A stretch of 64,000 bases of DNA from Kordiimonadales bacterium IMCC3096. Lineage in GTDB: Bacteria; Pseudomonadota; Alphaproteobacteria; Minwuiales; Minwuiaceae. The notes below the pieces were generated by a model, which was not told where the DNA came from, searched no databases, and saw only the letters and a program-made list of their open reading frames with translations. The position numbers were made by a program, and so were the translations under genes. This document shows positions 1-64,000 of this stretch, piece by piece; within the stretch, counting starts at the first letter, position 1, and every line of letters starts with the position of its first letter. Location of the stretch: NCBI GenBank assembly GCA_016865035.1, contig CP018227.1, positions 1,210,001 to 1,274,000 on the forward strand. Direction: 5' to 3'.

Positions 1-1266
1 TGGCGCGAACTGCTCCACATAGCGCGATGCCTCGCCGAACTCCCGCTCCAGGACGAACGGCTTGCTGCCAAAGCCGCGCGGCACATCGTAAACAGCGGCC
101 AGCAGACCCGACGGCTTGGCTGCATCACTCTCCAGCACCTCCTCGGTCCAGGCAGCGCGATCAAGATGCTTGTACAGCCCGGTGAAGGGCGCTTCCTTCA
201 GGGCCGTGTAGTCCTCGTAGAAACCCCACTCGAACGGATGGCTGTAGGTGTGGTGCGCCACCTCGACCTGCGGCAGTGCGAAGATCTCCCGCGCGAGCTG
301 CTGCGCTTCCGGATCACCCGACCATTCCGGGTCCAGGTCAGCCGCGATGGGGCCGACCGTGATCGGCAGGTCGGGATAGGGTGCGATGGCCTGCTCCAGT
401 ACAACCCGGGACGAATAGATCTGGTCCTTGCGGTATCCCTTCACCAGCGAGACGTTGCGCCAGCCGTCGCCGTCGATGTGGCTGAAGTAGATACGGCGGC
501 CGCTCAGGGTCGTGGTATCGGGCTTGGGCAGCTTGTCCGTGTCGAACACGCGACGGATGAAGGCAAAGGGGTTGATGTACCACTGGGTCCTGAAGAAGAC
601 CGGATCACGATAATTGACCCAGCCGATCTCCCCGAAGCCACCATTGTCCGATGTGACGACGACATCGCTGGTCGACCCATCCTGTTTCCGGCGGACACGC
701 AGGTGGGACGTACCGACCCCCTCCACGACCTCATAGCGCTCGTGCGGTGGCAGCTTTCCGGCCATCACCCGTTCGAAATCCACCATGTCGGGATCGCGCA
801 TCACAACTTCGGTATCGAAGGTGACATTCGTCCATTCACCCAGGATGCGTACGCCGATGCGCTCCAGAAAGCGGTTGGTCCTGGCGCGCGTCGGCACGGG
901 GGAACCGTCGTTGGCGCCGAGAAAGCCCATGTCGCCGAACGAGACGTACTTCTTGCCGGCAATGACCATCTCTTCGAGCCAGTCCAGGAAAGCCGCCGGC
1001 CGCCGGATGGCACCATTGTCGAACCAGGTGATCACACCGGCGATGGACGGGTCGGTCACGGCATCGAGGGGCAACGGATCCTCGATATCGTGATACTCCA
1101 GCTTCAGGCCCAGGTGGTTGAACGGCATCTCGGCCAGCATGTGCAGCGGATTGGACCGCAGTTCGTCGCCATTCTGGTTGTAGAAGGCGAGCACCGTCCG
1201 TGGCGCCTCAGCCGCGTTGGCGGTGAGGGTCAGAAGGGTGAACAGCATTGTGAGGATGAAACGCAA
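1..1266 (-). CDS. PelA-like polysaccharide deacetylase, exported (3' end outside window)
   Basis: An open frame reads leftward without a stop for 422 codons and leaves the window, so the C-terminus is missing. I chose the TTG at 1264-1266: it has a GGGGGAG ribosome site six bases upstream, while the ATG at 1246-1248 has none. The N-terminus is a short signal peptide (hydrophobic FILTMLFTLLTLTANAAEA). Near residue 262 is HIDGDGW and near residue 337 AHHTYSHPFEW. This pair of motifs is what I know from the NodB-fold deacetylase part of PelA-like proteins, with Asp and His metal ligands. The likely role is periplasmic removal of acetyl groups from an exopolysaccharide. Which polymer is unknown, because the neighbours lie outside the window. 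The next gene is divergent. Confidence 0.75.
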   Translation of the reverse strand, partial: MRFILTMLFTLLTLTANAAEAPRTVLAFYNQNGDELRSNPLHMLAEMPFNHLGLKLEYHDIEDPLPLDAVTDPSIAGVITWFDNGAIRRPAAFLDWLEEMVIAGKKYVSFGDMGFLGANDGSPVPTRARTNRFLERIGVRILGEWTNVTFDTEVVMRDPDMVDFERVMAGKLPPHERYEVVEGVGTSHLRVRRKQDGSTSDVVVTSDNGGFGEIGWVNYRDPVFFRTQWYINPFAFIRRVFDTDKLPKPDTTTLSGRRIYFSHIDGDGWRNVSLVKGYRKDQIYSSRVVLEQAIAPYPDLPITVGPIAADLDPEWSGDPEAQQLAREIFALPQVEVAHHTYSHPFEWGFYEDYTALKEAPFTGLYKHLDRAAWTEEVLESDAAKPSGLLAAVYDVPRGFGSKPFVLEREFGEASRYVEQFAP

Positions 1267-1407
1267 CCTACTCTCCCCCGTCACCAGGCAGTGACGGCAT
1301 CGTTTGTCTGCCCGAAGGCGAATCAGGATAACACAGGTCAATCAAGCAATTGCCATGCCGCGCATGATCTGTTTGGCTGGCCCGATCCGATGCGGAAGGA
1401 ACCAACC

Positions 1408-2841
1408 ATGCTGCGCGCCCTTGCCCCTGTAGCAGCCCTGTTGCTCAGTGTCGCCTTCATGCTGATGGGCAACGGCCTGCAATCGACCCTTCTGCCCATG
1501 CGCGCGCAGCTGGAAGCCTACAGTTCCGTCGAGATCGGTGTCCTGGGTTCCGCCTATTTCGTTGGCTTTGCGCTGGGTTGCTGGCGCGGGGCCATCCTGA
1601 TCCGCCGGGCCGGACACATCCGCACCTTCGCCGCTGTCGTCGCCATCTCCTCCACCTCCGCCCTTGTCCACGCCCTGGTGACCGAACCGATGGTCTGGTG
1701 GGCGGTCCGGCTGCTCTCCGGCGCCTGTGTCGCGATCCTGTTCATGGTCATCGAGAGCTGGCTGAACGAGAAATCCACGAACGAGACGCGTGGGCTGGTC
1801 TTCTCCGTCTATACCGCCATCAACCTGACAGTGATCTCGATTGGCCAGCTGATGATCGCCTTCGGCAACCCGGAAGGTTTCCCGCTGTTCCTGATGGCCT
1901 CGATCCTGATCTCCTGGGCCGCTGTTCCGGTGGCCATGACCAAATCGGAGAGTCCGGCACCGCCGGAACAGATCGGGGTCCGCATCCGCTACCTGCTGCG
2001 CCTGTCACCGGTGGGCTTCATCGGCAGTTTCGTCGTCGGTGTCACCAATGGCGCATTCTGGGCGCTGGCACCTGTCGTCGCACAGGGCGGCACCAGCAAT
2101 ACCGCACTGGCGGCCATCTTCATCGCCGTGGCCGTGATCGGCGGTGCCGCCGGTCAGTACCCGCTGGGCAAGATTTCCGACCGGATGGACCGGCGACGGC
2201 TGATCGTTGTCGTCGCCGGGCTCGCGGCCCTGTCGGGAATCGGGCTGGGGATATTCGGGGCGAGTGGCCAGACACTGCTGATGATCATCGGTTTCATCTT
2301 CGGCGTCTTCGCCTTCCCGCTGTATTCGCTGTGCGTCGCCCATGCCAACGACTTCGTCGAGGGCAAGAGCTTCGTGGAGGCGGCGAGCGGTCTGCTGCTG
2401 ACCTACGCCGCCGGGGCGGTCGTCGGCCCGATCCTGGCCTCCATCGTGATTTCCCAGGCCGGGACAGGCGGGCTGTTCTTCTTTACCGCGGCGATCCATG
2501 TGATCTTTGCCGGGTTTGTCATCCTCCGTATCCGCCGCCGGGATCCGGTGCCCGAGGCCGAGCGGGGCGATTTCGTCGAGGCTGCCACCGCAGGCCTGAC
2601 CATCCTGCCGATGGATACCGGCCTTTCGACCCAGGACGATTCGGAGGTGCCGGAGACCAGCGAGACCGGGGATGATGTCCCGGAAGGGTCAGGGGCTGAT
2701 GCCGATGGGGCTGATGCCGATGGGGCTGATGCCGATGGGGCTGATGCCGATGGGGCTGATGCGGACGGGATCGGGGAGCCGGAATCCGCCACGACGGATG
2801 ACGCGCAACCCGAAACCGGGGACGACGGCCGGAAACCCTGA
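1408..2841 (+). CDS. MFS permease, YcaD-like, with repetitive acidic C-terminal tail
   Basis: A 477-residue major facilitator protein with about 12 hydrophobic segments in the first 390 residues. It has the loop motif GKISDRMDRRR between two helices, typical of MFS domain 2. The frame stays open far upstream, but the ATG at 1408 is preceded by GGAAGGA at seven bases, and the upstream part is antisense to the deacetylase gene, so the start is well supported. After the last helix comes an acidic cytoplasmic tail of about 90 residues, including five GADAD units (see the repeat at 2692). The closest family I recognise is YcaD-like MFS permeases, whose substrates are mostly unknown. It converges with the efflux operon, leaving only four bases between the stop codons. 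Confidence 0.8.
   Translation: MLRALAPVAALLLSVAFMLMGNGLQSTLLPMRAQLEAYSSVEIGVLGSAYFVGFALGCWRGAILIRRAGHIRTFAAVVAISSTSALVHALVTEPMVWWAVRLLSGACVAILFMVIESWLNEKSTNETRGLVFSVYTAINLTVISIGQLMIAFGNPEGFPLFLMASILISWAAVPVAMTKSESPAPPEQIGVRIRYLLRLSPVGFIGSFVVGVTNGAFWALAPVVAQGGTSNTALAAIFIAVAVIGGAAGQYPLGKISDRMDRRRLIVVVAGLAALSGIGLGIFGASGQTLLMIIGFIFGVFAFPLYSLCVAHANDFVEGKSFVEAASGLLLTYAAGAVVGPILASIVISQAGTGGLFFFTAAIHVIFAGFVILRIRRRDPVPEAERGDFVEAATAGLTILPMDTGLSTQDDSEVPETSETGDDVPEGSGADADGADADGADADGADADGADADGIGEPESATTDDAQPETGDDGRKP
2692..2766 (+). repeat. Five tandem 15-bp units in the MFS tail
   Basis: The unit GGGGCTGATGCCGAT occurs four times exactly (2692-2751) and a fifth time with two changes at its end. It encodes GADAD repeats in the acidic tail. 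Units of 15 bp keep the frame, so copy number could vary by slippage without breaking the gene. Confidence 0.9.
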
Positions 2842-2845
2842 CCGC

Positions 2846-4423
2846 TCAGGCCGTCGCCGGTGCGGGCGCCGTCAGCGACCGTTTCCGTCCCCTGACCATG
2901 TGCCAGGCACCGAACAGTGCAATCAGGAAACTGAAGGCGCTGGCCTGGAACGAGACGTGGAACCCCTGCTGGCTGGCCTGCAACAGTACCGCACGGCTGA
3001 GATGCTCTGTCGCCACAGCGGCCTGCTGCACATCCGAGAGCCCGGCGGCAGCCGCTATCTCGGCGATCTGTGCCAGGTAGGCCTCCGTCACGTGATTGGA
3101 CGGTTCCTGTGTCGCTGCCAGCAGGTCCTGGAAGAACCCGGTCTGCTGATCCAGCAGGATGGCGAGCAGGTTGACGCCGAACGCCCCGCCGAGCTGGCGG
3201 GTGAAGTTCATGGTGGATGAGCCCTGTGCCAGCAGGTGCATGGGCAGCAGCCGCAGCGACCCGGCGCTGAGCGAGGGGAAGATGAAGCCCATGCCCATGC
3301 GGCTGATCATGATAAGCCCGGCCAGGGTGAGGAAGTCGGTGTTCACGTCCGCCGACGAGAGCAGATAGAAGGACAGGGCAAACAGGGTCAGCCCGAAACC
3401 GGTGATGTAGCCCGGCTCGTAACGGTCGGCCAGGCGGCCGGTGATCGGGATCAGGCAGATCATCGAGAGACCGGCTGGCACCAGCAGAAGGCCCGACTGG
3501 GTCGGGGTCAGTCCCTGGATCGTCTGCACGAACAGCGGGATCAGGTAGGTGGAGCCGAACAGGCCCGCGCCCAGCACGAAACTGATGATCCCGGCCCCGA
3601 TGAAGCCCGGTTGCAGGAAGATGCGGATCTGCAGCATCGGCAGCGGTGTTATCCGTTCCCACCACACGAAGATGACAAAGGCCGCACCGGCCAGGACGAA
3701 GCGGCCGATGACCCATGTGTCACGCCAGCCATCGATCTGGCCGTCCGTGAAGGCCGTCAGCAGGCTGATCAGGAATCCCACCAGCAGGCCGAATCCGATC
3801 CAGTCGAACTTCGGCCGCTCGTCCGCCGTGGCCCCCGACGGCAGGAAGATGGATGACAGCAGGATGCCGATCATGGCCATCGGCACCCCGGCAAAGAAGA
3901 CGTAGCGCCAGCCGAAGCCATCCACCAGCAGGCCGCCGATGAAAGGTCCCACCGCCGGGGCCATCACGACGCCGACGCCATAGAGGCCCATGGCCGTGCC
4001 GCGCTTTTCCGGCGGGAACACCTGATAGACGGAGACCATGGCCATGGGCTGGATCACGCCGGCGGCCGCCCCCTGCAGGATACGGCTGAGAATCAGGGCG
4101 TCGGTGGATGTGCTGAGACCGCCCAGCAGGCCACCCAGCAGGAACAGTCCCAGACAGAAAAGCATCGTTGCCCGCTGTCCGAAGGACTTCATGCACCAGT
4201 CCACCAGCAGCATCGTTCCGGTCATCGAGGCCAGGAAGCCCGTGGAAAGCCACTGGGCCGTGATCTGGTCGATACCGAAAGCGCCCATGATGTCAGGAAT
4301 GGCAACATTCACGATGGTGGCGGCCAGCACTGCCGAAATCGTCGTCGACATGGCCGTCAGCATGGCCAGCCAGCGATAGCCGGGGCCGAAACGCTGGAAA
4401 AGGACCTCAGTTGTTTCCGGCAT
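2846..4423 (-). CDS. emrB: DHA2 (EmrB/QacA-type) 14-helix drug efflux permease
   Basis: A 525-residue MFS protein of the DHA2 family, inner membrane. The helix-1 segment reads STTISAVLAATIVNVAIPDI, and ITAQWLSTGF follows, as in EmrB/QacA pumps. The motif-C-like run GVGVVMAPAVGPFIGG is also present, and hydrophobic segments support 14 helices. I take the ATG at 4423 as start; it overlaps the end of the upstream adaptor gene by 17 bp, which indicates translational coupling. With the HlyD-type adaptor encoded just upstream it should form a proton-driven EmrAB-like pump; an outer-membrane TolC would have to come from elsewhere. The substrate cannot be read from sequence. Confidence 0.88.
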   Translation of the reverse strand: MPETTEVLFQRFGPGYRWLAMLTAMSTTISAVLAATIVNVAIPDIMGAFGIDQITAQWLSTGFLASMTGTMLLVDWCMKSFGQRATMLFCLGLFLLGGLLGGLSTSTDALILSRILQGAAAGVIQPMAMVSVYQVFPPEKRGTAMGLYGVGVVMAPAVGPFIGGLLVDGFGWRYVFFAGVPMAMIGILLSSIFLPSGATADERPKFDWIGFGLLVGFLISLLTAFTDGQIDGWRDTWVIGRFVLAGAAFVIFVWWERITPLPMLQIRIFLQPGFIGAGIISFVLGAGLFGSTYLIPLFVQTIQGLTPTQSGLLLVPAGLSMICLIPITGRLADRYEPGYITGFGLTLFALSFYLLSSADVNTDFLTLAGLIMISRMGMGFIFPSLSAGSLRLLPMHLLAQGSSTMNFTRQLGGAFGVNLLAILLDQQTGFFQDLLAATQEPSNHVTEAYLAQIAEIAAAAGLSDVQQAAVATEHLSRAVLLQASQQGFHVSFQASAFSFLIALFGAWHMVRGRKRSLTAPAPATA

Positions 4424-5573
4424 CACCCGCACCGGGCTCACCGGTATCAATGACGACTTCAACCATCATGCCCGGACGCAACAGCGACCGTTGCCCCTGA
4501 ATGTCGATGCGAACCGGCACCCGCTGCGTCACCTTGGTGAAGTTGCCCGACGGGTTCGGATTGGGCAGCAGGGCGAACTGGCTGGTGGCCGCCGGGCCGA
4601 TCCAGGTGACACGGCCGGAAAGTTTCATGTCGGGATAGGCGTCAACGGTGATCGCAGCCGTCGAACCGACCGCGAAGCGGTTGATCTCGGTTTCCTTCAC
4701 GTTCGCCGCAACCCAGACATTCTCCGGATCATGCAGCATCAGCAGGCGCGTGCCGGGCCGGACATATTCGCCTTCCTCGACGAAGGTCCGGTCCACGATG
4801 CCGTTGATTCCGCTGATGATATCCAGATCGGAGAGCTGCACCTCATGCTGCTCCAGGCGCGCCTGCAAGGCTGCGGCCTCGGCGGTCAGGGCGCTGAGTT
4901 CCTGTTCGATCACCGCGACCCGGATCTCCTCGGCCTCGACCTCGCCCAGTTCCGCCTCGGCCTCCCGCACGGCGGCGCGCGCCTGCAGCAACTGCCGGTC
5001 GGCATTGGTGAAGGTGGTACGCAGCCCGTCCAGGCGCTGCGCCGCGATCACCTTGCGCTGGAACAGCTTCTCACCGCGCTTGAGTTCGGTCTCGGCGCTG
5101 GCGCGCGTGGCGCTGGCCGCATTCTCGGCGGCAACGGCGACATCGATATGGGCCTTCGCCACCTTCAGGGCGGAACTGTTGCGCCGGATGATCAGACTGC
5201 GCTCCGCCTCCAGCCGGGCCCGCTGGGCCACGATCCGGTCGATCTCCGCCCGCGCCTCCAGGATCCGCAAGCGCACGGTGCGCTTGTCCATGCTGACCAG
5301 CACCTGACCGGGTTTCACCAGATCGCCTGTCCCGACCTGCAGATCGACCACGCGCCCGGCCTCCTGCGCGCTGATCGTCACCATGTCGGAGGCGATACGG
5401 GAATCAATGATGAAGACATGCACCTGACGGTCATGGAACCACTTGGCACCGAACCACAGGCCCGCCCCCAGCACCACGGCCAGAACGACAAGGCGGACGA
5501 TGCGTCCGCGGCGGCCTTCGCGACGGCCACCCTGCTCCGACATGGTCAGTTCCGGGGTCGTGGGGGCGTTCAT
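4407..5573 (-). CDS. emrA: EmrA/HlyD-family periplasmic adaptor of efflux pump
   Basis: 388 residues. After a basic N-terminus, one membrane anchor lies at residues 27-43 (IVRLVVLAVVLGAGLWF). A lipoyl-like half (AGRVVDLQVGTGDLVKPGQVL), a long alpha-helical hairpin rich in Ala, Glu and Arg, and a beta-barrel domain with YVRPGTRLLMLHDPENVWV follow. This order is that of membrane fusion proteins of the EmrA type, which link an inner-membrane DHA2 permease to TolC across the periplasm. Its start overlaps the marR stop by four bases (ATGA) and its end overlaps the permease gene, so marR-emrA-emrB is one transcript. Confidence 0.9.
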   Translation of the reverse strand: MNAPTTPELTMSEQGGRREGRRGRIVRLVVLAVVLGAGLWFGAKWFHDRQVHVFIIDSRIASDMVTISAQEAGRVVDLQVGTGDLVKPGQVLVSMDKRTVRLRILEARAEIDRIVAQRARLEAERSLIIRRNSSALKVAKAHIDVAVAAENAASATRASAETELKRGEKLFQRKVIAAQRLDGLRTTFTNADRQLLQARAAVREAEAELGEVEAEEIRVAVIEQELSALTAEAAALQARLEQHEVQLSDLDIISGINGIVDRTFVEEGEYVRPGTRLLMLHDPENVWVAANVKETEINRFAVGSTAAITVDAYPDMKLSGRVTWIGPAATSQFALLPNPNPSGNFTKVTQRVPVRIDIQGQRSLLRPGMMVEVVIDTGEPGAGDAGNN

Positions 5574-6046
5574 GCGGCCCTGCCCTGAGCCGGTTCTCCG
5601 GCACTTTCGCCGTCGAGGCGTGCCCGCATGATGTCGAAGATCTCGGTACAGCGGGCAAGTTCGGCCGGCGCGAATCCTTCCGTCACTTCCTGGCGCAATC
5701 CGTCGGCTATGGCCTCGATCTCCGCCAGCACGGGGATCGCACGCTCCGTCAGATGAACTGTCTTGGCCCGGCGGTCACGGGGATCTGCCCGGCGCTGGAT
5801 CAGATCAGCCGCTTCGAGCGAATTCAGCAGGCGCACCAGAGTCGGTCCCTCGATCCCGATATGATCGGCAAGCTGGGTCTGCTGCATGCCGTCACCACCG
5901 CGCGCGATCTGCAGCAATGCCGTCCAGCGCGCCTGGGTCAGTCCGGTTGACCGCAGGCGCTGATCCAGCTTCCACCGCCAGCGACGCGACATGCGCACCA
6001 TGGCCAGCGCGAAGCCGATCCTGATCTCGTCTTCCTGTGTGCTCAT
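5570..6046 (-). CDS. MarR-family regulator of the efflux operon
   Basis: 158 residues with a winged helix-turn-helix: LADHIGIEGPTLVRLLNSLEAADLIQRRADPRDRRAKTVHLT covers the recognition helix and the DxRxxR wing characteristic of MarR proteins. As the first gene of the operon, with a palindrome just before its start codon (6055-6068), it is most simply an autorepressor that releases DNA when a pump substrate binds. That role is inferred from the family and the position. Four-base overlap with emrA. Confidence 0.88.
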   Translation of the reverse strand: MSTQEDEIRIGFALAMVRMSRRWRWKLDQRLRSTGLTQARWTALLQIARGGDGMQQTQLADHIGIEGPTLVRLLNSLEAADLIQRRADPRDRRAKTVHLTERAIPVLAEIEAIADGLRQEVTEGFAPAELARCTEIFDIMRARLDGESAGEPAQGRAA

Positions 6047-6054
6047 CGGAAATC

Positions 6055-6068
6055 ATTAGCAAGCTAAT
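6055..6068. promoter_or_regulatory. Candidate MarR operator
   Basis: A perfect inverted repeat, ATTAGC-AA-GCTAAT, ends nine bases upstream of the marR start codon at 6046. MarR dimers commonly bind AT-rich palindromes at this position. The region is AT-rich compared with the surrounding coding DNA, which fits a promoter/operator. Confidence 0.6.
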
Positions 6069-6142
6069 CAATTTTCACCAATGCGTTTCACCGGCACCGG
6101 CCATGCGGACTTCCGACACCTGGGAGTCACCGTTGCAGGCCT

Positions 6143-8107
6143 TCACCCGGCATCGACGGACATCAGCAACGTGCGGGGTGCGACCTGCGCGCCTTCCTCG
6201 ACCGTCACTTCCGTGACCTTGCCGGATGCGCCCGCGACGATCTCGTGCTCCATCTTCATCGCTTCCAGGATCGCGACCACCTGGCCCTTCTTCACCTGGT
6301 CACCCGTCTTCGCCAGCAGTTTCAGCACCCGCCCGTTCATGGGTGCCGCGATGGCACCATCGCTGTCCGCCGCCGCTGCCGCGCGGTCCCGCCACGTGGT
6401 CTCCTCCGCAATCAGATCCGCCCTTTCGGTCTGCAGGTGCAGCCGGTCATCCACGATGGCGAAGATGGCACGATGGCTGGCCCCGTCCTGACGCCAGACA
6501 ATCTCGCCCTCACCGAAGCAGCAGCCGTCAAACGCCAGGGACGCCTCGCCGATACTCACCTGGCAATCATCTCCACCGTGCCAGATCACGGACAGTTCCG
6601 TGCTCTCCCCAGCCACCTCCAGCACCATCGGGCTGCGGGGGGTCTGGCCGGAACTGCGCCAGCCCTGCCAGGCGGGCGGCACATCGCCGAGATGGTGACG
6701 GAACAGGATCACCGCGGCGAGAGCCAGATCCGCATCCGTCGCTTCCGCATGGGCCAGACTGGCCTTGGGAAACTCGGTCTCGATGAAGGCCGTTGTCGCA
6801 CCGCCCGCGGCGAAGGTGGCATTCTCCAGCGCATCGATCAGAAAGCGACGGTTGGTCTCCAGCCCCAGCAGCTCGGTCCGGCGCAAGGCGTTCGCCAGAC
6901 GGATGCGCGCCGTATCCCGGTCCGGTCCATGCGCCATGATCTTGGCGATCATCGGATCATAGAACGGTGTGATCTCCTGCCCCTCCGACAGGCCGGCATC
7001 GACACGCACACCCTCTCCCTCCGGCACCCGCCAGCGGTGGGCAGTGCCGGTGCGCGGCAGGAATCCCTTGGCCGGACTCTCGGCATAGAGCCGGACCTCG
7101 ATGGCATGCCCGCTCAGGCTCACCTGTTCCTGCGTCAGCGGCAGTTCGGCACCTTCCGCCACCCGGATCTGCCATTCGACAAGGTCGGTGCCGGTGATCA
7201 TCTCCGTTACCGGATGCTCCACCTGCAGGCGGGTGTTCATCTCCAGGAAATAGAAGGCCCCACTCTCGTCCAGCAGGAACTCCACGGTGCCCGCTCCGCG
7301 ATAGCCGATGGACTTCGCAGCCTGCACGGCCGCCTCCCCCATGGCCGCGCGGATCTCCGGCGTCACGGCAGGGCTCGGCGCTTCCTCGATCACCTTCTGG
7401 TGGCGGCGCTGGACGGAGCAGTCACGCTCCCCCAGGTGAATGACGTTGCCATGGGAATCCGCAAAGACCTGGATCTCCACATGCCGGGGCCGCACCACCG
7501 CACGCTCCAGGATCAGGCGATCATCGCCGAAGGCATTCTTCGCCTCCGACCGCGCGGTCTTCAGCGCCCGCTCCAGCTTCGCCGGATCGTCGACCAGACG
7601 CATGCCGCGCCCGCCGCCACCGGCACTGGCCTTCACCATCAGCGGGAAACCGATCCGTTCCGCCTCGGCCAGCAGGCGGGCGTCGTCCTGCTCCGCATCC
7701 TGATAGCCCGGCACACAGGGCACGCCCGCGTCGATCATGCGCAGCTTCGACCGCGCCTTGTCCCCCATCAGGTCAATCGCCTCGATGGGGGGGCCGACAA
7801 AGGTCAGCCCCGCATCGGCACAGGCGCTGGCAAACCCGGCGTTCTCGCTCAGGAAGCCATAGCCGGGATGCACGGCATCCGCCCCGCTTGCCGCCACTGC
7901 CGCCAGTATCCGTTCCACGGAAAGATAGCTCTCGCCCACGGGGGCCGGGCCGATCAGGACGGCCTGATCCGCCATAGCCACGTGCGGCGCGCCGGTATCG
8001 GCGGCCGAATGCACGGCCACGGTTCGAATTCCCAGCCGCTTCGCGGTGCGAATGACCCGACAGGCGATCTCGCCACGGTTGGCAACCAGCAAGGTCCGGA
8101 TCGTCAT
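6143..8107 (-). CDS. Biotin-dependent acyl-CoA carboxylase alpha subunit (biotin carboxylase + BCCP)
   Basis: 654 residues from the ATG at 8107 (GGGAGGG five bases upstream; an in-frame TTG at 8122 lacks a good site). Domains in order: biotin carboxylase N-domain (LLVANRGEIACRVIRT), ATP-grasp with the glycine-rich loop KASAGGGGRGM, the carboxylase motif EMNTRLQVEHPVTE, a linker domain, and a C-terminal biotinyl domain with EAMKMEHE, whose Lys carries biotin. It carboxylates biotin with ATP and bicarbonate for a partner carboxyltransferase. Length and layout fit 3-methylcrotonyl-, propionyl- or geranyl-CoA carboxylase alpha subunits. I cannot choose among them because no beta subunit is adjacent. 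An isovaleryl-CoA-dehydrogenase-like gene lies 33 kb away, so leucine breakdown is possible. Confidence 0.9.
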   Translation of the reverse strand: MTIRTLLVANRGEIACRVIRTAKRLGIRTVAVHSAADTGAPHVAMADQAVLIGPAPVGESYLSVERILAAVAASGADAVHPGYGFLSENAGFASACADAGLTFVGPPIEAIDLMGDKARSKLRMIDAGVPCVPGYQDAEQDDARLLAEAERIGFPLMVKASAGGGGRGMRLVDDPAKLERALKTARSEAKNAFGDDRLILERAVVRPRHVEIQVFADSHGNVIHLGERDCSVQRRHQKVIEEAPSPAVTPEIRAAMGEAAVQAAKSIGYRGAGTVEFLLDESGAFYFLEMNTRLQVEHPVTEMITGTDLVEWQIRVAEGAELPLTQEQVSLSGHAIEVRLYAESPAKGFLPRTGTAHRWRVPEGEGVRVDAGLSEGQEITPFYDPMIAKIMAHGPDRDTARIRLANALRRTELLGLETNRRFLIDALENATFAAGGATTAFIETEFPKASLAHAEATDADLALAAVILFRHHLGDVPPAWQGWRSSGQTPRSPMVLEVAGESTELSVIWHGGDDCQVSIGEASLAFDGCCFGEGEIVWRQDGASHRAIFAIVDDRLHLQTERADLIAEETTWRDRAAAAADSDGAIAAPMNGRVLKLLAKTGDQVKKGQVVAILEAMKMEHEIVAGASGKVTEVTVEEGAQVAPRTLLMSVDAG

Positions 8108-8509
8108 CTGCGCCCTCCCCAAGGCCGTCGTGAGCTACCCCGGGGAAGCTAGAACAATGTTCTGCCGTCGGGAAGCCTCCGTAACGCATAGGCGACCTCA
8201 CCACGCCAAAATGGATGACATCGAAAATGATGAGAAAAAATTCTCAAAAGACAGATTTCTAACGAAATCAATCAAATTTCATAACTATTGCCGCGCAAAG
8301 TCAACATTACATTATCAATAATATTACTGTTTCTGAAAGTTGTATTTCCCATCACTATTGTTCGAAGTTGGCGCAAGCCTGCCAACGGCGCCAGATCGAC
8401 GGCCTCAAAATCACTGATTACCAGCTCCTGCAAACTCTTCAATGCGGCAAGAGCGCTGATATCCAACAGTCGATTGCCTGCGATAGAGAAACTCTTCAGA
8501 TCAATCAAG

Positions 8510-8641
8510 TTGCCGAGAGCCGTCAGGTCACTCACCTGGTTTGCCTGCACCCTTAGGCTGGTGAGGCTGGTGAGGTTGCCGAGAGCCGTCAGGTCACTCA
8601 CCTGATTTGCGTGCACCGTGAGGCTGGTGAGATGCCGCAAT
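8510..8641 (-). repeat. Tandem 66-bp duplication of one leucine-rich repeat
   Basis: Two adjacent 66-bp blocks (8510-8575 and 8576-8641) are nearly identical over their first ~55 bases. 66 bp is exactly one 22-residue LRR, seen as two consecutive QVSDLTALGNL units. The divergence is low, so the duplication is recent compared with the other repeats of this protein. Confidence 0.85.
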
Positions 8642-8734
8642 TCCTCAAGAGGTCGAATACTTGTTTGCTCAGGAAGCTTGAGACTTTCCAGATTGTCCAA
8701 ACCAGCAAGGTGAGCTCCCCACCTAAGCATATCA

Positions 8735-8742
8735 AAATTTGT
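8735..8742. repeat. Target-site duplication, left copy
   Basis: AAATTTGT immediately outside the left inverted repeat. The same eight bases follow the right end at 10738-10745. Eight bases is the duplication length known for the IS1595 family. Confidence 0.93.
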
Positions 8743-8765
8743 GGGGTCTATCCCCTCAGCATACG
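8743..8765. repeat. Left terminal inverted repeat of the IS1595 element
   Basis: Starts GGGGTCTATCCCCT, then diverges for three bases and shares CATACG again with the reverse complement of the right end. The first 14 bases are identical to the other terminus. Confidence 0.9.
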
Positions 8766-8819
8766 TAACGATTGACGCGGTTGCGTGACCGTGACAGCCT
8801 TCCCGGATAAGGGGAGGGA

Positions 8820-9689
8820 ATGATGGTCTCAATTGTGCCGCCTTTGCAGGTTTCTTGCACGGGCCGTGATGCTGACCACCATCATATTGAGATTCGCCAG
8901 TTGGCGAAGTCACTTGACGGTGTCGGGCGTCTTTCTTCATCAATACTAGGATTTTACCTTCAAGGTGAGGTTAGAAAGGATTATAGGGCGCAAGATTTTC
9001 GCATTTACACTGGCCCACCCCAAGAGAATGGTGTATTATTTGAAATATTCGCGTTGATGAATTCGTCGCAGTTGCCGTTATATGCCCCTATGTTAGTTGA
9101 AGTGGGTGAGAGTTTTTTGCCGTGGATATGGTCGGCTGTGGTTGGTCGCGGAAGTGGAGACGCTAAATTGACCGAGAAGGCGCTTGATATGCTGGACAAG
9201 CAAGCTGAACGGCACGATGCATTCGCAAACGTGGTTCACGCGGGCCAGATGCGCGACAAGGCATGGATGCAGGAGCAAATAACCGCTCTGACGCACGTTA
9301 ACCGGACGGCGCTTCGCGAACTTCCGGCTCCGGTAGGGCATTCGTGCAACGATCAGGTGATTTACAAGAATTCAGTGTCGCCGACGATCATTGATGAGCC
9401 GGTTGCTCAAGCGTTAAGGTCGAAGGGTGAAATGGAGGTTGCGGACGAGATGGAAACAACAATGACCATTCGGTCACTGAACCTCGATACTGGTACTGGT
9501 TCTGCGGATTGGGACGGGGAAGAAGGTGGCCGAATTTCGATCAAAGTTACTGATCCCGCACTGGCTCTGCCAAAGAACGTTTACAGTGGATCTTTGGATG
9601 GGCAAATCCCGATAGCCGTAACTGCGAAACCGGTCTTGAAAGACGGAGAGATTTCGCGGCTGTACGTCAGCGATGCTCGGGCCAAATGA
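8820..9689 (+). CDS. Passenger protein of the IS1595 element, unknown function
   Basis: 289 residues, starting 77 bp inside the left end, with a strong AAGGGGAGGGA ribosome site before ATG 8820. I do not recognise a catalytic motif. The first half (HHIEIRQLAKSLDGVGRLSSSILGF) looks like a compact alpha/beta domain followed by a hydrophobic stretch near residues 80-110 (LYAPMLVEVGESFLPWIWSAVVG). The middle is helical and charged. The C-terminal 80 residues look beta-rich (GGRISIKVTDPALALP). It is not needed for a minimal IS, so it is cargo. It is followed with a four-base overlap by a 57-codon gene. Possible roles include a nucleic-acid-binding or regulatory accessory to transposition, or a host-interaction protein; none is shown. 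Confidence 0.8.
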   Translation: MMVSIVPPLQVSCTGRDADHHHIEIRQLAKSLDGVGRLSSSILGFYLQGEVRKDYRAQDFRIYTGPPQENGVLFEIFALMNSSQLPLYAPMLVEVGESFLPWIWSAVVGRGSGDAKLTEKALDMLDKQAERHDAFANVVHAGQMRDKAWMQEQITALTHVNRTALRELPAPVGHSCNDQVIYKNSVSPTIIDEPVAQALRSKGEMEVADEMETTMTIRSLNLDTGTGSADWDGEEGGRISIKVTDPALALPKNVYSGSLDGQIPIAVTAKPVLKDGEISRLYVSDARAK

Positions 9690-9859
9690 TCTCGCTTCGC
9701 AAGGCTCTGAAAGAAGGCAAGCTGGAAGAGTTCATCCGAGAGCATGAGAAGGACGCCCCCGGCGATCTGGAGAAGCTGGACAAGGCCATCAAGCGTCCTG
9801 CTTCGGATAAGTCGAAAGCAACTCCGAAAGCATCGTCTCGGGGCGCATCCGACGATTGA
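9686..9859 (+). CDS. Small basic/charged passenger protein (57 aa)
   Basis: Starts in the ATGA overlap with the stop of the 289-residue gene, so it is probably translationally coupled. The sequence begins MISLRKALKEGKLEEFIREH and is highly charged, with a helical first half and a Lys/Ser-rich tail. No known domain is visible. Its last 71 bases lie antisense over the 3' end of the transposase gene, which supports a compact, co-evolved element. It is also too short for ordinary gene-length cut-offs, so it is easily missed in annotation. Confidence 0.7.
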   Translation: MISLRKALKEGKLEEFIREHEKDAPGDLEKLDKAIKRPASDKSKATPKASSRGASDD

Positions 9860-10673
9860 AGCGGTACTCGAATTCCTTGGCGTAGCGCTCAAGGTACTCC
9901 GGGGATACGCTGGTGTGCGTTCCCTTGATGGAGCATTTCAGGTGACGCCAGAAGTTCTCAATGGCGTTGACCGTGGTGCCGTCTTCGGCAACGTACTGCC
10001 CGGTCGAATGATTGACCGTCCCGTGGTCGTAACCGGCTTCTGACAGCCCATTGTAGGACTTGAGCTCGTCGGTATCGACCATCGTGCCTTTGGCAACGTT
10101 GGCCTCGATGATCGGCTGGAGAGTGGCGCGGCGGACATTGGGAACAACCTTGAGCATCAGGTTGCCTTCACGCTGGAGCATACCAAATACGACCGTCTTG
10201 CCAGCGGCACCACGACCGCGTTTGCCCTTGCGGACACCGCCAACCATGGTTTCGTCAATCTCGACCGTGTGACCGGCACCGCCCAAGGGGGCTTCGCCGT
10301 CGATCTCGGCCATGTGCTCACGGACCTTCTGGCCCATGCGCCATGCCGTCTTGTAGGTCACGCCAGTCTGACGCTGGATCTCCTTCGCGGAGACCCCGTG
10401 TCGTGTCGTGGTGAACAGGAAGATCACATAGAACCACGTCTGGAGCGACGTGCGGGACTTCTCGAAGATCGTGCCAACTGTAGGATGGATATGATGACCG
10501 CACCACTGGCAGGAGAAGGCGCGTTCGGCCTTGATCGGATACCAGCGGGCTTCACGCTCGCACTTGGGGCAGACGTGATCCTGGCCGAACCGAACGTCGA
10601 ACAGGTGCGCCAAGCAGGCATCGTCATCATGGAACTGCTTGAAGAATTCACGGACTGTCGTCGGCTTGGGCAT
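9789..10673 (-). CDS. IS1595-family (ISXO2-like) transposase
   Basis: 294 residues. An N-terminal zinc ribbon with CPKC near residue 36 and CQWC near residue 56 comes first, then a helix-turn-helix-like segment (GVSAKEIQRQTGVTYKTAW), then the RNase-H-like catalytic core. In the core VEIDETMVGG carries the first Asp, TDELKSYNGL the second acidic site, and NAIENFWRHLK the third. This arrangement is that of ISXO2/IS1595 transposases. No frameshift or stop is visible, so the enzyme is probably active. A ribosome site AGGAG precedes ATG 10673. The 3' end overlaps the small passenger gene. Confidence 0.93.
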   Translation of the reverse strand: MPKPTTVREFFKQFHDDDACLAHLFDVRFGQDHVCPKCEREARWYPIKAERAFSCQWCGHHIHPTVGTIFEKSRTSLQTWFYVIFLFTTTRHGVSAKEIQRQTGVTYKTAWRMGQKVREHMAEIDGEAPLGGAGHTVEIDETMVGGVRKGKRGRGAAGKTVVFGMLQREGNLMLKVVPNVRRATLQPIIEANVAKGTMVDTDELKSYNGLSEAGYDHGTVNHSTGQYVAEDGTTVNAIENFWRHLKCSIKGTHTSVSPEYLERYAKEFEYRFNRRMRPETMLSELLSTYPKQDA

Positions 10674-10714
10674 GGATCATTTCTCCTATGCCCTTTAGAT
10701 GGTGACCGTCCTAC

Positions 10715-10737
10715 CGTATGTCAAGGGGATAGACCCC
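10715..10737. repeat. Right terminal inverted repeat of the IS1595 element
   Basis: Reverse complement of the left end over the outer 14 bases (AGGGGATAGACCCC at 10724-10737) and again at CGTATG (10715-10720). It directly abuts the right target duplication. Confidence 0.9.
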
Positions 10738-10745
10738 AAATTTGT
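10738..10745. repeat. Target-site duplication, right copy
   Basis: AAATTTGT, identical to 8735-8742. Removing the element plus one copy restores the LRR reading frame exactly. Confidence 0.93.
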
Positions 10746-11985
10746 CCCGAAAAACACCAGGCTTTTGACATTCTTCAATAGGGCCAAATCTTCCGGACGT
10801 TGAATTTCCGCACTTGCGCCAGTAAAATCCAAAATCTCGACTTTCCGGGCAAAATTACTTTCAAGTTTTTTCCCGGACAACAACATTTCAAGCACAATTT
10901 TCTCGGCTTCGACCACATCCGGATCTCTCTGCCGCACGCCCACTTCTCCAGGCTTTCGCCGAGAAACCTTCAGACGCTCGCTTGTAGCCTCAAGTGCTGA
11001 TGCGAGCCCACGAATCTGATCATAGGCAAGGTCCCGAACGCGCCCATTGAATGCGCTCCATTCCTTGTGCCAAATCTGAGCAACATCGGCGCCAATTCTT
11101 ATGCCGTCAGCCGTCTTGACCAGTATGTCCGGAAGCATGGACATCGCCTTGCTCGCAGAATGGTACCAGCGCGCAACGACAGGTCTGATACGGATCTGGG
11201 ATTGGATCGAGTGGCCGAGATTGGCACTATCCTGGAGTTGACGATGAAGCTTTTCGACCTCCCTGGAGCCTGGAATCGCCATCTGATCGAGATCTGCGCG
11301 TGCTGACAGCGATCCGGCAACAACATTTTCCGCACCTCTCGAGATGTTGGCAAATGCACCGTCATTTCCGAACCGGAGGGTTTCCTCTGCAACGACGGCG
11401 TCGTCATACTTCTCCTGCGCCTGAGATCTATATTCGTCGAGCGCAGTTCCAACCGCTCCGTAAAGTCGCATGATTGCGAGGTCCAAAGGGCAATCACGCG
11501 TGAAGTATACTTCGTCATCATCCTGCGAATCCGGTTCTGCACCCTCCAAATAGAAGTGATCACGACGAACCAGCGGGAGCATATGACGAGCGAAGTTCAG
11601 GGGCTCGAGACACCCCTCGGCAGTTCCATCCTTGAGGTGCCTGAGCGAACTGGAGATTTCCTGCAGCGCTTCAATGGGGAATTCGCGCGGAAGCAGGTTG
11701 ACACCGCGCAGAGTGTCTGCTGCCGCTTCAGCTTCCCTAGCAACTTGCTCCAGTTCACGCATGAGCTGTGGGTTCGGAGCGACATGATCCAACGCCATGT
11801 CACAAAGCATATGAGACTATCGGGGATCTTGCCAGTGGGCTCAATGAAGCCGGAGCGAATTAACGCCATTGGGCGCTTCTTCTTCAGCCAACACGCCTAA
11901 AAATTGCAGATCCTCACCACCCAGACAGCTGGACTTCCGGGTGGACGGGGTCATCCACCGCAAGAACGCCAATGTTCTGGAAAAC

Positions 11986-12060
11986 TGGAGCGGGCGATGA
12001 GATTCGAACTCACGACCCTAACCTTGGCAAGGTTATGCTCTACCCCTGAGCTACGCCCGC
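11986..12060 (-). tRNA. tRNA-Gly (anticodon GCC)
   Basis: Reads GCGGGCGTAGCTCAGGGGTA at its 5' end (position 12060). All four stems pair: acceptor GCGGGCG/CGCCCGC, anticodon stem TAACC/GGTTA around loop TTGCCAA, and a T-arm with TTCGAAT. The anticodon GCC is at 12026-12028. Discriminator T and an encoded CCA end at 11986. A GGTGGA/TCCACC hairpin at 11939-11958, without a T-run, lies downstream and may help termination. Confidence 0.97.
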
Positions 12061-12155
12061 TCGCGAGGTCGGGGATTTAAGCCAGTTCGGCGGGACTGGC
12101 AACCCCCAATTTCAGCCATTCAACAACTGGATTGCCGGGTCGACCGGCGACGGCG

Positions 12156-12548
12156 TCAACCGGTGGGGCTTGTCGTGTCCTCGATCCCCGCTTCCGCCAG
12201 CATCTCCCGCACCTCCGCCACGACATCCTTCAGGTGGAACGGCTTGGAGAGCACTTTCGCGGGGGCGCGATGGCGGCGGTTGGACTGCATCGCGACGGCG
12301 GCGAAACCGGTGATGAACATGACCTTGATGTTGGGGTCCGCCCGCTCGGCCCGGCGCGCCAGCTCGATTCCGTCGATCTCCGGCATCACGACGTCGGCCA
12401 GCAGCAGGTCGAAACGATTCGGTCCCAGATGCACCAGGGCCTCGATCCCGTCCCGCGCGGCAATGACCTCATGACCATCGCGCCGCAGCGCACGTGCGAG
12501 ATAGGGACGGAGGGAGTTGTCATCTTCCGCCAGCAGTATGCGCGCCAT
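12156..12548 (-). CDS. cpdR: CpdR-type single-domain response regulator
   Basis: 130 residues consisting of one receiver domain: acidic pocket EDD at residues 8-10, phosphoacceptor Asp52 in LLADVVMPEIDGIELARRA, and conserved Lys102 in KVLSKPFHL. The stretch VMFITGFAAVA followed by KVLSKPFHL is very like CpdR of Caulobacter and rhizobia. In Caulobacter, the unphosphorylated form acts as an adaptor delivering substrates to the ClpXP protease at the cell pole, under the CckA-ChpT phosphorelay. It has no DNA-binding output domain. Divergent from the N-formylglutamate amidohydrolase gene, a pairing seen in other alphaproteobacteria. Confidence 0.85.
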   Translation of the reverse strand: MARILLAEDDNSLRPYLARALRRDGHEVIAARDGIEALVHLGPNRFDLLLADVVMPEIDGIELARRAERADPNIKVMFITGFAAVAMQSNRRHRAPAKVLSKPFHLKDVVAEVREMLAEAGIEDTTSPTG

Positions 12549-12707
12549 GCCTTGATCGCCCCGAGCCGTTGTACCGTGTCACGGTCGACAGGGTGGCAGA
12601 ACCATCCAGTCCTGCACAACTGTCCACCGCGTCTGTTCAACTCACGTTAAGGCCAATTTGCGAAGAAAGCGTTGCATTGCTCACAGATTGCCGGATAGCT
12701 GAACATC

Positions 12708-13583
12708 ATGCAGATCGACCCGCGCCTCGTCCTGATCGACCCGCCGCTGGCCATTCACCAGCCAGCGAGCCAGACATTGCCCGTGGTGCTGACCTCTCCG
12801 CATTCCGGTCGCGACTATCCGGCACAGTTTCAGGCGGCCTCCCGTCTCGACACGCTGGCCCTGCGAAAATCGGAGGACAGCTTTGTCGAGGAGATATTCC
12901 TGGCCGCCAGCCGTCTGGGCGCCCCGCTGCTGCGGGCCCGGTTTCCCAGGGCCTATTGCGACGTGAACAGGGAACCCTACGAACTGGACCCGACCATGTT
13001 CGACGACGACCTGCCCGCCCACGCGAACACCAGCTCGGTGCGCGTGGCCGGCGGTCTGGGCACGATTGCCCGGGTGGTGGCGGGGGGCGAGGACATCTAT
13101 CGCGCCAAACTGCCCTACGCGGAGGCGGAGCGTCGCATCCGACACTACTACCGCCCCTACCATGCTGCGCTGGCGGAGCTTGTCGACACCACCCTGGCGC
13201 AGTTCGGGCAGTGCATCCTGATCGACTGCCACTCCATGCCCTCCATCGCGTTGCCGGTGGCCGGGCGCAGGGTTGGTGACAGGCCGGATATCGTGCTGGG
13301 TGACCGGTTCGGGACTTCCTGCCACCGCGATCTGACCGACAGGGTCGAGACCGAACTCAGCGCCCTCGGCTATCGCGTCGGTCGCAACGCGCCCTATGCC
13401 GGCGGTTTCACCACCGCACACTACGGACGTCCCGCCATGGGACTGCATGCGCTGCAGATCGAGATCAACCGCGCCCTCTACATGGATGAGGCCCGGTTCA
13501 CCCGCCGCCCGGAACTGCATAGGATCAGTCAGGACATGGCGGAAATGGTGCGGCGCATCATGTCCAGCATCTCGTTCACCTGA
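12708..13583 (+). CDS. N-formylglutamate amidohydrolase family protein
   Basis: 291 residues. Characteristic elements: LTSPHSGRDYP near the N-terminus, RFPRAYCDVNREPYELDP, LIDCHSMPS and LQIEINRALYMDE, which together supply the metal ligands and basic residues of the N-formylglutamate amidohydrolase (HutG-like) fold. The reaction would be hydrolysis of N-formyl-glutamate to glutamate and formate at the end of histidine breakdown. No hut genes are nearby, so the substrate may differ. Divergent from cpdR; the small RNA lies downstream, convergent with it. Confidence 0.88.
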   Translation: MQIDPRLVLIDPPLAIHQPASQTLPVVLTSPHSGRDYPAQFQAASRLDTLALRKSEDSFVEEIFLAASRLGAPLLRARFPRAYCDVNREPYELDPTMFDDDLPAHANTSSVRVAGGLGTIARVVAGGEDIYRAKLPYAEAERRIRHYYRPYHAALAELVDTTLAQFGQCILIDCHSMPSIALPVAGRRVGDRPDIVLGDRFGTSCHRDLTDRVETELSALGYRVGRNAPYAGGFTTAHYGRPAMGLHALQIEINRALYMDEARFTRRPELHRISQDMAEMVRRIMSSISFT

Positions 13584-13605
13584 CATTCGGATACCGGCAC
13601 CAGGC

Positions 13606-13691
13606 AAAAAAAATAGGCCGCCCCGTTGCCGGGACGGCCCAAGTCTAGGGAGGAAACGCCCAATCAGGGCCACGGCAGAGAGCAGACTCTC
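13606..13691 (-). ncRNA. mmgR: alpha-r8 / MmgR (suhB-type) small RNA
   Basis: On the minus strand three hairpins follow one another: GAGAG-TCTG-CTCTC at the 5' end, a small GCCC/GGGC loop, then the single-stranded decamer TTTCCTCCCT (13647-13656). A strong terminator hairpin (GGCCGTCCCG/CGGGGCGGCC) with eight T residues (13606-13613) ends it. The decamer followed by a terminator is the signature I know for the alpha-r8 family, which includes MmgR of Sinorhizobium, a regulator of polyhydroxybutyrate storage. A promoter-like pair TTGTTT (13730-13735) and TATGCT (13706-13711) with 18-bp spacing places the 5' end near 13691-13699. No open frame fits here. Confidence 0.8.
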
Positions 13692-13812
13692 ATGCCGCAG
13701 GAGCGAGCATATCTCGCAATTGCGAAAAGAAACAAGGGAAAAATTTCCGTCAGGGAATTCGCGCCCGTTTCCGTCTGCCCGAACTGGCCTGGTGCTTGCT
13801 TTTCAGAAACCC

Positions 13813-14535
13813 ATGAAAATATTCAGCCACATCCCCGACCGCGCCCCCCTGGCCCTGTTCTGCGGCCTCATCATGCTCGCGCTTGCCGTGCCTGTTGCGG
13901 CGAAACCCGTGGAAACAGAGACCCGTGCGTCCATCTGCCGTGACGCGGCGCTGGCGGCGGAGCGTCGCCACAATATCCCCAGCGGACTGCTGGCTGCGGT
14001 CGCCGTGGTCGAATCAGGCCGGGCAATTCATGCCGGGGCGGACATTTCTGCCTGGCCCTGGACGATCCATGCCGAGGGTCGGGGCCGCTGGCACGACGCG
14101 AAGTCCGAAGCGGTTGCCGCTGTGCAGGCGCTGAAGGCGAAGGGCGTGAAGAACATTGATGTCGGCTGCATGCAGGTGAACCTGCGCTATCACCCGGAAG
14201 CCTTCGACGATCTGGAAGGCGCGTTCGACCCGGCGACGAACGTCGAGTATGCCGCGACCTTCGTGAAACAGCTCTTTGCGGAGACCCGGTCGTGGTCACG
14301 GGCGATCTCCTTCTACCACAACCGCGAGCCGCAGCGCGCCAATGCCTACCGCCGCAAGGTCATGGCCGCCTGGGCCGGGGAACGTCAGCACGCCGTGAAC
14401 CAGATCCGGCTGGCCAGCAAGCCCGCCACCGGCATCAGGTTCCGCACCAGTTCGAGCCAGGTGCGCAACCTGCGCCTGCGCCCGTCACCCTATATCAGTG
14501 TGAAATCCGGCCAGCCGCGCATTCGCGGCTATTGA
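13813..14535 (+). CDS. Periplasmic lytic transglycosylase (SLT domain)
   Basis: 240 residues starting with a signal peptide that ends at VPVAAKP (about residue 28). Then comes an SLT/lysozyme-like domain: NIPSGLLAAVAVVESGR contains the catalytic Glu. NIDVGCMQVNLRYHP and ISFYHNREP are the other conserved blocks of family-1 transglycosylases. It should cleave glycan strands of peptidoglycan to 1,6-anhydro ends. The frame is open upstream into the preceding gene, so the start was set at the signal-peptide ATG; only a weak ribosome site is visible. The arginine-rich C-terminal tail has no known domain. Confidence 0.85.
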   Translation: MKIFSHIPDRAPLALFCGLIMLALAVPVAAKPVETETRASICRDAALAAERRHNIPSGLLAAVAVVESGRAIHAGADISAWPWTIHAEGRGRWHDAKSEAVAAVQALKAKGVKNIDVGCMQVNLRYHPEAFDDLEGAFDPATNVEYAATFVKQLFAETRSWSRAISFYHNREPQRANAYRRKVMAAWAGERQHAVNQIRLASKPATGIRFRTSSSQVRNLRLRPSPYISVKSGQPRIRGY

Positions 14536-14680
14536 GTGTCCCACAGGCTGCCAGGTCAGGCTGTGATCCAACCGTCGCCACGGCATATCTGCCCCTGATT
14601 GCAGGAAGATGACACTGTCTTCGTTCTGAAATACTGCCGCGCCATAAGACACCCGTATGTTCCGCCAGCGGGAGGGTGCC

Positions 14681-15193
14681 ATGGCTGATCCGAAACCCTA
14701 CAACGTGCTGTTCCTGTGCACGGGCAATTCAGCGCGAAGCATCATCGCGGAAGCGATACTCGCCCGGGAAGGCATGGGGCGGTTCAATGCCTACTCGGCG
14801 GGCAGCAACCCTGCGGGCAAGGTCCATCCCTACGCAGAGGAACTGCTGCGCAATCTCAATCACGACGTGAGCGGGCTCCGGTCCAAGAACTGGGACGAAT
14901 TCGGCGCACCGGACGCACCACAGCTCGATTTCGTCTTCACGGTCTGTGACAACGCGGCGCAGGAGGTGTGTCCGATCTGGCCCGGGCAGCCGATGACAGC
15001 CCATTGGGGTCTGCCGGACCCGGCAGGCGTCGAAGGGGTGGAGGCCGTCAAGCGACAGGCATTCACCGAGACCTACCGCATGCTGAACAACAGGATCTCG
15101 ATCTTCGTCAACCTGCCGCTGAGCAGTCTGGACCGGACGCGGCTGCAGTCCAGGCTCACCGAAATCGGCAAGGACAAGACGAAGACCGCCTGA
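14681..15193 (+). CDS. arsC: Arsenate reductase, thioredoxin-coupled ArsC (LMW-PTP fold)
   Basis: 170 residues from ATG 14681 (GGGAGGG five bases upstream). The P-loop CTGNSARS at residues 13-20 gives the nucleophile Cys13. A second pair, Cys89 and Cys96 in TVCDNAAQEVCPIWPG, is spaced by seven as in the thioredoxin-coupled ArsC of pI258, so the three-cysteine relay is complete. It reduces arsenate to arsenite in the cytoplasm. A channel gene follows after 15 bp, giving an arsC-aqpS arrangement. No arsR repressor is visible upstream. Confidence 0.9.
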   Translation: MADPKPYNVLFLCTGNSARSIIAEAILAREGMGRFNAYSAGSNPAGKVHPYAEELLRNLNHDVSGLRSKNWDEFGAPDAPQLDFVFTVCDNAAQEVCPIWPGQPMTAHWGLPDPAGVEGVEAVKRQAFTETYRMLNNRISIFVNLPLSSLDRTRLQSRLTEIGKDKTKTA

Positions 15194-15208
15194 GGGACAG
15201 CGACTGAC

Positions 15209-15871
15209 ATGACAGCTACGACCGGCAAGCGCCTCGTGGCGGAGGCCCTGGGGACCGCGATCCTGCTGGCGACCGTCGTCGGGTCCGGAATCATGGGCCA
15301 GACCCTGGCCCAGGGAAACGACGCCATTGCCCTGCTTGGCAATACGATCGCCACGGGCGCAATTCTCGTGGTGCTGATCGTGATGTTCGGTCCGCTGTCC
15401 GGTGCGCATTTCAACCCTGCCGTCACCCTGGTGTTCCTGTTGCGGGGGGAAATCACGGCGCTCATCGCGGCGGTCTACGTCGTGTTCCAGGTGGCGGGCG
15501 GCATTGCCGGCGTGATGGCAGCGCACGTCATGTTCGAGATGGACATGATCAGCGCCTTTGCCCGCCCCCGTACCGGCATCGGACAGTGGTTCGCGGAGGG
15601 CGTGGCAACCTTCGGACTGGTGCTGACGATCCTTGGCACCGTGCGCCATCGGCCGGCCTGGGTGGGACCGGCAGTCGGCCTCTACATCACCGCCGGGTAC
15701 TGGTTCACCGCCTCCACCAGCTTCGCCAATCCCGCCGTCACCATTGCCCGCAGCCTGACCGACAGCTTTGCCGGCATCGGTGCCGCCGATGTTCCGGGGT
15801 TCATCCTGTCACAGGTTGCCGGAGCGGCCATTGCCTGGGCCGTGGGCAGGTATCTCTTCGACGACGACTGA
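15209..15871 (+). CDS. aqpS: AqpS-like MIP-family channel (probable arsenite efflux)
   Basis: 220 residues, six hydrophobic segments. Both NPA boxes are present: AHFNPAVTL near residue 69 and FANPAVTIARS near residue 174. The second box followed by Arg is the usual aquaglyceroporin filter position. Next to arsC, as in the Sinorhizobium ars operon where AqpS replaces an ArsB pump, it probably lets arsenite flow out down its gradient. The arsenic role is inferred from the neighbour; the fold itself is certain. Confidence 0.88.
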   Translation: MTATTGKRLVAEALGTAILLATVVGSGIMGQTLAQGNDAIALLGNTIATGAILVVLIVMFGPLSGAHFNPAVTLVFLLRGEITALIAAVYVVFQVAGGIAGVMAAHVMFEMDMISAFARPRTGIGQWFAEGVATFGLVLTILGTVRHRPAWVGPAVGLYITAGYWFTASTSFANPAVTIARSLTDSFAGIGAADVPGFILSQVAGAAIAWAVGRYLFDDD

Positions 15872-15929
15872 GACCAGCCGGACGGTGACGCGCGGTGCCG
15901 TCACGGGTCCGGACACTGCCGGAGCCGGA

Positions 15930-17960
15930 TCAGGAGGCGTCCGACCGGCTGCGCTCCAGCTCTGCCTTGAACTCCGGCACCAGTTCCTTCAGCAGGGTCA
16001 GGGTGCGATCCGTCCGCCGGGCATGGGCATGGGACCTGAGTTCGTCCAGGGCACGACGCAGGATGGCGAGATCGACCGCGCGCGGGGAGGCAAGGAAGAC
16101 ACCCTCCACGGCGGTCGCATCATCGGTCTCGGAGTTGTGCAACAGCTCCTCGTAGAGCTTCTCGCCGGGACGCAGGCCGGTGAAGGCGATCTCCACATCC
16201 CGGTCCGGCCTGAGACCGGCGAGGCGGATCATCATCCGCGCCAGGTCCTGGATGCGTACCGGGTCCCCCATGTCGAGCACATGAATCCGCCCCGTCTCCG
16301 TGCTGCCGGTGCCCCGGTGCGCGGCCGCTGCCAGCACCAGTTCCACCGCCTCGCGGATGGTCATGAAATAGCGGGTGATCTCCGGATGGGTGACGGTCAG
16401 GGGCCCGCCCGCCGCAAGCTGGCGCTGAAACAGCGGCACCACGGAACCGGTGGACCCCAGGACATTGCCGAAGCGAACCGTGACGAAGCGCGGCGTACCG
16501 CCGGCGCCGGCGCATTCGATATCCAGAGCCTGCGCATAGGCCTCGGCCAGCCGTTTCGTCGCGCCCATCACATTTGCCGGATTCACCGCCTTGTCGGACG
16601 AAATCAGCACCACCACGCCAACGCCATGCGCGCGACAGGCATCGGCCACATTCCGCGTGCCGATGACGTTTGTCAGCACACCTTCCTCGACATTGGCTTC
16701 CACCAGCGGCACATGCTTCAGCGCGGCGGCGTGAAACACGATATCCGGCCTGAAACCGGCGATGACGCCGTTCATCCGCTCGGAATCGCGCACATCGGCA
16801 AGCGTCATGTGGCGGCGCAGCTCCGGCCAGCGCTCGGACACCTCCATGTCGATGGTATAGAGCGCGAACTCCGACAGATCGACCAGCGACAGTTCTGACG
16901 GGCCGAGTTCCGCAACCTGTCGCACCAGTTCGCTGCCGATCGAGCCCCCCGCGCCGGTCACCAGCACGCGCTTGCCCGTGATCAGCCCCTGCATCGCCGC
17001 GCGATCCAGCCGCTTCTGCGGTCGGCCCAGCAGATCCTCCACCTGGACCTGGCGGACTTCGATCCGGTTGACGCCGACCCCGGTCTCCAGCGCGCCCATG
17101 TCCGGCACCCGGCTGAGCGGCAGACCGATCTTCTCCGTCCGTTCCAGCAGATCGTGCAGCAGGTCCGGGTTCAGTTCGCGCTTGGTGACGATGGCGCGCT
17201 GCGGACGGCGGTGCCTGGCCTCCAGCGTGGAGACGACGGAGGCCATGTCGTCCAGCCCGCCCATCACCGGCACCCCGCGAATGGCCCGCCCGACCCGCTT
17301 TCCCGACTCGTCCAGGATGGCGACGGGGCGATAGCTGGTCGTGCCGCGATCCACCTCCCGCAGGAAAAGCTCCGTCCCTGATCCGGCGCCGATCAGCAGC
17401 ACGGGGACGGCCTCCCCACGCGCCTTGCGCGCCAGGCCGAGGGAGCCGAGTCCCCCCTCCACCCGCAGGCGCAGCAGCAGCCGCGGTCCGACAAGCAGCG
17501 CCACCAGCAGGATATAGTTGATGAACGGCACCGTGCGCGGCAGCGTGTCGAGCCGGTTGTAGGCGAACAGCGCGAGATAGGAGAAGAGCACCACGATGGC
17601 GGTCGCCTGCAGGATCCTCACCAGATCCCGCATCGAGACATAGCGCCAGACCCCGCGGTGCAGCCCGAACAGGGCGAAGACAACCAGCGACAGGGGCACG
17701 AGGACCAGCGTCGCCTCCAGCCACATGTGCGACGTGATCTCGTACCCGCCCAGACCGTAGCGCAGGATCATCGCCCCGATGAAGGCCATCGGCGCGGCGG
17801 CCACATCCCAGGCCAGACTCATGTAGGGTTTGAAACGCAGACGCATCAGCGCGGATATCCCGGAAAAGGGGCGATTCACGCTTCTTATCACGCGAAATGT
17901 GATTGGTGAAACATCAGCCACATGGTGCAGCGCGTCGACGGAGGCCAAACGCCGCATCGC
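15930..17960 (-). CDS. Membrane-bound nucleotide-sugar 4,6-dehydratase (FlaA1/CapD/WbpM family)
   Basis: About 676 residues from ATG 17960 (AAAGGCGG upstream; a GTG at 18005 is possible). The N-terminal third has four membrane helices, followed by a Rossmann-like CoA/NAD domain (PVLLIGAGSGTELFLREV). The C-terminal half is a short-chain dehydrogenase/epimerase with the NAD loop TGAGGSIGSELVRQV and the catalytic run SSDKAVNPANVMGATKR. That run has Met in place of the usual Tyr, as in WbpM/FlaA1. Such enzymes make keto-deoxy sugars on UDP-GlcNAc for surface polysaccharides. It stands alone, convergent with aqpS and divergent from gatC. Confidence 0.9.
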   Translation of the reverse strand, partial: AMRRLASVDALHHVADVSPITFRVIRSVNRPFSGISALMRLRFKPYMSLAWDVAAAPMAFIGAMILRYGLGGYEITSHMWLEATLVLVPLSLVVFALFGLHRGVWRYVSMRDLVRILQATAIVVLFSYLALFAYNRLDTLPRTVPFINYILLVALLVGPRLLLRLRVEGGLGSLGLARKARGEAVPVLLIGAGSGTELFLREVDRGTTSYRPVAILDESGKRVGRAIRGVPVMGGLDDMASVVSTLEARHRRPQRAIVTKRELNPDLLHDLLERTEKIGLPLSRVPDMGALETGVGVNRIEVRQVQVEDLLGRPQKRLDRAAMQGLITGKRVLVTGAGGSIGSELVRQVAELGPSELSLVDLSEFALYTIDMEVSERWPELRRHMTLADVRDSERMNGVIAGFRPDIVFHAAALKHVPLVEANVEEGVLTNVIGTRNVADACRAHGVGVVVLISSDKAVNPANVMGATKRLAEAYAQALDIECAGAGGTPRFVTVRFGNVLGSTGSVVPLFQRQLAAGGPLTVTHPEITRYFMTIREAVELVLAAAAHRGTGSTETGRIHVLDMGDPVRIQDLARMMIRLAGLRPDRDVEIAFTGLRPGEKLYEELLHNSETDDATAVEGVFLASPRAVDLAILRRALDELRSHAHARRTDRTLTLLKELVPEFKAELERSRSDAS

Positions 17961-18048
17961 TTGCCGCCTTTCTGTCCCGATGATAGGTACACCGCGCGTC
18001 GGCACTGTTCCGGCGCAGGCCTGATTTCATGACCGGGAAGAGAATGCC

Positions 18049-18336
18049 ATGTCGCTAGACAAGGACACCGTGCGGCGCGTCGCCAGACTGGCGCGGATCG
18101 AGGTGGCGGAGGATCGGCTGGAGGCCCTGGGCCAGGAGCTGAACCAGATCATCGGCTTTGTCGAGCAACTGGACGAAGTCGACACGTCCGCGGTCGCGCC
18201 CATGACGTCGGTCGCGAAGCAGAAACTGCGCTGGCGGGCCGATGAGGTCACCAGCGGCGGACAGGCGGAAAAGGTGACGGCGAATGCACCGTCATCCGAC
18301 ATGAATTTCTTCGTTGTGCCGAAGGTGGTCGAGTAA
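18049..18336 (+). CDS. gatC: Asp-tRNA(Asn)/Glu-tRNA(Gln) amidotransferase subunit C
   Basis: 95 residues, the usual size. The N-terminus [19 protein letters not shown] and the middle [19 protein letters not shown] are typical of GatC, which wraps around GatA and stabilises GatAB. The stop overlaps the gatA start (TAATG), so the two are coupled. Confidence 0.95.
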
Positions 18337-19819
18337 TGGCAGCGAACAGTGAACTGACCGGCCTGACACTGGCCCAGGCGCGCGATGCGCTGGCGAAGGG
18401 CGAGACGACCAGTGTCGAACTGACCGAGGCCTATATCGACGCCGTCGCCGCTGCGCGGTCGCTGAATGCCTTCGTCACCGAGACACCGGAGAAGGCGATG
18501 GAGATGGCGAAGGCCTCCGACGCGCGGCGTGCGTCGGGCACGGTCGGCGCCATGGAGGGCCTGCCGCTGGGCATCAAGGACCTGTTCTGCACGAAGGACG
18601 TGCTGAGCACCGCCAGCAGCCACATCCTCGACGGGTTTCAGCCGCCCTATGAGTCCACCGTGACCACGAACCTGTGGAACGCAGGCGCGGTGATGCTGGG
18701 CAAGCTGAACATGGATGAATTCGCCATGGGCTCGTCCAACGAGACCAGCTACTACGGCCCCGTCGCCAATCCCTGGCGGCCGGAGGGCGACAACCGCACC
18801 TTCGTGCCCGGTGGCTCGTCCGGCGGATCGGCCAGTTCGGTCGCGGCGGAGATCGTGGTGGCGGCAACCGGTACGGACACCGGCGGTTCCATCCGCCAGC
18901 CCGCGTCCTTCACCGGCATCGTTGGTGCGAAACCGACCTATGGCCGCTGTTCACGCTTCGGCGTCGTGGCCTTTGCCTCTTCGCTGGATCAGGCCGGACC
19001 GATGACACGCACCGTGCGGGATGCGGCGATCATGATGGGATCCATGGTCGGGTTCGACCCGATGGATTCCACCTCCGTCGACATGCCCGTCCCGGATTTC
19101 GAGAGCGCCCTGACCGGGGACATCCGCGGCCTGAAGATCGGCGTTCCGGCGGAATACCGCATCGACGGCATGCCCCCGGAGATCGAGAAACTGTGGCAGC
19201 AGGGTGAAGCCTGGCTGCGGGACGCGGGCGCGGAGATCGTGCCGATCAGCCTGCCGCACACGAAGTATGCCCTGCCGGCCTATTACATCGTCGCCCCGGC
19301 GGAAGCCTCCTCGAACCTGGCGCGATACGACGGGATGCGGTTCGGCCTGCGCGTCGATGGCCAGGACCTGACGGAGACCTACGAGAAGACGCGGGCGGAG
19401 GGCTTCGGGGCGGAGGTCCAGCGCCGCATCATGATCGGCACCTATGTGCTGTCGGCGGGATACTACGACGCCTATTACCTGAAGGCGCAGAAGGTCCGGA
19501 CCCTGATCGGACAGGATTTCGAGCAGGCCTTCGGGCAGGTGGATGCGATCCTGACCCCAACCGCACCCTCCGCCGCCTTCGCGGCAGGGGAGAAATCAGG
19601 TGACCCGATCGCCATGTACCTGAACGACGTGTTCACGGTCCCTGCCTCCATGGCCGGGCTGCCGGGCATGTCGGTACCGGCGGGCCTGTCGGACAACGGC
19701 ATGCCGCTGGGGCTGCAGGTGCTGGCCCCGGCATTCGACGAGATGACCATGTTCCGTGTGGGGGGTGTGCTGGAAAGTGCCGCCGCCTTCTCCGCACGGC
19801 CCAACAAGTGGTGGCTGGC

Positions 19820-19823
<4 letters not shown>
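18336..19823 (+). CDS. gatA: Asp/Glu-tRNA amidotransferase subunit A (amidase)
   Basis: 495 residues, full length. Amidase-signature Ser-cisSer-Lys triad: Lys in LPLGIKDLF, cis-Ser in [15 protein letters not shown], and nucleophile Ser in [14 protein letters not shown]. It releases ammonia from glutamine and channels it to GatB. Its presence indicates that Gln-tRNA, Asn-tRNA or both are made by transamidation in this organism. Ends in an ATGA overlap with gatB. Confidence 0.96.
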
Positions 19824-21298
<1,475 letters not shown>

Positions 21299-21429
21299 CC
21301 CGTACCTCTGTCGATGCCGTGCCCGGGCTTGCCCCGGGTACCCAGCGGTGCCGCACGCCGGGCTCGCAGATCAGGTCTGCGAGTAGCGTGAACAGGCAGA
21401 TCGCGGTCCGTTGCGCGACCGCTGTCACC
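21299..21429. other. Intergenic hairpins after gatB
   Basis: Two inverted repeats, one around CCCGGGCTTGCCCCGGG and one CTCGCAGA-TCAGG-TCTGCGAG (21363-21383). Neither has a following T-run, so neither is a clear intrinsic terminator. The first resembles short palindromes scattered in many alphaproteobacterial genomes. The gene on the other side is convergent. Confidence 0.4.
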
Positions 21430-21834
21430 TCATTCGCTGGTGGTCGGGGTGGCGGCGGCCTTCTCCTCGAACTTCACCTTCGGCTCGGGAAGGCTGCAGT
21501 CCTTCCTGGCCGCGACTTCGCGCAGCCAGAGATTGCGGCGGCGATAGGAGTCGATCTCGATCCGCTCCGCGTCCTTGAAGTCCATGAAGAAGAGCGGCAC
21601 CAGGAGGAAGGCGCCCGCAATACCGAGAGCGACGTTCTTGCCGGTTGCATCCTCACCAGGCAGCCGACGGATGATCTCGGCCTCGTTCGCGGCGATCTCG
21701 TGGCGCAGTCCCTCGCAGGTCCGCCCCTCGTCACCCGGCTGGTACTGAACAACCGGATTCGGCGACGAACCACCACAGGCTGCCAGCAGGAGTGACGAAG
21801 CAACGACCGTCGAGACCGCAAAGGATGCGCGCAT
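21430..21834 (-). CDS. Small lipoprotein with one internal hydrophobic segment
   Basis: 134 residues. The signal sequence ends in a clear lipobox, LLAACGG, so Cys20 should be lipidated. Residues about 66-84 (KNVALGIAGAFLLVPLFFMDF) form a second hydrophobic stretch, and CEGLRHEIAANEAEI is helical. I do not recognise a named family; similar small lipoproteins of unknown role are common in this group. Monocistronic, convergent with gatB. Confidence 0.7.
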   Translation of the reverse strand: MRASFAVSTVVASSLLLAACGGSSPNPVVQYQPGDEGRTCEGLRHEIAANEAEIIRRLPGEDATGKNVALGIAGAFLLVPLFFMDFKDAERIEIDSYRRRNLWLREVAARKDCSLPEPKVKFEEKAAATPTTSE

Positions 21835-21972
21835 TTTTGATTCCAGTACCCGTAATGTTGAATATCAGGCACCGGAATACAGGAGAAAGTCAGGCAGAGA
21901 GCAAAAAACATCACCTGACGCGCGCATTCTTTCCGAACCAGCTACGTGTCGGGCACCTCGTGTGCGATACGG

Positions 21973-22608
21973 CTACCCCGCTGCCTTCGTCTTGTCGCGA
22001 TAGAGCTGGTAGAGCTTCTGCACCTTGGGTGCTGCCAGATAGGCGATATAGGGCTGGGTCGGATTCCGGGCTGCGTAGTTCTGGTGGTAGTCCTCCCCGT
22101 CGAAGAAGGTGTCCAGCGGCTCCAGCACCGTGGCGATGGGCTTGTCGAAGACACCGGCTTCGTTGATCTGGGCGATATAGGCCTCCGCCACGCGCTTCTG
22201 CTCCTCGTCCAGCCAGAAGATGGCGGAGCGGTACTGACGGCCGATGTCGTTGCCCTGCCGGTCCTTCTGGGTCGGGTCGTGGGCCACGGCGAAGAAGATC
22301 TTCAGCAGTTCGCCATAGCTGATCAGGTTCGGGTCGTAGCGCACCTCGATCACTTCCGCATGGTCGGTGCGGCCGGTGCAGACGCTGCGGTAGTCGGCGG
22401 TTTCCGCCGTGCCGCCCGCATAGCCGGAGACCACCGAATGCACGCCCTTCAGTTCCAGATAGACCGCCTCCACGCACCAGAAGCAGCCACCGGCGAGGAT
22501 CGCGATCTGCTCCTCCTCAGTCGGTGCGACATCGATCGCGGGATCCGGAAAGTCCTTCGACACCACACCAAAGGCACCGTCGTCGCGCTTGCTGCCGAAT
22601 AGAGCCAT
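21973..22608 (-). CDS. msrA: Peptide methionine-S-sulfoxide reductase MsrA
   Basis: 211 residues. The active site GGCFWCVEA near residue 42 holds the catalytic Cys, and the family blocks GYAGG, YRSAIFW and DYHQNY are all present. It repairs methionine S-sulfoxide in oxidised proteins with thioredoxin. The about 35-residue N-terminal extension lacks a signal peptide, so the enzyme is cytoplasmic. GGAGGAACGGATC precedes the ATG. A TTGACA box lies about 60 bp upstream. Confidence 0.95.
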   Translation of the reverse strand: MALFGSKRDDGAFGVVSKDFPDPAIDVAPTEEEQIAILAGGCFWCVEAVYLELKGVHSVVSGYAGGTAETADYRSVCTGRTDHAEVIEVRYDPNLISYGELLKIFFAVAHDPTQKDRQGNDIGRQYRSAIFWLDEEQKRVAEAYIAQINEAGVFDKPIATVLEPLDTFFDGEDYHQNYAARNPTQPYIAYLAAPKVQKLYQLYRDKTKAAG

Positions 22609-22668
22609 GATCCGTTCCTCCGTTGGCGTTTCCGTGTCCCCTGCAGGTGGTCCCCGCCGGGTTGATTG

Positions 22669-24291
22669 TCAAACCGTTCCGTCGTCCAGCAGCTTCCTGA
22701 GTTCACCCTTCTGGATCTTGCCCGTGGCTGTCATGGCGAACTCGGTCACGAAGCGGACAAGGCGCGGGGTCTTGTAGCCGGCCATGTTGGCGCGGCAATG
22801 TTCCTGCACCGCTTCCACGGTCAGGGACGCGCCCGGCCTGCACAGGATGAAGGCGCCCACTTCCTCCCCGAACAGCCTGTCGGGCACACCGATGACGGCA
22901 CAGAGTGACACCTCCGGCAGCATGTAGAGAACGTCCTCGACCTCGGTGGAGTATATGTTCTCCCCGCCGCGGATGATCATGTCCTTGGCCCTGTCCACCA
23001 GGAACAGGTAACCGTCCGGGTCGCGATAGCCCAGGTCGCCGGTATGCAGCCAGCCACCGCGCAGGGTCTCCTCCGTCGCTTCCGGTCGGTTGAGGTAGCC
23101 GACCATGTTCTGCGGCCCCCGGCTGACCAGTTCACCCACCGTACCATGCGGCACCTCGCGGTCCAGTTCATCGACCACACGCAGTTCGCTGCCCGGGATC
23201 GCGACACCGACGGACCCGATCTTCCTGAAGGCTTCCGCCGAGGAGAGCGCCACCAGCATCCCCGTACTCTCCGTCTGGCCCATGCAGTGGACCAGCCCGG
23301 CATTCGGATACATGTCCTGCACCGCCTGCAGCCGGTCCATGGCCATCGGCGCTGCACCGAATCCGATCATCCGCACATGACTGAAGTCCAGTTCCTGCTT
23401 CAGCGGGTGCTGTTCCATCATCAGTAACTGGCTCGGCACGGCGAAGAAGGCGTCGATCCGCTCTTCGGCGATCACCCGCATCGTCTGTTCTGTCTGATAG
23501 CTGTCGATGACCAGGGTCGCACCCAGGGTCAGGGTCACCAGAAAGAAGACGTGGCTGGCGATATGAAACATGGGTGTGCAGGCGAGGAACCGCATGTCGG
23601 TGCCCGGATACTCCCAGGCCTCCGGCATCATCAGCGCACCGGCGATCAGGCTGTGATGGGTATGAATGACGCCCTTGGGGGTGCCCGTGGTGCCGGAGGT
23701 GTAATAAATCGCGGCATGGTCATGCACATCGATGCCACTGCTCGGCTGCCAGTCACCGGCATCGGGCGGCGGCGGGTCACGGTCCACCACGAAGCGCGGC
23801 GGAGACCGCTCCGCCAGCACCAGCGCCGCATCGATCAGATCGTCGAAGCGGCTTTCCTGAACGAACAGCACCGGTGCCGAGTCCTGCACCATGAAGGCCA
23901 GTTCGCGCGGTACCAGTTTCGGGTTGATCGGCACCGCGACCGCCCCCGCGCCAAGGATCGCCAGGTACCAGACCGCATAGTGATCCGAATTGTCGACCAG
24001 CAGTTCCACCCGATCACCGGGCCGCACGCCGCATTGGTCGGTCAGCAGCGCGCGTGTGGCCTGGATCCGGCGCATCATCGCGCCATAGCTGGTCTTCCGC
24101 CCCTGGAACTCCATCGCGGTCCGGTCCGGGGCATGTGCCGCCGCGCGCGCGACCAGGTCGGTGAAGGTCAGGTCACCGTTGATGCCATAGCGATCCCGCA
24201 TCTCGGCCACGAAATCATCCGGGGTGACGTCATAGCGACGCGACCGGGCTTGCAGCAGCGGGAAACGGGCCGCCCCGTCTCCACCCGTCAT
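22669..24291 (-). CDS. Acyl-CoA ligase / adenylate-forming enzyme
   Basis: 540 residues of the class I adenylate-forming superfamily. The ATP loop YYTSGTTGTPKGV is near residue 197. GWLHTGDLGYRDPDGY, KDMIIRGGENIYSTEVEDVL and the C-terminal catalytic Lys in TATGKIQKGELR follow. It would activate a carboxylic acid as an acyl-AMP and transfer it to CoA. The chain length or aromatic nature of the substrate is not evident. It overlaps the preceding serine-hydrolase gene by four bases, so the two probably act in one catabolic route. Confidence 0.88.
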   Translation of the reverse strand: MTGGDGAARFPLLQARSRRYDVTPDDFVAEMRDRYGINGDLTFTDLVARAAAHAPDRTAMEFQGRKTSYGAMMRRIQATRALLTDQCGVRPGDRVELLVDNSDHYAVWYLAILGAGAVAVPINPKLVPRELAFMVQDSAPVLFVQESRFDDLIDAALVLAERSPPRFVVDRDPPPPDAGDWQPSSGIDVHDHAAIYYTSGTTGTPKGVIHTHHSLIAGALMMPEAWEYPGTDMRFLACTPMFHIASHVFFLVTLTLGATLVIDSYQTEQTMRVIAEERIDAFFAVPSQLLMMEQHPLKQELDFSHVRMIGFGAAPMAMDRLQAVQDMYPNAGLVHCMGQTESTGMLVALSSAEAFRKIGSVGVAIPGSELRVVDELDREVPHGTVGELVSRGPQNMVGYLNRPEATEETLRGGWLHTGDLGYRDPDGYLFLVDRAKDMIIRGGENIYSTEVEDVLYMLPEVSLCAVIGVPDRLFGEEVGAFILCRPGASLTVEAVQEHCRANMAGYKTPRLVRFVTEFAMTATGKIQKGELRKLLDDGTV

Positions 24292-25511
24292 GCCGCGGGC
24301 CGCCAGGCGCCACCGGCCTGTTCCATGCCGCCCAGTGCCTGATAGACCGCGTCCACCAGCCCCTGACCGCGCTCGTTGAGCAACAGCCCCTCTCCCATCC
24401 GGTTCATGGTGTAGCCGAAACTGATGCCGGTCTCGGGATCGGCGAACCCGAGGGAGCCACCCGCGCCGACATGGCCGAAGGCGCGCCGCCCGATGATCGC
24501 GCCTTCGATCCCCAGCGCGCGATTGTCCATGGACTTCATGAAGCCCGGTGCAAAGCGGGTCGGGATCTGCAGGGTGGCATCACGACCGGTGGCCATGGAA
24601 ATGGCCTCCATGTCCGCCAGCGTTGCCGCATCCACCAGATCCACGCCGTCCCATGAGCCGCCATTGGCGAAGGGTCGATACATACCCTCCAGCCCCCGGC
24701 CATTGGTGATGCCTCCCGCACCGCCGAGCTCCGCCACATGTCCCTCGCGGCTGTTGCAGCCCTTCGACAGGAACCCGCCGGAATTGAACAGGAACAGGTG
24801 CGGGATGGAACCGGGCTGGTTCAGCCCGACCTCCAGGAACGGCGGCTGGGCATCGCCCGGTTCGTGCCTGCGGAAGATCATCGGCGCCACGCGCGGTTCG
24901 ATCTCCTCCGGCAGGCCGATCCAGAAGTCGAGGCCAAGGGGTTCGGCGATCACGTCCCGGAAATACTCGCCCAGCGACTTGCCCGACGCCCGACGCACCA
25001 GTTCGCCGACCGTCCAGCCGAAGGTCAGCCCGTGATAGCCGTTGCGGTCACCCGGTCGCCAGAACGGTTCCTCCGCCGCCAGGCGCTCGCACATGTAGTC
25101 CCAGTCATAGATGCCGTCGGTCTTCAGCTTCTCCCGCAGCACCGGCACCCCGACCGAATGGTCCAGCATCATGCGCACGGTGGCATCCTGCTTGTTGCCC
25201 GCCGCGAACTCCGGCCAGATATCGCCCACGGGCGTGGCCAGGTCGAAGGCCCCCTGGCTGATCAGCGTGTGGGCGCAGATCGCCGTGGCCCCCTTGGTGC
25301 AGGAAAAGACCACGGATACCGTGTCTTCCTGCCAGGGTGCCTGCGTCTTCTGATTGGCGATCCCGCCCCACAGGTCCGCCACGATCTCTCCGTGCAGGGC
25401 CACGCGCAGGCTGGCGCCGACCTCTCCGAACTCGGAGAAATTGCGCGCGAACGCTTCCCTGACAGGCGCGAACTGGTCCGCCACCTGCCCATGAACAGCC
25501 GTATCCGACAT
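24288..25511 (-). CDS. Class C beta-lactamase-like serine hydrolase (EstB-type esterase)
   Basis: 407 residues from ATG 25511 (GGGAGGGAA upstream). The nucleophile motif SCTKG (SxxK) lies near residue 80 in VVFSCTKGATAICAH, a Tyr-type loop is in GDRNGYHGLTFGW, and GHVGAGGSLGFADPETGISFGY is the C-terminal block. No signal peptide is present, which favours a cytoplasmic esterase/lactonase or amidase over an antibiotic-degrading beta-lactamase. Translationally coupled to the acyl-CoA ligase, so it may release the acid that the ligase activates (inference). Confidence 0.85.
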   Translation of the reverse strand: MSDTAVHGQVADQFAPVREAFARNFSEFGEVGASLRVALHGEIVADLWGGIANQKTQAPWQEDTVSVVFSCTKGATAICAHTLISQGAFDLATPVGDIWPEFAAGNKQDATVRMMLDHSVGVPVLREKLKTDGIYDWDYMCERLAAEEPFWRPGDRNGYHGLTFGWTVGELVRRASGKSLGEYFRDVIAEPLGLDFWIGLPEEIEPRVAPMIFRRHEPGDAQPPFLEVGLNQPGSIPHLFLFNSGGFLSKGCNSREGHVAELGGAGGITNGRGLEGMYRPFANGGSWDGVDLVDAATLADMEAISMATGRDATLQIPTRFAPGFMKSMDNRALGIEGAIIGRRAFGHVGAGGSLGFADPETGISFGYTMNRMGEGLLLNERGQGLVDAVYQALGGMEQAGGAWRPAA

Positions 25512-25747
25512 CCGGTTCCCTCCCCCGAAACGCATGAGCGAACAGTCTACAGCGCTCCGGTGCCAGATGAAATCACGCTGAGATCACTGCAGGAATCACT
25601 GCGGCTCCTGCGTCTGGCAGATCACCAATGCCACAGACGTGTCACAGGTGTACCACGCCACGACCATCGCCGGAGGTTCATCCTGTCCAGGTTTGCCATG
25701 CCGCACGGGCGTTTCCCGGGCGGTGGGCCAGATCGGGGGATCAAGAG

Positions 25748-26716
25748 ATGCAAGACAATCGAATGACTGTTTCATCGGGCAGGCTGCCGACCATGGCTGC
25801 CGCCCTGTTCGCGGCCGTCTTCGTGGCTACGGGCCCGGGCCTTGCCGCATCCTGGGGCGGGGCACCGATACCGTCGCCCTATGCGAGTTATGACTCCGCG
25901 CTGACAACCCGTTATGCCGCGTTGTCTGATATGGAATCCGCCGACGGTGACAGCAGCGACGAATGGCACTTCTGGTACAAGTCCCGTGATGCCGACGGCG
26001 GCTATCTGGTGCTGCCGGAGGATCCGGCCCGCCGCGAACTGGCAGAGGGCGACCGGGACTATGCGCGCACGGCCTACCGTCGGCTGCTGCGGGCCTACAG
26101 CTCGGGCATGCCGCTCACCCGCACCACGACGCTGGCCGATGCCCAGGCCAACTTCGATTGCTGGCTGAACGATACCGAGGAAGGCAGGAACCCGGCACGC
26201 GCCGACGCCTGCCGCCAGCGTTTCGAGGATTCGATGGCCAAGATCGATCCGCAGATCTGGCCGGCACCGGCACCGAAACCGGTCCCGAAGCCGGTCAAGC
26301 AGGTCGCGGCGATCAACGCGACGACGACCACCGACACACCGGCGCGACAGCCGCAGCGTGTGGCTGCCGCTGCCCTGCCTTTACGTCACCTGCTCTTCTT
26401 CCGGCTGAACAGCGCCGAGCTGACGCCGGAAGCGCTGGAAGTCCTGGACTCCGCGGCCCGCGACGCTGCAGCCTTCCCGTCTGCGGACATCCGGGTTGCC
26501 GGATTCACGGACCGGACCGGCGACGACGAGTACAACCGGAAACTCTCCCTGCGCCGGACGGCTGCCGTCTCGCTTGCGCTGCGTGAGCGGGGGATCGACG
26601 TCCTTCGCGTCGATGAGGTGGCGATCGGCGAAACCGCACAGGCCTACCCGACGGCTGACAATGTCGCGGAACCCCGCAACCGGCGCGTCGAGATCGAGAT
26701 CGGCCTCGGATACTGA
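25748..26716 (+). CDS. OmpA-domain envelope protein, copy 1
   Basis: 322 residues. A signal peptide ends near GLAASWGG; start ATG 25748 has GGGGGAT upstream, ATG 25763 is an alternative. The middle region (YDSALTTRYAALSDME...WLNDTEEGRNPARADACRQRF) is shared with the next gene and otherwise unknown to me. A Pro/Ala/Thr-rich linker leads to a C-terminal OmpA domain (HLLFFRLNSAELTPEALEVL...GFTDRTG...RR) that binds peptidoglycan. No lipobox and no beta-barrel are apparent, so it is probably periplasmic and wall-associated. The homologous gene follows 138 bp downstream. Confidence 0.82.
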   Translation: MQDNRMTVSSGRLPTMAAALFAAVFVATGPGLAASWGGAPIPSPYASYDSALTTRYAALSDMESADGDSSDEWHFWYKSRDADGGYLVLPEDPARRELAEGDRDYARTAYRRLLRAYSSGMPLTRTTTLADAQANFDCWLNDTEEGRNPARADACRQRFEDSMAKIDPQIWPAPAPKPVPKPVKQVAAINATTTTDTPARQPQRVAAAALPLRHLLFFRLNSAELTPEALEVLDSAARDAAAFPSADIRVAGFTDRTGDDEYNRKLSLRRTAAVSLALRERGIDVLRVDEVAIGETAQAYPTADNVAEPRNRRVEIEIGLGY

Positions 26717-26854
26717 ACAGCGGTCACACGCCCGTCCTCACCCGACACGACTCGGTCACAGTGACATCACTGACGGGTCATTCGGGATGCCCCAGCTTGG
26801 GAGGACGGGCGCAGGAGCATGCGGCCCGACAGAGCAACCGCAAGGAGATCGATC

Positions 26855-27778
26855 ATGACCACGACCCGGATCCGTACGCTTCTGATGAGTGGTGTCGCGA
26901 CGGCCTGTGTGCTGGCAGTGACTGGTGGGGCAAGTGCAGCGGGCTATGGCGGTGCACCGATCAAGTCACCCTATGCCAACTATGACGCGGCGCTGCAGCT
27001 TCGCTATGAGGCGCTGTCCGATATGGAAGCCCGTGAGAACGACTCGACCGACGAATGGGCCTACTGGAACAAGGCGGTCGATGCCCGCGACGGCTACCTG
27101 GTGCTGCCTGATGATCCCGCAGGCCGCGACCTGAAGCCGGAAGACATGGCCTTTGCGCAGCGGGTCTACACCCGTCTGCTGAAGGCCTATCGGGCCGGTG
27201 TGCCTGGCAGTGCCGCGAGCGAACTGGCCGATGCGCAGGTCAACTTCGACTGCTGGATGAATGACGTGGAAGAGGGCACGAACCTGCGCCGTGCCGAGAT
27301 CTGCAAGGCACGCGTGACAGAGACCCTGGCACGCATGTCCGGCCCTGAGACCGGCGTTGCGCCTGTCGCCAGTTCCGGTGACCGCCGCGTCGCGACCGCC
27401 TCCGATGCCGCGGCACCGGTTGCCAAGGCTGTTCCCGTGCTGCCCGTCAGCCATCGCCTGCTGTTCGGTTTCGACAGCGCCGAGCTGGACAATGACGCAC
27501 ATGCGAAGCTGGACGAGATCGCGCGCCAGGCGGCGGCCTATCCCCAGGCCGATATCCGGGTAACGGGCCACACGGACCGGGCAGGTGACGCCACCTACAA
27601 CCGAATACTGGCGGAGAAGCGCGCCGCCAATGTTGCCGAGGCACTGCGCCTTCGCGGTCTCAACCTTGCCCGCATCGACGAGATTCCGGCTGGCGAGAGC
27701 GATCCGGCCATCGCGACCCCCGATGGTGTTGCCGAACCGCAGAACCGTCGGGTCGAGATCATGATCGACGATCGCTGA
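26855..27778 (+). CDS. OmpA-domain envelope protein, copy 2 (paralogue)
   Basis: 307 residues, signal peptide ending ASAAGYGG, AAGGAG ribosome site before ATG 26855. Same architecture as copy 1: shared N-terminal module (GGAPIKSPYANYDAALQLRYEALSDME), shorter linker, OmpA domain (HRLLFGFDSAELDNDAHAKL...GHTDRAG...NRRVEI). The shared residues GGAPI.SPYA.YD and ALSDME mark a gene duplication. An intrinsic terminator follows 31 bp after the stop. Confidence 0.83.
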   Translation: MTTTRIRTLLMSGVATACVLAVTGGASAAGYGGAPIKSPYANYDAALQLRYEALSDMEARENDSTDEWAYWNKAVDARDGYLVLPDDPAGRDLKPEDMAFAQRVYTRLLKAYRAGVPGSAASELADAQVNFDCWMNDVEEGTNLRRAEICKARVTETLARMSGPETGVAPVASSGDRRVATASDAAAPVAKAVPVLPVSHRLLFGFDSAELDNDAHAKLDEIARQAAAYPQADIRVTGHTDRAGDATYNRILAEKRAANVAEALRLRGLNLARIDEIPAGESDPAIATPDGVAEPQNRRVEIMIDDR

Positions 27779-27809
27779 TCCGCGACCGCCACGTAAATCC
27801 CGACGAACA

Positions 27810-27848
27810 GGCCCGCTCCGTGCATTCACGGGGCGGGCCTTCGCTTTT
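27810..27848 (+). terminator. Intrinsic terminator after the OmpA pair
   Basis: GGCCCGCTCCGTG-CATT-CACGGGGCGGGCC (27810-27839) forms a strong stem, followed by TTCGCTTTT. It ends plus-strand transcription coming from the two OmpA-domain genes. Confidence 0.8.
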
Positions 27849-27872
27849 CCGGCGGGGCCGGAACCGGGTTCG

Positions 27873-28160
27873 TCAGTCTTCCGTATTGGGCAGGGCGTCG
27901 GACGTGGTCTCGGGCGTACCGCCTTCGCGCCGCTGTACCAGTCCCCGCTCCTCCAGCTGGGTCACCAGACGGTCCAGCGAGGAGTAGATCTGCAGGAAAC
28001 CCTGCGGGCTGCTGACCAGGCGCTGGGAGAACTGACGTGCCGGCTTGCCCTCCGCGTCCCGCTGGGTCGGAGAATGGGTGAAGAAGTCGATGCGAACGGC
28101 ACCGTCCTGGATCCCGACATTGAAGACGCCGTCGACGAAGACCTGATTCTGGTCAGCCAT
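27873..28160 (-). CDS. Small conserved-type hypothetical protein
   Basis: 95 residues from ATG 28160 (AAGGGGAAA upstream; the frame is open to 28247 but that part lies in the intergenic region). The sequence starts MADQNQVFVDGVFNVGIQDG, looks beta-rich then helical, and ends in a disordered Thr/Glu tail. No family recognised. It follows the DMT permease gene with an 83-bp gap, same strand. Confidence 0.6.
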   Translation of the reverse strand: MADQNQVFVDGVFNVGIQDGAVRIDFFTHSPTQRDAEGKPARQFSQRLVSSPQGFLQIYSSLDRLVTQLEERGLVQRREGGTPETTSDALPNTED

Positions 28161-28243
28161 ATGCTGTTTCCCCTTGGTTCCCGGGAGCCATGCCCCGACT
28201 GAAAGACCATTGAGGAATAGCGGAAATTCAGGATCCCAGGCAA

Positions 28244-29251
28244 TCAATTCGGGTGCCGGGCGGCGGAATCAGCCGCCGCGGCCCGACGCATCTGCCTGCG
28301 GGTCTGCGCTTCGCGATGGGCGATATAGGTCGCCGAGCCGACAATGATCGCACCGCCGATCCAGGTGCCGAGTGCCGGATCCTCGCCGAACATGTAGATA
28401 CCGATCAGGGAGGCCCAGACGAGTTGCAGGAACTCCACCGGCTGGGTCACCGACAGGTCCGCCGCGCGCCACGCCTTGGTCATGCAGATGTGGGCCAGGG
28501 TGGCCAGCCCGGCCACTGCCGCCAGGGAGAGCACCTCCTCCAGTGTCGGTGTCCGCCAGACCATCGCCGCCGGGATGGCGAGCACGATGGTCACCAGCAT
28601 TGAAAGCCAGGCAACAATGGCCGTCGTTGTTTCCGTATCCGTCAGGCGTTTGGTGATGATCTTCGACGCCGCGAACAGTGGCGCCGCCAGCAGCATCGCC
28701 GCCTGCCCGTATCCTAGCGCACTGAAGTTCGATTGCAGCTCCGCCATTGACCCCGGCAGGCCGAACAGCACCACCAGCGCGCCGGTGAAACCCAGCACCA
28801 CGGCCACGATGCGGCGCAGCTTCACCACCTCGCCCAGGATCAGGATCGCCCCGAGCGTGGCCCAGACAGGCGAGGTGAAGCCCAGCGCCGTGACCTCCGC
28901 CAGCGAGATCTTGGAGATGGCGTAGAACCACAGCATGACCCCGCAGCCGTGCACCAACCCACGGAACAGGTGCATGACCGGACGCTTGGTCCGCAACTCG
29001 CTGCGCCGCGCGCCGAGGAAGATCGGCAGGATGAACAGGAACCCGAAGAAATAGCGGATGAACGCCGTCTCCGCCGGGTGCAGGTCACTGGAGACATAAC
29101 GAATGATACCCGTGAAGATCGCGAAGATGACGCCGGATGCCGCCAGCCAGGCCATGCCGATCAGCGCACCGTCACTGATGACCTTTCCCGACGGACCACC
29201 GGAAGGTTCCGGCCCGCCGGGCGCGATCTCGCTTTCTGCCACATTTGTCAT
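28244..29251 (-). CDS. DMT-family permease with two EamA domains
   Basis: 335 residues with ten predicted membrane helices in two EamA repeats (first AWLAASGVIFAIFTGIIRYV, second LLAAPLFAASKIITKRLTD). The segment SLAEVTALGFTSPVWATLGAILILGE is the hallmark end of the first repeat, and VEFLQLVWASLIGIYMFGED of the second. Such proteins are drug/metabolite exporters or S-adenosylmethionine/amino-acid carriers; the substrate is unknown. Divergent from the TetR gene, which makes it a candidate target of that regulator. Confidence 0.85.
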   Translation of the reverse strand: MTNVAESEIAPGGPEPSGGPSGKVISDGALIGMAWLAASGVIFAIFTGIIRYVSSDLHPAETAFIRYFFGFLFILPIFLGARRSELRTKRPVMHLFRGLVHGCGVMLWFYAISKISLAEVTALGFTSPVWATLGAILILGEVVKLRRIVAVVLGFTGALVVLFGLPGSMAELQSNFSALGYGQAAMLLAAPLFAASKIITKRLTDTETTTAIVAWLSMLVTIVLAIPAAMVWRTPTLEEVLSLAAVAGLATLAHICMTKAWRAADLSVTQPVEFLQLVWASLIGIYMFGEDPALGTWIGGAIIVGSATYIAHREAQTRRQMRRAAAADSAARHPN

Positions 29252-29341
29252 GTGCGGACACTACGACTGCATTCGTGGATATTCCATGATGATCCTCAAC
29301 AACCCGGCCATGCTGCAAGCCACGCTGCCGGGCTGGCCCCT

Positions 29342-29377
29342 TGACAGGGTGACGGCTGTTTCTGACTGTAGGTCAGC
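29342..29377 (+). promoter_or_regulatory. Candidate promoter and TetR operator
   Basis: TTGACA at 29342-29347 could be a -35 box. The inverted repeat CTGAC-TGTAG-GTCAG (29363-29377) lies where the -10 would be. A palindrome of this size over a promoter, 50 bp before a TetR gene, suggests autorepression and possibly control of the divergent permease. No good -10 consensus is present, so this remains weak. Confidence 0.4.
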
Positions 29378-29426
29378 AGTTGCGTGTTCGCCGGGCGGAT
29401 ACGATCACGCCCGAAACAGGATACAG

Positions 29427-30104
29427 ATGCCGGATACAGCGATACATTCTGGAACAGCGCCACGCCGCGCAAGGGGCGCCGCCGACAAGGCCGCGCGTCG
29501 ACAGACCATCCTTGCCGCAGCGGGGGAACTGTTCGATGAGACCGGGGGTGAACTGCCGTCGGTCGATCAGGTCGCCCGCCGCGCCGGACTGGCCAAGGGC
29601 ACCGTCTATCTCTACTTCCGCGCCAAGGAGGAGATGTTCCTGGCTCTGCTGACGCAGGAGCTCGGCGGCTGGTTTCAGGCCCTGACGGGCATCATGCAGG
29701 ACGAGGCACTGGTGCGTTCCGGTGCCGCCGCCGTCTCGAAGTCACTTGTCCGGGACCTGGCACAACGGCGCAACATGCTGCGTCTGGCGGTGCAGTGCCA
29801 CGGCACCCTGGAACGCAATGTGGCGGAGGACGCCGTACTGGCCTTCAAGCAGGTGACCGCAGGCGGGCTGGTCGAACTGGGCGGCATGGTGGAGGACCGG
29901 TTTCCCGGTGTGAAACCCGGCGACGGGCCGACCCTGCTGCTTCAGCTCTACGCCCTGATCGTCGGTCTCTGGCAACTGGCAGAACCGCCGAAGTCCGCGC
30001 GCGCCATTCTGGAGCGCCCGGAATTCAGCAATCTGAAGCCGGATTTCGAGCATGCGCTGACCGGCGGAATGACGGCGATTCTCAGCGGCGCCCTTGATAA
30101 CTGA
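29427..30104 (+). CDS. TetR-family transcriptional regulator
   Basis: 225 residues. The N-terminal DNA-binding domain has RRQTILAAAGELFDE followed by the helix-turn-helix VDQVARRAGLAKGTVYLYF, nearly the TetR consensus. The C-terminal ligand-binding part is typical in length. Located between the divergent DMT permease and the IorAB-like enzyme genes (start 69 bp downstream), so either could be its target. Confidence 0.88.
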   Translation: MPDTAIHSGTAPRRARGAADKAARRQTILAAAGELFDETGGELPSVDQVARRAGLAKGTVYLYFRAKEEMFLALLTQELGGWFQALTGIMQDEALVRSGAAAVSKSLVRDLAQRRNMLRLAVQCHGTLERNVAEDAVLAFKQVTAGGLVELGGMVEDRFPGVKPGDGPTLLLQLYALIVGLWQLAEPPKSARAILERPEFSNLKPDFEHALTGGMTAILSGALDN

Positions 30105-30173
30105 CCACGGGTCATTTATATCCTGAAGCTTGTTCAGGGGGACTTCTGAACCCTGCGGATCGGGAGGCTGCGC

Positions 30174-30623
30174 ATGATCGACTTCGTTCTCAACGGCGAG
30201 ACGGTTTCCGTTGATGTGGAACCGGATACGCCCCTGCTCTGGGTCATTCGCGATACCCTCGGACAGACCGGCACGAAGTTCGGATGCGGCGTTGCCGCCT
30301 GTGGTGCCTGCACCGTGCATGTGGATGGGGTGGCAACGCGGACCTGCGTCCTGCCCGTGGAGGCCGTGGCGGGGGCAAGTGTCACGACAATCGAAGGCAT
30401 CACGGACGGCGGAACCCGCCACCGTGTGCAGCAGGCCTGGATCGATGAACAGGTACCGCAGTGTGGGTACTGCCAGTCGGGCATGATCATGGCCGTCACC
30501 GCGCTGCTGGCCGAGAACCCGTCCCCCACCGACGCCGACATCGACGATGCCATCACCAACATCTGCCGCTGTGGCACCTACAGCCGCATTCGCAGCGCGA
30601 TCCATCGCGCCGCACGCGCCTGA
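30174..30623 (+). CDS. iorA: Molybdenum hydroxylase small subunit, 2[2Fe-2S] (IorA-like)
   Basis: 149 residues. The N-terminal ferredoxin-like cluster site [15 protein letters not shown] and the second cluster site [11 protein letters not shown]...[11 protein letters not shown] are both complete. This two-domain small subunit pairs with the molybdopterin subunit encoded 12 bp downstream and passes electrons out of the active site. GGGAGG precedes the start. The isoquinoline-oxidoreductase type has no FAD subunit, as here; electrons usually go to a cytochrome. Confidence 0.92.
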
Positions 30624-30634
30624 GGGAGGTCAGC

Positions 30635-32935
30635 ATGGCACGCAACAGGAAGAGCACCGAAGGCAAGCCGAAGAGCCGCGCCCGCCGCCGTTTCCTGATC
30701 GGCAGCACCGTGGCCGCAGGCGGCCTGTTCGTCGGCTGGCAGCTGCTGGGCGGCGGCGCCCCCACCGATCCCGCCACGCTGCTGGACCCCGGCGCGGACG
30801 AGGCCGCGCTGAATGCCTGGGTGAAGATCGCCCGCGACGGAACGGTCACCATTGCCGTGCCCCGCAGCGAGATGGGCCAGGGCATCCACACCGCCCTGCC
30901 GATGATCCTGGCGGAGGAACTGGACGCCGACTTCGACCGGGTCGAGATCATCGACGCGAAGGTCGACAGGATCTACGTCAATGACGTCATGCTGCCGGAA
31001 GGCTTTCCCTTCGGCCCGCACGACGAGAGCTTCATTGCCCGTCAGGCCCGCGCCACCGGACGCTGGCTGTCCGGCGTGATCGCGGTCCAGGCCACCGGCG
31101 GTTCGACCAGTGTGCGTGCCGGGTGGCAGCCGATGCGGGAAGCCGGCGCCATGGCCCGGGAGATGCTGAAACAGGCGGCGGCAACGCGCCTCGGCACCCC
31201 TGTGGCCAGCCTGAAGACCGAACGCGGCGAAGTCGTGGACCCGGCGTCGGGCAGGCGTATCGGCTATGGCGAGCTTGCCGCCGACGCGGCCGGCGTGAAA
31301 CTGGCCGAGGTCCCGCCCCTGCGCGCGCCCTCGCAGTTCCGCATCATCGGCCAACCGAAGCAGCGGCTGGACATTCCCGCCAAGGTCGATGGCACCGCGA
31401 CCTTCGGCATCGACGTCCGCCTGCCGGACATGCTGTTCGCGGCGGTGAAACATCCACCTGTGGTGGGCGCAAGCGTGACACGCTTCGACCCGGCGCAGGT
31501 GCAGCGGATGCCCGGCGTCGTAAAGACCGTGGCTGTTCCCGGCGGCGTTGCCGTCATTGCCGACAGCACCTGGCGGGCGAAGCAGGCCATCGACGCACTG
31601 GATATCGAGTACGACCTGGGCGAGACGCCCGATTTCTCCACCGACGCGCTGTTCGACAGCTACGAGGCCGCGCTTTCCGAAGATGGCTTCGGCTATCAGG
31701 ATGACGGCGAAGCGGTCGAGATGCTGGAGGCCGCGGGCAGCAACGTGCTGGAGATGACCTACCGCACGCCGTTCCTGGCCCACGCGCCGATGGAACCGAT
31801 GAACTGTACCGCGCGCATGGACGGCGACAGGCTGGAAGTCTGGGCGCCGACCCAGGCACCGTCCGTCAGCCGCTGGATCGCGGCCGGCCAGGCCGACATG
31901 GACGAGGACAGGGTGACCATCAACGTGACCTATCTGGGTGGCGGTTTCGGGCGTCGTGGGGAGCCGGACTTCATCCGCCAGGCCGTCGCCTGCGCCATGG
32001 CCGTGCCCGGACGCGGCGTGCAGGTGGTCTGGTCGCGGGAGGAAGACATCCGTCAGGACACCTATCGCCCGGCGACCCTGGCGCATTTCCGTGTCACCAC
32101 CGACGGCGAAGGCTATCCCGTTGCCTGGGCCAACAAGCTTGTCGGCCCCTCAACCTCCGGCCAGGCGACCATGCGCTACATTCCCTTCGGCTCCGATTCC
32201 GGACCCGACCGGACCACGGTCGATGGCGCCGCATGGCTGCCCTATGCCATTCCCAACATGCGGGTGGAACACATCCTGTCACGCGTGCCGGTGCGGATCG
32301 GCTTCTGGCGCTCCGTCGGCCATTCCCAGAATGCCTTCTATTCGGAGGCCGTGATCGACGAACTGGCCCATGCCGCAGGCAAGGACCCCTACGCCTATCG
32401 CATGCATCTGCTGGCAGACAGCCCCAGGTACGCCAGGGTGCTGCAGACCGTGGCACGGATGGCCGACTGGGAAGCCGGCGCACCGGCAGGCCGCGCGCGG
32501 GGCATCGCCCTGCACGAGAGCTTCGGCAGCATCGTTGCCCAGGTAGCGGAGGTCTCGCTGGACGACGGTCAGCCCCGGGTTCACCGGGTCTGGTGCGCGG
32601 TCGATGCGGGCATCGTCATCAACCCCGACACCATCGTCGCCCAGATGCAGGGCGGCATCGTCTACGGCCTGACCGCCGCGCTCTATGGCGAAATCACCTT
32701 CGCGGACGGCGCACCGCAGCAGTCCAACTTCCCGGACTACGAAATGATCCGCCTCTCCACCATGCCGACCATCGAGACGGAGATCATTGCCTCGACGGAG
32801 GCGCCGGGCGGTGCCGGCGAACCCGGCACACCGCCCATTGCACCCGCCGTCACCAATGCCCTGTTCGCCCTGACCGGCCAGCGCGCCCGCGAGCTGCCCC
32901 TGTCCCGCCATGACTGGACCACGACGGGAAGCTGA
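30635..32935 (+). CDS. iorB: Molybdenum hydroxylase large subunit (IorB-like), Tat-exported
   Basis: 766 residues. A Tat signal begins with KSRARRRFLIGSTVAAGGLF, placing the enzyme in the periplasm. The xanthine-dehydrogenase-type blocks that follow include MGQGIHTALPMILAEELD, QKR-type linker FGIDVRLPDMLFAAVKHPP, YLGGGFGRRGEPDF, SVGHSQNAFYSEAVIDELA and, near the C-terminus, GGAGEPGTPPIAPAVTNA with the catalytic Glu. With IorA it would hydroxylate an N-heterocycle or oxidise an aldehyde; the true substrate is unknown. No XdhC-type maturation factor is adjacent. Confidence 0.9.
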   Translation: MARNRKSTEGKPKSRARRRFLIGSTVAAGGLFVGWQLLGGGAPTDPATLLDPGADEAALNAWVKIARDGTVTIAVPRSEMGQGIHTALPMILAEELDADFDRVEIIDAKVDRIYVNDVMLPEGFPFGPHDESFIARQARATGRWLSGVIAVQATGGSTSVRAGWQPMREAGAMAREMLKQAAATRLGTPVASLKTERGEVVDPASGRRIGYGELAADAAGVKLAEVPPLRAPSQFRIIGQPKQRLDIPAKVDGTATFGIDVRLPDMLFAAVKHPPVVGASVTRFDPAQVQRMPGVVKTVAVPGGVAVIADSTWRAKQAIDALDIEYDLGETPDFSTDALFDSYEAALSEDGFGYQDDGEAVEMLEAAGSNVLEMTYRTPFLAHAPMEPMNCTARMDGDRLEVWAPTQAPSVSRWIAAGQADMDEDRVTINVTYLGGGFGRRGEPDFIRQAVACAMAVPGRGVQVVWSREEDIRQDTYRPATLAHFRVTTDGEGYPVAWANKLVGPSTSGQATMRYIPFGSDSGPDRTTVDGAAWLPYAIPNMRVEHILSRVPVRIGFWRSVGHSQNAFYSEAVIDELAHAAGKDPYAYRMHLLADSPRYARVLQTVARMADWEAGAPAGRARGIALHESFGSIVAQVAEVSLDDGQPRVHRVWCAVDAGIVINPDTIVAQMQGGIVYGLTAALYGEITFADGAPQQSNFPDYEMIRLSTMPTIETEIIASTEAPGGAGEPGTPPIAPAVTNALFALTGQRARELPLSRHDWTTTGS

Positions 32936-32944
32936 GGCGGCGCG

Positions 32945-33463
32945 TCAGTCGTTGCCGCCCTCGGGACCGAACCGGAACCGGAAGTCGCAGTGACTGGCCC
33001 CTGACAGGATGGTCTGGGTGCGGGTCAGTTCCGCATCCGGGTTGAAGCCTTCCATCAGCGCATAGTCGCGATTGCACGACAGGATCGCGCCAAGTTCCGG
33101 GATGCCGAGCGCGCGGTACATCTCCGCATAGCGGCAGCGGGTGACGTTGAAGTTCAGCGCCGTGTCGGACTGGTCCAGCACGTCGATTTCCAGCGCGCCG
33201 TCCTGCCGCCAGTACTTCATCGACTCCATGAAGGTGGCGGAATCGTTGCCGCCCATGGCCTCCGCAAGTTCGCCCCCCTGTTCCTGCGCGATCTTCACGA
33301 TGGTGTCGCGCACGATGGACAGCACTTCCTCCCGCCCGAAGGCGTCGGCCAGCGCCTCGACCACCGGCGCGACGACCCGCGCCTCCGTCTCCCGCCGGGC
33401 CAGCACCCCGATGCGCTGTGTCAGCGTATCGGGCATTTCCGTCTTGCCATTCTCGTCACTCAT
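32945..33463 (-). CDS. L-2-amino-thiazoline-4-carboxylate hydrolase-like protein
   Basis: 172 residues, convergent with iorB with only nine bases between. The C-terminal half, [39 protein letters not shown], with its paired Cys residues and CDFRFRF end, matches what I know of the ATC-hydrolase family (L-cysteine synthesis from thiazolines in Pseudomonas). Many family members have no tested function. Good ribosome site GGGGAGGCGGAG. Confidence 0.75.
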
Positions 33464-33511
33464 CTCCGCCTCCCCTTGCCATGAGCCTGCATTGTCGGGG
33501 CGGCGGCGGCG

Positions 33512-35710
33512 TCAATCAACTGTCGGGGCATGCCGGTCGTCGATCAGACGCGTCGAGCGGCGGAAGGTCAGGTACGCCCAGGCCCATTCCAGCGCCACGG
33601 AGAGCTGATCGCGCTTCGAGGTCAGGAACATCACGTGGACCACGCCCCAGAACCACCAGGCAACAGGTCCGGAGATCCTCAGCCGTCCCAGGTCCGCCAC
33701 TGCAGAGGCCCGGCCGATGGTGGCCAGATTCCCGGCATGGCGATAGCGGAAGGCGCCAGGGGCCTTCGCCCGCGTCAGGCGGGCGTTGATGACCCTGGCC
33801 ACATGGGCGCCACCCTGCTTTGCGGCGGGGGCCAGGCCAGGCACCGGCTGACCGTCCCAGCCATCACTGGCAGCCGTATCGCCGACGACGAACAGTTCCG
33901 GATGTCCGGGCACGCACAGGTTCGCGTCCACCTTCACCCGCCCGGCACGGTCCGCTTCCGCCCCCAGCCAGCGCGCCGCAGGGGAGGCCATGACCCCCGC
34001 AGCCCAGAGCGCCGTGCGCGCGGCAATCCGCTCCTCCCCCACCGTCACACCCTCCGCATCGATCCCGGTGACCCGGCTGCCCAGACGCACCTCGACGCCG
34101 AGCCTTTCCAGCGATTCCCTGGTGCGGCGGGAAAGCTCCGGCGGGAACGGCGGCAGCAGGCGATCCGCACTCTGCACCAGGATGACGCGCGCGTTGGCGG
34201 GGTCGGCATTGCGGAACTCCCCGCGCATGCCGTGATGCGCCAGTTCGGCAATCGCCCCGGCCAACTCGACGCCGGTCGGGCCGCCGCCGACGACAACGAA
34301 GGTCATCCAGGCGGCGCGTTCGGTCGGGTCCATGCACTCCTCTGCCGCCTCGAAGGCACCCAGGATCCGGCCCCGGATCTCTGTCGCGTCCGGGATCTTC
34401 TTCAGACCCGGAGCGAACTGTTCCCACCCGTCCTTGCCGAAATAGGCATGGCGCGCCCCGGTGGCGATGACCAGATGGTCGTAGCCAATGGCCGTCCCGC
34501 CGATCAGGACCTGGCGCCCTGCCGTGTCCACATCGGTCACCCGCCCCATCAGGACCCGCACATTGGGCTGGTCGCGGAAGATCTCCCGGATCGGGCTGGC
34601 GATGTCGGCGGGGGACAGTCCGGCCGTTGCAACCTGATACAGCAGCGGCTGGAACAGGTGATAGTTGCGACGGTCGATCAGGGTGATCCGGCAGGGGCTG
34701 TGCTTCAGTCCCTGCACGGCGGCGACACCACCGAAGCCCGCGCCCACGACCACCACATGCGGCAGTTCACCATCATCCCAGCGGGCAGGCTTCAGCGCGG
34801 CGGGGTAGCGTGCCACCAGCAACCGCTGCAACAGGGTATCGAGCGCCAGTGGTCCCGGCCCGCGCAGCGCAATCAGGCCCAGGATCGCCAGCCACCAGAA
34901 GTGATCCGCATGATCAAGATAGGTGAACTGGATCACCAGGGTCATCGCGATCAGGGGCAGGGTCGCGAGGCGGCAGAAGAGACCCAGCAGGATCGCCACC
35001 GGGGCTGCCAGCTCGAAGAACGTCGCCAGCCAGGCCGCGAGCGCAGGCGGGATCAGCGGCACCGCATATTCGTACTGGAACAGCAGGATGGTGTTCCCGA
35101 AGTCATCGATCTTGGTCAGACCGGAGGCGAAGAATATCCAGGCGATCCAGGCCCTGAACAGCACGAGCCAGAGTGGTGCGAGGAACCTGTCCGACCACTG
35201 CCAGAACCGGTGGAAGGTTCCGACCAGCGGCAGCGGCAGGGTCGCAAAGCCGCGCCCCAGAAGGCGGTCGAGCGCGATCGGACCGGCCCCTGCCACCACG
35301 TACCAGCCCAGGAACAGCGCCCAGAAGATGTGGACGTTCAGTTCCAGATAGACGGACTGGATCACCAGACTGAGGATGGCCATCGGCAGCGCCACCAGCC
35401 GCGTTGCCAATCCCAGCATCAGCGCCCCGCCACCCACGATCTCGATGGCCGCCCCCAGCAGTGCCGCGAGCCAGGGTGCCAGCCAGGAGACCGGATATTC
35501 ATGGGTTGCGAGGAAGACCGCGCTGTCCCAGTTCGCGAGTTTGACCAGGCCGGAAAGCAGGAACGTCTGGCCGATCCAGATGCGCAGCACCAGCTCGAGC
35601 ACGGGCCAGCCGATGTTGCCCAGCACATCCTGGATCCGTGCGATCCGGCGATGGACCGGCGCCAGCCAGGCAGGCGCTCTTGCTACGGGCACGAAATCGA
35701 GTTCAGCCAT
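33512..35710 (-). CDS. DoxX-DoxX-type-II NADH dehydrogenase fusion
   Basis: 732 residues with AGGAGG before ATG 35710. Residues about 30-150 and 175-300 are two DoxX-type four-helix membrane modules (LRIWIGQTFLLSGLVKLANW and FRAWIAWIFFASGLTKIDDF mark the same position in each). From about residue 320 comes a complete NDH-2/Ndh-like flavoprotein. It has the FAD loop VVVVGAGFGGVAAVQGL, YHLFQPLLYQVATAGLSP, the NAD loop FVVVGGGPTGVELAGAIAEL and the second FAD site LFVVGDTA. The C-terminus ends in a membrane-associating segment (PVAWWFWGVVHVMFLTS). It should oxidise NAD(P)H to quinone at the membrane, tied to DoxX modules that in other systems join redox-stress complexes. Divergent from an ECF sigma gene with a shared symmetric promoter. 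Confidence 0.9.
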   Translation of the reverse strand: MAELDFVPVARAPAWLAPVHRRIARIQDVLGNIGWPVLELVLRIWIGQTFLLSGLVKLANWDSAVFLATHEYPVSWLAPWLAALLGAAIEIVGGGALMLGLATRLVALPMAILSLVIQSVYLELNVHIFWALFLGWYVVAGAGPIALDRLLGRGFATLPLPLVGTFHRFWQWSDRFLAPLWLVLFRAWIAWIFFASGLTKIDDFGNTILLFQYEYAVPLIPPALAAWLATFFELAAPVAILLGLFCRLATLPLIAMTLVIQFTYLDHADHFWWLAILGLIALRGPGPLALDTLLQRLLVARYPAALKPARWDDGELPHVVVVGAGFGGVAAVQGLKHSPCRITLIDRRNYHLFQPLLYQVATAGLSPADIASPIREIFRDQPNVRVLMGRVTDVDTAGRQVLIGGTAIGYDHLVIATGARHAYFGKDGWEQFAPGLKKIPDATEIRGRILGAFEAAEECMDPTERAAWMTFVVVGGGPTGVELAGAIAELAHHGMRGEFRNADPANARVILVQSADRLLPPFPPELSRRTRESLERLGVEVRLGSRVTGIDAEGVTVGEERIAARTALWAAGVMASPAARWLGAEADRAGRVKVDANLCVPGHPELFVVGDTAASDGWDGQPVPGLAPAAKQGGAHVARVINARLTRAKAPGAFRYRHAGNLATIGRASAVADLGRLRISGPVAWWFWGVVHVMFLTSKRDQLSVALEWAWAYLTFRRSTRLIDDRHAPTVD

Positions 35711-35736
35711 GGCGCGGCCTCCTGCTGCGGGGGTTC

Positions 35737-35784
35737 TGTAACCTTTGTCTCCCTTCAGACGTCACAGAGACAGGTTCGGTTACA
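35737..35784. promoter_or_regulatory. Symmetric divergent ECF-type promoter pair
   Basis: Plus strand: TGTAACC (35737-35743), 16 bp, CGTC (35760-35763). Minus strand: TGTAACC (35784-35778), 16 bp, CGTC (35761-35758). The two -10-like elements overlap in the palindrome GACGTC (35758-35763), so the whole 48 bp is TGTAACC-N14-GACGTC-N14-GGTTACA. AAC-containing -35 and CGTC -10 boxes are the pattern of ECF promoters, and GTAACC is reported for the Caulobacter SigF group. One side faces the sigma gene, the other the DoxX/NDH-2 gene. Confidence 0.72.
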
Positions 35785-35892
35785 CACCAGCCGTTGCAAC
35801 AGGGTCACGAAAGTCCGCCAGAAGTGCCGTTTGACAGAATCCAGCCGTCGCAGGATGCTACGCCATGCTCCCCACCTGGGCCAGAACACCAC

Positions 35893-36543
35893 ATGCGCTG
35901 GACAAGTTCCCTATTGCTGCTCTGCCTCGCAAAGGCAGATGACCCCGTCGGCACGGCCCGGCGTGTCGGCAGCCTCGCGGCAGCACTTGGCGCCACTTGC
36001 GACATGGATGAGGAACAGGTCATCCGGGCGGCGCTGGCGCGCATGGCCGGTGTCGCGATGCGTTACGTCGAGAACCATGATGAGGCCATGGACTGCGCGC
36101 AGGATGCCCTGATCCGGGCCGTCAATGCATTCGACGGCTTCGAGGGGCGATCCAGCGTCAGTTCGTGGCTGCACCGCATTGCCGTCAACTGCGCCCTGGA
36201 GCAGTTGCGGCGGCGCGGGCGCAGGCAGGAAGTTTCCATCGACGACCTGATGCCGACCTTCGATGACAGTGGCATCCTGAATGACAGCCTGGTGGTGAGT
36301 GACGACAGCGCCGAGACCATCCTGCAACGGGCCGATGCCCGCGCGGCGGTTACCAGCGCCATTCAGGCGCTGCCGGAGAGCCACCGCACCGTGCTGCTGC
36401 TGCGCGATATCGAGGAGCTGAGCATCAGCGAAGTCGCGGAGAAGCTGGAGATCACGCAGGGCACGGCAAAGGTGCGCATCCACCGCGCCCGGTCGGCGCT
36501 GCGCAAGCACCTGGAACCCCTGATCGCGGGGGGACAGCTATGA
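35893..36543 (+). CDS. ECF-type RNA polymerase sigma factor
   Basis: 216 residues if started at ATG 35893; no ribosome site is evident there, and ATG 36004 or an upstream GTG (35825) are alternatives. Region 2: NHDEAMDCAQDALIRAVNAFDGFEGRSSVSSWLHRIAVNCALEQLRRR. Region 4: ALPESHRTVLLLRDIEELSISEVAEKLEITQGTAKVRIHRAR, an ECF helix-turn-helix. No regions 1 and 3. Followed with a four-base overlap by a zinc-finger anti-sigma gene. The promoter-like element at 35737 suggests autoregulation. It probably reports redox or envelope stress, by analogy with other DoxX-linked ECFs. Confidence 0.88.
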   Translation: MRWTSSLLLLCLAKADDPVGTARRVGSLAAALGATCDMDEEQVIRAALARMAGVAMRYVENHDEAMDCAQDALIRAVNAFDGFEGRSSVSSWLHRIAVNCALEQLRRRGRRQEVSIDDLMPTFDDSGILNDSLVVSDDSAETILQRADARAAVTSAIQALPESHRTVLLLRDIEELSISEVAEKLEITQGTAKVRIHRARSALRKHLEPLIAGGQL

Positions 36544-36911
36544 ACGACCCATTGCTCGCCATCCTGCTTCGGCTGGCGCGCGGCCACGCGCAGGAACGGC
36601 ATGGCTGGCGTCACCGGATGGTCGGTCTGATGTTCCGGTACTATCCGGGACTGATCAACTGCCAGACCTTCGAGAGTTTCCTGATGGACTACCACGAAGG
36701 CACCCTGCCGGAACCATCCCGGAAGCGTTTCGAACGCCATCTGGCCATGTGCGGGCTCTGCCGTGCCAGCTACCAGGGCTATGTCCGCAGCATCGAACTG
36801 GGCCAGCGGCTGTTCGAGACCGAAACCGGTCCCCTGCCCGAGGAGGTTCCGTCGGAACTGGTTGGCGCCGTCCTCAGCGCCATGCGGGCGAAGGAACAGG
36901 GCGAAGGCTGA
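36540..36911 (+). CDS. Zinc-finger (zf-HC2) anti-sigma factor, soluble
   Basis: 123 residues overlapping the sigma gene by ATGA. The segment CQTFESFLMDYHEG...RKRFERHLAMCGLCRASYQGY contains the His-x3-Cys-x2-Cys arrangement of zinc-binding anti-sigma domains (ZAS). Zinc or thiol oxidation usually releases the sigma factor. Unlike many anti-sigma factors it has no membrane segment afterwards, so sensing should be cytoplasmic. Confidence 0.8.
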   Translation: MNDPLLAILLRLARGHAQERHGWRHRMVGLMFRYYPGLINCQTFESFLMDYHEGTLPEPSRKRFERHLAMCGLCRASYQGYVRSIELGQRLFETETGPLPEEVPSELVGAVLSAMRAKEQGEG

Positions 36912-36934
36912 AGGCTGGCCGGACTGTTCGTGGG

Positions 36935-37053
36935 CCGTGCCGCCCCTCTCCCCCACCCGGCCCCCCATTCAGGATACTCCCCTGGGTGGCCGGGTGGGGG
37001 AGAGGGGCGGCACGGTCTACCGACAGAATCCTCTCCAGAGGGGCGGCACGGTC
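36935..37053. repeat. Dispersed palindromic repeat, copy 1 with extra partial arm
   Basis: Perfect 28-bp inverted repeat: arms 36935-36962 and 36988-37015, core CCCCTCTCCCCCACCCGGCC, loop of 25 bp. A second piece of the right arm (AGAGGGGCGGCACGGTC) recurs at 37037-37053. Related copies lie at 41222 and 50491. Located between convergent genes; as RNA it would form a long hairpin. Confidence 0.88.
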
Positions 37054-37070
37054 AGCACGCAGACGAAATC

Positions 37071-37859
37071 CTACCTGCCCGTATAGGCCGGTTTGCGCTT
37101 CTCGCTGAACGCGGTCAGCCCCTCCACCACATCGGCGGAACGGCCATAGCCTTCCCAGACTTCCATCTCGGTGCGCAGCGCGCGGTCGAGGGGCATGTCG
37201 AGGCCCTGATCCACCATCTGTTTCATCAGGCGCGTCGCCAGCGGGCTCTTCTCCGCAATGCGGGCCGCAACCCGTTCCACTGTCGGGATCAGTTCATCGT
37301 CCGGCACCACGTCATTCAGCAGGCCCCATTCGAGCAGCGTCCGGGCGGGCAGAAGTTCCCCGGTCAGCAGCAGGTACTTGGCGCGGGTCTCGCTGATCTT
37401 GCGCGGCAGGCGGATGGAACTGCCGCCACCGGGCAGCATGCCGAAATTGATGTGTCCGTCACCGATCTTCGCGCTTTCCACGGCAAAGGCCAGATCACAG
37501 GCCAGCAGCAGCTCGATCCCGCCCGCGGCGGTGATGCCGTTCACGGCGGCGATGGTCGGCTTCTCGCATTCGCCGACAACCGCAAAGGCCTCGTAGGCCT
37601 GGCGCATGAAGGTCCGGACCTTCTCCGGGTCGCCCTGCCCCATGAAGCTGAGGACATACTTCAGATCGGCACCGGCGGAGAACGCCCGCCCGGATCCGGT
37701 GAAGACCAGCACCTTGACCTCCGGATCCGCCTCCACCTTGCGCACCACCTGCGTGTAGCCGTCCAGAATGTTCTGGTTCATGGCGTTCAGGGCCTCGGGC
37801 CGGTTCAGGGTCACCCACGCAACCCCGTTCCTGACCTCATAGCGCATGTCTTCGTTCAT
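37071..37859 (-). CDS. Enoyl-CoA hydratase/isomerase family protein
   Basis: 262 residues, crotonase fold. The two oxyanion-hole regions are SAGADLKYVLSFMGQG (near residue 61) and ITAAGGIELLLACDLAFA, followed by FGMLPGGGSSIRLPRKIS. GGIELLLACD carries a position usually occupied by Glu of hydratases. GGGAGGACAG before ATG 37859. It likely hydrates an enoyl-CoA in fatty-acid, aromatic or branched-chain acid breakdown; the exact step is unknown. Confidence 0.88.
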   Translation of the reverse strand: MNEDMRYEVRNGVAWVTLNRPEALNAMNQNILDGYTQVVRKVEADPEVKVLVFTGSGRAFSAGADLKYVLSFMGQGDPEKVRTFMRQAYEAFAVVGECEKPTIAAVNGITAAGGIELLLACDLAFAVESAKIGDGHINFGMLPGGGSSIRLPRKISETRAKYLLLTGELLPARTLLEWGLLNDVVPDDELIPTVERVAARIAEKSPLATRLMKQMVDQGLDMPLDRALRTEMEVWEGYGRSADVVEGLTAFSEKRKPAYTGR

Positions 37860-37885
37860 CTGTCTGTCCTCCCCAGGATAGTTGT

Positions 37886-39085
37886 TCAGGCCGGATCACC
37901 GTCGCCGGGGCGCAATACCCCGCGCAGTTTCAGTGTCAGCAACAGTGTCAGTGCCATGATGCCGCCACCGATCAGATAAGGCCAGTCCGGCCCGAGCGTT
38001 TCAAAGATCGGCCCACCCCATGCCGGGCCAAGAACCCGTCCAAGCGACGATGCCCCGTGGCACAGGCCGAGGAACGCGCCGACGCGGGTCGCGGGCACCA
38101 GATTGCTGGCAATGGCAGACTGGGTGGGGGAAGAAAAGGCCATGCCGAGACACATGAAGGTCACAGAGATCAGAAGCGTCACCGCATCCACCGCCAGGAT
38201 GATCGCCGTCAGCGCGACGGTCAGGCTGCACAGCGCCGCGACCAGCAGTCTGAAGTTTCCGACCATCGGTGCAATGCGCCCCACCAGAAACCCCTGACAG
38301 ATGATGATCAGGATGCCGATGTAGGTGAAGGTATAACCGACCTGCAGCGGTCCCCAGCCCAGGTTGACAGCGGTCCACAGCGGAAAGGTCGCCTCCACCT
38401 GGCTGAAGGTGAAACTGATCGCGAAGAAGATGACGACCATCCCGAGCAGCTCCGGTCGCGACCGGACAATCTGCAGCCGCTGCCGGAATGGGACACGATC
38501 CTCGCTGTCCCGGCTCTCACGCGGCAGGCTCTCGGGTAGCGCGAACAGGCCCCAGACCAGCGCCAGCAGGCTCAGCCCGGCCGCAACGAACGCGGGCATG
38601 CCATACTCCGCCGGACTCGGATCCGCTCCCAGGATGAGGCCGCCCAGTGCAGGACCAAAGGCGAAGCCGAAGCCGAAGGCCGCACCCGTCAGCCCCATGG
38701 CCCCTGTCCGGCCCGACCCGGAACTGATGTCTGCCGCATAGGCCTGCGCCACCGCGATCTTGCCCGCCGCCATGCCACCGATGACACGGGCGACGAACAG
38801 GGTCAGTAGACTGTCGGCCAGTCCGAACCCGAGGTAGGCGATGACGTTGACACCCAGACAGGTAAGAATGATCGGACGTCGCCCGATCCTGTCGGAAAGC
38901 CGGCCCAGCAGCGGCGTGCCTACCAGCTGACCCAGCGAATATGTGGCGAACAGCAGCGCCACTAGCGCCGGACCTGCCCCGAAGTCCGTGGCGTAGAACG
39001 GCAGCAGCGGGATGATCAGGCCAAAGCCCAGCATGTCGATCGCGATGGTGACAAGCAGGACCGGCATCGGGCCGGTCTTGAGCAT
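37886..39085 (-). CDS. MFS transporter, TetA-like (DHA1)
   Basis: 399 residues with 12 predicted helices. N-terminal IDMLGFGLIIPLLPFYA and the loop LGRLSDRIGRRPII (motif A) are as in TetA and related DHA1 drug-proton antiporters; GAAFGFGFAFGPALGG is motif C. Such sequences are often called tetracycline-resistance-like, but most efflux other compounds. No tetR neighbour. The cupin gene lies nine bases upstream on the same strand, so they probably share a transcript. Confidence 0.85.
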   Translation of the reverse strand: MLKTGPMPVLLVTIAIDMLGFGLIIPLLPFYATDFGAGPALVALLFATYSLGQLVGTPLLGRLSDRIGRRPIILTCLGVNVIAYLGFGLADSLLTLFVARVIGGMAAGKIAVAQAYAADISSGSGRTGAMGLTGAAFGFGFAFGPALGGLILGADPSPAEYGMPAFVAAGLSLLALVWGLFALPESLPRESRDSEDRVPFRQRLQIVRSRPELLGMVVIFFAISFTFSQVEATFPLWTAVNLGWGPLQVGYTFTYIGILIIICQGFLVGRIAPMVGNFRLLVAALCSLTVALTAIILAVDAVTLLISVTFMCLGMAFSSPTQSAIASNLVPATRVGAFLGLCHGASSLGRVLGPAWGGPIFETLGPDWPYLIGGGIMALTLLLTLKLRGVLRPGDGDPA

Positions 39086-39094
39086 CAAGACGGC

Positions 39095-39394
39095 TTACTT
39101 CAGCTCGACTTCGATGAAGCGGAACGCAAAGTCGTTGTCGTTGATGACGTCGTGCTCCACCCCGGCCTCGCGGGTGTAGGACACGCCGGTCTGCAGCGGT
39201 GCCTTCGACAGGCCGTCCGAGGTCTCGATGGTTAGGTCACCGGTGGTCACGGGCACCACGACATAGTCCATCTCGTGGCGATGCCAGCCCGTATGGCCGC
39301 CGGGTGGAAAACTCCATTCCGTCACCACGACTCGATCCGTCTCAAGCTGCTTCGTGCCAGTCGCAAGGGGGCGTTCGGTATCACTCACGGGCAT
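39095..39394 (-). CDS. Small cupin-domain protein
   Basis: 99 residues from ATG 39394 (CGGAG three bases upstream, short spacing). A single cupin barrel: PPGGHTGWHRHEMDYVVVP gives two His and a Glu-like ligand position, and GVEHDVINDND is the second motif with a further His. Probably a metal-binding small enzyme or sensor; function unknown. Co-directional with the downstream MFS gene. Confidence 0.78.
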   Translation of the reverse strand: MPVSDTERPLATGTKQLETDRVVVTEWSFPPGGHTGWHRHEMDYVVVPVTTGDLTIETSDGLSKAPLQTGVSYTREAGVEHDVINDNDFAFRFIEVELK

Positions 39395-39530
39395 CAACTC
39401 CGGCTGTGGGGACAGGGACCGGCATGGCCGGTGCGCGCCGACAGTGTTGCACAACAGGTTGACGTTTGCCGAGCCCTCCGGGAGATTCAGACGACAGATC
39501 AGACATCAGCTGCATTGGCGGAGATTCCCG

Positions 39531-40601
39531 GTGGACGCTTTCCCGGCACGGCCCGAGCTCGACTATCCCTTTGGTGACCAGCGCCCCGAGGGGGCAGAGG
39601 TCATGGAAGTGGCGCCCGGGGTGCTGTGGGTCCGCATGGCGATCCCGATCCCCGGTCTGGACTACATCAACCTCTGGCTGATCCGTGACGGCGCCGGCTG
39701 GGCGATGGTCGATACCGGGCTGAAGAGCCGCAAGATCATGGCCTGGTGGGAGGAGATCTTCGAGAAGCACCTGGAGGGGCAGCCCATCACCCGCATCCTC
39801 TGCACCCACTTCCATACCGACCACGTGGGGCAGGCGGGCTGGCTGACGGAACGCTGGGGCTGCCAGCTCTGGATGACGCTCGGCGAATGGGCCTTCGGGC
39901 GCACCATGGCGCTGGACGTGGCGGAGCGGGTGCCGGAGGACGTGATCGAGCACTATCGTCGCATCGGCTACAGCGAGGAGATGCTGGAGGCACTGCGGGA
40001 GCGCGGCTACAACCGCGTCGCCAAGATGATGACGCCGATCCCGCGCAGTTTCCGCAGGCTGTACCAGGATCAGAAGGTGCGTATCGGCGACCATGACTGG
40101 CAGGTGCTGATCGGACGCGGCCACTCACCGGAACATGCCTCGCTCTGGTGCGAGGATCTCAACGTGCTGATCTCCGGCGACCAGATCCTGCCGCGCATCA
40201 CGCCGCACATCGGCGTCTATCCCGCGGAACCGGACGCCAACCCGCTGAAACTCTATCTCGAAACCCTCGACGTCTTCCGCCCGCTGCCCGATGACGTGCT
40301 GATCCTGCCCGCGCATGGCGATCCGTTCCGCAGCCTGCACGCCCGGATCAACTATCTGCAGGACCACCACCGCGCCCGCCTGAAATCGCTCTGGAAAGGT
40401 GCCGGCGAATGGTCATCGGTGCAGGAACTGCTGCCCACCATGTTCCTGCGCAAGCTCGGCCCGGACGACATGGGCCTGGCGATGTCGGAGGGGATCAGCC
40501 ACATCCACATGCTGATCGGCCAGGGCCGCATGGAACGCAAGATCGGCGACGACGGCGTCTACCGCTACCGCTCCATCGGCCTGGAGGCGCAGGCGGCGTA
40601 A
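39531..40601 (+). CDS. MBL-fold metallohydrolase
   Basis: 356 residues if started at GTG 39531, which has GGAG seven bases upstream and keeps the LDYPFGD N-terminus usual for this family; ATG 39603 would cut it off. The zinc motif THFHTDHVGQAGWL (HxHxDH) is near residue 95. GRGHSPEHASLWCEDLNVLISGDQILPRITPH provides further ligands, and PAHGDPF is the last. A C-terminal winged-helix-like region follows. It probably hydrolyses a thioester or ester; family members near acyl-CoA genes are often called beta-lactamase-like. Confidence 0.87.
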   Translation: MDAFPARPELDYPFGDQRPEGAEVMEVAPGVLWVRMAIPIPGLDYINLWLIRDGAGWAMVDTGLKSRKIMAWWEEIFEKHLEGQPITRILCTHFHTDHVGQAGWLTERWGCQLWMTLGEWAFGRTMALDVAERVPEDVIEHYRRIGYSEEMLEALRERGYNRVAKMMTPIPRSFRRLYQDQKVRIGDHDWQVLIGRGHSPEHASLWCEDLNVLISGDQILPRITPHIGVYPAEPDANPLKLYLETLDVFRPLPDDVLILPAHGDPFRSLHARINYLQDHHRARLKSLWKGAGEWSSVQELLPTMFLRKLGPDDMGLAMSEGISHIHMLIGQGRMERKIGDDGVYRYRSIGLEAQAA

Positions 40602-40767
40602 CTCGGCGTCGAGCCACTGCAGGCGGCGCCGACAGGGTTGGATCTGTCGTCAGGATCGCATGGGCGGTCGCAGGAACGGACTGCGGGTCGGTTTCCCTGA
40701 TCGGTCGATTGACCGACGCAATGGAGAACCAGCCTTTCACCCGGCCGGCGATCTGCTCCAGACACAC

Positions 40768-40796
40768 AAAAACGCCCGGCGGCGGGGCCACCGGGT
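40768..40796 (-). terminator. Intrinsic terminator of rpsU
   Basis: On the minus strand CCCGGTGG-CCCCG-CCGCCGGG (40795-40775) is followed by CG and five T residues (40772-40768). It lies 35 bp after the rpsU stop. Confidence 0.78.
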
Positions 40797-40830
40797 CGTC
40801 CTGTGCGATCGCGTTCCCGTCAGGGTGTGA

Positions 40831-41034
40831 TCAGAGCCCGTCGCGCTGCGCGCGCTTGCGGGCCAGCTTGCGGGCACGACGCACCGCTTCGGCCTTCTCC
40901 CGCGCCCGGCGCTGGGACGGCTTCTCGTAATAGTTACGAAGCTTCATCTCACGGAAGATGCCTTCCCGCTGCATCTTCTTCTTCAGGACCTTCAGTGCCT
41001 GGTCCACATTGTTGTCGCGTACGCTGACTTCCAA
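40831..41034 (-). CDS. rpsU: 30S ribosomal protein bS21
   Basis: 67 residues, [20 protein letters not shown], then the conserved [20 protein letters not shown] and a basic tail: clearly bS21, which sits near the anti-Shine-Dalgarno end of 16S rRNA. The start codon is TTG (41034-41032), six bases after AGAGGA; no ATG is available. A weak start codon may limit output. Confidence 0.95.
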
Positions 41035-41221
41035 GGCGTTCCTCTTTCGTCTTCAGCAATGGCCGACCCCCAACGGGCATGACCAGAGAAATAGATACCG
41101 GTCCGGCGAACCCGCGTTCGCCAGTCGCGGGGTCTATAACATGGTCATTCCGGCAGGCCAAGGTGTATGTGGCCGAGTCGTTCGTGGTCCCCGGCCTGGC
41201 CTCTCGCGGTTCATGTGCTGA

Positions 41222-41303
41222 CCCCGGCCAGCCCTCTCCCCCTCCCGACCACCCACGCGAGTATCCTGATGGGTGGTCGGGAGGGGGAGAGGGCTGGCCG
41301 GGG
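41222..41303. repeat. Dispersed palindromic repeat, copy 2
   Basis: A perfect 34-bp inverted repeat, arms 41222-41255 and 41270-41303, around a 14-bp loop containing GTATCCTGA. The core CCCTCTCCCCCTCCCGACCA is shared with copy 3 at 50491. It fills most of the roughly 300-bp space between rpsU and the acyl-CoA dehydrogenase gene; nothing else is apparent there. Confidence 0.92.
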
Positions 41304-41331
41304 GACCAAAGAGATCCCAGGCGCAGCGCCC

Positions 41332-42525
41332 CTACTTCAGTACTTCCTCGGCGATGATCATCTTGCGGACCTCGGTCGTGCCCGCGCCGATCTCGAGCAG
41401 CTTGGTGTGCCGGTAGAGCCGGTTGATCTCGCTTTCCCAGATGTAGCCGATGCCGCCATGGACCTGCACCGCCAGGTCGAGCACCCGGTTCATCATGTTG
41501 GCGGTGAACATCACGGAGGCGGCGCTGAGCTTGTGCACGTCGCCGCGCCCGCCCTCGCCCTCCACCAGGTTGTTCACGGCGGAGAGGCCGCGATAGGTGA
41601 ACAGGCGAATGGCCTCCACATAGGTGTACATGTCGGCGACGTGCGACTGCACCATCTGGAAGCTGGCGATGGGCTTGCCGAACTGCTTGCGCTCCCGCGC
41701 ATATTCGACGGAAAGCTCCAGCGCGCGCTCCGAGATGCCGAGGCAGATGGGGGAGATCATCGCCCGTTCCAGATCCAGCCCGGACATGACAACGACGTGG
41801 CCGCGATTCTCCTCCCCAACCATGTTGGCAGCGGGGACACGACAGTCGTCGAACACCAGTTCACCGGTCTGGCTGCCTCGGAAACCCATCTTGTTGAGCT
41901 TCTGCGCCACGCTGAAACCGGGAAAGTCCTTCTCCACCACGAAGGCGGAAATGCCCTTGGCGCCGCGGTCGCGGTCCGTCTTGGCGTAGACCAGCAGCAC
42001 GTCGGCGATGGGGCCGTTGGTGATGTAGAGCTTGCGCCCGTTCAGCACATAGTCGTCGCCGTCGCGCCGGGCGGTGGTGGCCATGGATCCCAGCGCATCC
42101 GACCCTGCCCCCGGCTCCGTCAGGCCGAGCGCGCCGACCAGGCTGCCGTCCACCAGACCGGGGATGTAGCGCTTGCGGATGTCGTCATTGCCGTTGCGCA
42201 GGATGTTGTTCATGCAGAGATTGTCATGCGCCACCCAGGCCAGCCCCAGCGCCGGGTTCCAGCGGCTGAAGGCCTGCAGCACCAGACCGGAACCGAAGAC
42301 GTCCAGTTCCGCCCCGCCGAATTCCGACGGTGCCGTGACCCCCAGATAGCCCATCTGGCCCAGTGCCCGGAATTCCTTGTCCGGCCACCATTCCTCGTCA
42401 TCCATCCGCGACGCCAGCGGCGCGAGCTGTTCCCGGCCATAGCGATCCGCCGTGTCCAGGATCTCGACCTGTTCCGGACTGAGGTCGAAGGCCTGCGCCC
42501 CCGACAGATTGTCACCCATTTCCAT
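41332..42525 (-). CDS. Acyl-CoA dehydrogenase, isovaleryl-CoA-dehydrogenase-like
   Basis: About 397 residues from ATG 42525 (GGGGAGGG upstream; ATGs at 42528 and 42519 are also possible). Blocks: GALGLTEPGAGSDALGSMATTA and YVLNGRKLYITNGPIADVLLVYAKT (FAD and substrate binding), YARERKQFGKPIASFQ, and VQVHGGIGYIWESEINRLYRHTKLLEIGAGTTEVRKMI. The closest subfamily I know is isovaleryl-CoA dehydrogenase (leucine degradation), passing electrons to ETF. It overlaps the MOSC gene by 14 bp. Confidence 0.9.
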   Translation of the reverse strand: MEMGDNLSGAQAFDLSPEQVEILDTADRYGREQLAPLASRMDDEEWWPDKEFRALGQMGYLGVTAPSEFGGAELDVFGSGLVLQAFSRWNPALGLAWVAHDNLCMNNILRNGNDDIRKRYIPGLVDGSLVGALGLTEPGAGSDALGSMATTARRDGDDYVLNGRKLYITNGPIADVLLVYAKTDRDRGAKGISAFVVEKDFPGFSVAQKLNKMGFRGSQTGELVFDDCRVPAANMVGEENRGHVVVMSGLDLERAMISPICLGISERALELSVEYARERKQFGKPIASFQMVQSHVADMYTYVEAIRLFTYRGLSAVNNLVEGEGGRGDVHKLSAASVMFTANMMNRVLDLAVQVHGGIGYIWESEINRLYRHTKLLEIGAGTTEVRKMIIAEEVLK

Positions 42526-43282
42526 CATCGCCCTCCCCAAGCGAATCTCCGACCGCGATGCGGCCATCTCCCGTAACCGACAGATAGATACCACAGTCGA
42601 CATGGCCGAAGCCCGACTGCAGCACTTTCGGGATCTGCATGTCACGCTCCGCCGTTTCCGGGTTCACGTTCGTCGCGCCGCACCGGTCGATCCGTGCCAG
42701 GCCCTGAAGCCGCGCGCCGCCGGCACTCACGGCCTTGCCGACCAGATCGAACTCGGCCCAGGCGGGCATGTCGTCGACGTAGATGTTGCCGCGAAACCGC
42801 ATCGGATCGACCGGCTTGCGGGCCACCCGCTCGATATCGCGCACGCTGTTCAGGTTGATCAGGGACAGCACCGGCAGGCCGACATCACTCAGTTCCGCGC
42901 CGGGCGCGGTGACGATGCGCGGCGCGCCACGCAGTTCCTCCTTCGCCCAGGCAGACAGGAACTGCTCGACCAGGCTGCGTCCGATAGGCAGGGACAGGTT
43001 GCCCCGCGCCACCTGCCTGCCGTCCCGCAGCAGGGTCAGTGTCTGTTCGGCATCATCGAACTGCGCATCCAGCGTCGCCAGCCGCTCATGCTGCATCAGT
43101 TGCAGATAGCTGGTCTTGGGCAGATGCTTCGGATCAGCAGGATCGAAGGTGGTCGAGCCATGCGCGATCGCCCACTTGCGGTCGAACGGAATGGGCTGGC
43201 CTGCGGTCAGGTCGATGGCGGTCAGGTCATCGGCGGCAAGGCCCTTGACCGGATAGCGGCAGAGTCTGGTGATGCGTGTCAT
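42512..43282 (-). CDS. MOSC-domain protein
   Basis: 256 residues from ATG 43282. The N-terminal beta-barrel domain (ITRLCRYPVKGLAADDLTAIDL) and the C-terminal MOSC part (RFRGNIYVDDMPAWAEFDLVGKAV, RIDRCGATNVNPETAERDM) are clear. The Cys in DRCGATN is the position that binds molybdenum cofactor or sulfur in MOSC proteins. Probably a sulfur carrier or a small Mo-enzyme component; the target is unknown. It precedes and overlaps the acyl-CoA dehydrogenase gene. Confidence 0.85.
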   Translation of the reverse strand: MTRITRLCRYPVKGLAADDLTAIDLTAGQPIPFDRKWAIAHGSTTFDPADPKHLPKTSYLQLMQHERLATLDAQFDDAEQTLTLLRDGRQVARGNLSLPIGRSLVEQFLSAWAKEELRGAPRIVTAPGAELSDVGLPVLSLINLNSVRDIERVARKPVDPMRFRGNIYVDDMPAWAEFDLVGKAVSAGGARLQGLARIDRCGATNVNPETAERDMQIPKVLQSGFGHVDCGIYLSVTGDGRIAVGDSLGEGDDGNG

Positions 43283-43537
43283 GGCGGGAGAGTGTCCCGA
43301 CCCACCCCACGGATCAAGTGGCTGGCACACGGACAAGCCAATTGAATGCGAAATCTGGCTTGCCGCTGTCTTGCGCAAGCGTTGCACAATAACAACATAT
43401 GTGGTGTCGGGTTGCCCAGCCGGGGACCGGACATCCGAACCGCGCGGCGACGCGCATCATGACAGGCAAACTCTAGTGAGACGCCGATGACAGGCCCGGA
43501 ACGGGGTGTCGGACGCGGGCTTTGGAAAGAGGGAAGC

Positions 43538-46132
43538 ATGGACTTCGAGAACTACACGGAACGGGCGCGCGGCTTTCTGCAAAGCGCCCAGGGGCTGGCT
43601 GTCCGGTCCAATCATCAGCGTTTCACCACGGAGCACCTGCTGAAGGTGCTGCTGGATGACGAACAGGGCATGGCCGCATCGCTGATCGCCGCCGCTGGCG
43701 GTGACGCGAAGCAGGCGCTGCAGCAGACCGAAATGGCGCTGGGCAAGCTGCCCAGGGTCGAGGGTTCCGGTGCCGGGCAGGTCTATCTTGCCCCGGAACT
43801 GGCGCGGGTCTTCGAACAGGCTGGCCAGTTGGCGACCAAGGCCGGTGACAAGTTCGTCACGGCGGAAATGATGCTGCTGGCCCTGGCCATGGCGAATGAT
43901 GCCGAAGCGGCGAAGATCCTGAAGGGCGCCGGTGTCGCCCCGCAGGCGCTGAACACGGCAATCAACGACATGCGCAAGGGACGCACGGCGGACAGTGCCT
44001 CCGCCGAGGATGGCTATGACGCGCTGAAACGCTATGCCCGCGACCTGACCGAGGCAGCGCGGGAAGGCAAGCTGGACCCTGTGATCGGCCGCGACGACGA
44101 GATTCGCCGCGCCATCCAGGTGCTGTCGCGCCGGACCAAGAACAATCCTGTCCTGATCGGTGAACCCGGTGTCGGCAAGACCGCCATTGCCGAGGGCCTG
44201 GCGCGCCGCATCATCGACGGTGACGTGCCGGAGGGTCTGAAGAACAAGCGCCTGCTGGTACTGGATCTCGGCGCGATGATCGCCGGTGCGAAATACCGTG
44301 GCGAGTTCGAGGAGCGGATGAAGGCCGTGCTGCAGGAAGTGCAGTCGGCGGCCGGCGAGATCGTGCTGTTCATCGACGAGCTGCATACCCTGGTCGGTGC
44401 AGGCAAGGCGGACGGGGCCATGGATGCCTCCAACCTGCTGAAGCCGGCCCTGGCGCGCGGTGAACTGCACTGCATGGGCGCGACCACGCTGGACGAATAC
44501 CGCAAGCATATCGAGAAGGACGCGGCGCTGGCGCGGCGGTTCCAGCCGGTCTTCATCTCGGAGCCGACGGTGGAGGACACAGTCTCCATCCTGCGTGGCC
44601 TGAAGGAGAAGTACGAGGTGCATCACGGCGTCCGTATCGCCGACGCCGCGCTTGTCTCCGCCGCCACCCTGTCGAACCGCTACATCACCGACCGTTTCCT
44701 GCCCGACAAGGCCATCGACCTGGTGGACGAGGCGGCGAGCCGTGTGCGCATGCAGGTGGATTCGAAGCCGGAGGAGCTGGAACTGCTCGACCGCCGGGTG
44801 ATCCAGCTGAAGATCGAGCGCGAGGCCCTGACCAAGGAAAGCGATCAGGCCTCGAAGGACCGGCTGCAGAAGCTGGAGACCGAGCTGGCGGATCTGGAGG
44901 AGCAGAGCCGGGCGCAGACCGCGCGCTGGCAGGCTGCGAAGGACAAGCTGGGCGAGGCGCAGCAGGTCAAGGAAGAGCTGGACCATGCCCGCAACGACGT
45001 CGAGGACGCCAAGCGGCGCGGCGATCTGGCCTGTGCCGGTGAACTGACCTATGGCCTGATCCCGGAACTGGAGCAGAAACTGGCAGAAGCGGAAGGCAAG
45101 TGTGCCCCGGCCGGTGTCCGCGAATCGGTGACGGAGGAAGACATTGCCATCATCGTCAGCCGCTGGACCGGGGTGCCGGTGGAGAAGATGCTGGCCGGCG
45201 AGCGCGAGAAGCTGCTGCAGATGGAAGCGCGGATCGGCGAGCGTGTGATCGGTCAGGAAGAGGCGATCAGGGCCGTGGCCCACGCGGTCCGTCGTTCCCG
45301 TGCCGGTCTGCAGGACCCCAACCGGCCGATCGGGTCGTTCCTGTTCCTGGGCCCCACCGGTGTCGGCAAGACCGAACTGACCAAGGCGCTGGCCGAGTTC
45401 ATGTTCGACGACGACCAGGCCATGGTCCGCATCGACATGTCCGAGTACATGGAGAAACATGCTGTGGCCCGCATGATCGGTGCCCCGCCGGGCTATGTCG
45501 GCTATGACGAGGGCGGTGCCCTGACCGAGGCCGTCCGGCGCAGGCCCTATCAGGTGATCCTGTTCGACGAGGTCGAGAAGGCGCATCCGGATGTCTTCAA
45601 CGTGCTGTTGCAGGTGCTGGACGATGGCCGCCTGACGGACGGTCAGGGTCGCACGGTCGATTTCCGCAACACCCTGATCATCATGACCTCGAACCTGGGC
45701 AGCGAGCATCTGGCGGCACTGGGCCCCGAAGATGACACTGTCCTGGCCGAGGCTCAGGTGATGAAGGCGGTGCGGGACCACTTCCGGCCCGAGTTCGTCA
45801 ACCGGCTGGACGAGATCATCCTGTTCCACCGTCTGGCACGGGCGCACATGGGCGGTATCGTGGATATCCAGTTGCGCCACCTGCAGGACCTGCTGGCGGA
45901 GCGGAAGATCGAAGTGGAACTGGACGACGCCGCCCGCGACTGGCTGGCCGATGCCGGTTACGACCCGGTCTATGGTGCCCGCCCGCTGAAGCGCGTCATC
46001 CAGCGCGAACTTCAGAATGCGCTGGCGGAACGCATCCTGGCCGGTGAGATCGCCGACGGGACCACCGTGGAAGTCCATGTCGGACCGGACGGGCTGACGT
46101 TCGAGAAGACGAAAGCCGTCGAAGCCGCCTGA
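43538..46132 (+). CDS. clpB: ClpB disaggregase (AAA+ chaperone)
   Basis: 864 residues from ATG 43538 (AAAGAGGGAAG upstream). Clp-N repeats, first AAA+ module with Walker [14 protein letters not shown] and Walker [15 protein letters not shown], the long coiled-coil middle domain (about residues 400-520) that marks ClpB rather than ClpA, then the second module with [14 protein letters not shown] and [15 protein letters not shown]. It lacks a ClpP-binding IGL/F loop. With DnaK it solubilises aggregates after heat stress. A heat-shock promoter is expected upstream, but I could not find a match with correct spacing. Confidence 0.96.
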
Positions 46133-46153
46133 AACGACGGGTGATGACGAACA

Positions 46154-46189
46154 GTCCCGGCGTTCCCTCTGACAGGGGAATGTCGGGAC
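46154..46189 (+). terminator. Hairpin after clpB, likely terminator
   Basis: GTCCCGGCGTTCCC pairs with GGGGAATGTCGGGAC around a short loop, with G-T wobbles. The following sequence ATTCGTATTGG has only a weak T-run. It lies between convergent clpB and the hypothetical gene at 46245. Confidence 0.55.
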
Positions 46190-46244
46190 ATTCGTATTGG
46201 CGGTGAATCTGGTCGGCTGTCCGGTCGCTCAGCGGGGCCGCGCG

Positions 46245-46838
46245 TCAGCCTTCCGGCTTCGGTGCGGGTTCCTTCAGCCAGCTCTTGATGTCGCGGGCGA
46301 ACAGGCGGCGGGCGTCCGGCGACAGGTGGCCCAGCCAGCGGCGCAGGCCGCGACGCAGGTCGTCCTCCTCCACATCACCGTGATGCGCCTGCAACAGCAC
46401 GTCCCGGTAATCCTCGACCGTATCGAGGCCCCATTCATTGTCCTTCGGGTCGAAGGCGTCGATGCGCGCTTTCACGGACGGAATGCTCAGCACCGCTTCA
46501 GTCAGAATCTCCGACTCCAGATCAAAGCCACCCCATTCCTGCCACCAGGCCGTGCTGCCCTTCCGGTCGAGCAGGTAGTTGTAGACGATCTGACCCTGGA
46601 CGCTGCGGGCGCGGGTACGCGCTTCCTGCTCCAGGCGGGCATTGTCGCGGGCTTCGGTCAGGCTGACCTCCGCGACCTTGAACTGGGTCAGGCCCCGCTC
46701 GACCCAGATCTTCAGGGCCTCTGCAGGGACCGTGATCTCGCCATGCCGACGGGCGGGGCCGCCAGACGCGGCAGGGCGGCGGCGACTGCTGTCACCACCG
46801 CCCGACCGGCGACCACCCTTGGGGCGTTCTGGGTTCAC
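46245..46838 (-). CDS. Conserved-type hypothetical protein downstream of ilvE
   Basis: 197 residues overlapping the ilvE stop by four bases. A basic, disordered N-terminus of about 30 residues (RRSGGGDSSRRRPAASGGPARR) is followed by a helical, acidic body (EALKIWVERGLTQFKVAEVSLTEARDNA; DVEEDDLRRGLRRWLGHLSPDARRLFARD). No catalytic motif or family recognised. The coupling to ilvE means it is expressed with it, but says little about function. Confidence 0.65.
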   Translation of the reverse strand: MNPERPKGGRRSGGGDSSRRRPAASGGPARRHGEITVPAEALKIWVERGLTQFKVAEVSLTEARDNARLEQEARTRARSVQGQIVYNYLLDRKGSTAWWQEWGGFDLESEILTEAVLSIPSVKARIDAFDPKDNEWGLDTVEDYRDVLLQAHHGDVEEDDLRRGLRRWLGHLSPDARRLFARDIKSWLKEPAPKPEG

Positions 46839-47722
46839 GCTGCTTCCTTGCTGTTCTTGCGCCGCACCACCGCATCATAGTCCGCGATCAGGGCTTCGCA
46901 GATCCCACCCGGTGTGAAGGCATAGGGTCCGATCTCCCGCACCGGCGTCACTTCCGCCGCCGTACCGGTGAGGAAGCATTCCTCGAAATCCGCCATCTCC
47001 TCCGGCATGATCCGCCGCTCGATGACCTCGTAGCCGCGTTCCTTAGCCAGTGCGATCACCGTCCGGCGGGTGATGCCGTCCAGGAAGCAATCAGGCGTCG
47101 GCGTGTAGATCTTGCCGTTGCGGGTGAAGAAGATGTTGGCCCCCGTTGCCTCGGCCACCTGACCGCGCCAGTCCAGCATCAGCGCATCGGCATAGCCTTC
47201 CTTCTCCGCGGCATGTTTCGACAGGGTGCAGATCATGTAGAGGCCCGCAGCCTTGGACTCGACGGGCGCGGTGGCCGGATCGGGCCGGCGCCACTTGGAG
47301 ATCTGCAGGCGGATACCCTGCAGCCGCTCCTCCGGCGAGAAGTAGCTCGGCCACTCCCAGACCGCGATGGCCAGGTTGATCCGGTTGGCCTGCGCTGACA
47401 CGCCCATCATCTCGCTGCCGCGCCACGCAACCGGGCGGACATAGCCGTCGACGATCTTGTTGTCGGTCACGACCTTGCGGCAGGCGGCATCAATTTCCGC
47501 GACGGAATAGGGAATTTCGAAGTCGAGCAGGGCGGCGGACCGAACCAGCCGCTCCGTGTGCTCGGTCAGCTTGAAGATCTCGCCGCCATAGACGCGCTCG
47601 CCTTCAAACACGGAACTGGCATAATGCAGCCCATGCGTCAGCACATGTACATCTGCATCTCGCCACTGGACCATCTCACCGTTGTACCAGATCAGACCAT
47701 CCTGGTCCGCGAAGTTGCTCAT
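46835..47722 (-). CDS. ilvE: Branched-chain amino acid aminotransferase
   Basis: 295 residues, class IV PLP fold. VHVLTHGLHYASSVFEGERVYGG and the region LSKHAAEKEGYADALMLDWRGQVAEATGANIFF are typical; PLP-binding Lys and the conserved Glu-Ala-Thr-Gly phosphate loop are present. It catalyses the last step of leucine, isoleucine and valine synthesis and the first of their breakdown. GAGGCAGGC before ATG 47722. Divergent from the MarR gene, a neighbourhood seen in other alphaproteobacteria. Confidence 0.94.
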   Translation of the reverse strand: MSNFADQDGLIWYNGEMVQWRDADVHVLTHGLHYASSVFEGERVYGGEIFKLTEHTERLVRSAALLDFEIPYSVAEIDAACRKVVTDNKIVDGYVRPVAWRGSEMMGVSAQANRINLAIAVWEWPSYFSPEERLQGIRLQISKWRRPDPATAPVESKAAGLYMICTLSKHAAEKEGYADALMLDWRGQVAEATGANIFFTRNGKIYTPTPDCFLDGITRRTVIALAKERGYEVIERRIMPEEMADFEECFLTGTAAEVTPVREIGPYAFTPGGICEALIADYDAVVRRKNSKEAA

Positions 47723-47794
47723 TGCCTGCCTCGTTTATACAAATGTGTCGCCTAATGCGCGTTGTGAGTAACATTGTAAGGAAACTAAGTCAAC

Positions 47795-48343
47795 ATGGTT
47801 GACGTATCTTTTTCCAGTTCCCCAAAGCCCGATGATGATGACCCTGCGACCGCCAATTGGGAAGCATGGTTTGACGGACAGAATCATCCGCAGGGTCGTG
47901 ACCTGCGTCAGGCCATCGAGATGCTTTTCTTTGCCTACCGGGACTTTACGTCAGATCCGGATCAGGTTCTGGCCACCGTCGGCTATGGGCGCGCGCATCA
48001 CCGGGTGCTGCATTTCGTTGGCCGCAATCCCGACATCACGGTGCAGGACCTGCTGAAGATCCTGAACATCACCAAGCAATCGCTTGCCCGTGTGCTGGGG
48101 GCCATGGTGCGCGATGGCTATGTGGCCCAGACCCCGGGGGCACGGGATCGCCGGTTGCGGCACCTGTCCCTGACCGAAAGCGGCCAGGCGCTGGAGGCCG
48201 CCTGCTCCGAGCCGCAGCAGGAACGGGTTGCCCGCGCCTTTCGTCGCGCAGGGCCGGAGGCCGTGGAGGGCTATCGCCGGGTACTTTCGGAATTGATCGA
48301 CCAGGAGAGCCGCGACACCATCCTCGCCCAGATCCGCAAGTGA
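47795..48343 (+). CDS. MarR-family regulator, PetP-like
   Basis: 182 residues. Winged helix-turn-helix: NPDITVQDLLKILNITKQSLARVLGAMVRDGYVAQTPGARDRRLRHLSLT. An acidic disordered N-terminus (SSPKPDDDDP) precedes it. Placed directly before an OmpR-type regulator, this matches the petP-petR order known from Rhodobacter and common in alphaproteobacteria; equivalence is inferred from order and domains. AAGGAAAC upstream of the start. Confidence 0.82.
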   Translation: MVDVSFSSSPKPDDDDPATANWEAWFDGQNHPQGRDLRQAIEMLFFAYRDFTSDPDQVLATVGYGRAHHRVLHFVGRNPDITVQDLLKILNITKQSLARVLGAMVRDGYVAQTPGARDRRLRHLSLTESGQALEAACSEPQQERVARAFRRAGPEAVEGYRRVLSELIDQESRDTILAQIRK

Positions 48344-48367
48344 GCACCGGATACATGAAAGCCCCGC

Positions 48368-49060
48368 ATGACCGATGACAGCCCGCATATCCTGATCGTT
48401 GATGATGACAGCCGGTTGCGCGGCCTGCTGCGCCGTTTCCTCGGCGACAACGGCTTCCGGATCAGCGAGGCCGCGGACACGGCGGAGGCGGAAAGCCGTC
48501 TGGCAGGGATCGAGTTCGACCTGCTGATCCTCGACGTCATGCTGCCGGGGGAGGATGGCCGGCAGTTCGCCAGTCGCCTGCTCGGCACCGGTCGGCAGGT
48601 GCCGATCCTGATGCTCACCGCCCTCGGCGATGCGGATGACCGGATCGCGGGCCTGGAAACCGGTGTCGATGACTACCTGACCAAGCCGTTCGAGCCAAAG
48701 GAACTGCTGCTGCGCATCCGGGCCGTGCTGCGGCGCGGCACGCGACGTCCGGCCACGCAGGTCCTTGGTTTCGGCGATTTCCGTTTCGACCGGGCCACCA
48801 ACCGACTGACCCGTGACGATGCCCCGGTGCGGCTGACCAGCGGTGAGGCGGCATTGCTGCAGACCCTGGCCGCCCGCCCCGGTGAAACCATCAGCCGGGA
48901 GATGCTGGCAGGCGAAGCCGGTGACCCGGCGGGCCGCGCCATCGATGTGCAGGTCACGCGCCTGCGGCGCAAGCTGGAGGATGATCCGCGCCAGCCGACA
49001 CACCTGCAGACCGTCCGGGGTGAGGGCTATGTCCTCTGGGCCACTGCGGTGAACGCATGA
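48368..49060 (+). CDS. OmpR/PetR-type response regulator
   Basis: 230 residues. Receiver with acidic VDDD at the N-terminus, phosphoacceptor Asp in LLILDVMLPGEDGRQF, and Lys in YLTKPFEPKELLLRI; then a winged-helix DNA-binding domain (RLTSGEAALLQTLAARPGETISREML...VQVTRLRRKLEDDP...VRGEGYVLW). Begins 25 bp after the MarR gene and is followed by a histidine kinase, so the three form one signalling operon. Confidence 0.9.
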   Translation: MTDDSPHILIVDDDSRLRGLLRRFLGDNGFRISEAADTAEAESRLAGIEFDLLILDVMLPGEDGRQFASRLLGTGRQVPILMLTALGDADDRIAGLETGVDDYLTKPFEPKELLLRIRAVLRRGTRRPATQVLGFGDFRFDRATNRLTRDDAPVRLTSGEAALLQTLAARPGETISREMLAGEAGDPAGRAIDVQVTRLRRKLEDDPRQPTHLQTVRGEGYVLWATAVNA

Positions 49061-49094
49061 CCGGACAGGGCATCAAGGCCAGCAGGTCCCGCAC

Positions 49095-50444
49095 ATGCGC
49101 GTAACCCTGCCTCTGCTGGGCCGGATGCGGCAACTGATGCCCAAGCGGCTGTTTCCCCGCGCCCTGCTGATCATCATCCTGCCGCTGATCCTGGTGCAGG
49201 CAATGGTCGCCTGGTTCTTCTATGAGCGGCACTGGAAGTCGGTCTCCGCGCACATGGCGTCCGGCGTCGTGGGCGAGATCATGCTGGTGCTGGACAGCAT
49301 GTCCACGGCGGAGAAGCGGGCGGAGCGGGCCTGGCTGGCCCAGGCGGCCCAGGACAAGCTGCGCCTGCGCGTCGAATTCGTCGGCGGCGCGCAACTCAGC
49401 AACCCGGTGCGCGGCGCCGATATCGATCCCGGTGACTACTCGCTGAAGGACCGGATGTTCGCCCAGTTCATCGCCCGCAGCGTCACCTACCCCTTCGTCA
49501 TCGACACGGGGTCGGAGGCCCGGCGGCTGGGGGTCAGCATCCAGTTGCCCGACGGGGTGCTGCATGTCTCGACGCGTGACGAGCGGCTGTACTCGCTGAC
49601 CATCAACATCCTGATCATCTCCATGATCGCCACATCAATCGTGGTTCTGTTCATCGCGGTACTGTTCCTGCGCAACCAGGTGCGACCGATCCGCTGGCTC
49701 GCCTCCGCCGCGGAACGCTATGGCAAGGGCCAGGAAGCCCCGGACTTCCGACCCAGCGGCGCGCTGGAAGTACGAAAGGCCGCCCGCAACCTGCTGGAGA
49801 TGAAGAACCGCATGACGCGGCAGATCGAGCAGCGCAGCGAGATGCTGGCGGGTGTCAGCCACGACCTGCGCGCGCCACTGACCCGGATGAAGCTGCAGCT
49901 CGCCATGCTGGGCGAGGACCCGGAGATCGAGGATCTGCGCAGCGACGTGAACGACATGCAGCGCATGGTCGACGGCTATCTGGCCTATGCCCGCGGCCAG
50001 GACCAGGAACCGGCGGAGCCACTGGACCTTGCCAACGTGGTCAGGGCGGTTGCCGACGACACACGGCGTCAGGGTGCCACTGTCACGGACAGCATCGCAG
50101 GTGATCTGCATATGATCGGACGGCCCAACGGGCTGAAGCGCTGTCTGACCAATCTTATGGAGAACAGTCGCCGCCACGCGGACAGCATCAGTCTGCTGGC
50201 GGAGCGCCGCTCCAACCAGATCTACATCCAGATCGACGACGATGGACCCGGCATCCCCGCAGAGCGGCGCAGCGAGATGTTCCGCCCCTTCCGCCGCATG
50301 GATGACGCGCGCGGGCCGGACACGGGCGGCGCCGGGCTGGGTCTGACCATCGCCCGCGACGTGGTGCGCCGCCACGGCGGCGAGATCAGGCTGGGGGCCT
50401 CCGAGATGGGCGGGTTACGGGTGGAGCTTCGGTTGCCGGTATAG
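49095..50444 (+). CDS. Sensor histidine kinase, EnvZ-like
   Basis: 449 residues. Two membrane segments (about 22-42 and 173-195) enclose a periplasmic sensor region of about 130 residues; a HAMP segment follows (RNQVRPIRWLASAAERYGKGQ). The phosphoacceptor His is in LAGVSHDLRAPLTRMKLQL. The ATPase domain has the N box NLMENSRRHA, G1 DDDGPGIP and G2 GGAGLGLTIARDVVRRHGG. Partner is the regulator encoded just upstream. Start could also be at internal ATGs, which would not change the domains. Confidence 0.9.
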   Translation: MRVTLPLLGRMRQLMPKRLFPRALLIIILPLILVQAMVAWFFYERHWKSVSAHMASGVVGEIMLVLDSMSTAEKRAERAWLAQAAQDKLRLRVEFVGGAQLSNPVRGADIDPGDYSLKDRMFAQFIARSVTYPFVIDTGSEARRLGVSIQLPDGVLHVSTRDERLYSLTINILIISMIATSIVVLFIAVLFLRNQVRPIRWLASAAERYGKGQEAPDFRPSGALEVRKAARNLLEMKNRMTRQIEQRSEMLAGVSHDLRAPLTRMKLQLAMLGEDPEIEDLRSDVNDMQRMVDGYLAYARGQDQEPAEPLDLANVVRAVADDTRRQGATVTDSIAGDLHMIGRPNGLKRCLTNLMENSRRHADSISLLAERRSNQIYIQIDDDGPGIPAERRSEMFRPFRRMDDARGPDTGGAGLGLTIARDVVRRHGGEIRLGASEMGGLRVELRLPV

Positions 50445-50490
50445 CGCGTTCTTTCACTGCCTGTTCCATCCCTCTCCTGAGTCGTTTGTA

Positions 50491-50574
50491 GACCGTGCCT
50501 CCCCTCTCCCCCTCCCGACCACCCATGGGATGATCCTTGTGGGTGGCCGGGAGGGGGAGAGGGGAGGCACGGTC
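50491..50574. repeat. Dispersed palindromic repeat, copy 3
   Basis: A 35-bp inverted repeat with one mismatch (G-T wobble), arms 50491-50525 and 50540-50574, loop 14 bp. The outer end GTAGACCGTGCC is also found, inverted, at the right end of copy 1. It lies between the kinase gene and the convergent LysE gene. Confidence 0.92.
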
Positions 50575-50585
50575 CACACCCGGAC

Positions 50586-51173
50586 TCACATCGGGACGAT
50601 GGACACCACCAGCAGCATGCCGAGCATACCGTTCAGCAGGCGCCACTGCCTCTCCGTCTTCAGCAACCGCGCCAGCATCGCCCCGGCGCCGCACCAGAGG
50701 GTCAGCGCCGACGCGCCGCAGACCATGAACACCAGCGCCATGACCAGGGCCGCGAGTACCGGATTGCTCATCCCCCCGGCGAAGGCGGCACTGGCCCCGA
50801 AGGCCATGGCCCAGGCTTTCGGATTGACCGAGACAAGCATCAGTCCTGCCACATAGCTGTAGGGTCTGATCTCCACATCGCCCGCCGCGCCGGGCGCACC
50901 GTTGCGGGCCGTCCGCCATGCCAGCCAGAGCAGATAGGCCGATCCGGCGAGCCGCAGCGCAAGTTCCAGCGCCGGCGCCGCCGCGATCAGGCTGGCCAGC
51001 CCGAACCCGGCACAGAAGACCAGCGTCCCAAGTCCCGACACCATGCCCGCGATCAGCGGCAGGCTGCGGCGCACGCCGAAGTTCATCCCTGAAGCGGTGG
51101 AGAGCGTCGTTGCGCCGCCGGGCGTGATGGTCGTGACGACGGCAAAGAGAACAAGGGCCGAGAGGATTTCCAT
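50586..51173 (-). CDS. LysE-family amino acid exporter
   Basis: 195 residues with five to six helices. The N-terminal block ITPGGATTLSTASGMNFGVRRSLPLIAGMVSG is the LysE/RhtB signature, in which Pro and Gly precede the substrate loop. VNPKAWAMAFGASAAF is the second conserved block. Exports an amino acid or derivative; specificity unknown. Start ATG 51173, with a GTG alternative at 51182. Confidence 0.85.
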   Translation of the reverse strand: MEILSALVLFAVVTTITPGGATTLSTASGMNFGVRRSLPLIAGMVSGLGTLVFCAGFGLASLIAAAPALELALRLAGSAYLLWLAWRTARNGAPGAAGDVEIRPYSYVAGLMLVSVNPKAWAMAFGASAAFAGGMSNPVLAALVMALVFMVCGASALTLWCGAGAMLARLLKTERQWRLLNGMLGMLLVVSIVPM

Positions 51174-51304
51174 GGCAGACACGTCCCGAAATGAATGCTG
51201 CCGACCGGATCAGTCCGGCCGGCAGCTTCAAGGGAGTGCGGCAACAGCCGTGGGACAAACGAGTTTAACTCGACCGTCGCACAGGATTTCTAAGCCGGGC
51301 CCGG

Positions 51305-54091
51305 TCAGGCCGCCACGGCATCCGTGCAGCGGTTGCAGATGTCCTGGGTCTCCGTCACCTCGGGCAGCACCATCCAGCAGCGCTGGCACTTGCCGCCTTC
51401 GGCCAGGGCCGGGACCACGGCGACGCCTTCCACATCGTCCAGCGTGAAGGCGCCTTCCGGTGCCGGATCAGTGCTGATGTGGATGTCGGAGGTGATGCAA
51501 ATCTCGGCCACGTCGAGGCCATCGAGCAGTGCCGCGTCCTCCGCCGAGACATGCACGACCGGCGCGGCCTGCAGGCTGGCACCTATCCGCTTCTCCCGCC
51601 GTTCCACCTCCAGCGCGCCGGTCACGACGCGGCGGATGCGGGCGATGCGGTCCCAGCGGGCCGCCAGATTGTCGTTCAGCCATTCCGCCGGGATCTCCGG
51701 GAACAGCTTCAGATGCACGCTGTCGGACGGGTCGTTGAAACGGCTCTGCCAGACCTCCTCCGCCGTGAAGCTGAGGATCGGCGCGAACCAGGTGACCAGC
51801 GCATGGAACAGCCGGTCAAGCACGGTACGGGCCGCGCGGCGGCGCACGGAACCCGCCGGATCACAGTAGAGCGCGTCCTTGCGCACATCGAAGTAGAACG
51901 AGGACAGCTCGACGGTGCAGAAGTTGAACAGCTCCACATGGATACGGTGGAAATCATAGACATCCAGGTTGCGTCGCAGGTCGCGGTCCATCACCGCCAG
52001 ACGGTGCAGGATATAGCGCTCCAGCTCCGGCATCTCCGCGACCGGCAGTTCCTCCTCCGCCGACCAGCCATCCAGATTGCCGAGCAGGAACCGCATGGTG
52101 TTGCGCAGGCGACGATAGGAATCCGCCGTCGACTTGATGATGTTCGGCCCGAACCGCAGGTCCTCCGAGAAGTCCGCCGCCACGACCCAGAGCCGCAGGA
52201 TATCGGCGCCATACTGTTTCATGACGTCCTGCGGGGAGATCGTGTTGCCGACCGACTTCGACATCTTCTCCTTCTTCTCGTCCAGCAGGAAACCGTGGGT
52301 CAGCACTCCCTTGTAGGGCGCGCGGCCACGGGTGCCGCAGCTCTCCAGCAGGGACGAATGGAACCAGCCGCGGTGCTGGTCGGAGCCTTCCAGATAGAGG
52401 TCCGCCGGGGACCGCAGGTCGTCGCGCTTCTCCAGGCAGAACGCATGCGTGGTGCCGGAATCGAACCAGACATCCAGGATGTCACGCGCCTGCTCGAAGT
52501 TGTCCGGATCATGGTCCGGACCGAGGAAGACGGACGGATCGGACTCGAACCAGGCGTCACAGCCGTCGCGGGCAATCGCCTCCACGATGCGGGCGTTCAC
52601 CGCCGGGTCACGCAGCGGCTCGCCGGTGCGCTTGTCGACGAACACGGTGATCGGCACGCCCCAGACACGCTGCCGCGACAGCAGCCAGTCGGGCCGGCGC
52701 GCAATCATGTCCCGCAGGCGGCGCTGGCCCGAGGCCGGATAGAAGGCGGTCTCGTCGATGGCCTTCAGCGCGGTCTCCCGCAGGCCGTTCTTCTCCATGG
52801 AGATGAACCACTGCGGCGCATTGCGGAAGATCAGCGGTGCCTTGGAGCGCCAGCTGTGCGGATAGGAATGGACGATCTTGCCATGCGCCAGCAGGCCGCC
52901 GTGCTCGGTCAGGGTCTCGATCACCGGCCCATGCGCCTTGAACACATGGTGTCCGGCGAAATGCGGCACATGCGGGTAGTAGACACCGTCCGGCCCTACC
53001 GTGTCCGGCACCTCGACACCATATTCACGGCCAAGGTCGAAGTCCTCCGCGCCATGGCCGGGCGCGATATGGACGAAGCCCGTGCCCTGTTCCGTCGTCA
53101 CGTAGTCGGCGGGCAGCAGCCGGTCCTCATAGGTATAGCCAAGCGCGCTCAGCGGATGGCGGCAGACCGTTCCGGCGGGATTGGTCACGGCGGCGACGCG
53201 GGTCCAGGCACTGATCCCGGCCTTTGCGCGCACTTCCTCGGCCAGGGCATCGGCCAGCGCCAGCTTCTCCCCCACCACGGCCAGGGAACCTTCCTCCACC
53301 GCGTCGACCTGATAGACGCCGTAGGCGATCTCCTCCCCATAGGCCAGTGCCCGGTTGCCGGGGATGGTCCAGGGAGTCGTGGTCCAGATCAGGATCGACG
53401 CGCCTTCCAGGGCCGGATCGTCGGTACGGACGACCGGGAACCGGACCCAGATGGTGAAGGACGTGTGGTCGTGATACTCGATCTCCGCCTCGGCAAGGCT
53501 GGTCTTCTCCACCACCGACCACATGACCGCCTTCGACCCCTTGTAGAGGGAGCCGTCCATCAGGAACTTCAGCAACTCGCTGACCGTTACCGACTCGGAC
53601 TCATAGGCCATGGTCAGATAGGGGCGTTCCCAGTCGCCGAAGACACCGAGGCGCTTGAACCCGTCGCGCTGCACGTTGATCCAGTGATCGGCGAAGTCGC
53701 GGCATTCCTTGCGGAATTCCTTCAGCGGCACCTCGTCCTTGTTCTTGCCGGCCTTGCGGTACTTCTCCTCGATCTTCCATTCGATCGGCAGGCCATGGCA
53801 GTCCCAGCCCGGCACGTAGTTGGCGTCGAAGCCCAGCATCTGGCGGGAGCGGTTGATCACGTCCTTCAGGATCTTGTTCAGCGCGTGCCCGGCGTGGATG
53901 TCGCCATTCGCATAGGGGGGGCCGTCATGCAGGATGAACTTCTCCCGCCCCTTCGAGCTTTCGCGCAGCTTGCCCCAGATATCCATGTCGTACCAACGCT
54001 TCAGGATCTCCGGTTCCTTCTGCGGCAGGCCAGCGCGCATGGGAAAGTCGGTCTTCGGCAGGAAGACGGTGTCCTTGTAGTCCTGGGTCAT
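51305..54091 (-). CDS. ileS: Isoleucyl-tRNA synthetase
   Basis: 928 residues. Class I signature HAGH in [20 protein letters not shown] (variant of HIGH), the KMSKS loop in EKMSKSVGN, the editing domain in between, and a C-terminal zinc site with CQRCW and CNRC. The ATG at 54091 begins [19 protein letters not shown], typical for the enzyme; the ribosome site is weak. Bacterial-type enzyme, so mupirocin sensitivity would be expected. Confidence 0.96.
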
Positions 54092-54264
54092 GTCTGAAAC
54101 TCGTTTGTGGTCTGCCACGGCAGGGATCGCTGGCGCGCGGCACATTCTTCATCGGGATGGCGGTCAGAAAGGCAGATTGGCCCGGCCCTGAGTATTACAG
54201 GACCGGGTTGATAATTCGCCGGACGGCTGAGACTGCATCCATGAAACGTCGCATGAGCGGGCTT

Positions 54265-55293
54265 TTACCAGCGCGTCGCGGGGATGTCGAGGCAACGGGC
54301 CCGCATCGCCGCATCCAGCGACGCGCGCTGGTCCAGCAGGCTGCGGTACCAGTCGAGACGCGCCGTCACGTGATCCTCCAGCCGCCGTTCCCGCGCCACG
54401 TGGGCATGGGCATTGCGCAACAGCCGGCGACGCAGGGAATGATCCCCGATCAGGGCGCGCAATTTCAGTCCGAACTGTCGCGGCGTGCGGAAGATCAGGC
54501 CGGTCTCATTGTGCCTGATCGTCTTCTCGTAGACGGTGGGCGCGGCCAGCACGGCGGTCCCCTCCGCCGCACACTCGATGAACTTCAGATCCGATTTCAG
54601 GCGATTCTTCGGTGTGTCGGAAAGCGGCAGCAGGGCGATGTCCGCCTGCCCCAGCAGTTCACGGTAGCGGTCATGCGGACAGGTCGGGTGAAACACCTTC
54701 CGCGCCGTCTCCAGCGCATCGAAGAATCCCCGGTCATGCACGACCGTGACCCGCACCCGGTCACCGAAGATACGCAGGACGTCGTTCAGTTCCGCCATGA
54801 CGGGCTGCCAGTCCTCCTCCCGGTTCAGGGCGCCGAAGAAGAGGGTGACCGGCTGCCCAAGCGCCCTTTCTGGCACCTGCAACGGCGGGACATTGGCCAG
54901 CTGGTTGGGGAAGACACCCACCGTCGGATTGTGCTGGCGAATGAACGCGCCCAGTGCATCTGTGGAGGTCTGGACGGCGTGGCTGGCGCGCAGACAGAAG
55001 AAGTTCGTCCGCACCACCATCGGCCAGATGCGCGGGTCATCGTCCCATTCGGAAACCACCAGATGGCCCTGCCGCAGCAGTTTCAGATGATCATCCGCCC
55101 GCGCAGGCTCCAGGATCTGGCGCTGCCAGACGAAGACCGATTCCTCTCCCGGTTCCGGCTGCTTCATTGCCTGACCGCTGCCGAAGACATGACACCGGAC
55201 GCCGGGCAGACGCGCCAGCGCCGCGGCGGGCTGATGCACGCGGATATCGTTGACCGCCGCAACCGGTCGCAGGGTGAAGAACTGGATCAGCAT
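54265..55293 (-). CDS. GT-B-type glycosyltransferase (GT4-like)
   Basis: 342 residues. The C-terminal half contains HDRYRELLGQADIALLPLSDTPKNRLKSDLKFIECAAEGTAVLAAPTVYEKTI. The FIECAAEGTAVLA run is the nucleotide-sugar-binding E-x7-E-like region of GT-B enzymes. The N-terminal half (HLVVSEWDDDPRIWP) is the acceptor domain. It probably adds a sugar to a surface polysaccharide; donor and acceptor are unknown. Stands between clpA and ileS, same strand. Confidence 0.75.
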   Translation of the reverse strand: MLIQFFTLRPVAAVNDIRVHQPAAALARLPGVRCHVFGSGQAMKQPEPGEESVFVWQRQILEPARADDHLKLLRQGHLVVSEWDDDPRIWPMVVRTNFFCLRASHAVQTSTDALGAFIRQHNPTVGVFPNQLANVPPLQVPERALGQPVTLFFGALNREEDWQPVMAELNDVLRIFGDRVRVTVVHDRGFFDALETARKVFHPTCPHDRYRELLGQADIALLPLSDTPKNRLKSDLKFIECAAEGTAVLAAPTVYEKTIRHNETGLIFRTPRQFGLKLRALIGDHSLRRRLLRNAHAHVARERRLEDHVTARLDWYRSLLDQRASLDAAMRARCLDIPATRW

Positions 55294-55348
55294 GGCTCAG
55301 TCAGTCTCTCTGACACCCGACCGCGACCGGAACGGCCCCGACGACCTG

Positions 55349-57757
<2,409 letters not shown>

Positions 57758-57761
57758 GCGT

Positions 57762-58091
57762 CTATTCCGCCTTCTCAAGTGTACATTGCAGGGGGTGCTG
57801 GTTCTCACGGGCGAGGTTCATCACTTGGGTGACCTTCGTTTCCGCAACCTCGTACGGAAAGATTCCACAGACGCCGACACCCTTCTGATGCACGTGCAGC
57901 ATGATCTGCGTCGCCGCATCGGCGTCCTTGTTGAAATAGCGCTGCAGGACGTAGACGACGAACTCCATCGGCGTGTAGTCGTCGTTCAGCATCAATACGC
58001 GCCACAGCGACGGCTGCTTCGTCCGTGGCCGGGTCTTGGTGACGACCCCGATCTCGTTGTCACTGTCGTTATCGTTACGCTTGTCGGTCAT
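57762..58091 (-). CDS. clpS: ClpS, N-end-rule adaptor of ClpAP
   Basis: 109 residues from ATG 58091. The core [42 protein letters not shown] is classical ClpS, with the [10 protein letters not shown] pocket that binds N-terminal Leu, Phe, Tyr and Trp. An acidic N-terminal extension is the part that inserts into ClpA. Directly upstream of clpA. Confidence 0.96.
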
Positions 58092-58371
58092 GTCTCCGAC
58101 GGCTCTCCCGAAATTCCTGATGAAAACAGTATGGTGGAACGGATCGATGTGAAAGGGGGATCGGCAAGAATTGCGCACCGAACCTTGCCCGTCCAACCTC
58201 AGGGACATATAGGTCATGTTCCGTTTCAGGCTAGGCTCGAAGCCATTCAAAAGTGCTTCTTGCGCGCCGGACTTGCGAAATTAGGTTAACTCCACCATGG
58301 ACCCTGAATCAGGGTTCCGCTAAATTCTTGACGAATCGACGCATTTCAAGGCTCGGGAGCCGCGCCAGTTC

Positions 58372-59598
58372 ATGACGGTTGAACGACATTGGGGACATTG
58401 CACGCTGTTGGTCATGGCCGCGCTGGTCATGGTCTCCTTCGCCGCACCGGCAGCGGCCAAGCGTGTCTACACGGGCATCGTCGTCGACCAGGCGACGGGG
58501 CAGACCCTTTACGCGCACAAGGCCGACCGGACGGTTCATCCGGCATCCCTGACCAAGATGATGACGCTCTACATGCTCTTCGAGGCCGTGAAGCAGGGCA
58601 AGGTGAGCATGGACACGCCGCTGCGGGTGTCGCGCAATGCCGCGGGCAAGCCTGCATCGAAACTGGGTGTGCCGCGCGGTTCGACGATCCGCGTCAGGGA
58701 TGCGATGCTGGCGCTGATCGTGAAGTCCGCCAACGACGTGGCAACCGTGGTGGCCGAAGCCCTGGCCCCGAGCGAGGTCGTCTTCGCCCGCCGCATGACG
58801 GCGCGGGCGCGCAATCTCGGGCTTGTCAGCACAAGCTTCCGAAACGCCAACGGCCTGCCGAACCGCCATCAGGTGACCACCGCGCGCGACATGGCCAATC
58901 TGGCCATCGCCCTGCAGCGCGATTTCCCGGACCTGTTCCCCCTGTTTGCCACCCGCACCTTCACCTGGAAGGGACGCACCTACGGTTCGACCAACAACCT
59001 GCTGGGCAGGATCGACGGTGTGGACGGGATCAAGACCGGCTACATCAATGCATCCGGCTTCAACCTGGTGACCACCGTCGCGCGCGACGGGCGGCGGCTG
59101 GTGGCCGTGGTCATCGGTGGCCGCACCGCGGCGCGGCGCGACCGGCAGATGCAGAAACTGATCAGCATGGGATTCCGCCGTGCCGCAGATCAGGAGAAGT
59201 CGGGCACCCTGACGGTCGCCGCCGATCTACCCCCTGCCCGCCCTGGCAGCCGGGGCGAGTCGTCCGTGCTGGCCAGCCTGCGCAGCATCAACCTGATCTC
59301 CGAAGCGAACGCCGCCGCGCCTGCGGCAACGCCGGTGGCCGTGCCTGAAGGCGACCATGGCATCCAGGTCGGCGCCTTCGGGTCGACCAAACGTGCCAAC
59401 CGCGCCATCCGGCAGGCGGTTGCCGCCGCGCCGGAACAGTTGCGCAACCACCCGATCGACCTGAACCGGGTGAAGACCAGCAAGGGCAGCCTGTATCGTG
59501 CGCGGCTGCTCTCGTTCAACGCGACGGAGGCCCGCGACGCCTGTCGCGCGCTGAAGGCAAAGCGGATGGACTGCATGGTGCTGCGCAGCGACCGCTGA
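58372..59598 (+). CDS. D-alanyl-D-alanine carboxypeptidase with SPOR domain
   Basis: 408 residues. Signal peptide ends at FAAPAAAKR. Penicillin-binding catalytic set: SLTKM (nucleophile Ser), SAN in IVKSANDVA, and KTG in GIKTGYINASG. The last about 75 residues (HGIQVGAFGSTKRANRAI...YRARLLSFNATEARDACRAL) form a SPOR domain that binds denuded glycan at division sites. It trims pentapeptides in peptidoglycan, like DacF/PBP5, and is directed to the septum. Divergent from clpS. Confidence 0.92.
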   Translation: MTVERHWGHCTLLVMAALVMVSFAAPAAAKRVYTGIVVDQATGQTLYAHKADRTVHPASLTKMMTLYMLFEAVKQGKVSMDTPLRVSRNAAGKPASKLGVPRGSTIRVRDAMLALIVKSANDVATVVAEALAPSEVVFARRMTARARNLGLVSTSFRNANGLPNRHQVTTARDMANLAIALQRDFPDLFPLFATRTFTWKGRTYGSTNNLLGRIDGVDGIKTGYINASGFNLVTTVARDGRRLVAVVIGGRTAARRDRQMQKLISMGFRRAADQEKSGTLTVAADLPPARPGSRGESSVLASLRSINLISEANAAAPAATPVAVPEGDHGIQVGAFGSTKRANRAIRQAVAAAPEQLRNHPIDLNRVKTSKGSLYRARLLSFNATEARDACRALKAKRMDCMVLRSDR

Positions 59599-59603
59599 CG
59601 ACC

Positions 59604-60188
59604 ATGTCCGTGACCCGCTGGCTCTGGGTCCGCCATGCACCGACTGATCCGGACGGACGGATCATCGGCCATACCGATATCCCCGCACTGGAACCCGACA
59701 GCGAAAGCCTGATCCGTACCGCAGCGATGCTGCAGGTCGCGGGTGTGGTCCTCTGCAGCCCGCTCTCCCGTTGCCGCACGACTGTCGAGACCTTGCGCGG
59801 GATCAGCCCGGCCCTGCCTGCCCCCCTGTTCGACGATGAATTGAAGGAGCAGCACTTCGGCACCTGGGAAGGCAAGCCCTACAGCGCGGTCAGCGCCTGG
59901 AACGGGCTGGACCTGAAAGCCATGGCCGCCCTGAGACCGCCCGAGGGGGAGAGCTTTCTTGACCTGATCGAGCGCACGAACCGGGTGATTTCCCGTGCCG
60001 GGGGGCGGTTCGGCGGACAGACCGTCGCCGTCATCGCCCACGCAGGCGTGATCCGCGCGGCGGTGACCCTGGCCCTCGGCATCCCGCCGCACCGTGGCCT
60101 CAGCCTCTGCATCGATCCGCTGTCGGTCACGTCCCTGACCGATCATGGGGACGGTGGCTGGGCGGTCGATCACGTCAACCGGACCTGA
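59604..60188 (+). CDS. Histidine phosphatase family protein (CobC/phosphoglycerate-mutase-like)
   Basis: 194 residues, five bases after the carboxypeptidase stop. RHA at WVRHAPTDPDG gives the phospho-acceptor His, CSPLSRCRTTVETL the Arg pair, FGTWEGKPYSAV the Glu loop, and VIAHAGVIRAAV the second His. Substrate could be alpha-ribazole phosphate (CobC role) or another phosphoester; no cobalamin genes are nearby. Confidence 0.87.
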   Translation: MSVTRWLWVRHAPTDPDGRIIGHTDIPALEPDSESLIRTAAMLQVAGVVLCSPLSRCRTTVETLRGISPALPAPLFDDELKEQHFGTWEGKPYSAVSAWNGLDLKAMAALRPPEGESFLDLIERTNRVISRAGGRFGGQTVAVIAHAGVIRAAVTLALGIPPHRGLSLCIDPLSVTSLTDHGDGGWAVDHVNRT

Positions 60189-60212
60189 GCCGCCGCGCCG
60201 CAGGAATCAGGC

Positions 60213-60707
60213 TCATGGGTCCGGCAGGCTGCCCTCCAGCTTCAGAAGGAACCGCTTGGTCTCAATGCCGCCGCCGAAACCGGTCAGGGCCCCGTTCGCA
60301 CCAATGACCCGGTGGCAGGGGATGATGACCGGCAGCGGGTTGGCACCGTTCGCGGCACCAACCGCGCGGCTCGACTTCGGTGCCCCGATCCCGCGCGCCA
60401 GCGCGCCATAGGTTGTGGTCTGGCCGAAGGGAATGGTGCGCAACCGGCGCCAGATCCGTTTCTGGAAATCGGTGCCATGCAGCGTCAGCGGCAGATCGAA
60501 GTCCCGCAGGCGGCCATCGAAATAGGCCAGCAACTGCCGTTTCACCTCATCGAAACCCTTGTCGGAACAGGTCCAGGCCGGATGCGGGCCGAAGGCCTTG
60601 TGGCCGCCGGGAAAGCTGAGGAAATGCAGCGACCCGGCATCGCCCGCCAGCAGCAGTCGCCCGATCGGCGTTTCGAGCCAGGTGTAGCTGAGCGGGATAT
60701 TCTTCAT
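60213..60707 (-). CDS. ogt: Methylated-DNA-protein-cysteine methyltransferase
   Basis: 164 residues. Active site PVIIPCHRVIGANGALTGFGGG with the acceptor Cys in PCHRV; the helix-turn-helix segment FGQTTTYGALARGIGAPKSSRAVGAANGANP binds DNA. It takes the methyl group from O6-methylguanine in one irreversible step. Its ATG overlaps the stop of a 42-codon Ada-like remnant (60704-60832), so translation may depend on that short frame. Confidence 0.94.
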   Translation of the reverse strand: MKNIPLSYTWLETPIGRLLLAGDAGSLHFLSFPGGHKAFGPHPAWTCSDKGFDEVKRQLLAYFDGRLRDFDLPLTLHGTDFQKRIWRRLRTIPFGQTTTYGALARGIGAPKSSRAVGAANGANPLPVIIPCHRVIGANGALTGFGGGIETKRFLLKLEGSLPDP

Positions 60708-60832
60708 GTCCGGGATGCCAGGAGGGAGGGTGGCGGGCGTCCGTGGAGTTCGCTGAATGCCGCAATGAACCGGCCGTCAAAGGCCGGATCGCGACGCAGG
60801 CGGGCGGTATTGCAGGTGTCGAAATCAAGCAT
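60704..60832 (-). pseudogene. 42-codon remnant of an Ada/AlkA-type N-terminus
   Basis: Encodes MLDFDTCNTARLRRDPAFDG followed by RFIAAFSELHGRPPPSLL. The first 25 residues resemble the start of Ada and Ada-AlkA proteins (pattern DxCxxALxxRDxxFDGRFxxA), which continue with the methyl-phosphotriester domain. Here the zinc cysteines are missing and a stop follows, overlapping the ogt start (ATGA). It reads as a deleted ada/alkA gene reduced to a leader that is still in frame and could couple translation to ogt. Confidence 0.6.
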
Positions 60833-60922
60833 GCCGCCAGTCTATCGCCGGGCCACGACCGGTGCGAGACCCCGTCGATGATCGGGTCCGAATCCGGCCA
60901 GCCGGGAGCTCGCCCCCCTCCC

Positions 60923-62113
60923 CTAACGCGTCATGCGGCAGGCGGTCTCGGGTGCGTCGATCCCCAGGGTGTCGAGATTGTTGGTCCGGTGCAGGAATCC
61001 CTCCACCGGGGCGCGGGCGACAACGTGGTTATGGGTGGCGAGCAGCATCGGCTGCCGCAACTGGTTGTCCCAGGGGCGGAAACTCAGGCGGTTGCCCTTG
61101 AAGCCGTCGAGCACGAGTTCCGCCGACAGCAGGTGATCGCGCAGGGTCACAAACACTTCGCTCTGCGTGCGCTGCACGGCAGTCGCCACCGCCTTTACAG
61201 CCAGCCAGGCGGCCCAGTCGGGATCACGCATCGGGCGGCCCTCCTGATCCTGAAACCGGTTTTCCAGTTGCGGTGCGCCATGGCGCGACCATGACCAGTG
61301 CCAGGCCAGTCCGGCCAGCCCTTCGGTCCCCACGAGCGGGCGCGGATCCACCATCCGGTAGTTCAGGTTGCGGGCAAACTCGCCATCGCTGTCGGCGACG
61401 AAGATCACGTCATGGTCCGACCCCTGCGTCAGCAGCAACGGATTGTTCAGTTCACGCTGCCGGGGATCATTGCTCAGCACGAAGGCACGCTCGTCTTCGA
61501 TCTTCAGGCCGTAGCGCGCGGCACTGCGCCGGAAGGCGGCGGCCATGGCCCTGTCCGCCGCCAGCGGCCCCACCAGGACCAGCACCTCCCGCCAGCGACG
61601 CAGGGCCAGGAACTGCCCGACCGCGTCGGCCCGCATGGCGTCACTTGGTGCGATGTGCAGCAGGTTGGGCTGACAGTCGGCCCCCCGCAGGCTGTCCGCA
61701 GCCGCGCGTATGTTGAAGAGCAGCACGTCCCTGCCCGCCAGCGCCCCCGAAACAGACGCGATCTCCGGTGCAGGCAGATCGAGGATGATGAAATGGACAC
61801 CGCGCGCCAGCATCGCCTCCGCCGTCGCAACGAGTTCGTCCTGACGGGCGCGCTGGCGGTCCAGGGCAAACTCCGTCCCGGTCGCCGCGCCATGCCATTT
61901 CACCTCCCCCAGGGCCACTTCCCCACCGGCATGGGGACGGCCGAGCGGCTGGTTCAGGAAGGCCGCGAAGGTGCGGGACCGGCGATAGTCACGATCCCCC
62001 TTCATCTCCAGGTGACCGATGACAAGCTCATCTGCCCAGGCGACCGTGACCGGCAGCGCGAGCCCCAGCACAGCCAGAAGACCGGCGGCGAGAAGTCGGG
62101 TCAGATCAGTCAT
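60923..62113 (-). CDS. ABC-type substrate-binding protein of the PQQ-alcohol catabolism type
   Basis: 396 residues with a signal peptide ending near VAWADE. The body has a periplasmic-binding fold (ELVIGHLEMKGDRDYRRSR, FIILDLPAPEIASVSGALAGRDVLLFNIRA) of the branched-chain amino acid type. It most resembles the binding proteins found with PQQ-dependent alcohol dehydrogenase systems, and here follows such a propeller protein with an 8-bp overlap. No permease or ATPase gene is adjacent in the window, so the transporter is incomplete here. Confidence 0.82.
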   Translation of the reverse strand: MTDLTRLLAAGLLAVLGLALPVTVAWADELVIGHLEMKGDRDYRRSRTFAAFLNQPLGRPHAGGEVALGEVKWHGAATGTEFALDRQRARQDELVATAEAMLARGVHFIILDLPAPEIASVSGALAGRDVLLFNIRAAADSLRGADCQPNLLHIAPSDAMRADAVGQFLALRRWREVLVLVGPLAADRAMAAAFRRSAARYGLKIEDERAFVLSNDPRQRELNNPLLLTQGSDHDVIFVADSDGEFARNLNYRMVDPRPLVGTEGLAGLAWHWSWSRHGAPQLENRFQDQEGRPMRDPDWAAWLAVKAVATAVQRTQSEVFVTLRDHLLSAELVLDGFKGNRLSFRPWDNQLRQPMLLATHNHVVARAPVEGFLHRTNNLDTLGIDAPETACRMTR

Positions 62114-63215
62114 CGATCAGGACGGTATGCGGGACACGCCCGACCGGCACCGACCGGACGGCACGACGGCGTTCCATGTCGATGACCGTCATGTCGTCAC
62201 TCAGACCGTTGGCGACGTAGAGCAGGCTGCCGTCCCGGTTCAGGGTGGCGTTCCAGGCCCGGTTGCCCACCAGAACCAGGTCCGCGACCTGCCGCGCGGC
62301 AACATCGACGAATGCCACGTGATTGGCCCGTCCCATGGCGATCACGGCGGTCCGGCCGTCAGCCGTCATGGTGATCCCGACCGGTGTCACGTCCTCCACC
62401 CGCAAGCCCCTCGGCGGTTCAAGCCGAAGCGTGGCCGAGACCGTGTTGCTGGCGACATCGATGATCGAGACGGAGGCGGCGAGTTCGTTGGACACCCAGA
62501 GTTCACGCCCGTCCGGTGTCAGCGCAAAGCGGCGCGGCCGCTGCCCGACCAGAATGTTGGCCCGGATGCTGCCGCTGGCCAGATCGACCACATGCACCAG
62601 GTTGGCCACTTCCGACGAGACATAGACCGTCCGGCCATCCGGATTGGCCAGAATGCCCTCCGGCTCCGCGCCGACCTCGATCGTGGTCAGGCCGGCAACA
62701 CCAGCCTCTTCGCCGCCCTCTTCCTCGTTCTCGTTCCCTTCTTCCTCATCTTCCTCTTCGGACAGCGGCTCATCGCTCGGTTCCGCAACGTCCAGGTCCG
62801 GCTTCGACTCGCGCTCCCGGAAATAGGTGGCGAGATCGAGGATGCCGAGCTTGGCGTCATCCTCCAGGGAGATGAAGAGCGTGCCGCCATCAGCCGAGAA
62901 ATCGAACAGCTCCGGGTCATCGATACCCGTTATCCGGTCGGTCAGCTGAAGTGTCGCGATGTCGATGATGTCGATGGCATCCCCATCGCCACAGGCAACG
63001 AAGATCCGCGTCCGCGCTGGGTCGAACTGAAGATGCCGGGGGCGGGCAGCGGTGCCGATACGCTTGACGACTTCCAGCGTCTTGCCATCCAGCACATGGA
63101 CGGCATTGTCCTTCTCGCTCGACACGAAGACCAGACCGGTCTCCTTCGCCGCCGCGGGAACGACCATGGCCAGCGCCAGAACTCCCCCCAGCATCAAGTT
63201 GCGCAACCAGTTCAT
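62106..63215 (-). CDS. Beta-propeller protein associated with PQQ-dependent alcohol catabolism
   Basis: 369 residues from ATG 63215 (GGAGGGCAGGAAA upstream), signal peptide ending PAAAKE. Repeats of the YVTN type: VSSEKDNAVHVLDGKTLEVV, YVSSEVANLVHVVDLASGSI, WVSNELAASVSIIDVASNTV, YVANGLSDDMTVIDMERRR form a seven-bladed propeller. A strongly acidic insertion (about residues 150-175, SEEEDEEEGNENEEEGGEE) interrupts one blade. Such proteins cluster with PQQ alcohol dehydrogenases; exact role unknown. Confidence 0.82.
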   Translation of the reverse strand: MNWLRNLMLGGVLALAMVVPAAAKETGLVFVSSEKDNAVHVLDGKTLEVVKRIGTAARPRHLQFDPARTRIFVACGDGDAIDIIDIATLQLTDRITGIDDPELFDFSADGGTLFISLEDDAKLGILDLATYFRERESKPDLDVAEPSDEPLSEEEDEEEGNENEEEGGEEAGVAGLTTIEVGAEPEGILANPDGRTVYVSSEVANLVHVVDLASGSIRANILVGQRPRRFALTPDGRELWVSNELAASVSIIDVASNTVSATLRLEPPRGLRVEDVTPVGITMTADGRTAVIAMGRANHVAFVDVAARQVADLVLVGNRAWNATLNRDGSLLYVANGLSDDMTVIDMERRRAVRSVPVGRVPHTVLIDD

Positions 63216-63562
63216 TTTCCTGCCCTCCCAAGCATCGCGCTTGTTCTTCACACGGACAGGACTTCACCCGACCGCACCGCGCGTGATTGATCAATTGAAC
63301 CACAGCACTCGCAAGAGTGTCATCACCAAGGAGCGGAGAAGGGCGCCGGGTACGCCGGCACTTGACCGCCCCCAACCGCTGGCACCGGTTCAGCAGACCG
63401 CCACTGGACAGGAGAGCGGCGCAGGCCATTACGGTTGCAGAAGGTCCTGCATTCTGTTGCTCTAGCAATTAATTACTGTTTCAGGCCAGGCTCTGGAGTA
63501 TCCTGCTGGCCAACCAGCACGATCCGCAATGGGGCTGGAGTTGCAGACCATGGGAGGAAGCG
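63216..63562. other. Divergent intergenic region (no gene seen)
   Basis: 347 bp between the propeller and P450 genes. No convincing coding frame. It contains a 10-bp palindrome ATTGATCAAT (63286-63295) and an AT-rich patch near 63464-63480 (CAATTAATTACTG) that may hold promoter elements for either gene. GGGAGGAAGCG before 63563 is the P450 ribosome site. Confidence 0.5.
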
Positions 63563-64000
63563 ATGGTGGCAGACACTTCGATTCAGTCAATTGATGCCGA
63601 CGAGGGTGAGTTCCCGGATGTCAGCGATCCGGCCCTCTATCAGTCGGACTCATGGGAGGCCGCTTTTACGCGCCTGCGGCATGAGGACCCCGTGCATCAT
63701 TTCAGCGACAGCATGCACGGCCCCTACTGGGCCGTCACCCGGTACGCCGATATCATGGAAGTGGAACTGAACGACGCGGTCTTCTCCTCATCATCCGAAT
63801 GGGGCGGTATCCAGATCCAGGATTCGGGTGACATCAGCAGCCGGCGCAACTTCATCCGCATGGACCGTCCCGAGCACACGGCCCAGCGCAAGACCGTGGC
63901 CCCCATTGTCGCACCGACCAATCTGGCCAGGATGACCGACAGCATCCGGCAGCGCACGGGTGCGATTCTCGATGACCTGCCCACCGGCACGGATTTCGAC
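63563..64000 (+). CDS. Cytochrome P450, CYP153-like (5' part; continues outside window)
   Basis: 146 codons to the window end. The N-terminus has no membrane anchor, so this is a soluble bacterial P450. YWAVTRYADIMEVELNDAVFSS is the usual B-helix region; GGIQIQDS and FIRMDRPEHTAQRKTVAPIV (C-helix, Arg and Lys contacts to heme propionates) resemble CYP153 alkane hydroxylases. The heme Cys lies outside. CYP153 enzymes make primary alcohols; the divergent PQQ-alcohol-type genes would handle those. Needs ferredoxin and reductase partners. Confidence 0.8.
   Translation, partial: MVADTSIQSIDADEGEFPDVSDPALYQSDSWEAAFTRLRHEDPVHHFSDSMHGPYWAVTRYADIMEVELNDAVFSSSSEWGGIQIQDSGDISSRRNFIRMDRPEHTAQRKTVAPIVAPTNLARMTDSIRQRTGAILDDLPTGTDFD

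Follow-up and report, generated by a model that had tools for sequence, protein, structure and literature searches.

Bidirectional promoters of sigma70 were reportedly described by Warman et al. in 2021. In the accounts cited here for this class of promoter, 18 bp is the commonest spacing between the divergent starts and 7-25 bp is the defining range (PMC10268837, PMC12825309), and in E. coli competition between the two directions is described only under strong transcription (PMC12825309). Among ECF sigma factors, Caulobacter SigF (ECF16) is reported to drive itself together with a DUF2282-DUF692-DUF2063-DoxX operon (PMC3511200). Bidirectional promoters, divergent pairs of an ECF sigma factor and its output, and ECF autoregulation are all already known; in the open-access literature searched, we found no published ECF sigma factor and output that share one mirrored core. 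Here, we describe a natural and compact example of promoter geometry that may restrain feedback within an ECF circuit.

Results

The window (the whole stretch of DNA that was analysed, 64,000 nucleotides from Kordiimonadales bacterium IMCC3096) contains a 48-bp block of the form TGTAACC-N14-GACGTC-N14-GGTTACA, the arms and centre of which are a perfect palindrome (Table 1). The -35 to -10 spacing is identical on both sides, and the -10 elements on opposite strands overlap by two bases. Because the ecfF transcript is reported to start 6 bp after the -10 (PMC3420878), we place the starts near 35769 on the plus strand and near 35751-35752 on the minus strand; from the element positions, these divergent starts are predicted to lie 17-19 bp apart. 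An initial annotation of this DNA had described the block as a mirrored pair of ECF promoters located exactly between a sigma/anti-sigma operon and a DoxX/NDH-2 fusion. Its motifs and spacing proved exact, and Pfam matches agree on the neighbours: the fusion lies on one side, and on the other are an ECF sigma factor and a zf-HC2 protein. The block does lie between both operons, but "exactly between" was loosely put, as 26 bp separate it from the enzyme start codon and 108 bp from the likely sigma start. TGTAACC-N16-CGTC is present in the window only as the block pair, and none of 100 shuffles held two. The two spacers of the block match by eye at 4 of 16 places, and therefore an inverted duplication is unlikely.

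Table 1. Positions of promoter elements and genes at the mirrored block
Feature	Position	Strand	Basis or remarks
Block, TGTAACC-N14-GACGTC-N14-GGTTACA	35737..35784		Window sequence; GACGTC at 35758-35763, GGTTACA at 35778-35784
-35 TGTAACC, predicted sigma-facing promoter	35737..35743	+	Present in G001; missing from G004 and G005
-10 CGTC, predicted sigma-facing promoter	35760..35763	+	Predicted start near 35769-35770, by analogy with ecfF
-35 TGTAACC, predicted enzyme-facing promoter	35778..35784	-	TGTAACC in G001 and G005, GGTAACC in G004
-10 CGTC, predicted enzyme-facing promoter	35758..35761	-	CGTC in G001 and G004, CATC in G005
TTGACA-N17-GATGCT, sigma70-like promoter of sigma gene	35831..35859	+	Hexamers invariant in 4/4 loci
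ECF sigma factor, 216 aa from ATG at 35893	35893..36543	+	Pfam
zf-HC2 anti-sigma candidate, 123 aa	36540..36911	+	Pfam
DoxX-DoxX-NDH-2 fusion, 732 aa, putative output	33512..35710	-	ORF list, Pfam
ATC-hydrolase-family protein, 172 aa	32945..33463	-	ORF list, Pfam

The sigma start was set at its ATG because the start region ATGCGCTGG is aligned in all four loci of the genus that have this gene layout (below). HX3CX2C is the family mark of zinc-binding (ZAS-type) anti-sigma factors, and the zf-HC2 protein carries it as H67, C71 and C74; these three residues and C41 are invariant in 7 of 7 rows of the alignment, and would suit a metal or redox switch. On the other side of the block, the ATC-hydrolase-family gene also adjoins the DoxX-NDH-2 gene in G001, G004 and G005 by DNA match, and the two are probably co-transcribed as one operon. 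A sigma70-like promoter of the sigma gene begins 47 bp beyond the block. This reading rests on conservation, as a simple consensus scan makes no call at TTGACA-N17-GATGCT, and since the element is fully conserved, the block is probably not the sole promoter of the sigma gene. With regard to the wider surroundings, the DoxX part of the fusion scores 73.6 bits against the HvfX copper-RiPP maturation model, just under the cut-off of 80. Short stretches of the window at 36925-37058 and 41171-41304 have matches at many sites in both G001 and G002; by eye the former is an inverted repeat, and they possibly belong to a family of interspersed palindromic repeats.

The search within the genus covered seven genomes, G000 (this genome) to G006. 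Sigma and fusion occur in the same divergent layout in four of them (G000, G001, G004 and G005), and neither was found in G002, G003 or G006 by this search. For G002, contig C66 (76,814 bases) ends at a point corresponding to base 30,952 of the window, and no strong match among those listed covers the stretch from there to about 41,210; an assembly gap is therefore likely, though not proven. A four-way alignment of the loci with this layout reveals that the enzyme-facing promoter is kept in all four, unaltered in G001 and with one base changed in each of G004 (GGTAACC-N16-CGTC) and G005 (TGTAACC-N16-CATC). The sigma-facing TGTAACC is found in G000 and G001 only. Between these two genomes, 0 of 20 ECF element bases differ, whereas 30 of the 150 remaining intergenic bases do (Fisher p 0.016, one genome pair), and with the sigma70-like hexamers added, 0 of 32 element bases differ (p 0.0017, the same single pair). 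Judged from sequence comparison, the block is a real ECF promoter, as the initial annotation had held, and a -35/-10 pair is found before genes at a spacing that does not vary; the conserved part is the enzyme-facing promoter and not the symmetric pair. The annotation had proposed looking for both elements in homologous loci, and had named loci with the genes but not the pair as evidence against it. The pair is kept in G001; the sigma-facing half is missing from two of the four loci that share this gene layout, and therefore this evidence has in part been found.

Of 385 genomes of the class, two contain the mirror form TGTAAC-N17-CG-N17-GTTACA: G000 and G388, the latter with another centre. 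The backward control occurs in 3 of 385, and so the mirror shape is rare, yet its count is not above chance. In the 4,291,441 bases of this genome there are four exact TGTAACC-N16-CGTC sites compared with one for the backward control. Two of these are the block pair; of the other two, one precedes a bufferin-type operon and one stands before a PAS-domain ORF. Over the seven genus genomes, TGTAACC-N16-CRTC has 13 sites versus 17 for its backward control, and therefore the numbers alone show nothing, and position and conservation carry the case. Sites L004 (G000) and L124, L125 and L130 (relatives) were rejected as targets, being unshared or located in or at the ends of ORFs.

The bufferin-type operon (L085 3033-6374; G000:C1 about 2015032-2018373) consists of YHS, DUF2282, MNIO, DUF2063 and DoxX genes and is preceded by the same ECF promoter motif in one-way form. 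Profile scans used the YHS and DUF2282 proteins from G000, and the MNIO, DUF2063 and DoxX proteins of the G002 copy. The MNIO enzyme of the latter passes the BufB model. The precursor passes Pfam DUF2282 and fails the NCBIfam bufferin model, hence the name bufferin-type. The operon promoter reads TGTAACC-N16-CGTC in G000, G001 and G002, and TGTAACC-N16-CATC in G004; the G005 contig breaks off within the operon. G003 and G006, which have the MNIO gene and neither sigma nor fusion, have 0 TGTAACC-N16-CRTC sites each, at the bufferin-type operon or elsewhere in the genome. G002 is an exception to the co-occurrence of motif and sigma, as the bufferin promoter motif is present and the window-type sigma was not found in the assembly. 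As a separate observation, locus L089 of G018 has two back-to-back GTAAC-type promoters about 515-543 nt before an MNIO match, with their -35 elements facing each other, unlike the window block.

Distant homologues of the sigma factor were collected as a 13-locus set, comprising 12 of 15 distant genomes at E<=1e-35 plus G008, and their flanks were read. They are 39-47% identical to the window sigma, and no DoxX-NDH-2 fusion was found within the stretches around them. Within 300 nt, GTAAC-N17-C[AG]TC points away from the sigma gene at 7 of the 13 loci and is absent in this orientation at 6, whereas the same motif facing towards the sigma gene is found at a single locus. In 500 dinucleotide shuffles the away-facing motif was found at a mean of 0.012 loci (maximum 1), and the remainder of the distant loci holds 12 matches in 234,026 strand-bases. 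The C[AG]TC form was allowed after seeing the data, namely G005 and a count of words in the upstream regions of the 13 homologues, in which GATGC was paired with GTT, TTA and TAC at 16, 17 and 18 bases in 6/13 each (maxima of 3-5 for those word pairs in a single-base shuffle control, n=20). An earlier scan had required CG in the -10, with a single sigma-facing site, in L076. The only held-out case for the relaxed motif is L133, a homologue found later among 398 genomes of the phylum, and here the motif occurs facing away from the sigma gene but not towards it. Three genomes outside the 13-locus count were also scanned (G009, G079 and G347), with an away-facing site in one of three, about 500 nt upstream. 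L042 has no motif site in 353 bp, G045 (L040) was scanned with the older pattern only, and the upstream sequence is short in L070 (376 bp) and L071 (732 bp).

The surroundings of the away-facing sites vary. At L069, L072 and L074 the first base of the promoter is 39-59 nt from the start of a DUF3179 gene; DUF3179 genes are the divergent partners of the sigma homologue in this one other family. The next longer ORF on the promoter strand begins about 374 nt away at L079 and 291 nt away at L080. In the case of L076 and L077, the site is directed across an opposite-strand ORF and not into a divergent gene, and that ORF looks MauE/DoxX-like (20.7 bits in L076, under the cut-off of 27; by eye in L077). 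Homologues of the fusion at L047 and L048, from two other families and 55-56% identical, have no such promoter upstream, and therefore the motif goes with the sigma factor rather than with the enzyme. In this sigma family, the rule appears to be that a one-way promoter points away from the sigma gene.

Placement of the window sigma among described ECF groups was also attempted. Membership of ECF16 was rejected, as the neighbour of the window sigma is a zf-HC2 protein and not NrsF (DUF1109), and the -10 is CGTC or CATC and not CGAA; NrsF was not found in any of nine genomes of the Minwuia family searched. ECF41 sigmas carry an extra C-terminal domain of their own, whereas the window sigma (216 aa) matched only sigma families in Pfam and has a separate anti-sigma gene. 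ECF26 was rejected because the -35 here is TGTAACC and the ECF26 consensus is given as GGAATA (PMC6180224). Among the matches listed (25 of 92 families), none to an NCBIfam equivalog reached the cut-off.

Discussion

The block is most likely read by the neighbouring sigma. Recognition by this factor had been proposed from the letters of the window, and is supported by the motif beside distant homologues and by its presence and absence in congeners. A different reader, such as an ECF41-like sigma or one missed by the family search, would be in keeping with the N16 spacing and CGTC reported for ECF41-type promoters (S. meliloti RpoE9, PMC6180224), with the bufferin motif of G002, which lacks a window-type sigma in its assembly, and with two weaker matches among the six to region 4 in G000. 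The four that were examined are the window sigma, a protein judged by eye to be ECF41-like, and two others; apart from the window sigma, none of these is at an exact TGTAACC-N16-CGTC site. However, TGTCACA-N16-CGTC precedes the ECF41-like sigma in both G000 and G002 (L115 3457-3483 and L119 5846-5872), the TGTAAC-type motif accompanies the window-type sigma in other families as well, and G003 and G006, both without that sigma, lack the motif. Recognition by another sigma is thus quite improbable. Within L115, a carboxymuconolactone-decarboxylase-like ORF (by eye) is also behind TGTCACA-N16-CGTC.

We think it fairly probable that the adjacent sigma uses the block as a two-way ECF promoter, in which the enzyme arm is the older and regulator and output limit each other. 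On release from the anti-sigma, the sigma factor with RNA polymerase would bind the block in either orientation. Leftward binding would lead to transcription of DoxX-NDH-2 and probably of the ATC-hydrolase-like gene, and rightward binding to transcription of sigma and anti-sigma. As the -10 elements share two bases and the starts are predicted to be 17-19 bp apart, one polymerase would exclude the other; competition between the directions would follow from this geometry. Induction would be joint but mutually limiting, with basal sigma supplied from the sigma70-like element. The enzyme-facing promoter would be older, and the sigma-facing one would have been gained in the lineage of G000 and G001; we favour gain, rather than loss in G004 and G005, on the basis of the distant homologues. 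GACGTC reads CGTC on both strands, and therefore a second TGTAACC at the right distance would have sufficed. We infer the activity of each arm, the mutual exclusion and the evolutionary direction from these features. Judging from the targets, the signal may be copper or redox stress; bufferins are reported to bind copper (PMC12452194).

Other readings of the block were considered. That only the enzyme-facing promoter works, the sigma-facing half being weak or accidental and sigma being made from the sigma70-like promoter, we regard as unlikely, albeit deserving of weight: the four close loci all have TTGACA-N17-GATGCT in invariant form, but two of them are without the sigma-facing half, and 12 of the 13 distant homologues have no sigma-facing site. 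Indeed, in G004 and G005 sigma is presumably made from the sigma70-like promoter. Nevertheless, the sigma-facing -35 is a full TGTAACC, the same in G000 and G001 while 30 of 150 other intergenic bases differ, and its spacing is exactly that of the enzyme side. It is also rather improbable that the main effect is negative feedback, with polymerase at the enzyme promoter blocking sigma transcription as RNAP-HrpL at hrpJ does on hrpL. Such control is described for an ECF sigma and its divergent output (PMC5263251), and the two sites of the block cannot be filled together; yet the sigma70-like promoter, being 47 bp beyond the block, need not be covered, and sigma would still switch on the arm that faces its own operon. 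The perfectly palindromic arms and centre could instead suggest an operator for a dimeric transcription factor. This we rejected as highly improbable, because relatives keep a single half at promoter spacing, and the bufferin copies and the distant copies are one-way.

If the two-way reading with mutual limitation is correct, each initiation for the output would block one for the regulator. It is possible, and we put it forward tentatively, that by sharing a self-complementary core the sigma and its output have their ratio set and runaway autoactivation limited, and that this was achieved by gain of a single -35. The one-way version in sister species represents a natural control for the block. 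More broadly, GTAAC-N17-C[AG]TC pointing away from the sigma gene is a testable rule for this sigma family, and an ECF family with a zinc-finger anti-sigma is linked to a bufferin-type operon in a genus in which no NrsF was found.

Several described systems share parts of this arrangement. As reported for Caulobacter SigF, the promoter is of the GTAACC-N16 type; the SigF -10 is given as CGAA and its anti-sigma is of the NrsF type, compared with CGTC and a zf-HC2 protein here (PMC3511200), and unlike in Caulobacter, the bufferin-type operon here is elsewhere in the genome. The N16-type spacing and CGTC are like those given for ECF41 (S. meliloti RpoE9), the -35 of which is TGTCAC and not TGTAACC (PMC6180224). 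In Brucella BcrS-BcrX, sigma and output are likewise divergent and both have TGTAACC promoters (PMC8315932), but these are listed as separate, 38 bp apart, with -35 elements facing each other and no shared -10 (PMC8315932, Table 1). The hrpL-hrpJ pair of Pseudomonas syringae is also an ECF sigma divergent from its output, and polymerase at the output promoter is reported to affect sigma; hrpL, however, is described as sigma54-dependent, and the sites as adjacent and not mirrored (PMC5263251). The closest geometry is that of the bidirectional promoters of sigma70, in which -10 elements on opposite strands overlap, as in the block, and binding in one direction is reported to exclude the other, as would follow here (PMC10268837, PMC12825309); the predicted distance between starts here is also within their range of 7-25 bp (PMC10268837). 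Those promoters are described as having a near-symmetric TATAAT (PMC10268837, PMC12825309), whereas in the block the -10 is of the ECF type and each side has a full -35; unlike in the sigma70 case, one of the two directions of the block encodes the sigma factor itself.
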